A stretch of DNA of 38,474 bases from Bacteroidales bacterium. Its GTDB lineage: Bacteria; Bacteroidota; Bacteroidia; Bacteroidales; M50B96. How positions within the stretch are numbered: the stretch's first letter is position 1; each line of letters begins with the position of its first letter. The notes beneath the pieces were generated by a model. It was given only the letters and a program-made list of their open reading frames with translations, had not been told where the DNA came from and made no database searches. Location: contig JAIPAR010000006.1 of assembly GCA_021739985.1 (NCBI GenBank), forward strand, positions 1 through 38,474. Direction: 5' to 3'. Both the position numbers and the translations under genes were made by a program. Shown in pieces: positions 1-38,474 of the stretch.

Positions 1-222
1 GGGAAGATGGCATCGATTGCAGCAGCCTCCATTTTAGCTAAGACGCACCGGGATGAAATCATGCTTGCTTATCATCTTCAATATCCTGAATATAAATGGA
101 ATACGAATAAAGGATATCCAACGGAGGAGCATCGTAAAGCCATTCGTGCAAGTGGAGAAACGCCTTTGCATCGCAAAAGTTTCCGGCTGTTGGATGAGCA
201 GCTCAGCATACCGTTCGAATAA
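1..222 (+). CDS. rnhB: Ribonuclease HII, C-terminal part (truncated by window edge)
   Basis: In-frame [19 protein letters not shown]...[21 protein letters not shown], typical RNase HII C-terminal motif. Confidence 0.9.
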
Positions 223-237
223 AAAAGGGAAAGAGTT

Positions 238-540
238 TTATTTTTCAATTATTCGAGCATTTAAATCCATTTGTTCATGTAAAATCCTGATTATTTCAAC
301 CGAATTTTCTTCATATTGTCTATAGAATATAATGTGTTTCCCAGATTTGTACCCTTTTAATGAAGCGGCAATGTTTGTATATTTTTTTCCAATGTTAGGG
401 TTTATCGAAATCATTTTGCAACTCTCCATTAGCATCCAGTAATAGGTATCGGCTTGGAATTCTGACCATTTCAGGAACGAATAATTCCAAATAGAAGAAA
501 GATCATCAACAGCTTTATTCGTGAATGATAACTTAGCCAT
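238..540 (-). CDS. RelE/ParE-family toxin
   Basis: 100 aa with ParE-like motifs (FTNKAVDDLSSIWNYS, GYKSGKHIIFYR, IIRILHEQMDL); overlaps the 3' end of the upstream antitoxin gene by 8 bp. Confidence 0.87.
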   Translation of the reverse strand: MAKLSFTNKAVDDLSSIWNYSFLKWSEFQADTYYWMLMESCKMISINPNIGKKYTNIAASLKGYKSGKHIIFYRQYEENSVEIIRILHEQMDLNARIIEK

Positions 541-784
541 TGGATTTTTTTTGTCTTTTTAAATGAAGTAGGTGATTCTCGGGATTAAAATCATTCACAA
601 TACCACTTTCTATACCCTCTTGAATTGCTTTCTTTAAGGCAAGAGTTAAATTCTCTTCAGCTTCAAGGAGTCGTAAGCCTGCTCGGACGACTTCGCTTGC
701 ATTTTTATATCTACCGGCTAATAATTGACTTTGTATAAAACTGTCAAAATATTCACCTAATGATACGGATGTATTTCTATTCAT
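533..784 (-). CDS. ParD-like type II antitoxin (ribbon-helix-helix)
   Basis: MNRNTSVSLGEYFDSFIQSQLLAGRYKNASEVVRAGLRLLEAEE is ParD-like; start placed at the internal Met, shorter than the ORF-track start at 829. Confidence 0.87.
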   Translation of the reverse strand: MNRNTSVSLGEYFDSFIQSQLLAGRYKNASEVVRAGLRLLEAEENLTLALKKAIQEGIESGIVNDFNPENHLLHLKRQKKSNG

Positions 785-799
785 CGAAATTAATTTTAG

Positions 800-830
800 C
801 AAACTTACCAAATATTGGTATAATTGCAAA
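800..830 (-). promoter_or_regulatory. Promoter of the toxin-antitoxin operon with palindromic operator candidate in the spacer
   Basis: Minus strand: TTTG (830-827), N19, TAAGTTTG (807-800), matching Bacteroidota -33 TTTG / -7 TAnnTTTG; palindrome TACCAA-ATA-TTGGTA at 806-820. Confidence 0.65.
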
Positions 831-1025
831 ATATTTAATGAGTTGTGTCATTTGCATTAGTCCCCAAATTTTACCACGATTTATTTTAACTGTCTGATAA
901 TTAGGATGGGTTTGGTTATTTTATTGTGGAAACCTTTGCGGATGGTTAAAGTTGGCGCTTGTGAAAGTTAGGGTGGTTTCTTGATACTTTTTCAAACAGA
1001 TAGACGGCAATTACAATTAGATTAC

Positions 1026-1033
1026 TATTTTTG
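1026..1033 (+). promoter_or_regulatory. Candidate -7 element (TATTTTTG) for the tRNA-Arg gene
   Basis: Matches TAnnTTTG 13 bp upstream of the tRNA; no clear -33 element seen. Confidence 0.4.
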
Positions 1034-1045
1034 CACCTCCTTAAA

Positions 1046-1117
1046 GGTCTTGTAGTTCAATGGATAGAATATCGGATTCCGGTTCCGACGATGTGGGTTC
1101 GATTCCCGCCAGGATCA
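1046..1117 (+). tRNA. tRNA-Arg (anticodon CCG)
   Basis: Cloverleaf by eye: acceptor GGTCTTG/CAGGATC (with wobbles), anticodon arm TCGGA-TTCCGGT-TCCGA, T arm GTGGGTTCGATTCCCGC; CCA not encoded. Confidence 0.92.
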
Positions 1118-1191
1118 CTCTAACTAGAATTTCACAGCCATTCTGGCACAATGCATGAATCCCAATTTTGCCTGGTAATCTGGATTGTTAA

Positions 1192-2268
1192 TTACTTTAT
1201 ATCTAACGATTCATTAATTGAAAGCAAATACTTAACTAAACTTTCCGTTTCATCGATCGTCATACCAGGTTTAAAGTATTCTATATATCCACGTAATTTA
1301 TTCAATGTTAATAGTTTAACATATTCGAATTCCTCAATGGGCTTCTGATTGATAAAGACAATCAGATTCCTTAAGGAGATTTTACGCTTTCCCCAATGGT
1401 GAGAGAATAAATAGGATGCATGATTATGGATTACTCTGTTGAGGGCATAAGAGGACCTTATGATTTGCTGCACTGGTGAACGGAGGTCTGCATTAGCTAA
1501 TGATTGAGCACTCCAATTCTTTGTTTCAATGATAAAAACTCCTGCGGAGCAAACCAATAAATGATCGATTTGAATAGATTTTATATAGCTGTTTTCTTCT
1601 TTGTAATACAATGGCTTTTTGAAAGTGAGAACAAAATCATTGATTAAATAATACCCGTCTGGCAAAAATTGCATTTCTTTTTCTACTTTGCTTTCCCCAA
1701 CTGCACCTAGAATTGAAGGCATAATCTCATCAATAATTTTGATTTTTCTATTGAGCTCTTTGAGCTCTGTTGCGGAACTTTGATTCACAGCTTCTTCAAA
1801 GTCTGTAACAATAAAATTAATTCTGTTCTTTTTTTGTTGCAGTAGAATTGAGGTTTTAAAGAGGCCTTTCTCAATGATTAAATCAAAATGAGTCTCCAAA
1901 TCATTGATTTTTCTTTTTAATGTGTAGATTTTAAAATAGTTAAGTATATTTTTTATGGAAAATGAAGTAGTTATATTCAAAGTGCTTAATTGTTGATTCA
2001 AATCCTCAAGTTCCTTCTGTAAAGTATTTTCCAACTCTATCTTGGTAGCATCAATTTGATTCTCGATTGAAAGGATTTCATCTTTAAGAGCAACTTTTTC
2101 TTTTGCAATCAATTCAAAGTGTCTGGAAATGATAGCATTTTTAGTACTCATGAAATCATTCCTAAATGCAAGCACCTCATTGAGTGAGTTTAAATCTCTC
2201 ATGTTATGATTATGGAGATGATTTTTAACTTGTTTCAGAGAACCAATCTGGTTGTATATTTTGCTCAT
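1192..2268 (-). CDS. NERD (nuclease-related) domain protein with N-terminal coiled coil
   Basis: 358 aa; Lys/Glu-rich N-terminus followed by IQIDHLLVCSAGVFIIETKNWSA, typical of NERD domains. Confidence 0.85.
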   Translation of the reverse strand: MSKIYNQIGSLKQVKNHLHNHNMRDLNSLNEVLAFRNDFMSTKNAIISRHFELIAKEKVALKDEILSIENQIDATKIELENTLQKELEDLNQQLSTLNITTSFSIKNILNYFKIYTLKRKINDLETHFDLIIEKGLFKTSILLQQKKNRINFIVTDFEEAVNQSSATELKELNRKIKIIDEIMPSILGAVGESKVEKEMQFLPDGYYLINDFVLTFKKPLYYKEENSYIKSIQIDHLLVCSAGVFIIETKNWSAQSLANADLRSPVQQIIRSSYALNRVIHNHASYLFSHHWGKRKISLRNLIVFINQKPIEEFEYVKLLTLNKLRGYIEYFKPGMTIDETESLVKYLLSINESLDIK

Positions 2269-2436
2269 AAATAAGTACCATCGATTTCAAATTCAAAATT
2301 GGCATTTTGTCATCACAATATTATATCGATATCAAAAAAAATAAATCGGATTATCACCTAAAAGGTAGCTGAGTTTTGTTCTGCCTACCATATGAAAATT
2401 GATTGTTTAATTTAGTAGTAATGAACAAATGTTTAT

Positions 2437-2444
2437 TATATTTG
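2437..2444 (+). promoter_or_regulatory. Candidate -7 element (TATATTTG) upstream of the peroxiredoxin gene
   Basis: Exact TAnnTTTG match; no clear -33 element. Confidence 0.4.
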
Positions 2445-2452
2445 TAGATATA

Positions 2453-2470
2453 TCACATCTAATGATGTGA
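2453..2470. promoter_or_regulatory. Perfect inverted repeat TCACATC-TAAT-GATGTGA, candidate operator or leader hairpin
   Basis: 7-bp perfect arms, 4-nt spacer, 8 bp downstream of the candidate -7 element. Confidence 0.45.
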
Positions 2471-2669
2471 AGGCGAATTTGTAAAGTCTTGAAAAACAGT
2501 AATTATTGTCGTTAGGATTGTGACGTCAAAGTAGATTTTAATTCGTGTTTGAATTGATGTGTTAAATCTAAATTATACGAGTATGGGATGCGCAAATGGT
2601 GTAAAACCACTAAAGAAAAAAACGATTAATCAACAAGTATCTGAAAACAAAATAGAGGAGGCTAAACCT

Positions 2670-3284
2670 ATGAGCTCAACATTGGTCAGGCAGCAAATGC
2701 CCGCATTCGAAATGGATGCCTATGATGCGAAAACCGGTCATTTTAAGACGGTTTCCAGTAATGATTACAACGATAAATGGGCGGTCGTGTGCTTTTATCC
2801 TGCTGATTTCACTTTCGTGTGTCCAACAGAAATTGCTGCTATGAATGCACATTACGACGAATTCCAAAGCCTGGGTGTTGAAATCCTTGCCGTGTCGGTG
2901 GATTCTAAGTTTTCGCATAAGCGATTTGCTGAAACCGAGCCTATTTTGAAAGGGCTGAAACTTACTATGGGCGCCGATTCAAACCAGGAAGTCAGCCGTG
3001 CCTTTGGTGTATTAATCGAAGAAGAAGGGGTTGCCTTAAGAGGTCGTTTCCTTTTTAATCCGGATGGAGTTTGTGTGGCTCAGGAAGTTCAGGCTGATTC
3101 AGTTGGACGTAATGTGAACGAATTTTTGCGTCAAGTGATGGCTTGGCAACACGCCAGCAAAACTGGTGAAGTTTGTCCGGCAGGCTGGAGACCTGGTAAG
3201 AAAACCTTGCCGGTTCAAACCGATATGGAAAAAATGACAGGTCGGGTAGGGGATTATATTAGTATCGAAGAGATTCTGAGCTAA
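2670..3284 (+). CDS. ahpC: Peroxiredoxin, AhpC type (2-Cys)
   Basis: FYPADFTFVCPTEIAAM and GEVCPAGWRPGKKT carry the two redox Cys; start chosen after AGGAGG at 2656-2661; ORF is open upstream to 2559. Confidence 0.9.
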   Translation: MSSTLVRQQMPAFEMDAYDAKTGHFKTVSSNDYNDKWAVVCFYPADFTFVCPTEIAAMNAHYDEFQSLGVEILAVSVDSKFSHKRFAETEPILKGLKLTMGADSNQEVSRAFGVLIEEEGVALRGRFLFNPDGVCVAQEVQADSVGRNVNEFLRQVMAWQHASKTGEVCPAGWRPGKKTLPVQTDMEKMTGRVGDYISIEEILS

Positions 3285-3315
3285 TAGCCAATTCTTTAAG
3301 CCTTTACAGTCGAAT

Positions 3316-3355
3316 GAAATCTCGCGGAGAAGCATAGCCGAATCCGCTGGATTTC
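3316..3355 (+). terminator. Hairpin downstream of ahpC, possible terminator
   Basis: GAAATCtcGCGGA / TCCGCtgGATTTC stem with 14-nt loop, followed by a short T run. Confidence 0.4.
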
Positions 3356-3437
3356 TTTTGCCCGGTAATCCGTCTTTCAAAGTCTTTTTATTTACTTTGT
3401 GTGTCTTGTCGCACCTGGTGTGAGTAATCTGATTTGT

Positions 3438-5540
3438 ATGATTGATGCCGCATGTTTTCGTAGTTCTACCCCAGTCCGGGCTTTTGCGCTGTTGCTGTTT
3501 GTTTTTAGTTTGATGTCCCCACACACAGCCCTCCCGCAGCAATCCGTCCCGGAACGGGCAAGCATGATTGTCGAGGCCTGCGCGCAGCTACACATCCAAC
3601 CCCGCCCCACCGATTCAACTTTCTCTGTAGATGTCTTTCATAATCTTGTCGATTTGCTCGATCCCGAACGTGTCTTCTTCACCCGCCAGGATATCGATTC
3701 CCTGCATCTTCATAGCTATGCTATTGCCGCTGAAATCAGTTCCGGAAATGATTTTTTTCTAAAATTGATTGCTCCTATATACGAAAATCGACTTAAACAG
3801 GCTGAATCTTACCTGAAATCAATCCGGCAAACCCCCTTCGACTTCGCTCAACCCGATTCTATTGTTTTTGATTCCCTGTTCTATACTTTCACCGATTCGC
3901 TGGGCCTTCAGAAAAAGTGGCGCCAGTCGCTCAAATTGGATGCGCTTCTTAGTTATACCGGGAATGAGGATTCCACCTCCGTTCAAACTTCTCAGGAAGA
4001 GGAACTTAGGAATGCTCACTCCGATGCGGTGGAGCGTTTTGATTGCTTTATTTCTTCGATTCTGCATCAAAAGAAGTTTGATGAATATCTGGGTAATCAA
4101 TATCTAAAGGCTATTGCTGCCAGCTTCGACCCTCACACGAATTATTTTTCGCAGGAGGATTTAGATTATTTCGAGAGCTCCCTTTCCTCAGAATCTCTTT
4201 CGTTTGGGTTCGATATCAATCGAAATTCCAAAGGGGAGCTTGAGGTGATGAATCTGGTTCCCGGCGGGCCGGCCTGGTCTTCCAACCTTATCCAGGAAGG
4301 AGATATTATCATTTCAATTCAGTCTTCTCATTTTAAAATTGATAATACATCCTGTCTCCAATTCGCTGAAATTGCCGAATTAATTTATACCGATAAATAC
4401 CTCGAAGCGAATTTTATCTTTAAAAAGAAAAACGGGCAGGAATTTTCGATTAAGCTTGAAAAGGATAAAGTGAGCGTGGAGCAGAATATGATTCGAACAT
4501 ATCTGCTTGAGGGGGAAAAGAAAATGGGATATATCTATCTACCTTCTTTCTATGCAAATATGGATGGGATGGATGTTATTACTGAAGGTTGTGCTATGGA
4601 TATTGCGCAAGCTATTGTTGATTTTAAAGATAAAGGAGTGGATGCTCTGGTGCTGGATATTCGCAATAATGGTGGAGGCTCCATGCTCGAAGCTGTGCGA
4701 CTGGCCGGCTGCTTTATTCATCTGGGTGTGGTGGGAATCTCTCAATCGAAAGAATTTGGTTTGCAGGCTATGAAAGACCCGATTCGGGGCAGCTTGTTCG
4801 AAGCGCCTGTTGTTGTCCTGGTAAACCGCTACAGCGCATCAGCTTCTGAGTTTTTTGCTGCTGCTATGCAGGATTACGACCGGGCTGTGATTATGGGAGA
4901 TACTACTTTTGGAAAATCATCTTCTCAGGTTGTCGTCCCTTTATTAAAGACCTACGATGACCGTACGCTAAGTCGAAATAATCTGAACAGTGCAAAAAAT
5001 GGCTATTTAAAAATTACAACCGGACGCTTTTTTCGGGTCACCGGCGATAGTTTCCAAAACTCAGGCATTGTCCCGGATATTTGCCTTCCCGATTTAATTA
5101 GTTTAAGTGATAAGGGTGAAAAACAACTTCCCTGTTCGCTGGCCAATACTTCAGTGGATGATGGTTTTGTCTTTATACCATATACGGCTCCCAATATTCA
5201 TTTGCTTAATTCCCAATCGATGAAGAGGGTGGAGAACGATAGTGCTTTTGTGTTGATTCATAAGGAGATAGAAAGACAATTGTCGCAATATGAGCGATTT
5301 GTTGTCCCTTTGCAATTGGATGCTTTTCAAAAATATTATATAGAATGGGATAAGAAGCAATTTGATTTTGAAACGGTTAGTGGAAATACTTTGAACTTGT
5401 ATGAAATTAAGGATTTGCGTGCCAAACAATCCCTTTCTAAAGATGTTTTAGAAGAAGAGTTTTTAAAGCATCTGAGGACTGACTCTTATATCCGGGAGTC
5501 TTATCAGGTTTTGTTGGATTTAATTCAAATTGAACCATGA
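3438..5540 (+). CDS. prc: Carboxy-terminal processing peptidase (S41, tail-specific protease) with PDZ domain
   Basis: PDZ segment (LVPGGPAWSSNLIQEGDIIISI) and S41 active-site region (DIRNNGGGS, NRYSASASEFFAAAMQDYDRAVIMGDTTFGKSSSQ); start moved to 3438 to give a signal peptide. Confidence 0.9.
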   Translation: MIDAACFRSSTPVRAFALLLFVFSLMSPHTALPQQSVPERASMIVEACAQLHIQPRPTDSTFSVDVFHNLVDLLDPERVFFTRQDIDSLHLHSYAIAAEISSGNDFFLKLIAPIYENRLKQAESYLKSIRQTPFDFAQPDSIVFDSLFYTFTDSLGLQKKWRQSLKLDALLSYTGNEDSTSVQTSQEEELRNAHSDAVERFDCFISSILHQKKFDEYLGNQYLKAIAASFDPHTNYFSQEDLDYFESSLSSESLSFGFDINRNSKGELEVMNLVPGGPAWSSNLIQEGDIIISIQSSHFKIDNTSCLQFAEIAELIYTDKYLEANFIFKKKNGQEFSIKLEKDKVSVEQNMIRTYLLEGEKKMGYIYLPSFYANMDGMDVITEGCAMDIAQAIVDFKDKGVDALVLDIRNNGGGSMLEAVRLAGCFIHLGVVGISQSKEFGLQAMKDPIRGSLFEAPVVVLVNRYSASASEFFAAAMQDYDRAVIMGDTTFGKSSSQVVVPLLKTYDDRTLSRNNLNSAKNGYLKITTGRFFRVTGDSFQNSGIVPDICLPDLISLSDKGEKQLPCSLANTSVDDGFVFIPYTAPNIHLLNSQSMKRVENDSAFVLIHKEIERQLSQYERFVVPLQLDAFQKYYIEWDKKQFDFETVSGNTLNLYEIKDLRAKQSLSKDVLEEEFLKHLRTDSYIRESYQVLLDLIQIEP

Positions 5541-5911
5541 AGGAAGTAGCTTCATCCGTAGAGGATTATATCCGGACTTTTGAGCCGGAAGTACAGGAAC
5601 GATTACAACATATCCGAAAAATTATTCGGGAACATGCCCCGGAAGCCGAAGAAGGTATTGCCTATGGAATGCCCGGCTATAAGCTTCATGGAAAAGTGCT
5701 GGTTTATTTTGCCGGGCACACCAATCATGTGGGTTTTTATGCATTGCCCTCCGGTCATGCGCAGTTTAGCAAAGAGTTGTCTGCTTTTAAGCAAGGCAAA
5801 GGCTCGGTTCAATTTCCACATAAAGTGCCCATGCCTTCTAATCTAATTGCTCAGATGGTGCAGTTTCGTGTACAAGAAAATGCGCTAAAATCTACTAAAT
5901 CAAAAAAATAA
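5537..5911 (+). CDS. DUF1801 (YdhG-like) protein
   Basis: EVQERLQHIRKIIREHAPEAEEGIAYGMPGYKLHGKVLVYFAG...FPHKVPMP; ATGA overlap with prc. Confidence 0.85.
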   Translation: MKEVASSVEDYIRTFEPEVQERLQHIRKIIREHAPEAEEGIAYGMPGYKLHGKVLVYFAGHTNHVGFYALPSGHAQFSKELSAFKQGKGSVQFPHKVPMPSNLIAQMVQFRVQENALKSTKSKK

Positions 5912-6029
5912 ATTGATTTTTATCTCCCCATGTTGGATACATTTCCTGCTTTAACTGTTCACTAACAATCTATCTATCATGATACTAACCAGCAAGTGCT
6001 AAGGCTTGTGTTAGCTGTTTATATTATTC

Positions 6030-6037
6030 TATCTTTG
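6030..6037 (+). promoter_or_regulatory. Candidate -7 element (TATCTTTG) for the ABC-F gene
   Basis: TAnnTTTG with TTG at 6006-6008 (21-bp spacer). Confidence 0.5.
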
Positions 6038-6056
6038 CCCGCTAAAATATGGGAGG

Positions 6057-7676
6057 ATGATTTCTGTTGATACAATTACAGTCGAATTTGGCGGTCGAAC
6101 GCTGTTTAAGGATATTTCTTTTGCCGTAAACGATAAAGATAGGATTGCCCTGTTGGGGAAAAATGGCGCCGGGAAATCTACCCTCCTGAAAATCATTGCC
6201 GGCGCGCAAAAACCTACCAAAGGCAAAATTACTACACCCAATGATGCGGTTATCGCCTACCTTCCTCAACATCTTATTACGGAAAATAAACGCTCGCTCT
6301 TCGAGGAAGCTAGTCAGGCTTTTTCCCATCTGCTCGATATGCAGTCTGAAATTGATGCAATCAACCATGAACTTGCTGTCCGAACCGATTATGAATCAGA
6401 CGATTATTATCGATTGATTGACCGGATGAGCGAGCTTAGCGAAAAACTTTATAGCCTTGGCGAGATTAATTTTGATGCAGAAGTGGAGAAGATTTTGATT
6501 GGACTTGGATTTGAACGTTCTGATTTTCAACGTCCCACCGAGGAATTCTCCGGAGGATGGAGAATGCGAATCGAGCTGGCGAAAATATTGCTTCGTAAGC
6601 CTGATTTAATTCTGCTCGATGAGCCTACCAACCACCTGGATATCGAATCAGTTCAATGGCTGGAGGAATTTCTGGTGAACAGCGGCAAAGCTGTTATTCT
6701 GATTTCCCACGACCGGGCTTTTGTGGATCGTATTACTTCGCGAACCATCGAATTAACCATGGGTCGGATTTATGATTATAAAGTGAACTACTCCCAATAC
6801 CTGGAGCTGCGCCGTGACCGGAGAATTCATCAGCAAAAAGCCTATGATGAGCAGCAAAAAATGATTGCCGAAAATCAGGCATTTATTGAGCGTTTTAAAG
6901 GTACTTATTCAAAGACCCTGCAAGTGCAGTCAAGGGTTAAAATGCTGGAGAAACTGGAGATTCTGGAAGTGGACGAAGAAGATACTTCCCATTTGCGCTT
7001 ACGTTTTCCGCCGGCTCCTCGCTCGGGTTCCTATCCGCTTATCGCCGAAGATGCAATCCTGGGATATGATGATTATGTGGTGCTAAATCAGGCTACTTTT
7101 ACGATTCATCAAGGTGAGAGAGTGGCTTTTGTCGGGAAAAACGGTGAGGGTAAATCAACAATGATTAAGGCGATCATGGGGGAGTTGCCGGTTAAAGGAA
7201 AGCTGGCTCTTGGACACAATGCTTTGATAGGCTACTTTGCTCAAAATGCTGCCTCCATGATGGATGACCAATTATCTGTATTTCAGACGATTGATGATGT
7301 CGCAGTGGGAGATATTCGTACGAAGATTAAAGATTTACTTGGTGCGTTTATGTTTGGTATCGAAGATTGGGATAAAAAAGTGAAGGTTCTTTCCGGAGGA
7401 GAGCGTACCCGTTTAGCAATGATTAAACTTTTGCTGCAACCGGTTAATTTCCTGATTTTGGATGAGCCTACCAATCATCTCGATATGCGCTCGAAAGATA
7501 TTTTGAAACAAGCTTTGCTCGATTACGAAGGCACTTTAATTCTGGTCTCTCACGACCGGGATTTCCTCGATGGGCTGGTTACCAAAGTCTATGAGTTTGC
7601 TCATCATCGGGTGAGTGAGCATCTGGAAGGAATTACGGAATTTCTTGCAAATAAAAAGAAGCAACTGGTTTTTTAA
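6057..7676 (+). CDS. ABC-F family ATP-binding protein
   Basis: 539 aa, two ABC domains with Walker A (GKNGAGKST, GKNGEGKST), signature (FSGGWRMR, LSGGERTR), DEPTNHLD twice, no TM region. Confidence 0.95.
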   Translation: MISVDTITVEFGGRTLFKDISFAVNDKDRIALLGKNGAGKSTLLKIIAGAQKPTKGKITTPNDAVIAYLPQHLITENKRSLFEEASQAFSHLLDMQSEIDAINHELAVRTDYESDDYYRLIDRMSELSEKLYSLGEINFDAEVEKILIGLGFERSDFQRPTEEFSGGWRMRIELAKILLRKPDLILLDEPTNHLDIESVQWLEEFLVNSGKAVILISHDRAFVDRITSRTIELTMGRIYDYKVNYSQYLELRRDRRIHQQKAYDEQQKMIAENQAFIERFKGTYSKTLQVQSRVKMLEKLEILEVDEEDTSHLRLRFPPAPRSGSYPLIAEDAILGYDDYVVLNQATFTIHQGERVAFVGKNGEGKSTMIKAIMGELPVKGKLALGHNALIGYFAQNAASMMDDQLSVFQTIDDVAVGDIRTKIKDLLGAFMFGIEDWDKKVKVLSGGERTRLAMIKLLLQPVNFLILDEPTNHLDMRSKDILKQALLDYEGTLILVSHDRDFLDGLVTKVYEFAHHRVSEHLEGITEFLANKKKQLVF

Positions 7677-7713
7677 TCCCAATTGCTTCCTTATAAGTTT
7701 TTGTAGTAAAATT

Positions 7714-9093
7714 CTATTGCAAAATCAATTTGCCACGATGGCTATTTCCTGATTGGTCTTTAATTTGATAAAGATACAAGCCGGTAGCTACTTCCGGAAG
7801 AATAAGCTGAGTATCTGAATTGATTGATGCCGAGTAGATTACCTTTCCGCTTAAATCAAGTAAATTGAAATAGGCCGTTTCATTATCAAGTCCCAGGATG
7901 GTAATTCCTGTAGAAGAATTGGCTGGGTTTGGATACACGTTAACAGGGTTCAATGAAAATTCCGGATTCGATAACAGAGGAGTATAATATAATTCAGCCT
8001 CAAAGAAGGGAACCCAGGCTATAGCAATCCATTGCGACATCGTTGCCGAGGTAATCATGTTATGAGCCTGCATATCTTCCCAAAACCATTCTGGTGACAC
8101 AATAACTTCCCTTGGAACATTTGTATTATAGCTAAACTCTGATTTCTCAGATGCTTCGAAATCCGACCCATTCCATTCCGAGTAAATTTCCGAAAGTTGA
8201 TTATTGAATGAATCATAAGTTGATTCATTTTTAGAATTTGGAATCCAGGTTAATGCTACTTCATCCCAATCGTACAAAATTTCACTGAGGATATTTCCAG
8301 CACCGTCATAAGTGAATTCTGATTGAGCTTGATAGTTGGTAATCCAAGTTTCAGTTACAGAATCCCAGGATTGATATTCACTGAGTGTTGTATTTCCATA
8401 GGTATCCAGTGTATAGACTGATTTTCCGGCCGGGGTCCAGCTAACCGTAAAACTGTCATAATAGTAATTTGTTTCGCTAATTAGCTGATTGGATGCGTTA
8501 TATTCATATTCTGTCTTATCCGTAATAAGCCAGGTTGATGAAGAGGCCTCCCAATAGGAACGTGTTTGAAGAATCATATTACCATTTCCATCATACTCAT
8601 ACACCATTTTGTTAGGATACCAAACTAATTCCGTATTATCCCAATACGATTCAATAACCTGAATTACCTTGCCATACACATCATATTCATATTCAAACTT
8701 ATTGGATGGAACCCAGTTTTCGTCTTCAAAATTGAACTCTTCAGTTAGTGAAACTAATCCTTCCGCATTATAGCTGTAAGTTGATTTATACATCGCATTC
8801 CAGATTAAATCATCATAATTATACTCTGATTCAATTTCCTGACTAATGAGGTTGAATGAATTGTATTCGAAATTATATTTAAAGTAACTGGGTATCACCA
8901 AACTATCCAGACGATAGGCGAAATCAATAATATCTAAATTTGATTTTGACTGTTGATGTTGGATGAAAGGATGTTGGGTAGAAGGAACGAAGAATTTGGC
9001 ACCTGAATCGGTTTTCCCATGCAGATAATCAAACTGTGCAAATGCTTGACTTGCAACGAGTAAACATACAAGAAGGATAAACTTTGTTTTCAT
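7714..9093 (-). CDS. Secreted tandem-repeat protein (YD-like repeats) with T9SS type A sorting domain
   Basis: Signal peptide MKTKFILLVCLLVASQAFAQ; about seven Y/L-D/N-x-x-x-N-x-x-x-x-x-x-x-x-W units; C-terminal VYPNPANSSTGITILGL...YLYQIKDQSGNSHRGKLILQ. Confidence 0.85.
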   Translation of the reverse strand: MKTKFILLVCLLVASQAFAQFDYLHGKTDSGAKFFVPSTQHPFIQHQQSKSNLDIIDFAYRLDSLVIPSYFKYNFEYNSFNLISQEIESEYNYDDLIWNAMYKSTYSYNAEGLVSLTEEFNFEDENWVPSNKFEYEYDVYGKVIQVIESYWDNTELVWYPNKMVYEYDGNGNMILQTRSYWEASSSTWLITDKTEYEYNASNQLISETNYYYDSFTVSWTPAGKSVYTLDTYGNTTLSEYQSWDSVTETWITNYQAQSEFTYDGAGNILSEILYDWDEVALTWIPNSKNESTYDSFNNQLSEIYSEWNGSDFEASEKSEFSYNTNVPREVIVSPEWFWEDMQAHNMITSATMSQWIAIAWVPFFEAELYYTPLLSNPEFSLNPVNVYPNPANSSTGITILGLDNETAYFNLLDLSGKVIYSASINSDTQLILPEVATGLYLYQIKDQSGNSHRGKLILQ

Positions 9094-9233
9094 CTTTATA
9101 AATTTTAGTTTTTAATTAAAAGGTTTTACGCTAGACAGAAAATCCATATTATTTTTATCTCTTAGGGGATTTTAATACGTATGGAAATTTCATCGCTGCA
9201 AAAATTGGGCAAATCTTAACAAATTTACGATTA

Positions 9234-9414
9234 TTAAATCTTTTTTGTTACTCCAAATTGAATAGAGCCATATTTTGTCAGTTGCATTCCATTAACTTGC
9301 TTATAAACCGGGACATCTAGGAATCCGTGATTCGCTGACCATATCATTAGAATCGCATGAGACTATTGAAATAAGGAGAGAAATGCCAATTGCCAATAGA
9401 GCGAACGGTTTCAT
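9234..9414 (-). pseudogene. Possible frameshifted small lipoprotein gene downstream of the arsM-like gene
   Basis: MKPFALLAIGISLLISIVSCDSNDMVSES... has a lipobox (IVSC) but stops early; the +1 frame reads MIWSANHGFLDVPVYKQVNGMQLTKYGSIQFGVTKKI to a stop at 9234. Confidence 0.4.
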
Positions 9415-9424
9415 TTAAATCAAT

Positions 9425-10225
9425 TTATATTTTATAAGCGGATAAAGTAATGCTGTAAATTCCCTTGCCGGCAACCGTGAATTTCTTTTTTTCATGCGGA
9501 GATAGATGATGAGCCATTATTTCATCGGGTATGGGGATAGGACTGGCCAGATGAAGCGTGGAGCTTTTAAAGCCGGTGTCGTGAATAAGTGTCAGGTAGT
9601 TATCTAACGGAACAATCCCGGCTATATAGCCTGCATTGATTTCTGCCTCAGTTTTTAGTGCCTGAGGAATTGAACCTCTGGTAACTACATCGGAAATGCA
9701 AAAATGCCCGCCAGGTTTTAATACCCTGTATATTTCTTTAAAAGCCAATTTTTTATCAGGAACCAAATTTAAAGCAGCATTTGAGAGTACTACATCAAAA
9801 TGGTTATCCGGGAAAGGAATCGCCTCGATATCTCCCAAAATAAAATCTACATTGCTAAAACCAAGTTTTTGTTTGTTTCGGATGGCTTTTTCGACCATCT
9901 TTTTCGTGAAATCCAATCCGATTACTTGACCTTGTTCTCCGGTAAAGCTTCGGGCTACAAAGCAGTCATTCCCGGCACCACATCCTAAATCAAGTACCGT
10001 TTCTCCTGGTAAAATAGCTGCAAAATCAGTAGGCATTCCACAGCCTAATCCCAAATCAGCTTCCGGAAAATGACCGGAGGTGTTTTTATAGGTTTCGCTA
10101 ATAATGACAGGCTCAATGGAACAACTTCCATCGATACTGCAACAGGAACCAGAGGATTGTCCCGGCTGTGAGGCAATCATGCTGTACTTCACTTTAACCA
10201 CCAGTTTAATTTCCTTCGATTCCAT
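9425..10225 (-). CDS. arsM: ArsM-like SAM-dependent methyltransferase
   Basis: SCCSIDGSCS N-terminus, GLGCGMPTDFA, VLDLGCGAGNDC SAM motif, EIYRVLKPGGHFCISDVV; the later conserved Cys region reads NAGYIAGI. Confidence 0.75.
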   Translation of the reverse strand: MESKEIKLVVKVKYSMIASQPGQSSGSCCSIDGSCSIEPVIISETYKNTSGHFPEADLGLGCGMPTDFAAILPGETVLDLGCGAGNDCFVARSFTGEQGQVIGLDFTKKMVEKAIRNKQKLGFSNVDFILGDIEAIPFPDNHFDVVLSNAALNLVPDKKLAFKEIYRVLKPGGHFCISDVVTRGSIPQALKTEAEINAGYIAGIVPLDNYLTLIHDTGFKSSTLHLASPIPIPDEIMAHHLSPHEKKKFTVAGKGIYSITLSAYKI

Positions 10226-10271
10226 GTTGTAAATTATACCGTATAAGTTTTATCGATTCATCTCACACTTC

Positions 10272-10313
10272 CATGCCAACTTAGCATGCCGACCTTGAAA
10301 TTTCTTTGGTCGG
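10272..10313 (-). other. Two adjacent intercistronic hairpins between arsC and arsM-like genes
   Basis: CATGC/GCATG (10272-10276, 10284-10288) directly abutting CCGACC/GGTCGG (10289-10294, 10308-10313). Confidence 0.5.
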
Positions 10314-10320
10314 TGTAAAT

Positions 10321-10764
10321 TTACTGTTTATTTACATGCATATTCTGTATTCTTTCGTGGTAAAATTCGCGAAATTCACTGCGGATTTCATCACGCACAC
10401 GGCGATATTCGTTAAGGATAAATTCTTCGGTTCCAGTGGCATCGTAGGGATCATCAAAACCGATATGCAATTGCTTAGCTACCTGTCCTGTAAAATGGGG
10501 GCAAGTCGCACGTGCATTATCGCACACCGTAATTACAAAGTCCCACGAATCATCGCGGTATAAATCTACGGAATCGGAAGTATGGTGACTAATATCAATT
10601 CCTATTTCCTGCATAACTTTTAACGCATGTGGATTAACTGAACCAGCCGGCTTTGTGCCAGCCGAATATACTTCCAGCCTGTCATCCAGGCTTTGCAAAA
10701 ACCCTTGTGCCATTTGACTTCTGCAACTATTTCCCGTACAAAGAATCAGAATTTTCATGGTCAA
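10321..10764 (-). CDS. arsC: Arsenate reductase, thioredoxin-linked / LMW phosphatase type
   Basis: ILCTGNSCRSQMAQGFL P-loop plus ITVCDNARATCPHF cysteine pair, as in thioredoxin-coupled ArsC. Confidence 0.9.
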   Translation of the reverse strand: MTMKILILCTGNSCRSQMAQGFLQSLDDRLEVYSAGTKPAGSVNPHALKVMQEIGIDISHHTSDSVDLYRDDSWDFVITVCDNARATCPHFTGQVAKQLHIGFDDPYDATGTEEFILNEYRRVRDEIRSEFREFYHERIQNMHVNKQ

Positions 10765-10784
10765 TAATTTGTTCGTTTTGGGAT

Positions 10785-10868
10785 GATGCCTTGATTTCAG
10801 AGGTCAAGCAAAGCATCAATCTTATGGCTCTGAAAGACTCCCGGGCCAGCCACAACATCTTGAGGGAG
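10785..10868 (-). ncRNA. Candidate structured leader RNA upstream of arsC (not assigned to a known class)
   Basis: Minus-strand helices: CUCCC/GGGAG, AGUCUU/AAGAUU and GAUGC-CUUGA/UCAAG-GCAUC (4-nt bulge), downstream of a candidate -7 element. Confidence 0.35.
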
Positions 10869-10898
10869 GTTTATGGGTTCTTTATGTCACCATGGCTC

Positions 10899-10906
10899 CA
10901 AAGTTA
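10899..10906 (-). promoter_or_regulatory. Candidate -7 element (TAACTTTG) for arsC
   Basis: Exact TAnnTTTG on the minus strand; no well-spaced -33 found. Confidence 0.4.
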
Positions 10907-10939
10907 ATAGGAAGGATACAAATTGTTCAGGATATTAAA

Positions 10940-10976
10940 CAAAAAAAAGTCCAGCAGAATCCCTTCTGCCGGACTT
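10940..10976 (-). terminator. Rho-independent terminator of the His-rich protein gene
   Basis: Minus strand AAGTCCGGCAGAA-GGGA-TTCTGCTGGACTT followed by a T run. Confidence 0.8.
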
Positions 10977-11001
10977 ACCCAATCTACCTTAATCCGAATA
11001 A

Positions 11002-11811
11002 TTATTTAATGAATCTACTAACTGAGCGTGAGTTCCCTTGCTCAATTACAAGTAAATAATTTCCTTTAGTTAACATCGAAGCGTCCATGCGTTGCGTATT
11101 CATTCCTTCGGAAGCGTTTATTGTTAAGGTTTTAACAAGCGTGCCGCTGATGGAATAAATGCTTACCTGAACTAGTTTAGCATCTGATGTTTGGAAGTCA
11201 ATCAGTAATTCATTTACAACCGGGTTGGGATAAATGCTCACATTTTCAATGAATAATCCTGATTTCTTTTCATGATCAACAATAGTCGTATCAACAACCG
11301 TTGTATCAATTACAATAAGAGTGTCACAAATTCCGTCTCCATGATGACCATGGTGTCCTACCCAGGGATGACCATGATGACAAAGCGAATCAACAAAAGT
11401 GCTATCACCAAAACCAAATGGGAAGCCATGATGATTTAATGAATCAACATGAGAGCTGTCGCAGGTTCCTGGAAATCCATGTGTACCATGACCTAGAGAG
11501 CCAATGTGTGTGCTATCGCAGGTTCCGGGAAATCCATGTGTACCATGACCTAAAGAGCCAATATGTGTACTATCGCAAGTCCCTGGAAATCCAGTTGTTC
11601 CATGGAAAGGGTGACCGTGATGAGGATTTGCCAAAGAGTCATGGTTCAGGCTGTCAGCTGGAAAAGTTGGATGGTTAATTGAATCAGTTTGCGTACTGTC
11701 GCAAGTGCCTCCTCCGGGAAATCCACCATGAGGGTGTCCGCCTCCGTGTTGTGCGAATGTCATACCGGTTGTGAAAGCGATTGCGCTAATGAGTAGTAAT
11801 AATTTTTTCAT
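11002..11811 (-). CDS. Secreted His/Cys/Gly-rich repeat protein with T9SS type A sorting domain
   Basis: Signal peptide MKKLLLLISAIAFTTGMTFAQ; repeats GFPGTCDSTHIGSLGHGTH; C-terminal IYPNPVVNELLIDF...YLLVIEQGNSRSVSRFIK. Confidence 0.85.
   Translation of the reverse strand: MKKLLLLISAIAFTTGMTFAQHGGGHPHGGFPGGGTCDSTQTDSINHPTFPADSLNHDSLANPHHGHPFHGTTGFPGTCDSTHIGSLGHGTHGFPGTCDSTHIGSLGHGTHGFPGTCDSSHVDSLNHHGFPFGFGDSTFVDSLCHHGHPWVGHHGHHGDGICDTLIVIDTTVVDTTIVDHEKKSGLFIENVSIYPNPVVNELLIDFQTSDAKLVQVSIYSISGTLVKTLTINASEGMNTQRMDASMLTKGNYLLVIEQGNSRSVSRFIK
11461..11574. repeat. 57-bp tandem repeat (two near-identical units, partial flanking units)
   Basis: gcaggttcc.ggaaatccatgtgtaccatgacct at 11461 and 11518, third start at 11575; period 57 bp = 19 codons. 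Confidence 0.85.
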
Positions 11812-11880
11812 CGTTGTTATAATTTTTCTGGTTAACTAAATGTCAGATGATGACCTGGAAAATTAGTTGCATGCTTGCAA

Positions 11881-13404
11881 TTAAAATTTGATTAATTTTT
11901 TTTGAAAGATGCTTTCTCCTTGTACAATTTTTAACATGTAAAAGCCGGAAGCCAGGGAGTTCAGTGAGATTGCATCCGTATTTCCGGATGGAATTTCCTG
12001 ATTCCATAAAAGGGCCCCATTCATGGCATAGATGAAAACATGATAAGCACCCGGGCTTGCCAGCTGCAGATATACCTGACTGCCGGCCGGATTTGGATAT
12101 AGCCTGAATAATTCGTCATCCATATCCGGAACCGAGATGGTTACATCCGAATTTCCAACAACAAATTCATACAAAAGACTCTCAGGCTCTTCATCACTTA
12201 AATTAACCTGAACCGGATTGGACGGTTTATGAAAAATTTCAGTTCGCATACGATAATTCCCAATGGGTAAATGTTCAAACCGAAAGTATCCGTTGGTATC
12301 GGGGCACTGAAAGGCAATTACATCCTGTTGATTATTTTCCAGCAAAACCACAGCGGGAAGATGTTCTTGTTTAACACTATACACTTGATTATCTGATGGA
12401 CCTTGCGATTCATCATTCATGGTGTAAAGATGTTTGAAAGATGGTAAAGTAGAATCATTTCGAAGGATTCTACCTTGTATCGACCCATTACCATAGTATG
12501 GATTCGGATAAGACAATAAACTAAGACTGGTTGGAAGGTCTTGGAAATCCAGATTCTCGGCATCTTGCCAGGCTAGTGCATCTCCATAATAGACTGGCAA
12601 ATAGACCGGATAGGTGGGTGCTTCGGATTCAATTTCAGGCAATGCCCACAAAAAGGTTTGATTGACAGGAATATCCCATACCTGAGCAGTCCCTCCGTTA
12701 ACCGGAACTTTATAGATTGAGAAGTTTCCCGGGGCTGAAAACGGTACATACATAAAGACTTTCCCACTAGGAAGACCTATACTGGTCAACTCAAGGTTAA
12801 GTGTAAAATCAGGTGCCTGATCTAAAACAACTAAATAGCTTACCTGCGAAGAACAACCACTAAGTGTTTCAATTTCAAGCTGAACGATAAAACGGTCAAA
12901 CCCTCCATAATGATGAAAAGGATTCTCGGTGTCAGCATAATCGCCATCGCCAAAATCCCAATGATAAGCGATTATACTATCAGCCATCGAGGTATTGAAG
13001 AAACTGATACTGTGCCCATTCGATTCCAAATAGGGGAGGAAGTTTGCTGCACACTCAGGTGCAGGTGAATCATCACGGCATAGCTGCATGTTAAATTGCA
13101 TCGTGAGAGCTGATGATTCCAATAATCCATGCTGAAAGACTAATTTAGATTCACACCAGTGATGGGTATAAATAAAAATTTCTGCAACTTGCGAGCCATC
13201 TATTTGAAAATCAAGCTGATAAAACCCATTGTTATCAGTAAGCGTTTTCTTGTTCCCACCGGGGAAGTTGCTTAAGCTAATTACTTCATGTTGAACAAAG
13301 GCCTGATTGTGCTGGTCCATTACATAGCCTTCAACCCGAAATGTATAGGCTGTAACTTGCAATTGCACCAGAAAAAGCAAACTATAGGTAAGAATTGTTT
13401 TCAT
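11881..13404 (-). CDS. Secreted PKD-domain protein with T9SS type A sorting domain
   Basis: PKD motif ISFFNTSMADSIIAYHWDFGDGDYADTENPFHHY; C-terminal LYPNPAGSQVYLQL...GFYMLKIVQGESIFQKKLIKF. Confidence 0.85.
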   Translation of the reverse strand: MKTILTYSLLFLVQLQVTAYTFRVEGYVMDQHNQAFVQHEVISLSNFPGGNKKTLTDNNGFYQLDFQIDGSQVAEIFIYTHHWCESKLVFQHGLLESSALTMQFNMQLCRDDSPAPECAANFLPYLESNGHSISFFNTSMADSIIAYHWDFGDGDYADTENPFHHYGGFDRFIVQLEIETLSGCSSQVSYLVVLDQAPDFTLNLELTSIGLPSGKVFMYVPFSAPGNFSIYKVPVNGGTAQVWDIPVNQTFLWALPEIESEAPTYPVYLPVYYGDALAWQDAENLDFQDLPTSLSLLSYPNPYYGNGSIQGRILRNDSTLPSFKHLYTMNDESQGPSDNQVYSVKQEHLPAVVLLENNQQDVIAFQCPDTNGYFRFEHLPIGNYRMRTEIFHKPSNPVQVNLSDEEPESLLYEFVVGNSDVTISVPDMDDELFRLYPNPAGSQVYLQLASPGAYHVFIYAMNGALLWNQEIPSGNTDAISLNSLASGFYMLKIVQGESIFQKKLIKF

Positions 13405-13446
13405 CGGTCAATCATTGGTTTGTTGTAAACTTTAATCCCTGTAATT

Positions 13447-14592
13447 CTAAAAATCGTAACGAAGCCCGATTCGCAGTCCCTGACTCGTTTGACTCATAAC
13501 TACAACCTGACTTTTATTATATTGATAAACAGGTACTTTTATCCAGGGTTCTGCCACTAAACTGAATTGCCGGGATAAAGGGAAAGTTATGTTGAATGAA
13601 AATGAAAAATTTACTTGAAATTTTTCGGTTTCACTGCCGTTTCTTTTTTTTCCATTGAATGGAGTCTCATTAGGGTAGAGCAGGTATCGGTCCTCCCGGA
13701 TTAACCAGGCAGGGATAATCCCGGCTTGAAGTTGCACCGGGAAACTACCATAATTAAACGTGTATCCTACCATTAATGGAATTTCGATTAGTGACCAGGT
13801 GCTTTGGTAGGAAATAGTATCATTTATCAGGGAGTCATTACGAACCCAGTTGGTGTCGGAAATATTTTCTTCATCCCAATACGTGTATGGATATTCAATA
13901 AACTGAGTAGAATCGCCCTGAAGCAAAGCATCGGTGTTATAAATACTGATTGTATCGAAAATCTGGGTGAAATAACTGGTGTCCTGAATAGTTGAAAAAC
14001 TGTCTGGAACTGAAAAATTTCTCCGTTGATAAAAACCTTCTCTGTATTGGGAGAATGAGATTCCGGCCTGAACACTCCAGGATGGATTGATTTTTCTGCC
14101 TAATGAAAAATCAATGGCATATCCGGGTAAAGGAGTTAAACTCTTCGAAAATAATTCCTCAAAGCTCTCAGTATGGTTCCCTTTAAATGTGGGAATGTTT
14201 TGATACAGGAATTCATTTAATCCAAGCATCAAATACCAGGAATTCATGGTCGGTAAAAAGGGCTTGGGGAGAAGGGAATCTTGGATAGGTATTGCCAGTT
14301 GTGTGAATCCGGCTGGATATTTATTTGCAAATGACTTAGGGTTAAAGGGAGTTGGTAAACTATCCACAAAGATGGTATCATACACATAAAGCGTGTCATA
14401 AACGTATTCGTAATTATACACCGTATCATATACGATTTGTTTGTTCGAGATTCGAATGGTGTCGTATAATTGATTGATATAATTAGAGTTAGTTGTTTTT
14501 GCTGATGAATAGGAAGGCATATAAAAGAACAAAACCGCTGAAAGAAGCAGGGTAAATCGGATTAGGCAGCTTTTGCATTTTAACTCACGCAT
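13447..14592 (-). CDS. Predicted outer-membrane beta-barrel protein with N-terminal VYDT-rich segment
   Basis: YDTVYNYEYVYDTLYVYDTIFVDS after a signal-like N-terminus; alternating-hydrophobic C-terminal half ending in RIGLRYDF. Confidence 0.65.
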   Translation of the reverse strand: MRELKCKSCLIRFTLLLSAVLFFYMPSYSSAKTTNSNYINQLYDTIRISNKQIVYDTVYNYEYVYDTLYVYDTIFVDSLPTPFNPKSFANKYPAGFTQLAIPIQDSLLPKPFLPTMNSWYLMLGLNEFLYQNIPTFKGNHTESFEELFSKSLTPLPGYAIDFSLGRKINPSWSVQAGISFSQYREGFYQRRNFSVPDSFSTIQDTSYFTQIFDTISIYNTDALLQGDSTQFIEYPYTYWDEENISDTNWVRNDSLINDTISYQSTWSLIEIPLMVGYTFNYGSFPVQLQAGIIPAWLIREDRYLLYPNETPFNGKKRNGSETEKFQVNFSFSFNITFPLSRQFSLVAEPWIKVPVYQYNKSQVVVMSQTSQGLRIGLRYDF

Positions 14593-14599
14593 GTATTCC

Positions 14600-15838
14600 T
14601 TACAGCTCTTCTGCCGGCTGTTGAATCACCTTTTTTTGTTGAATAGTTTTCCGGATTTGTTTCGGAACAACTATTTTTTCATGAATAATCACATTAACTG
14701 TGTCGTAAACGGTTGAATCGCTTACAACGGACTCGTTTTCAAGCAGGGTTGGTTGATTGGTATTGGATTGATTAACCGGCAGTGTATGTTCCTGATTAAG
14801 TTCTGGTTCGGTAAGGATTTCCGGCTGAGAGGTTGCTTCCTGAATGATTTCAGGCTCAGCAGGTATGCTAAGTTCAGTAGCTGGCTGAACGAGTTTCTCT
14901 TCGGCTGATGGATTGGAAACAAGTGTTGTGATGACTGTTCCAACACTAACAACTCCAACAACGGATGCCACCAGAACTGCTTGAACATGACTGGCAACGA
15001 ATTGCGAAATCTTGCCCACCAGATTGGTAGCGGTTTGTGTTTGGAGACCGGCTGTAGTTTGACTGGATGCAGAGGATAAAGATTGAGCGATTTGATCTTC
15101 TCCCAGCTTGTGGCTGAAAGCAGACCAGTCGGCAGCAGGTGGAACAACCAGGTCGCCCAATTCCTGCCGGAACAATTCGTCAATATATTTTAGTTCATCA
15201 CTCATAGGTATCAACAGTAAAGCTACTGCCTTTTTAGATATGTTTTGTTTCTCTTTAATCTGTGTTTTTTCAAATAACTTCTTTTGGATGAGTTTGCGCG
15301 CCCGTAACAATTGTGTCTTCGAGGTAGCTTCTGCAATCCCAAGCATTTCGGCTATTTCCTTATGCTTGTACTCTTCAAAAACTGACAGGTTGAACACCAT
15401 TCTGAAACCTTCCGGTAGTTGAGTGATGATTTCCATCAATTCGTCACGACTAAAATCAGCATGCTGAATTCGGTCTTTGACGGATAAATCGGCTTCTTCA
15501 ACTTCCTCCGGAAATTCATCCGGAATCGATGATATGCGGGATTCTTCTCCAAAGGTGGTGGAATTCTGCTGATCATTATACTTTCTAAAATGCATCAGAG
15601 CCGTATTCACCATAATCCTTCGAACCCAACCTTCGAAGCTTCCTTTATCGGCAAACTGTTCGATTTTTGTAAAAACTGTCAAAAAACCTTCCTGCATGAT
15701 ATCTTCCGCCTCTTCCCTGGTACGTGTGTAGCGCATGCAGACACCGAGCATCATCGGAGCAAATCGCTCATATACAATTTTCTGTGCTTTCTGGTTCCGA
15801 AGCTTACAGGCTTCAATCACCGATTGATCTACCCTCAT
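14600..15838 (-). CDS. ECF sigma-70 factor fused to a single-pass membrane segment with periplasmic tail
   Basis: Residues 1 to about 195 carry sigma region 2 and region 4 (HKEIAEMLGIAEATSKTQLLRARKLI); residue 212 on reads MSDELKYIDELFRQELGD...; TM AVLVASVVGVVSVGTVITTLV; Glu/Pro-rich tail with VYDTV. Confidence 0.85.
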   Translation of the reverse strand: MRVDQSVIEACKLRNQKAQKIVYERFAPMMLGVCMRYTRTREEAEDIMQEGFLTVFTKIEQFADKGSFEGWVRRIMVNTALMHFRKYNDQQNSTTFGEESRISSIPDEFPEEVEEADLSVKDRIQHADFSRDELMEIITQLPEGFRMVFNLSVFEEYKHKEIAEMLGIAEATSKTQLLRARKLIQKKLFEKTQIKEKQNISKKAVALLLIPMSDELKYIDELFRQELGDLVVPPAADWSAFSHKLGEDQIAQSLSSASSQTTAGLQTQTATNLVGKISQFVASHVQAVLVASVVGVVSVGTVITTLVSNPSAEEKLVQPATELSIPAEPEIIQEATSQPEILTEPELNQEHTLPVNQSNTNQPTLLENESVVSDSTVYDTVNVIIHEKIVVPKQIRKTIQQKKVIQQPAEEL

Positions 15839-15932
15839 ACTCTTTCACATTGACGAGATGCAATCTTATAAATTTGGTTGCATGTTCGTATCAAAAAAAT
15901 CATTTTAGTTCAATATTTTAGATGTCTAAAGT

Positions 15933-18263
15933 ATGAAAATTTCACGTATGTCGAAGCTGCTATCTAATCTATTTGCATTCACCATTTTATTCATTTTTTC
16001 AATGTGTAATTCGCCTTCCGGTAATCCCGGAGAAGCAGCAAAACCTGCCGGGAAGATGCTGACTTCGTATGTGAATCCTTTTATTGGAACTCAAAACATG
16101 GGTCATACTTTTCCGGGTGCCGCTGCTCCTTTCGGAATGGTTCAACTTAGTCCCGATACAAGACAGCTTCCAATGTTCATCGATGGGCTCTATAATCCTG
16201 ATGTGTATAAGTATTGTGCAGGTTATCAATATGATGACTCGCTCATATATGGATTTAGCCATACCCATTTTAGCGGTACAGGTCATTCCGATTTAGGTGA
16301 TTTTTTGATGATTCCGGCTTCCGGTGTCAAATCATTGATGCCTCAGGAATATGCCCTTGCCTTTTCACATCAACAGGAAAAAGCATCACCCGGTTATTAT
16401 CAGGTCTATTTTCAGCAAAAGGGAATCAATGTAGAGCTTACGGCCAGCGAACGGGTTGGTGTTCATCGGTATCGATTTGAAAATCAGGAACAACATAGTT
16501 TGATGATTGATTTTCGTTCCAATATCTACCCCCATGATGATAAAAATGTCTGGACTTTTGTAAGGGTTGAAAATGATTCAACCATTACCGGTTATCGACA
16601 AACTACAGGCTGGGCCCGGACACGGATTGTTTATTTCGCACTCCGATTTTCCAAGGCTTTTACATCCTATGGGCATCATAAATTTGATTCCGGATTGTAC
16701 AAGGGTTTTTATCGAAAATTTGATGAAGAACATAATTTTCCGGAGATGGCCGGCCGTGAGCTTATGGCCTGGTTCGATTTCGGAACCGAGCCCGGGGAAG
16801 AAGTCCAGGCTTTCATGGCTCTTTCATCGGTTTCGACGGATGGAGCCCTGAAGAACCTCAAGAAAGAAGCCGGCTCCTTTGACTTTGAAACCATTTTAGC
16901 TCGAACTGAGCATAAATGGGAGCAGGAATTATCCCGGATTCGAATTGAAACCTTGCAAGAGGAGGATAAAATCTCTTTCTATACTTCGCTCTATCATACA
17001 ATGTTAAGTCCGGTGATATATGAAGATATAGATGGACGCTATCGAGGTCTGGATCAGAATAATCATAATTCAGCCGGATTTCGGAATTATACCATTTTCT
17101 CCTTGTGGGATACCTACCGGACACTGCACCCACTCTTCAATCTTATTCAGTCTGAAAGAAACAACGATATGATTCAAAGTATGCTGGCTCATCAGGAAGA
17201 ATCGGTGCATGGTATGCTACCCGTGTGGAGCCACTATTCCAACGAGAATTGGTGTATGATTGGGTATCATGCCGTGAGTGTTATCACGGATGCATTTGTC
17301 AATCAAACAACTTCAGCCGATATTCATAAGGCATTAAAAGCTTGTGTTGCAACGGCTAATGTCGATTATTTTGATGGGATTGGCTCGTATAAAGAGCTTG
17401 GATTTGTAGCTGAAGATTTGAGCTCCAATTCGGTTTCCAAAACCCTGGAATATGCTTATAATGACTGGTGTATTGCTCGTCTTGCCAAGCTGGCCGGAGA
17501 TACGGTCATCGAAGCGGAATTTCTCAAACGCTCCGGGTATTTTGAGCATCTATTTGATTCGATAAGTGGATTTATGCGCCCTAAACTTGCCAATGGCGCC
17601 TGGAAAGAGCCCTTCGACCCCATGGATACACATGGTCAGGGTTTTATTGAGGGAAATGCATATAATTATGGTTTATATATTCCCCATCATCCTGAGAGAC
17701 TGGTAGAATTATTAGGAGGGAAAAGCCACTTTTCAGCTTTCCTGGATACGATTTTCAATATGGAACTGGATGATAAATACATGGAGAAAAATGAAGATAT
17801 TACTCGGGAAGGATTAATTGGCACTTATGTGCATGGCAATGAACCGGGTCATCATATTCCCTATCTTTATAATTATTCCGATGCTCCCTGGAAAACACAG
17901 GAAAGAGTGAGAATGATTTTGCGCAAGATGTATTTGCCTGAGATTGATGGACTTTGTGGGAATGATGATGCCGGACAAATGAGCGCCTGGTATATTATGA
18001 GTTCCCTTGGATTTTACCCGCTTTGTCCGGGTTCCGGAATGTATGAAATAGGAAGCCCGCTGGTGGTATCTGCCATGGTTCGCTTACCGAGGAATCTCAT
18101 CCTCTACATTGAAACTGAAAATCAATCCGAAGAGAATGTATATGTTCAGACTGTAAGATGGAATGGAAAAGTTATCCAAGGAAATCAGCTTCCCGTTGCT
18201 GAATTATTGCAAGGCGGGAAGCTGATTTTTACGATGGGACCAAATCCTTCGAAAGAATTATAA
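15933..18263 (+). CDS. GH92 family alpha-mannosidase-like lipoprotein
   Basis: VNPFIGTQNMGHTFPGAAAPFGMVQLSPD, FSHTHFSGTGHSDLGDF, GNEPGHHIPYLYNY, GNDDAGQMSAWYIMSSLGFYPLCPGSGMYEIGSPL; lipobox IFSMC. Confidence 0.95.
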   Translation: MKISRMSKLLSNLFAFTILFIFSMCNSPSGNPGEAAKPAGKMLTSYVNPFIGTQNMGHTFPGAAAPFGMVQLSPDTRQLPMFIDGLYNPDVYKYCAGYQYDDSLIYGFSHTHFSGTGHSDLGDFLMIPASGVKSLMPQEYALAFSHQQEKASPGYYQVYFQQKGINVELTASERVGVHRYRFENQEQHSLMIDFRSNIYPHDDKNVWTFVRVENDSTITGYRQTTGWARTRIVYFALRFSKAFTSYGHHKFDSGLYKGFYRKFDEEHNFPEMAGRELMAWFDFGTEPGEEVQAFMALSSVSTDGALKNLKKEAGSFDFETILARTEHKWEQELSRIRIETLQEEDKISFYTSLYHTMLSPVIYEDIDGRYRGLDQNNHNSAGFRNYTIFSLWDTYRTLHPLFNLIQSERNNDMIQSMLAHQEESVHGMLPVWSHYSNENWCMIGYHAVSVITDAFVNQTTSADIHKALKACVATANVDYFDGIGSYKELGFVAEDLSSNSVSKTLEYAYNDWCIARLAKLAGDTVIEAEFLKRSGYFEHLFDSISGFMRPKLANGAWKEPFDPMDTHGQGFIEGNAYNYGLYIPHHPERLVELLGGKSHFSAFLDTIFNMELDDKYMEKNEDITREGLIGTYVHGNEPGHHIPYLYNYSDAPWKTQERVRMILRKMYLPEIDGLCGNDDAGQMSAWYIMSSLGFYPLCPGSGMYEIGSPLVVSAMVRLPRNLILYIETENQSEENVYVQTVRWNGKVIQGNQLPVAELLQGGKLIFTMGPNPSKEL

Positions 18264-19259
18264 ATCAGCATTTACAAAAAAGGCTACGAACTCTTCATGC
18301 CGATTGTAAAATTGATTGGCCAAGGCTCGACCTGTGTAATAGTTAATTCCAATATTCAATCGACTTGTCACTTTTCCGATGGGCAAAAACCAGCCAGCCT
18401 TGAGCGAAATGTTTCTCGACCAGCCATTTAACTGATACGAGCTTACATTTCCGGCCATAAAAAATCCGCCTAATTGCTTATTTCTCAAAGGATAAGACAA
18501 TTCAGCACCGGCTTGATAATTAAACCAGCTTTCTTTATGTGGCTTATTTTGGCGCTCGCCTAAGAAATCCGAACCGGGAAGAAAAAAACCAAAATCTCCA
18601 TAAAGTTGAAGGACATTTTCATAGTGCGGAATTACAAAATGCAAGGGGCGAAAAGCTGCCGACAAAATAAAATCATCCCTTACAGGCAACTGAGAGGTGT
18701 TTACATCAAAATCTACAGGAGAGTAAACGGTACTGGTTGCAAATTCATCGCCAATATGCGTGCAAATATGATGTTTCGAGAAACGAAGATCGAGCCATTC
18801 GGCCGGCCGCGCTGCCAGGGCCAGGTAATAAATTCCATCTACCGAAATCAAATCATGATTTCCTGAACGCATGATTACCGGGGTCATAAAGCCTAATTCA
18901 AGCTCAATGCCCAGTTTCGGATTCTTTTTGCTCATGAATTTAAAAAAGGAATAACGAACGCCTGCATAAAAGCTCAATCTACCCAAATAACCATCTCCAT
19001 CATTGATACGATCCCCGGTTTCATAATCACTGTATAACACATGCTGGGTGCTCATTTCGAAACGATTACCTAAAGGATCAGCCAAATAGGAAGGATATAA
19101 GTTTTCAGAATCAAACCATTTAAGGTAATAATTCCCCACCGATAAATTATAGTCAACGGGCTCAATGGGAGTAGGAGTACCGTTCACAATATCCTGTGAC
19201 TGACTTTGAAGCAATATCAGGATAAAACCTAAAAGTATAGCTAATTTCTTCATAAACAA
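18258..19259 (-). CDS. Predicted secreted/outer-membrane protein, DUF1207-like
   Basis: 333 aa with signal peptide; family call from memory of the YLADPLGNRFE / RFSKHHICTHIGDEF pattern. Confidence 0.6.
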   Translation of the reverse strand: MFMKKLAILLGFILILLQSQSQDIVNGTPTPIEPVDYNLSVGNYYLKWFDSENLYPSYLADPLGNRFEMSTQHVLYSDYETGDRINDGDGYLGRLSFYAGVRYSFFKFMSKKNPKLGIELELGFMTPVIMRSGNHDLISVDGIYYLALAARPAEWLDLRFSKHHICTHIGDEFATSTVYSPVDFDVNTSQLPVRDDFILSAAFRPLHFVIPHYENVLQLYGDFGFFLPGSDFLGERQNKPHKESWFNYQAGAELSYPLRNKQLGGFFMAGNVSSYQLNGWSRNISLKAGWFLPIGKVTSRLNIGINYYTGRALANQFYNRHEEFVAFFVNADL

Positions 19260-20423
19260 TTATTTAAGATACCCACTCCAAACATCGTTTGACTGTCCGT
19301 TTCGGTTAGTCATCCCACCTAAAATCCAAATTTTTTGCTGAAACACGATTGCAGCATATCCATGCCGTGCATCAAAGGCATCTCCTTGAGAGTCCACCCA
19401 CCAATTATCATATTCATCCATAAACCAAATAGGGAAATTGCTATCATAGGTAAAATGATAATGCACATTGCTGTTGTTTTTACCGGGTAATAACCACATG
19501 GAACCTTCGAAATAAACCATTTGATGATCTACCCGCCATAGATATCCCTGATTAAAAAGGGTGTCAATCTCAGGAATCCAATTAATTCCATCTTCACTGG
19601 TCCAAACCTGGTTCCAATCATCCGAAGGATGGGAAGAACCCGGATCGGATTCAAAGATTACCCCATGCGAACCTCCCTGCATATATATTTTATTCGTAAT
19701 TGGATTTACGGCAATCGCTTGTTCGGCCCGGATACCATAGTCATTGTTCTGAACTCTTTCCCAGGTGGTTCCGTTTGTCGAGCGCCATACATCACTAAAA
19801 TACTTCATGGAATAACGGCCACTTACATCCGGGATTTGTGAAAAGCCTCCAATCACATACAAATATTTTTGTCCATCATGCTCAGCAACCACGCAACCAT
19901 GATTCATCCGCGGATACCAATCGGTAAATTCACCATCTTCATTCAGCGCCTCTGACGGTAATTTAATCACGGACCAGTTAATTCCATCCACGGAACGCCA
20001 TACATCATTTTGGAACTCACGAACACCGGTAATTTCATTTACGGAGAAACCCCCAATCAAGTAAATGGCTTCTTCCATTCCATTATTATAAACTACCAAT
20101 CCATGACCGCGACGCCCATGAAAAGGGGCATCTTCCAGTTCGAGTGTCCAGTGTTCACCATCATTCGAGCTCCATATATCTTCATAATAGGTATCTCCGG
20201 AATTCTCTCCGGGATTATAACCACCTATGATCCACATTTTTCCGTTAAAAACAACGGCAGCATGATCGACTCTCTTCTCCCAGCTTGCATGAGCAGTAAT
20301 TTCTTCCCATTGGAAACGACCATCATACTCGGGGAGTTGATAATCGTCGTAAGATTGAAATTCGCAGGCTCCCAGGAAGAAGGGTAGAACCAGCAGGATT
20401 TTCCAGTTTTTTTGTGTTAACAT
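19260..20423 (-). CDS. Kelch-like beta-propeller lipoprotein
   Basis: Lipobox FLGAC; repeated DHAAVVFNGKMWIIGGY...DIWSSNDGEHW units. Confidence 0.8.
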   Translation of the reverse strand: MLTQKNWKILLVLPFFLGACEFQSYDDYQLPEYDGRFQWEEITAHASWEKRVDHAAVVFNGKMWIIGGYNPGENSGDTYYEDIWSSNDGEHWTLELEDAPFHGRRGHGLVVYNNGMEEAIYLIGGFSVNEITGVREFQNDVWRSVDGINWSVIKLPSEALNEDGEFTDWYPRMNHGCVVAEHDGQKYLYVIGGFSQIPDVSGRYSMKYFSDVWRSTNGTTWERVQNNDYGIRAEQAIAVNPITNKIYMQGGSHGVIFESDPGSSHPSDDWNQVWTSEDGINWIPEIDTLFNQGYLWRVDHQMVYFEGSMWLLPGKNNSNVHYHFTYDSNFPIWFMDEYDNWWVDSQGDAFDARHGYAAIVFQQKIWILGGMTNRNGQSNDVWSGYLK

Positions 20424-20433
20424 GAATGTTTAA

Positions 20434-21237
20434 TTAATTGTATTTCAATGTAATAGAATATCCTCCGTATTTACGGATATTAAGAGAATCGCCATTATCG
20501 AATAGTAGGTACTGTCCTCGGATTCCGATAAGCGTTCTTGATACTTCTCTGCTTTTTTCCAGATTGGTGTAATTTACTTTAAGAGGATAAGCTGCCACCG
20601 GATATTGTATCTCGGTGATTTCATGATTGTCATCGTAAAATTTAGAAGATGAAGCACTTAAATAAGAAAGAGCTCTTTCTTTTTCACGCATTAAGTCAAC
20701 CGACTCATCCTTTTTATTGGTAAGCATGTTACGCCAGTTGGTTTTATCTTTCAGGATGTTTTTAAGTTCCACCTCGATGATGCCTGCCAGAAAGCGATTG
20801 GGCGTTTTAGCCAACCGAATGGCTTTCCAGGCTCCCTGATCAATCCATCGGGTGGGGACCTGAGTAGCTCTCGTTACACCAACTTTCACCGAATCGGTGA
20901 GAGCCAGATATACGTAATGGTCCTGCAGACAGAATTGCTCGGCAAAGCGCCGGTCGCGACTAATGCCTTCGTGTGCTTTGCATAATTCAGGATTGAAAAT
21001 GCAATCATCGGTTTGAGGCAACGTTTTAAAGCAGGGATAACAATAGCCCTGGAAATAGGATGTTTCTGTCAGCCGGCCGCAATGAAGGCAATGAATTTCA
21101 CCTGACCAGCCTAGCGTTATGGGCTTGCCAATCAATTCATTCATATTGATTATTTGCTCGTTGAGTTGAAGTGAATACTCAACCTGCTGATTGAGTGTTG
21201 TTTCCATTTTCTGCAGGATACCTGAATATTCTTTCAT
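20434..21237 (-). CDS. DUF2797 family protein
   Basis: CLHCGR...GYCYPCF...CIFNPELCKAHEG...HYVYLALTDSVKVGVTRATQVPTRWIDQGA. Confidence 0.85.
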   Translation of the reverse strand: MKEYSGILQKMETTLNQQVEYSLQLNEQIINMNELIGKPITLGWSGEIHCLHCGRLTETSYFQGYCYPCFKTLPQTDDCIFNPELCKAHEGISRDRRFAEQFCLQDHYVYLALTDSVKVGVTRATQVPTRWIDQGAWKAIRLAKTPNRFLAGIIEVELKNILKDKTNWRNMLTNKKDESVDLMREKERALSYLSASSSKFYDDNHEITEIQYPVAAYPLKVNYTNLEKSREVSRTLIGIRGQYLLFDNGDSLNIRKYGGYSITLKYN

Positions 21238-21259
21238 GCGGATGGCTTAGGGGATTGAG

Positions 21260-22249
21260 TTAAAAAATCAATTTTCGCTGCTGGGCCAGCAGTAGGAAAT
21301 CAGCCAGGGCAATTGCGGTAATACTTTCAATGATGACAGGCACACGCAGTGCAATGCAAGCATCATGACGACCCTTAATTTGGAGGCTTTGCATCGCCTG
21401 ATTGCCGAAATGCCAGCTTTCCTGTTCAAGGCTAATGCTGGAAGTTGGTTTAACTGCTACCCTGAATACAAGTTCATTTCCATTGCTGAGGCCTCCATTG
21501 ATTCCCCCGGCATGGTTGCTGGCCGTTTTTCCACTTGCATCGATGATTGAATCGTTGTGCTCCGAACCTTTCATGCGGGCAGCTGCAAATCCGCTTCCGA
21601 ATTCAATTCCTTTAATGGCCGGAACTGAAAAAGCGAAATGGCTAATGATTGATTCAATGGAATCAAAAAAGGGCTCGCCTAGTCCAACAGGCAATCCTTG
21701 TGTACGACATTCAATGATTCCTCCGATAGAATCCCCCGAAGCCAAAGCTTCTGACAGGGCTTGTTCAATATTCTTATTTCCTCCGACTTCCATCAGGCTG
21801 GCCGCTGGAAGGATGGGAGAGATTATTTTTTTAGCAATTACGCCGGCTGCGACCAGCCCCAAGGTTAATCGTCCTGAAAACATTCCTCCGCCGGCACGTG
21901 CTGCATAGCCACCATATTTTATGTGAGCAGTGAAATCTGCATGCCCAGGTCGGGGATGCTGTTGCAGATTTTCATAATCTTTGCTTTGCGTGCTTTCATT
22001 TAAAAAGCGAATCAAAATCGGGCCACCGCTTGTGAATCCATTGTAAATACCAGATTCGATGATCGGGATATCTGACTCCAGCCGGGGAGTAGTGCCCGGA
22101 TTCCCGGATTTGCGCCTTCCCAAATCTTCTTGAAAATCTTCAGGTGAAATCGGAATTCCGGCAGGGCAGCCATCAATCAACACCCCCAAAGCGGAACCGT
22201 GTGATTCACCGAAAATGCTGATTCTAAATATCCTGCCTGCTGTATTCAT
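21260..22249 (-). CDS. aroC: Chorismate synthase
   Basis: GESHGSALGVLIDGCPAGIPI, RRKSGNPGTTPRLESD, RPGHADFTAHIKYGGYAARAGGGMFSGR. Confidence 0.96.
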   Translation of the reverse strand: MNTAGRIFRISIFGESHGSALGVLIDGCPAGIPISPEDFQEDLGRRKSGNPGTTPRLESDIPIIESGIYNGFTSGGPILIRFLNESTQSKDYENLQQHPRPGHADFTAHIKYGGYAARAGGGMFSGRLTLGLVAAGVIAKKIISPILPAASLMEVGGNKNIEQALSEALASGDSIGGIIECRTQGLPVGLGEPFFDSIESIISHFAFSVPAIKGIEFGSGFAAARMKGSEHNDSIIDASGKTASNHAGGINGGLSNGNELVFRVAVKPTSSISLEQESWHFGNQAMQSLQIKGRHDACIALRVPVIIESITAIALADFLLLAQQRKLIF

Positions 22250-22329
22250 GCTGTGCTTTTTCTAATAAATTCTAACTAGAAAGATTTTAATACTTAGCTG
22301 TGTAAAGATAATTATTTGCCTGAATGATG

Positions 22330-23586
22330 TCATAGGCGGCTGGAATCCATCCCTGAAAAATCGTCCCAAAACCCGGGATACGATTTCGCCACTGCAGCTG
22401 CATCCTGGATAATTACTTCATTATCAGCCCTAAGCGAAGCTATTGCCAGAGCCATCGCAATCCGGTGATCATTATGGGCGTGCACCACACCTCCTGAAAT
22501 TGTACCTCCTTCGATATACAAACAGTTATCATCCTCCCAAAGTTTAACTCCCAAGGCAGAGAATTCACGAATCAAACTATCTCGTCGGTTGCTCTCCTTA
22601 TTGAGCAGGCGGTTTGTCCCATGTAGAATACTGGTTCCTTCTGCAACCGCAGCCAGAGCTGTAAGTGGTGGGAATAAATCGGGAGTTTGTGCCAAATCCG
22701 CTTGAAAAGCCGGAATGTGTGAAGCCTTGCGAATAATTAAATTTTCATTTTCCCAGGAATAATTAGATTTAGGAATGTAGTGTAGAATCGATTTATCTCC
22801 CTGACTTGATTCCGGATTCAGATTTTGAAGTTTAGCTGAACCTGCCAATAAACCGGCGACTATGAAAAACGCTGCATTGCTCCAATCTCCTTCGGGAATA
22901 AAAGTTCCGGCCTGGTAGCTTTGATTTCCGGGAATAGAAAAAGTTTGATACTCCTGATGGGAAATTTTCACACCAAAACTCTGCAAGGTGTTGAGAGTTA
23001 AATCGATATAAGGCTTTGAATTTAAATTGATGACGTTCAATTGGCTATCATCCTTCAATAAGGGTAAAGTGAAAAGTAAGCCTGTTAGAAATTGAGAGCT
23101 TAAGGAGGCATTTATAGTGTATCTACCCGGTTGGATGGGACCTTTGACATAGAGAGGGAATCCCGTTCCGGTGGCCTGTAGTTCAACACCCATTTCACTC
23201 AACGAATCTACAATCCCGGCCTGGCTTCGGTTTGACAGACTACCGGTGGCATAAAAAAGCATGCGTTCATGATTCAAGGCGAGTATGGGCAGAAACATAC
23301 GGGCAGCCAGGCCAGATTCGCCGGCAAAAAGACTCGCATCCTGAAATTTTAGCCCTCCCTGAATCCAAATTCCATCTTCCTGTCTATCTGTCTCAGCTCC
23401 AAGATTTTGAATTAATTGTAAAACCGTTTCTGTATCCTGGTTATAGCTGGTACAGTGAATAAATGAACGTCCTTCAGCGAGCAAGGCTCCGAGTAAAAGC
23501 CGCTGAAAATGACTTTTGGAGGGAGGAATGGTAATATTCCCGTGCCAAAGCCCTGGATGTAGCTTAATTTCAGATTGAGGATTCAT
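22330..23586 (-). CDS. aroA: 3-phosphoshikimate 1-carboxyvinyltransferase (EPSP synthase)
   Basis: PPSKSHFQRLLLGALLAEG, GESGLAARMFLPIL, GDWSNAAFFIVAGLL, HNDHRIAMALAIASL. Confidence 0.94.
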   Translation of the reverse strand: MNPQSEIKLHPGLWHGNITIPPSKSHFQRLLLGALLAEGRSFIHCTSYNQDTETVLQLIQNLGAETDRQEDGIWIQGGLKFQDASLFAGESGLAARMFLPILALNHERMLFYATGSLSNRSQAGIVDSLSEMGVELQATGTGFPLYVKGPIQPGRYTINASLSSQFLTGLLFTLPLLKDDSQLNVINLNSKPYIDLTLNTLQSFGVKISHQEYQTFSIPGNQSYQAGTFIPEGDWSNAAFFIVAGLLAGSAKLQNLNPESSQGDKSILHYIPKSNYSWENENLIIRKASHIPAFQADLAQTPDLFPPLTALAAVAEGTSILHGTNRLLNKESNRRDSLIREFSALGVKLWEDDNCLYIEGGTISGGVVHAHNDHRIAMALAIASLRADNEVIIQDAAAVAKSYPGFWDDFSGMDSSRL

Positions 23587-24217
23587 CGTTCAGCATCTGT
23601 GTGAGTTGTGAAAATGAAAGTTGCCCCGGCGCGGTTGCTTCGGTCGAATCCGGGTATGCATAGCTAAAAGGCGCTCCCCATTGGAGACAATCCAATCGGC
23701 TTTGACGTCCTCTTTCTCCCATCCCAAAGGAAATAAGATTCTTATCAGGATAAAGGGATTTTAATTTCAATATATCCTTACTATCCTGAATAAAGCATAC
23801 TATTTTTTTAAGGTCTGGTTGATGCTGATTCATCGTCTGTTTGATTTTCAGCAATTGGTCTAAATCCGGAGTTTCCTGAAAATTATGATAGGAAAGAATA
23901 CATTTGGTTTTTGCTTTTTGTAATTCCGGTTTTAATTGATTCAATAATTCCATATCGTCCTGAATATCCAGATCAATCCATTGATATCCGTTTTGAATAG
24001 CATTTCGCAGCATGAATTCTTGCGATATTGGATTCTTACCAGCTTTCCGGAAAGTTGCAATAAATTCGGTGTTAGGATACCTGGCCGGAATGATATGGGA
24101 TGCTAGTTCACCGATTAAATCAAAGCGTATCTCAACCAGAGATGCTCTTTGCAGCCAGACTTCTAAATCCGGAGGGAGAGCGCCTAAACTAAGGCATATC
24201 GAATGGTTGGGATTCAT
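23570..24217 (-). CDS. aroD: Type I 3-dehydroquinate dehydratase
   Basis: VEIRFDLI, EFIATFRKAGKN, CILSYHNF, LKKIVCF, SFGMGERGRQSRL; start placed at MNPNHS; 17-bp overlap with aroA. Confidence 0.88.
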   Translation of the reverse strand: MNPNHSICLSLGALPPDLEVWLQRASLVEIRFDLIGELASHIIPARYPNTEFIATFRKAGKNPISQEFMLRNAIQNGYQWIDLDIQDDMELLNQLKPELQKAKTKCILSYHNFQETPDLDQLLKIKQTMNQHQPDLKKIVCFIQDSKDILKLKSLYPDKNLISFGMGERGRQSRLDCLQWGAPFSYAYPDSTEATAPGQLSFSQLTQMLNDESSI

Positions 24218-24227
24218 CTGCCTGAAT

Positions 24228-25268
24228 TTAAATGGGTAATATTTTATGAAGATACGACTCCAGCAATTCAAAGCTGCTTAGCTCAACCCGGGGATGTCCC
24301 GGGGATGTCAGATATACAAACCGAATATGATTCCCTGATTTTTTCTTGTCTTTCCGGATATTATGCATCAATTGGTCAGAGGAAGGGAATTCCTCAACCG
24401 GCAAAGAAAAGCGTTGCAACAAGCTTTTCAGCTCATGAGTGACGGCTGGGGAAAGTCCGCAATGAATTTCAGAGATACGTGCGGCCAGCATCATGCCAAG
24501 CGCAACGGATTCTCCATGCGTATATCGACCTTCTTCTTCAATAGCATGCCCAAAAGTATGACCGAAATTAAGTATAGCCCGCAGCCCCAGTTCTTTTTCA
24601 TCTTGCTCAACCACAGCGCTTTTATATAAGACTGATTGCTTAATCAAGCTGAAAAGTGTTTCAGACTTACGAGACCATATTTCCTGGTGTGATTCCCGGA
24701 TATAGGAGATAGCCTCTGGAATTCCAATAAAGGCATGTTTGATGATTTCTGCCATGCCACTGCAAAAATCCCTGTCACTTTGGGTGGCCAGGAATTGAGG
24801 AAGGATGTAAACAAATTCAGGCTGCGTAAATGTGCCAATGATATTTTTCCAGGTACCCAGATTGACTGCAGTTTTTCCTCCAATTGAAGCGTCGGTCATG
24901 GCCAGCAGGGTGGTTGGGACATAGCCAAATGAAATTCCCCGCATATATAAGGAAGCCGCTAAGCCGCCCATATCACCAACAACTCCACCACCTATCGCCA
25001 GAAGCAAAGAGCTTCTGTCAGCTCCAAATTCAAGTAATTGATTTAGAATGAATTGTACGTTCTCTAATTGCTTGTTGTTTTCACCGGGTTCAGTAATCAC
25101 ACAAGGATAGCTTGTGAAGTAAGACTCATATAGTCGATATACAGTTGAATCTGTAACCAAAATAACAGGCTTGCCTGGCAGGAAATGCCGCAAATCGTCC
25201 CAGGAATCTCCGAAGATTAACTTCGAGATTGTGTGGACAGGATTTGGTGTGAGTGTATAAATTTCCAT
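24228..25268 (-). CDS. aroB: 3-dehydroquinate synthase
   Basis: AIGGGVVGDMGGLAASLYMRGI, PTTLLAMTDASIGGKTAVNL, NFGHTFGHAIE. Confidence 0.96.
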   Translation of the reverse strand: MEIYTLTPNPVHTISKLIFGDSWDDLRHFLPGKPVILVTDSTVYRLYESYFTSYPCVITEPGENNKQLENVQFILNQLLEFGADRSSLLLAIGGGVVGDMGGLAASLYMRGISFGYVPTTLLAMTDASIGGKTAVNLGTWKNIIGTFTQPEFVYILPQFLATQSDRDFCSGMAEIIKHAFIGIPEAISYIRESHQEIWSRKSETLFSLIKQSVLYKSAVVEQDEKELGLRAILNFGHTFGHAIEEEGRYTHGESVALGMMLAARISEIHCGLSPAVTHELKSLLQRFSLPVEEFPSSDQLMHNIRKDKKKSGNHIRFVYLTSPGHPRVELSSFELLESYLHKILPI

Positions 25269-25295
25269 AGGGATAATAGCTCGTCCTCAAAAAGC

Positions 25296-25865
25296 CTACA
25301 AAGTAATAAAATTCTGTAGCATTTGTTTTCCGGAAGGTGTAAGTATCGATTCAGGATGAAACTGGACACCTGTCATAGGATAAACTTTATGGCGAAAGGA
25401 CATCAAGAGCCCTTCGGGGTTAAAACCGGTCAGGTAAAACTCCTCCTGGACCGATTCGGGTTCAACGACCCAGGAATGATACCTTCCTACTTCGATTGGT
25501 TGGGTAATGCCTCGATATAAAGCTTCATCAGCTTGTGTAAGAAGTAATTGCGTAGGCATTCCATGGACTATTTGGGTCAGGTTCGATAGTTTTCCATGGA
25601 AGCAAAGAGCCATGGCTTGCATGCCCAAACAAATTCCAAGCATCTTCTTTTTTCCCGCTTCCTGGCGGATAATTTCCATCATGCTCCCGGCTTCCGTTGG
25701 TAATCCCGGACCTGGACTAAAAACCAGATGTGTAAATTCCCGTAAGTCATTCAGCCTGGAATCATCATTTCGATACACTTTAACAGTCTCTTTCAGGATA
25801 TCTTCCAAATAATGATGGAGATTATAGGTAAACGAATCATAGTTATCGATAATTAAGAAGCGCAT
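25296..25865 (-). CDS. Anthranilate / aminodeoxychorismate synthase glutamine amidotransferase subunit
   Basis: IIDNYDSFTYNLHHYL, VFSPGPGLP, MLGICLGMQAM, GVQFHPESILT; PabA and TrpG cannot be separated here. Confidence 0.92.
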   Translation of the reverse strand: MRFLIIDNYDSFTYNLHHYLEDILKETVKVYRNDDSRLNDLREFTHLVFSPGPGLPTEAGSMMEIIRQEAGKKKMLGICLGMQAMALCFHGKLSNLTQIVHGMPTQLLLTQADEALYRGITQPIEVGRYHSWVVEPESVQEEFYLTGFNPEGLLMSFRHKVYPMTGVQFHPESILTPSGKQMLQNFITL

Positions 25866-26001
25866 TTTTCTAAAAATTTGCCCAAAGTAAGAAAGAATGT
25901 GTTAAATTAGTAGGGAAAAGAATACTAAAATGGGCTGAAATTCTGTTATGACCTAAAATACAGACACCTGGATTTCTCAAACGCTCTTAAAACTTACTGC
26001 C

Positions 26002-26694
26002 ATGAAACCGAAAAAAAGTGAAAGCGTAAACATGGAAAAAAAGAAACCCATTTTCCAATTGATTGGATTGCTGATTGTCCTCAGTTTTATCCTCCTGGCC
26101 TTTGAATGGTCTTCTTCAACGAACCGAATCAACAAATTAGGAGAACTGGGAAATAACCAGGAGGTTGAAGAAATAATACCTGTAATCCGTATTGAGCTTC
26201 CTAAAGAGGAAGTAGTTCCTCCACGTCCTATTCTAACCAACATTATCAATATTATTCCCGATGATCCGGAGATAAACGATGTTTTATTCTTAGGTAGTTC
26301 CGAATCGAATGAAAATGATCGGATTGTAGTCATGCCATCGCCTGATGAAGAAGGAGACCCGGAAATCAGATATATTGTTGAAGAGATGCCGATGTTTCCT
26401 GGTTGTAAAACCAAAGAAGAAACAGACGCAGCTATCAAACGATTCATTGCAAGTAATATTCAATATCCGGAAGATGCACGAACAAATAATGTTCAAGGGA
26501 AAGTGCATGTTTCCTTCGTTATCAATAAAGTAGGAAAAGTGACTATGGTTCGTATTATTCGGGGAGTAAGCGAAGACCTTGATTTGGAAGCATTGAGGGT
26601 TGTTCAGCTATTGCCGGATTTTTCGCCGGGGAGACAAGGAACTGAGTTCGTCAGGGTTGGGTATAATATTCCAATTAACTTTAAGGTTCAGTAA
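26002..26694 (+). CDS. TonB-family energy transducer (copy 1)
   Basis: N-terminal TM FQLIGLLIVLSFILLAFEW; C-terminal YPEDARTNNVQGKVHVSFVINKVGKV...RVGYNIPINFKVQ. Confidence 0.88.
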   Translation: MKPKKSESVNMEKKKPIFQLIGLLIVLSFILLAFEWSSSTNRINKLGELGNNQEVEEIIPVIRIELPKEEVVPPRPILTNIINIIPDDPEINDVLFLGSSESNENDRIVVMPSPDEEGDPEIRYIVEEMPMFPGCKTKEETDAAIKRFIASNIQYPEDARTNNVQGKVHVSFVINKVGKVTMVRIIRGVSEDLDLEALRVVQLLPDFSPGRQGTEFVRVGYNIPINFKVQ

Positions 26695-26816
26695 ATGAAT
26701 CTAGCATTAAGCTTTTTTCCCTTGGAATAAATTGAATGAAATGCTGTTTTTAAGTATAAAATTAGTTTGATACAACGAGTGAAAATGCTTACTTTTAACG
26801 CCAAATTTTTATCAAA

Positions 26817-27509
26817 ATGGAACTAAAGAAAAACGAAAACTCCAACCTGGAAAGCAAGAAGTCAGTCTTTCTATTGGCCGGATTTGTAATCGTGTTGAGT
26901 ATCATTCTGCTGGCTTTTGAATGGTCCACGTCAACCAGCCGCGCCGGAGATTTAGGAGACCTGGGAGATATTAATATCGAAGATGAAATTATCCCTGTAA
27001 CCCGTGTGGAAGAAGTAAAACCACCAGAAGCACCGCCTCGTCCGCAAATTACCGAGATTCTGAATATCGTTGAAGATGATGTTGAGATAGAAGATGAAAT
27101 CGAAATTGAAGACTCTGAGTCCGATGAAAATACTGAAATTCAAATCATGGATCAGGATGAAGAAGAAGAAGAAGCTCAGATTTTCTTTATTGCAGAAGAT
27201 ATGCCACTTTTCCCCGGCTGTGCCACCAAAGAGGAAACAGATGCTGCCATCCAGAAATTCATTCGGGAGAATATTAAATACCCGGAAATCGCTCGTGAAA
27301 ATGGCATTCAAGGTAGAGTATTCGTTTCTTTTGTTGTAAGTAAAACCGGCAAAATTACCGACGTAAAAATTCTTCGGGGCGTAGATGCTGCTCTCGATCA
27401 GGAAGCTATTCGCGTAATTAGTTCTTTACCTTCCTTTACTCCCGGTAAGCAAAGAGGTAAACCCGTTCGCGTTGGCTACAATGTGCCGATTAATTTTAAA
27501 CTAGGCTAA
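26817..27509 (+). CDS. TonB-family energy transducer (copy 2)
   Basis: Same length and architecture as copy 1: TM, acidic linker, FPGC.TKEETDAAI, C-terminal TonB domain. Confidence 0.88.
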   Translation: MELKKNENSNLESKKSVFLLAGFVIVLSIILLAFEWSTSTSRAGDLGDLGDINIEDEIIPVTRVEEVKPPEAPPRPQITEILNIVEDDVEIEDEIEIEDSESDENTEIQIMDQDEEEEEAQIFFIAEDMPLFPGCATKEETDAAIQKFIRENIKYPEIARENGIQGRVFVSFVVSKTGKITDVKILRGVDAALDQEAIRVISSLPSFTPGKQRGKPVRVGYNVPINFKLG

Positions 27510-27531
27510 TAAATCATATGTTAAGCTTTCT

Positions 27532-27558
27532 AAAAAGCCTCCGAGTGGAGGCTTTTTT
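27532..27558 (+). terminator. Rho-independent terminator after the second tonB gene
   Basis: AAAAAGCCTCC-GAGT-GGAGGCTTTTTT. Confidence 0.88.
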
Positions 27559-27564
27559 ATTGTG

Positions 27565-27572
27565 TATCTTTG
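27565..27572 (+). promoter_or_regulatory. Candidate -7 element (TATCTTTG) for hflX
   Basis: Exact TAnnTTTG 7 bp after the terminator T run; no visible -33. Confidence 0.45.
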
Positions 27573-27591
27573 CCAAAATTTACACGCAAAC

Positions 27592-28782
27592 ATGAGTGAG
27601 TACAGCACTGCTATAGAACCCGAAAAAGTCGTCCTGGTTGGGATTATTAATCAAAATCAAAATGAACGCGAAGTACAGGAGTATCTTGATGAATTGGCTT
27701 TTTTAGCCGAAACAGCCGGAGGACTCCCGATGAGACGCTTCCTGCAAAAATTAGAAGTTCAAAATCCCAGGAGCTTTGTAGGACCTGGTAAACTGCAGGA
27801 AATCATTGCATTTGTTAAAGAAAACGATATTCAGACTATTATTTTTGATGATGAGTTAACTCCTACACAGATTCGTAATATTGAAAAGGCCGCTGAATGT
27901 AAGATTTTGGATCGCACGAACCTTATTCTGGATATTTTTGCGCAAAGAGCTCGCACCGCTCATGCAAAAGTGCAGGTTGAACTGGCTCAATATCAATATT
28001 TATTGCCACGTCTAACCCGTATGTGGACTCACCTTGAAAGACAGCGTGGAGGAATAGGTTTGCGTGGTCCGGGAGAAACCGAAATTGAAACGGACCGGCG
28101 AATCATTCGGGATAAAATTGCCAAACTCAAAGAGCAATTGGAAAAAATCGATAAACAAATGGCCACACAACGGAAAAACCGTGGCCAAATGGTTAGAGTT
28201 TCCCTGGTTGGATATACCAATGTGGGTAAATCAACCCTTATGAATTTACTAAGTAAATCTGACGTTTTTGCCGAAGATAAACTCTTTGCTACGCTTGATA
28301 CAACTGTTCGGAAAGTTGTTATAGGAAATCTTCCCTTCCTTTTGTCTGATACCGTAGGTTTTATTCGCAAATTACCTCACCATTTGGTAGAATCCTTTAA
28401 GTCCACCCTGGATGAAGTGCGTGAAGCAGATATTTTATTACATGTGGTGGATATTTCTCATCCCAATTTTGAAGATCAAATTAAAGTCGTTGAACAAACA
28501 CTTCATGAGATTGATGGCACTGATAAGCCCGTATATCTGGTATTTAATAAGATTGATGCCTTTACCTATGTACAAAAGGCTGATGATGATTTAACACCAA
28601 TGAGTCGGGAAAATTATAGTCTGGAAGAAATTCGGAATAGTTGGATGGCAAAAAACAGCGAGCAATGTTTATTTATTTCAGCGAAGAAAAAGACGAATCT
28701 GGAAGAATTTAAATCCCGTATCTATCAACATATCAAGGAAATACATACATCGAGATTTCCCTTCGATAATTTCCTGTATTAA
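27592..28782 (+). CDS. hflX: GTPase HflX
   Basis: VGPGKLQEI, RLTRMWTHLERQRGGIGLRGPGETEIETDRR, VGYTNVGKSTLMNLL; start at MSEYS. Confidence 0.96.
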   Translation: MSEYSTAIEPEKVVLVGIINQNQNEREVQEYLDELAFLAETAGGLPMRRFLQKLEVQNPRSFVGPGKLQEIIAFVKENDIQTIIFDDELTPTQIRNIEKAAECKILDRTNLILDIFAQRARTAHAKVQVELAQYQYLLPRLTRMWTHLERQRGGIGLRGPGETEIETDRRIIRDKIAKLKEQLEKIDKQMATQRKNRGQMVRVSLVGYTNVGKSTLMNLLSKSDVFAEDKLFATLDTTVRKVVIGNLPFLLSDTVGFIRKLPHHLVESFKSTLDEVREADILLHVVDISHPNFEDQIKVVEQTLHEIDGTDKPVYLVFNKIDAFTYVQKADDDLTPMSRENYSLEEIRNSWMAKNSEQCLFISAKKKTNLEEFKSRIYQHIKEIHTSRFPFDNFLY

Positions 28783-28858
28783 AACCAGCTGTTTTTATCA
28801 ACGAAAGAGTAGGAGCCAACAGGCTTTCTCCTGATTGGCTATATCTACCATTAATTAT

Positions 28859-30187
28859 TTATTCTCCTTCGTAGAATAAATACCAGGCCTGGGGATTATT
28901 TTCTGAGATTTTCAGCTCTTTCATCCCTCGAATGGCCGATTCCCGGTCGGGATAAGATTGATAAGCTACCCGAAACAAACCATTCCTTTCGTTCACAATC
29001 TTTGCATCAAATCCACGAGCTCTCAGTTCTTCCACTTTTTTCTCAGCTTTCGCCTTTGGCCCAATGGAGAATCCAATGATATAGTGAGGAAATTGAGTTA
29101 CATTAGGCTGCTGAACAGGTTTGGGCTCTTCTTCAGCAGTGATTTCCTCTTCTCCAAATTCAGTCTCATCATCGGCAAGATTAAGGCTGTCGCTTTGCGA
29201 ATTCAAATTATCCGATTCTGTATTCAGACTATCAACAAACAAGGTGTCTTCTTCAAAACTGGTTTCAGTGATACTTTCTTCCGGATCCATGGCAAAGAAA
29301 GAGGAATCATCAGCAGATTGAGAAACAGTTTGGGAAGTATCACTTACAAAAGGGAGTTGGAAAGGGAGTTGGACAAAATCTCCAACATAAAGAGCGGCTC
29401 CGGAAGCAAGTAATAATAGGAGGATTATTAGAATTATTGTTGCGACACTGGTTCTATCACCTTTTAAAACTGGTTCTATTTCAGATGATTCCTTTCGGTG
29501 GTTTGGTTCATCTGTTTGTGCTTTGTGTTTGGGCTCTGCATGATTTGTTTCAGACGTGTTCAATGCAGTAGGATGAATTGGCTCATGGCTCGTTTCTTCA
29601 AACGCCATCGCTTCGTTTAAGTCTGGTTCTTTGTGAGTTTCTTGAGAACTCAAATCCGAGTTTAAGCTTGGATTTTCGCTAGTTTCAAGAGAGCTAAATT
29701 CCATAGCTTGAGTAGAATCTTCCGGCATAGGAGAGTCGTACTGAAAATCAGTTTCCAAATCGGGATTAGCTAGAGGAGTTACTTCCGAAATAAACAGTTT
29801 AGGTTTGGTTTTAAACAAACGGTCTTCGTAGGGTACAGCTGCCGGATCTTGAGTTTGAACAAAACTTATTTTCCCTTGAGCATCCTGATGCAGTACTCCC
29901 ATTTGAAAAAGCTCAAAACTGCCATTCAATTTTAACTCCGTTTTCAATTGTTTGAGAAAATCTGCTAGTAAATGAGATGCAGTGTCTTTACTAACTCCTT
30001 CACTATCAGCAATAAAATCGACTAATAATCCATCATTAAAACGCAGAAAATCATTAAATGAAATAACAAATTTACCCGTGGTATGTTCTTCGGTTTGATA
30101 CTCTTGTTTCATTAAAAAAGCGCCAAAATCGGGAATGATAACTCTGCTTTTTTCCCGTAGCATGTCAAAAATATAGGAATCAATCAT
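28859..30187 (-). CDS. HU-CCDC81 domain / TM / SPOR domain protein
   Basis: N-terminal REKSRVIIPDFGAFLMKQE and SHLLADFLKQL; TM VATIILIILLLLLASGAALYV; C-terminal SPOR HYIIGFSIGPKAKAEKKVEELRARGFDAKIV. Confidence 0.85.
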   Translation of the reverse strand: MIDSYIFDMLREKSRVIIPDFGAFLMKQEYQTEEHTTGKFVISFNDFLRFNDGLLVDFIADSEGVSKDTASHLLADFLKQLKTELKLNGSFELFQMGVLHQDAQGKISFVQTQDPAAVPYEDRLFKTKPKLFISEVTPLANPDLETDFQYDSPMPEDSTQAMEFSSLETSENPSLNSDLSSQETHKEPDLNEAMAFEETSHEPIHPTALNTSETNHAEPKHKAQTDEPNHRKESSEIEPVLKGDRTSVATIILIILLLLLASGAALYVGDFVQLPFQLPFVSDTSQTVSQSADDSSFFAMDPEESITETSFEEDTLFVDSLNTESDNLNSQSDSLNLADDETEFGEEEITAEEEPKPVQQPNVTQFPHYIIGFSIGPKAKAEKKVEELRARGFDAKIVNERNGLFRVAYQSYPDRESAIRGMKELKISENNPQAWYLFYEGE

Positions 30188-30720
30188 AATGATAATGAAT
30201 TGATGATGCTATCAACCTGATTAGATACACTATGATATAATCCTTCTTGAAATTTGAGGTTTTCAAGGGTCTTTTCAGCATTAAAACTTAATTGTTTCAT
30301 TATTTCTGTTTCAGATTGAATATAAGACTCAATTAGACTGTCAGCAATTAAATCGTGTTTTAAGTCATGACGTAAATTAGTAAGCTGTACCTGACTTTCT
30401 TCAAACTGATGAATTAAGGTTTTACAGGCTGGAATTCCCCGTTTGAAAGCTTTTTGGACATCTCCCATGGCCGTGAGATTACGCAGGTAGGCGGTTGCGT
30501 CTTGCAAATTGGGTTCGATTTTTTTCAACTTGGCAAACGTCTCAGAAGACTCATTTAAGTTCAGTTCGAGGGTTTCAAAGTCAAGGGATTTCAATTGAGT
30601 CAACAGGGAATCTTGTTTCAAAAGAAGTTGATCGATTCTGGAAATTTCTTCTTTATGGCTTGAAGAGCAGGAAAAGCCCAAAACCAAAATTGAAATCATC
30701 AGAAAAGAAATAGATTTCAT
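30184..30720 (-). CDS. Hypothetical coiled-coil lipoprotein
   Basis: MKSISFLMISILVLGFSCSSS lipoprotein signal; 4-bp overlap with the HU/SPOR gene. Confidence 0.7.
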   Translation of the reverse strand: MKSISFLMISILVLGFSCSSSHKEEISRIDQLLLKQDSLLTQLKSLDFETLELNLNESSETFAKLKKIEPNLQDATAYLRNLTAMGDVQKAFKRGIPACKTLIHQFEESQVQLTNLRHDLKHDLIADSLIESYIQSETEIMKQLSFNAEKTLENLKFQEGLYHSVSNQVDSIINSLSL

Positions 30721-30893
30721 GATAATTGATTGATATTCAATGCGTTTCATGTTAGTTGATAGTGTTTGATATAAGGAAGTAAAGGTAGTAGTTTAGCTTA
30801 ATCTCTGCAATTGAAAAATATTTAATTAAGATTTTATGTGGATTTCATGCAAGCTTTATACTCAAAATTATACCTTTAGACAATTTTTAAGGC

Positions 30894-32003
30894 ATGGAAT
30901 CAAAACATTCAGGAATTAAGTTTTTGTTCTTGTACCCTTTTTACTGGTTGTATTCAACAGGAGTATTCATTCGTAATCGCTTGTATGATTATGGGATTTA
31001 TCCTTCGTATTCGTTTGATATCCCAATTATTAGCATAGGAAACATTACAGTTGGAGGAACGGGTAAAACACCTCATGTGGAGCATTTTGTTTCTGAATTG
31101 AATAAAGACATTCATGTGGCTGTTTTAAGTCGGGGATATAAACGAAAAACAAAAGGATATCGGCTGGTTTCTGAGACTGACACCTATCAAGAGGTTGGAG
31201 ATGAGCCTTTGCAAATCAAAAAAAAGTTTCCGAAGACTACCGTTTGTGTAGATAGCAATCGAAAACGTGCCATCGAACGATTGAGCAAATCGGTCTCACC
31301 GGTTCCCGATTTAATTCTTATGGATGATGGATTTCAACATCGAAGGGTTAAACCAACGTTTTCTGTACTGCTTATCGACTTTCATCGGCAATTACATGAA
31401 GACCACCTCTTACCAATTGGTTTATTAAGAGAACATGCTCATGAAACCCGACGAGCCTCCACGATAATAATTACCAATACTCCTGAAATTATTACTCCTA
31501 TTGACCGAAGACTGATTATAAAGAATTTAAACCTTTTCCCATATCAACAACTTTTCTTTACTTCTGTCCAATACCTGGAGCCCCGGGAGCTTATCTCTCA
31601 TGAAATATATACTTCCAAATTATTTAACTCCGAGACAGAGGACAAGCATATTCTTTTAGTGACAGGTATTGCGAATCCCTTCCAATACAAATCGTATTTA
31701 GCTTCTGAGCTTACAAAAAATATAATTAGTTATGATTTCCCCGATCATCATGCCTATACCTTAAAAGATTTGCAGAAAATCAGAGCGCAGTTTGAATCAA
31801 TTCCCGGCACAAACAAAATATTGATTACCACAGAGAAAGACGCTGTACGGCTTATTAATCATGCAAACCTGTCGATTCTTGAAGACTTGCCTGCATTTTA
31901 TATTCCAATAAGTATTAAGTTTGTCGATCAAGAACGAAAGTTAACCCGACAAATACTTGATTATGTTAGAAAGAATCAACGAAACAGCCAGTTATATAAG
32001 TAA
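30894..32003 (+). CDS. lpxK: Tetraacyldisaccharide 4'-kinase
   Basis: PIISIGNITVGGTGKTPHVEHF, LSRGYKRKTKGY, GDEPLQIKKKFP, LMDDGFQHRRVKP. Confidence 0.94.
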   Translation: MESKHSGIKFLFLYPFYWLYSTGVFIRNRLYDYGIYPSYSFDIPIISIGNITVGGTGKTPHVEHFVSELNKDIHVAVLSRGYKRKTKGYRLVSETDTYQEVGDEPLQIKKKFPKTTVCVDSNRKRAIERLSKSVSPVPDLILMDDGFQHRRVKPTFSVLLIDFHRQLHEDHLLPIGLLREHAHETRRASTIIITNTPEIITPIDRRLIIKNLNLFPYQQLFFTSVQYLEPRELISHEIYTSKLFNSETEDKHILLVTGIANPFQYKSYLASELTKNIISYDFPDHHAYTLKDLQKIRAQFESIPGTNKILITTEKDAVRLINHANLSILEDLPAFYIPISIKFVDQERKLTRQILDYVRKNQRNSQLYK

Positions 32004-32775
32004 ATACTTCTCCAAAGCACCTGAGATTGGTATCATTTTAGGTACCGGATTAGGTGGCTTGGTACGCGAAATTACTGTTGAAAAAGAAATTCCATATTCC
32101 GAATTACCTCATTTTCCTACCAGCTCAGTGGAAGGTCATGCCGGAAAATTAATTATTGGAACTTTAGCCGGGAAACCGGTGGTGGCTATGCAAGGTCGAA
32201 TACATTACTACGAAGGGTGGTCCATGAAGGATGTAACCTATCCTATCCGGGTGATGAAATTTCTGGGAATTAAGTTGCTGGTATTATCCAATGCAGCCGG
32301 CGGGTTAAATCCTGATTACAAAGTCGGCGATATCATGATGATTCGCGACCACATCAATCTATTTCCGGAACATCCTTTACGGGGCGAAAATGATAATAGT
32401 CTGGGGCCACGATTCCCGGATATGAGTGAAGTGTATCAAGAAACTTTCAGAACCCTTGCTCAACAGATTGCAAAGGTAAATGATATTAAATTGCATGAAG
32501 GAGTTTATGCCGGCGTATCCGGGCCTACCTTTGAAACACCTGCGGAGTATCATTGGTTACGGGTAATTGGTGGAGATGCTGTTGGCATGTCAACCGTTCC
32601 GGAAGCTATTGTAGCTGCCCACATGCGTTTGAATTTGCTGGCTTTTTCAATCATTACGGATATGGGAATTGTTGGTCAAATCGAAAAAGTGAGCCACGAG
32701 GAAGTTCAACGGGCGGCGATGGCTACTGAGCCTATCCTAACAAAAATCTTAAAGCAAATCATTACAGCGATTTAA
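31963..32775 (+). CDS. Purine nucleoside phosphorylase
   Basis: GIILGTGLGGLV, GHAGKLIIGTLAGKPVVAMQGRIHYYEGW, LSNAAGGLNPDYKVGDIMMIRDHINL, GGDAVGMSTVPEAIVAAH; overlaps lpxK 3' end by 41 bp. Confidence 0.94.
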   Translation: MLERINETASYISKYFSKAPEIGIILGTGLGGLVREITVEKEIPYSELPHFPTSSVEGHAGKLIIGTLAGKPVVAMQGRIHYYEGWSMKDVTYPIRVMKFLGIKLLVLSNAAGGLNPDYKVGDIMMIRDHINLFPEHPLRGENDNSLGPRFPDMSEVYQETFRTLAQQIAKVNDIKLHEGVYAGVSGPTFETPAEYHWLRVIGGDAVGMSTVPEAIVAAHMRLNLLAFSIITDMGIVGQIEKVSHEEVQRAAMATEPILTKILKQIITAI

Positions 32776-32784
32776 CTGAAGGAC

Positions 32785-32814
32785 AAAAAAAAGAGGCATT
32801 CGCCTCTTTTTTTT
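32785..32814. terminator. Bidirectional terminator between convergent genes
   Basis: AAAAAAAAGAGGC-ATTC-GCCTCTTTTTTTT. Confidence 0.85.
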
Positions 32815-34978
32815 ATTCGATAAGTGTCATTTCGTTGACTAAATGACCAGCTCCTGCTAGTTTATCAATCACCCATAGGGTATAGCGAATATCGAGATTG
32901 ATGCATTTTTGGAGTTCCGGCTCAAAAGCGATGTCACCACTCATGGATTCCCAGTTGCCATCGAATGCAGTACCAATCAGTTCCCCTTTGGCATTAAATA
33001 CACCGGAACCTGAATTTCCACCCGTGATATCATTATTCGTGGTAAAATTCACCCGAAGGTCGCCGCTCTTATCAGCATATTTTCCAAAATCTTTTGCAAG
33101 GACAAGTTGTTTCAGTTTGGCATCTACGATAAACTCATCATTCGTAGGGTCTTCTTTTTCCAGAATTCCATTTATCGTTGTGAAATAGTTGTAACGAACA
33201 GCATCGGCTGGTGAATAATCGCCCACATATCCGTAGGTAAATCGAGGAGTTGAGTTTGCATCCGGGTAAGTTACCTGGTTCTTTTTAAATTCCAGACTGG
33301 CTGCCACAAATAGCCTGCGTCCTGTATTTAAATCCTGATTGATAGGACCTAAGCCCTTTTGCAGTTCGGTATGTTTATCAATAGAAGCCTGGAACAGTAA
33401 AACTGCCGGGTCTTTCTTTAAAGCTTTCAAGGATGGATTATCCAGGAATGCGAGGTATTTCTCCTTGCTGACAACGATGGAAGAAGCAAAAAACTTAGCT
33501 GCATAGGATTTAAAATCTCCTTTGAATTTTTTGTTTAAGGCAATTAATAGTTCCGGCTGATGTTCAACAGGAACATTGGAAGTGAAAAGTTGGAGAATTT
33601 GCCACATCATTTCCTGATCAAGGGTGGCATTGTAATCTTTGTAAAACGCCTCGGCCGAAGCTTTTAACTGTTCGGTAACTTTTCTGATAGCTTCCGGGTC
33701 TGCTTTTTCAGCTTCCAGGAGGGGTATCAGGTTGCGAACCATTCCGGCCGGCTGCGTGAGAGCCTCAATCCCAAATAAACCTTCTCCATAATACTGCGTT
33801 GTCTTGGCTAAGGATTGTTTCTTGGCATACGAATCTGCAATCAACTGAATGGCATTTCCCCAGATCGCTTTTCGTTTAACATCCTTATTAATCCAGGCAG
33901 CCAGTTCATTCTCAAAAGTCTTTTTCTTTTCATATACATTCAGAGCCTTTAATCCTCTGGACTGACCGATAAAATACTTCCAATAGTTTGATACACGGGC
34001 ATATTTCGATGCATACTGAATCCGAACCATATCGCTCTGATCCATGTATTTATCCATTACTTCCAGCTTTTTGCCACGACATTCAATGCGCACCGGATAC
34101 ACATGATCAAGGTTCTCCTGAATTCCGTAAGAAGTTAAATATCGGTCGGTTGAACCTGGAAATCCTATCACAAAAGCAGGATCATTTTTTTCATATCCTT
34201 TTAAAGATACCGGGAAATGATGAGCCGGTTTGTAAGGTACATTATCAGCTGAATATTCAGCCGGTTTTCCTTCTTTATCAGCATAAATCCGAAACATGGA
34301 GAAGTCGCCGGTGTGACGGGGCCACATCCAATTGTCTGTGTCTCCACCGAATTTTCCAACGGAGGATGGAGGTGCTCCTACCAAACGTACATCTTTAAAT
34401 GTTTGATAAATGAAGGCGATAAATTGATTGCCTTCATACATGTGCTTTACAATAGCACCAAATCCGCTTTCTTCCTGAATTTTTGAAACGATAGTTTTTG
34501 AAAGTTCTGCAATTTTTTTCTCGCGGTCAGCATAAGTCATTTCAGCGTTTAATTCAGCATTCACTTGAGCGGTTACATCCCGCATTTCAACTAAAATGCT
34601 GACTGTCAGGCCTGGATTGACTAGTTCTTCCTCTTTACTCATCGCCCAAAAACCATTTGTTAGATAGTCGTGCTCAGGACTGCTGTGCGCCTGAATCTGA
34701 CCATAGCCACAATGGTGGTTTGTTAGGAAAAGTCCTTCAGACGAAATGATTTCACCGGAGCAGAAAAAGCGGAAAGGATTTGTGGTGCTGCCAAGTCCAA
34801 CGATTCCATCTTTAAAACTGGAATGATTGATGGAATAGATGTCTTCAGCACTTACCTGAAAACCTTTTTCGCTCAAAGTAAGTTGATTCAGCTTATTAAG
34901 CAGCCACATTCCTTCATCTGCGATTGCAGCGAAGTTAACGACTGATAAAAGCATCCATACAAGAATGAGTTTTTTCAT
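32813..34978 (-). CDS. S46 family dipeptidyl-peptidase (DPP7-like by S1 residue)
   Basis: Signal peptide; FLTNHHCGYGQIQAHSS catalytic His; TGGNSGSGVFNAKGELIGTAFDGNWESMSGDIAF catalytic Ser region. Confidence 0.93.
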   Translation of the reverse strand: MKKLILVWMLLSVVNFAAIADEGMWLLNKLNQLTLSEKGFQVSAEDIYSINHSSFKDGIVGLGSTTNPFRFFCSGEIISSEGLFLTNHHCGYGQIQAHSSPEHDYLTNGFWAMSKEEELVNPGLTVSILVEMRDVTAQVNAELNAEMTYADREKKIAELSKTIVSKIQEESGFGAIVKHMYEGNQFIAFIYQTFKDVRLVGAPPSSVGKFGGDTDNWMWPRHTGDFSMFRIYADKEGKPAEYSADNVPYKPAHHFPVSLKGYEKNDPAFVIGFPGSTDRYLTSYGIQENLDHVYPVRIECRGKKLEVMDKYMDQSDMVRIQYASKYARVSNYWKYFIGQSRGLKALNVYEKKKTFENELAAWINKDVKRKAIWGNAIQLIADSYAKKQSLAKTTQYYGEGLFGIEALTQPAGMVRNLIPLLEAEKADPEAIRKVTEQLKASAEAFYKDYNATLDQEMMWQILQLFTSNVPVEHQPELLIALNKKFKGDFKSYAAKFFASSIVVSKEKYLAFLDNPSLKALKKDPAVLLFQASIDKHTELQKGLGPINQDLNTGRRLFVAASLEFKKNQVTYPDANSTPRFTYGYVGDYSPADAVRYNYFTTINGILEKEDPTNDEFIVDAKLKQLVLAKDFGKYADKSGDLRVNFTTNNDITGGNSGSGVFNAKGELIGTAFDGNWESMSGDIAFEPELQKCINLDIRYTLWVIDKLAGAGHLVNEMTLIE

Positions 34979-34989
34979 AAGGATTATAT

Positions 34990-35541
34990 TTATTTATTTG
35001 GTTGATTGGTAGTTGTTTGTGCTTGTTCTTCTTTATTGGCTGATTTAATCAGTTTGTCAAGATTTAGATATGGAAAAATCGCCGGTGCCACATAGCTCAC
35101 AGGTTTGTATAAAAACGACTCTTCCTGTTGTTGCTGATTTATCATTTTTCCTTCCTTGTCATACGTTTTTATCATTAATAAAATGACGGATAAGATGAAA
35201 ATCATTTTAATTAATGAAAAGATTAAACCCAGTATTCGGTTTAAAACCCCAAGTGCGGCGGCATCAACAATTTTAGTGATAAGCTTGGCAATCAGATAGA
35301 CTATAATCAGGATTAAAATGAATGTTATCAGGAAACTGAGTAATCCGATATAAGCACTCTCCACTTTCATCCGACTTTCCATAAAGTCGGCGGTTAAATC
35401 GGAGAGTTGATAAGCTCCCCAAATTCCCAGAAAAAGTGATACAAGTCCGGCAAATTCAATGATGAAGCCGTTTTTTAGTCCCTTATAAATGGCGTAGGCT
35501 AAAGGAACCAGGATGATGATGTCGATGAAGTTCCAGGTCAT
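34990..35541 (-). CDS. CvpA family membrane protein
   Basis: MTWNFIDIIILVPLAYAIYKGLKNGFIIEFAGLVSLFLGIWGAY; four predicted TM segments. Confidence 0.85.
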   Translation of the reverse strand: MTWNFIDIIILVPLAYAIYKGLKNGFIIEFAGLVSLFLGIWGAYQLSDLTADFMESRMKVESAYIGLLSFLITFILILIIVYLIAKLITKIVDAAALGVLNRILGLIFSLIKMIFILSVILLMIKTYDKEGKMINQQQQEESFLYKPVSYVAPAIFPYLNLDKLIKSANKEEQAQTTTNQPNK

Positions 35542-35557
35542 AGTTTTGTGTGCTATG

Positions 35558-36277
35558 TTATTTTTCAACGGTATAAATGGAGGCAATACCCATGGTTAAG
35601 GGATATTGTTTCGGATTTTTATAGCCGGTTTTTTCAAGTATCGTAAGAAACGCTTTTCCGGATGGGAATTCATTGACGGATTCCGGAAGATAGGAGTAAG
35701 CGGAATTGTCTTTACTGAATAATCTACCAATAAAAGGAAGAATACGCAAGAAATAAAATTGATAAAGTTGTTTAACAGGAAAGCGTTGAGGCTGGCTAAA
35801 TTCCAGAATAACACATTTCCCGCCGGGTTTAAGGACACGCCCCATTTCGCGGAGCCCAATTTCCAGGTGCTCGAAGTTCCGAACACCAAATGCTACCATC
35901 ACAGCATCAAATTGACCATCCACAAAAGGAAGATTTTCTGAGTCCCCTTCGATGAGCGTAATTTGTTTTTCATAACCCAGCTTTGCTATTTTTTCACGCC
36001 CAATGTTGAGCATTCCGGTCGATATATCAACACCGGTTATTGCTGTTGGTTGAAGAGCCAATGCAGCAATCGCTAAATCACCGGTTCCGGTTGCAACATC
36101 CAGAATCTGCTGCGGCTTGCCCGGAGCGAGTAATCGGATAACTTTTTTTCTCCAGCGCTTATCAATGCCTGCGGATAGAAAATGATTCAGGAAATCGTAG
36201 CGATGTGCTATATTATTGAACATCCCGGCAATTTGCTCTTTCTTGCTGTTTTCCTGATTCTTATAGGGAATTGCCAT
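35558..36277 (-). CDS. ubiE: Demethylmenaquinone methyltransferase (UbiE/MenG)
   Basis: NNIAHRYDFLNHFLSAGIDKRWRKKVI, ILDVATGTGDLAIAA, FGVRNFEHLEIGLREMGRVLKPGGKCVILEFS. Confidence 0.95.
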   Translation of the reverse strand: MAIPYKNQENSKKEQIAGMFNNIAHRYDFLNHFLSAGIDKRWRKKVIRLLAPGKPQQILDVATGTGDLAIAALALQPTAITGVDISTGMLNIGREKIAKLGYEKQITLIEGDSENLPFVDGQFDAVMVAFGVRNFEHLEIGLREMGRVLKPGGKCVILEFSQPQRFPVKQLYQFYFLRILPFIGRLFSKDNSAYSYLPESVNEFPSGKAFLTILEKTGYKNPKQYPLTMGIASIYTVEK

Positions 36278-36279
36278 AA

Positions 36280-37143
36280 TTAAAACATTTTTTTTCCGAA
36301 CAGTCCATATTGGATTTTATCCCGATGGAAAGTCCATTGTAAATCGACGATTGGTGTTGCAAAGAAAACACTTCTGTTGGGAGTTTGAGCATACGAAATA
36401 TGATATCCAACCAGGAGATGAAAAAAACGACCCTTGTATAGATGAACTCCACCTTTATGCTCAATTGCCCAGGTTTGATTGGGTAAATAGATGAAATTCA
36501 AATCAGTAGTCATATCTGTTCGAACACCCAGCCGGGCATCAAATCCAAGTCCGGCAAGCAAACTCAGACCATCATTCAGAAAATAAGTACGTTGGAATAC
36601 TACCCCTTCTTCAATCAGCGGAAAAGGAATGGTATCAAAGACATGACCGGACTGAACGCCAAGTGTAAGTGTAAGAATTCGTTGATAACCCGTAAATCGG
36701 TTCGACTGATTAAATTCTTCGCTGGTAAAAGCAGGGCATTTACTCTCACCCCAGCCATAACTAAGCAGAAGATTCGCACCATATCCGATGGTCTGCGGAA
36801 CTTCTGCTTCAGAAGGATAGGACTCAAATCGGGGTAATTGGGAGATATTCTTGAGTAAAAAGCTTGGATACCAGGTTTTAACTTCTGAGGCAATAGCAAT
36901 ATGCTTTGATTTCAACCAGTTATTCTTCCAGGCCAGATTTGGATAAACAAGAAAGGCAGGCAGCATGGCAGAAAATTCGGTTTTCCCGGTTAAGGCATAT
37001 GCCGATGGATGGAAAATAGCCAGATGAAAGTCCTTTTTATTCATGGTGAAAGCCGTGCCTTGCGTCAGTAATTGACGCTGAGCAACCCCTTGCTCGACAC
37101 AGAATGACAGATAAACAAATATTAAAAGAAATATATAACGCAT
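36280..37143 (-). CDS. Hypothetical secreted/outer-membrane protein
   Basis: Signal-like N-terminus MRYIFLLIFVYLSFCVEQGVAQ; beta-rich body; 2-bp gap to ubiE. Confidence 0.6.
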   Translation of the reverse strand: MRYIFLLIFVYLSFCVEQGVAQRQLLTQGTAFTMNKKDFHLAIFHPSAYALTGKTEFSAMLPAFLVYPNLAWKNNWLKSKHIAIASEVKTWYPSFLLKNISQLPRFESYPSEAEVPQTIGYGANLLLSYGWGESKCPAFTSEEFNQSNRFTGYQRILTLTLGVQSGHVFDTIPFPLIEEGVVFQRTYFLNDGLSLLAGLGFDARLGVRTDMTTDLNFIYLPNQTWAIEHKGGVHLYKGRFFHLLVGYHISYAQTPNRSVFFATPIVDLQWTFHRDKIQYGLFGKKMF

Positions 37144-37178
37144 GGCAAATAATTATGCCTCAAAAATAGGGAAATGAT

Positions 37179-37186
37179 TAGTTTTG
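37179..37186 (+). promoter_or_regulatory. Candidate -7 element (TAGTTTTG)
   Basis: TAnnTTTG upstream of the SprB/T9SS gene; no -33 seen. Confidence 0.35.
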
Positions 37187-37316
37187 GGTCTTAGTTTGTC
37201 GAATAAAATAAATGGATGAATTGTTCAGTCCTAAATGCTTACTCAAATCGATAATGATAAGCTGGACTAGCCTGGAAGAGACAAACCAACATATAATGAA
37301 TTTAGAGTATCAAAAG

Positions 37317-38243
37317 ATGAAATTGATTGTTTTGTTTAGTGTGATGATATCGCTGCCTTTTTTATGCATCGGACAAGATTCGCTGCAGGTAGATTTCTTT
37401 ACCGTCCCGGTCAGTTCAGGCGGATTGGCCGATGGTCAAATTGATTTGCGCATCAAGGCGGGAATTCCACCTTACACGATTTATTGGAGTACCGGGGTTC
37501 ATCAGGAGAACCAAACAGGGCTTGCGGCCGGCGTTTATCAATGCACCATTACAGATGGACAGCAAGTCCCCCATCTCCTGGCTACTGAAGTGCATCAGCC
37601 GGGAGCGTTTACATGGACTTATACCAACACAGGAGATAATCATACGATTTTAATTCCGGAAGGATCCATTCAACATATTCAGGTGGAGGATGGAGATTAC
37701 ATTGGTGTCTTTTATAAATTGAATAATTCCTACCAATGTGGAGGATACCTGGAGATTGCAGGAACCGGGAATCAAGCTGTAACAGCTTGGGGCGATAATT
37801 CTCTGTCCGCCGAAAAGGATGGATTTTCATACGGGGAGCCATTTGTATTCGCCTGGTATGATTTATCATCCCAACGTATGTATTATTTGCAGTCCGATTT
37901 TTCACTAGAAGGATTTGCCAATAAAGGGTATTATGCTTCCAATGGAATTTCCGGATTGTCTCAATTAGGGAATATCAGCAACGAACTCGCTATAGAAACC
38001 GTATTTCAACAGATTCCGGCGCTATATCCAAATCCATGCCTGGGCATTGTCAATATACGTTTGGATGTGCCGCCATCTCAACCTGTAGAACTTAATTTAT
38101 ACGACAATTTTGGGCGATTAGTTTTTTGTGAAATTGTTGATAATCAAACGCATACATTAAATGTTTCAATGCTGCCGGCAGGGGTCTATTTATTGCAGAT
38201 TGCCACCGAAAAAGCCCAACAACTTATCATTATGCCTGATTAG
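37317..38243 (+). CDS. Secreted protein with SprB-like repeat and T9SS type A sorting domain
   Basis: Signal peptide from MKLIVLFSVMISLPFLCIGQ; KAGIPPYTIYWSTGVHQENQTGLAAGVYQCTITDGQ; C-terminal LYPNPCLGIVNIRL...AGVYLLQIATEKAQQLIIMPD. Confidence 0.85.
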   Translation: MKLIVLFSVMISLPFLCIGQDSLQVDFFTVPVSSGGLADGQIDLRIKAGIPPYTIYWSTGVHQENQTGLAAGVYQCTITDGQQVPHLLATEVHQPGAFTWTYTNTGDNHTILIPEGSIQHIQVEDGDYIGVFYKLNNSYQCGGYLEIAGTGNQAVTAWGDNSLSAEKDGFSYGEPFVFAWYDLSSQRMYYLQSDFSLEGFANKGYYASNGISGLSQLGNISNELAIETVFQQIPALYPNPCLGIVNIRLDVPPSQPVELNLYDNFGRLVFCEIVDNQTHTLNVSMLPAGVYLLQIATEKAQQLIIMPD

Positions 38244-38474
38244 TTACATGGCCCATTCCGGGAAAATTGCCGGATTGATATCAAAAACATACGTTCCCCA
38301 GTAATATACGCCGAGTGTGGTAATAAAGGCTGTAATTAGATTGAGTATCAAGCCGGTCAATGCCATATCTTTGATACGCAAATGGCCGGAAGAGAATACA
38401 ATGGCATTGGGTGGCGTTGCAACGGGAAGCATGAAAGCCAACGATGCGGCAAATGTGGCCGGAAGCATTAATAA
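38244..38474 (-). CDS. SLC13/DASS family transporter, C-terminal fragment (truncated by window edge)
   Basis: LPATFAASLAFMLPVATPPNAIVFSSGHLRIKDMALTGLILNLI. Confidence 0.88.
   Translation of the reverse strand, partial: LLMLPATFAASLAFMLPVATPPNAIVFSSGHLRIKDMALTGLILNLITAFITTLGVYYWGTYVFDINPAIFPEWAM

Follow-up and report, generated by a model that had tools for sequence, protein, structure and literature searches.

A sigma factor joined to a predicted Dma-type inhibitor, with a separately encoded outer-membrane barrel, in a Bacteroidales genome

The stretch of Bacteroidales DNA analysed here (38,474 nt, hereafter the window) carries on its minus strand a single reading frame, running from an ATG at 15838 to a stop codon at 14600-14602, that joins an ECF sigma factor to a predicted membrane regulator (Table 1). 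An earlier note on this DNA had assigned residues 1 to ~195 to an ECF sigma factor, and this is borne out: Sigma70_r2 (residues 23-87) and Sigma70_r4_2 (residues 132-183) both score above their curated Pfam cut-offs, and the sigma70-ECF model TIGR02937 matches with 99 bits against a cut-off of 42.9. As in an ECF sigma factor, regions 2 and 4 occur without further sigma domains. The same note had followed the frame through Met212 (ATG at 15205, the start of MSDELKYIDELF), a hydrophobic span and a tail, and we likewise found a span at residues 285-303 followed by a tail of 109 residues, which has no Pfam family match. A low-complexity stretch of ~40 residues separates the anti-sigma segment from the helix. 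In the structure model, only sigma regions 2 and 4 are predicted with confidence; the tail is disordered, the anti-sigma helix reaches a pLDDT of ~65, and docking of the anti-sigma segment on the sigma cannot be read from the model. The closest solved structures are sigma-E and AlgU chains, taken from complexes with their cognate anti-sigma factors.

Immediately downstream lies a gene for a separate barrel, whose product starts with a hydrophobic stretch of the kind seen in signal peptides. Its OMP_b-brl_2 match falls slightly below the curated cut-off, and the best structural matches to its model are OmpA-type barrels. Two further genes on the same strand encode proteins with type IX secretion tails. 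In the product of the fourth gene, near-identical tandem repeats (GTCDSTHIGSLGHGTHGFP...) precede this tail; its counterparts in two relatives, G002 and G087, are Gly-rich and have D-T-I/V repeats instead. The divergent neighbour at 15933-18263 on the plus strand resembles, by eye only, a family 92 glycoside hydrolase (alpha-mannosidase).

Table 1 Positions of genes, protein segments and promoter motifs at the fused sigma locus
Feature	Position	Strand	Remarks
Fused ECF sigma / anti-sigma segment / transmembrane / periplasmic tail gene, single frame	14600..15838	-	412 aa
Sigma region 2 (residues 1-90)	15569..15838	-	Sigma70_r2 E 6.8e-17; pLDDT mostly >90
Sigma region 4 (residues 115-195)	15254..15496	-	Sigma70_r4_2 E 1.1e-14; helices modelled confidently
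Bridge (residues 200-212)	15203..15241	-	End of basic run and hydrophobic 8-mer VALLLIPM, immediately preceding the anti-sigma segment
Predicted anti-sigma segment (residues 212-246, MSDELKYIDELF...PPAADW)	15101..15205	-	Profile search and alignment
Predicted transmembrane helix (residues 285-303)	14930..14986	-	19 residues, mean hydropathy 2.27
Periplasmic tail, 109 residues	14603..14929	-	Predicted disordered; C-terminal basic strand-like motif VYDTVNVIIHEKIVVPKQIRKTI
Detached partner: N-terminal signal, YDT repeats, 8-stranded outer-membrane barrel	13447..14592	-	381 aa; begins 7 nt past the stop of the fused gene
Third gene: PKD-containing surface protein, type IX secretion tail	11881..13404	-	507 aa; conserved in related loci
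Fourth gene: Gly/His-rich repeat protein, type IX secretion tail	11002..11811	-	269 aa; Por_Secre_tail E 8.1e-14
ECF-type promoter motif GCAACC-N14-GCATCT	15856..15881	-	17 nt before the ATG of the fused gene
Second promoter motif copy, upstream of the fourth gene	11845..11870	-	One mismatch in the window

The earlier note had kept as a live alternative that the fusion results from an indel or assembly error: the A5 run upstream of the junction would truly be A6, and the sigma would end at a TGA overlapping the start of a second gene. Its arithmetic is correct, in that translation would stop at the TGA within ATGAGTGATG if one A were added. The genome assembly is moreover a draft in 134 contigs (60% complete), and sigma and anti-sigma are separate, overlapping genes in some related loci (overlaps of 1, 8 and 11 nt). 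Comparing the junction among relatives, a check named in that note, nevertheless returned one fused frame and not two genes. Seven further genomes have this sigma-to-membrane fusion, likewise uninterrupted by stops: G001 from the same genus (47% identity over residues 1-409), G002 from the same family (41% over residues 2-400), three genomes of the same order (G087, G134 and G270) and two of the same class (G454 and G388). Among the matches listed, 6 of the 295 genomes in the order sample carry the fusion, and the class sample, searched at a strict threshold, adds two fused genomes besides the window's own.

Across 35 junction codons, the window and G001 differ by 16, 3 and 22 substitutions at codon positions 1, 2 and 3, respectively, and this strong conservation of second positions identifies the frame as the translated one. 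At the join, all eight fused proteins pass from a basic run through a hydrophobic 8-mer and 3-7 further residues to YID; the in-frame junction is thus conserved in character in 8/8 proteins, whereas the shifted frame would yield an unrelated end. The TGA inside ATGAGTGATG recurs at an identical offset in G001 and is a by-product of the M-S-D codons. As judged from these sequence comparisons, the fused frame is almost certainly genuine. With stop-free fusions in eight genomes, two of which lack a possible internal start near the junction (see below), we reject the two-gene layout, whose probability we consider negligible.

Met212 might also be used as an internal start, so that a free anti-sigma fragment would be made alongside the full-length protein. 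In five of the eight fused proteins the anti-sigma segment begins with a Met, and Met212 matches the start codon of the separate anti-sigma gene in relatives in which the two genes are split. Against such dual products, G270, G454 and G388 lack this Met, and neither G454 nor G388 has an ATG, GTG or TTG within 15 codons of the junction. Nor was a ribosome signal obvious by eye before Met212, although such signals are seldom used by Bacteroidota. At least in G454 and G388, both halves must therefore be made as one chain. These three genomes rule out an internal start as a required feature, and we consider its use at the window locus improbable.

Several separate sigma proteins, too, have a short hydrophobic motif at their C-terminus, and the bridge therefore probably derives from a former sigma C-terminus. 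One idea is that it could tell a processing protease where to stop.

The relatives also speak to the origin of the second half, which the earlier note had taken for a membrane regulator that is usually a separate gene. Genomes with the fusion carry many paralogous loci in which a separate sigma gene is followed by one long ORF, and the latter leads from a similar short segment (MKDEMNYIDDLF...) through a helix and a long low-complexity stretch to a C-terminal barrel. This is the arrangement described for Dma proteins, namely an anti-sigma domain, a transmembrane helix, a disordered tether and a C-terminal beta-barrel, with the sigma factor encoded adjacently (PMC13088901); a similar anti-sigma factor is described in PMC9308784. 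A profile of the anti-sigma segment, drawn from fused and split loci, matched the N-termini of Dma-like ORFs with E values from ~1e-10 at best down to marginal ones, the Dma-like ORF L142 of the window's own genome reaching only 2e-4; with so short a segment, homology to any single paralogue is weak. A second profile, built from the detached barrels, matched the C-terminal barrels of Dma-like ORFs far more strongly (E 9e-27 for L142, 4e-46 at best). L142 itself (L142:2218-3834, on C23) has a periplasmic tether that consists of near-identical repeats in a long array (STSSNINTTIASN).

Relatives and profile searches thus support the reading of the second half as a regulator that is normally encoded separately; it is very probably the anti-sigma segment and membrane anchor of a Dma-type protein, with the anti-sigma segment as the predicted equivalent of the Dma-like N-terminus. 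Since both profiles match Dma-like ORFs, the window locus appears to consist of Dma modules cut elsewhere, with sigma and inhibitor joined and the barrel separate. Dma1/Dma2 with Das1/Das2 of Bacteroides thetaiotaomicron, and EcfO-Reo in related species, likewise pair an anti-sigma segment, one transmembrane helix and a disordered periplasmic tether with an ECF sigma and an outer-membrane barrel (PMC13088901, PMC9308784). There, however, the sigma has its own neighbouring gene and the barrel forms the C-terminus of the anti-sigma protein, whereas here the anti-sigma protein itself has the sigma as its N-terminal domain, the chain stops at 412 aa within the tail, and the barrel is separately secreted. 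Dma3 of B. thetaiotaomicron resembles the fused protein in that this anti-sigma protein, too, starts with a sigma domain (PMC13088901). By its description in that paper, it is set apart as barrel-bearing: the fused chain ends in the periplasm and so does not unite sigma, anti-sigma, helix, tether and barrel.

The relation to the ECF21 group, which comprises the sigma partners of Dma proteins, was gauged by gene neighbourhood and by tree position relative to sigma genes linked to Dma-like ORFs. In a tree of 89 loci built from sigma rows only (added anti-sigma fragments misaligned), the eight fused genes group with six split loci, that is, loci with a separate sigma and a short anti-sigma to which no barrel is attached. 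Support for this 14-row clade is 84/90, which is not strong and does not earn a star, and the barrel-bearing Dma-like loci fall outside it. Several of the six split loci (G288, G205, G172) have a separate barrel gene downstream. The grouping suggests that barrel detachment came first and joining of the sigma later. As to the number of fusion origins, the best tree requires four changes, and a single fused clade is not rejected (p-AU 0.34).

In the window, G001, G002, G087 and G134 alike, the barrel gene stands apart, occupies the same position and encodes an N-terminal signal of its own. In G270 and G454, a secreted gene with YDT-like repeats takes the barrel position, its body differing in G270: there, the gene after the fused sigma (L098:1334-2704) encodes a signal and YDT repeats followed by GVQ-AGIxNVAG-type repeats rather than an OmpA-like barrel. 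We consider it probable that the detached barrel is the functional partner of the fused protein. The post-helix tails of the eight fused proteins measure 94-122 residues; at ~0.35 nm per extended residue, they would be long enough to bridge the 20-25 nm of a periplasm. The last part of most tails, in fused and split loci alike, is a basic strand-like motif that includes a DT pair (KKxI...DTI), and the detached barrels start with DTVYxYDTV. A strand-to-strand contact between tail and barrel is an attractive guess, to which we give an even chance.

Relatives of the third gene lie beside the fused genes of G001, G002 and G087, beside two split loci and beside two barrel-bearing loci. Those at L008:4928-6490 and L009:4945-6474, with PKD domain and type IX tail, adjoin barrel-bearing Dma-like loci, and secreted proteins of this type may be general companions of such systems.

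The promoter motif at 15856-15881 is the only exact match within the window, where 0.01 would be expected. The form GCAACY-N13/14-GYATCT stands just upstream of 12 of the 14 sigma genes in the fused and split clade, when counted with the relaxed motif GC[AC]AC[CT] plus xxATCT at unchanged spacing; in 2000 shuffled controls, the mean count was 0.0115 and the maximum 1. At L131, the motif occurs on both strands (1325, minus; 1349, plus) upstream of a split-type sigma gene, which suggests a divergent promoter. The copy upstream of the fourth gene has exact counterparts in G002 and G087. A genome-wide scan returned 3-5 exact sites per genome, and we estimate that off-locus sites are at about chance level once those in the locus are removed, so that we propose no larger regulon. 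The motif makes autoregulation quite probable, and the predicted regulon comprises the sigma's own operon and the fourth gene. The locus looks like a private surface-protein switch. Of the layout proposed in the earlier note, then, the fusion stood; the minus strand, the partner barrel gene, the Dma-type kinship and the dedicated promoter had all been missed.

We consider it likely that the locus encodes an autoregulated surface-sensing module in which the sigma is covalently tethered to its inhibitor and activated by proteolytic release. One polypeptide would comprise a cytosolic ECF sigma, a basic-hydrophobic bridge, the anti-sigma segment, one helix and a periplasmic tail of ~110 residues, as a re-cut trans-envelope regulator of the Dma type in which the barrel is made as a protein of its own, probably from the same transcript. 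At rest, the anti-sigma segment would inhibit the sigma in cis and keep it at the inner membrane, while the tail would reach the outer membrane and probably touch the YDT-repeat N-terminus of the barrel. A surface event, perhaps a ligand or the condition of the partners secreted by the type IX system, would change the contact between tail and barrel; the tail would be trimmed, a site-2 protease would cut the helix, and the released sigma fragment would transcribe its own operon and the fourth gene.

An alternative is that the odd layout marks a degenerate system, in which the fusion silences the sigma permanently and the locus is decaying. Nothing but that layout speaks for it, and it is highly improbable in view of the conservation of frame, bridge, promoter motif and neighbours across genera and families and of the codon-position bias in sigma and junction codons. 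Within a functional module, the sigma cannot leave its inhibitor by dissociation, so proteolytic removal of the anti-sigma part would be the likeliest route to activation. The window's genome has an S2P-type protease gene, and the site-2 protease family is represented in G000, G001, G002 and G087; to our knowledge such genes are universal, and their presence therefore proves little. Alternatively, the signal might merely loosen the anti-sigma segment, and polymerase would be recruited at the membrane without proteolysis. No recognisable protease cut site is visible in the fused protein, and the ~40 low-complexity residues before the helix could serve as a flexible leash; yet we know of no sigma factor that transcribes while held at the membrane. 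IutY, the sigma/anti-sigma hybrid that has been characterised, is moreover trimmed and cut by Prc and RseP, which releases its sigma (PMC5411451). Activation without cleavage thus seems unlikely, and by analogy with IutY we favour proteolytic release, with modest confidence.

IutY of Pseudomonas putida (ECF243) is the closest working analogue: a single chain holds its sigma, its transmembrane segment and its periplasmic anti-sigma part, and the outer-membrane partner is a separate protein (PMC5411451, PMC8999054). IutY signals via the siderophore (aerobactin) receptor IutA; here, by contrast, the partner is a small OmpA-like 8-strand barrel and no siderophore receptor, and a Pfam search found no FecR-like domain in the tail of the fused protein. 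The likeness of the second half to IutY looks convergent. Actinobacterial ECF48, ECF52 and ECF53 (e.g. SCO4117) also append a C-terminal transmembrane regulatory extension to the sigma; theirs contains a zinc-finger anti-sigma domain, which Pfam did not find in the fused protein, and no outer-membrane barrel partner is described for these groups (PMC8999054). Sigma/anti-sigma hybrids (IutY; ECF48/52/53; PMC8999054) and an N-terminal sigma as in Dma3 (PMC13088901) are thus already known. In the part of the literature covered, we found no description of a Dma-type inhibitor fused to its sigma, with a separate barrel gene and its own promoter motif, conserved across families.

Taken together, the loci admit a joint reading that we offer as tentative and rather doubtful: a single trans-envelope device of sigma, anti-sigma, tether and barrel may have been re-cut by evolution into interchangeable layouts. 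In the present one, the basic strand of the tail and the YDT repeats of the barrel would zip together non-covalently, and the layout would thereby read out the type IX-secreted proteins of the locus and re-express them via the private promoter.

Dma-type regulators are a recent discovery, and the route by which a signal passes from the outer-membrane barrel to the cytosolic sigma is an open question. The locus described here lacks a covalent link between barrel and inhibitor, while its sigma and inhibitor cannot dissociate. The barrel therefore need not pull on a covalent tether, and activation cannot consist in simple dissociation of the sigma. With a compact predicted regulon, consisting of its own operon and the fourth gene, and a clear promoter motif, the system would offer a tractable test case.
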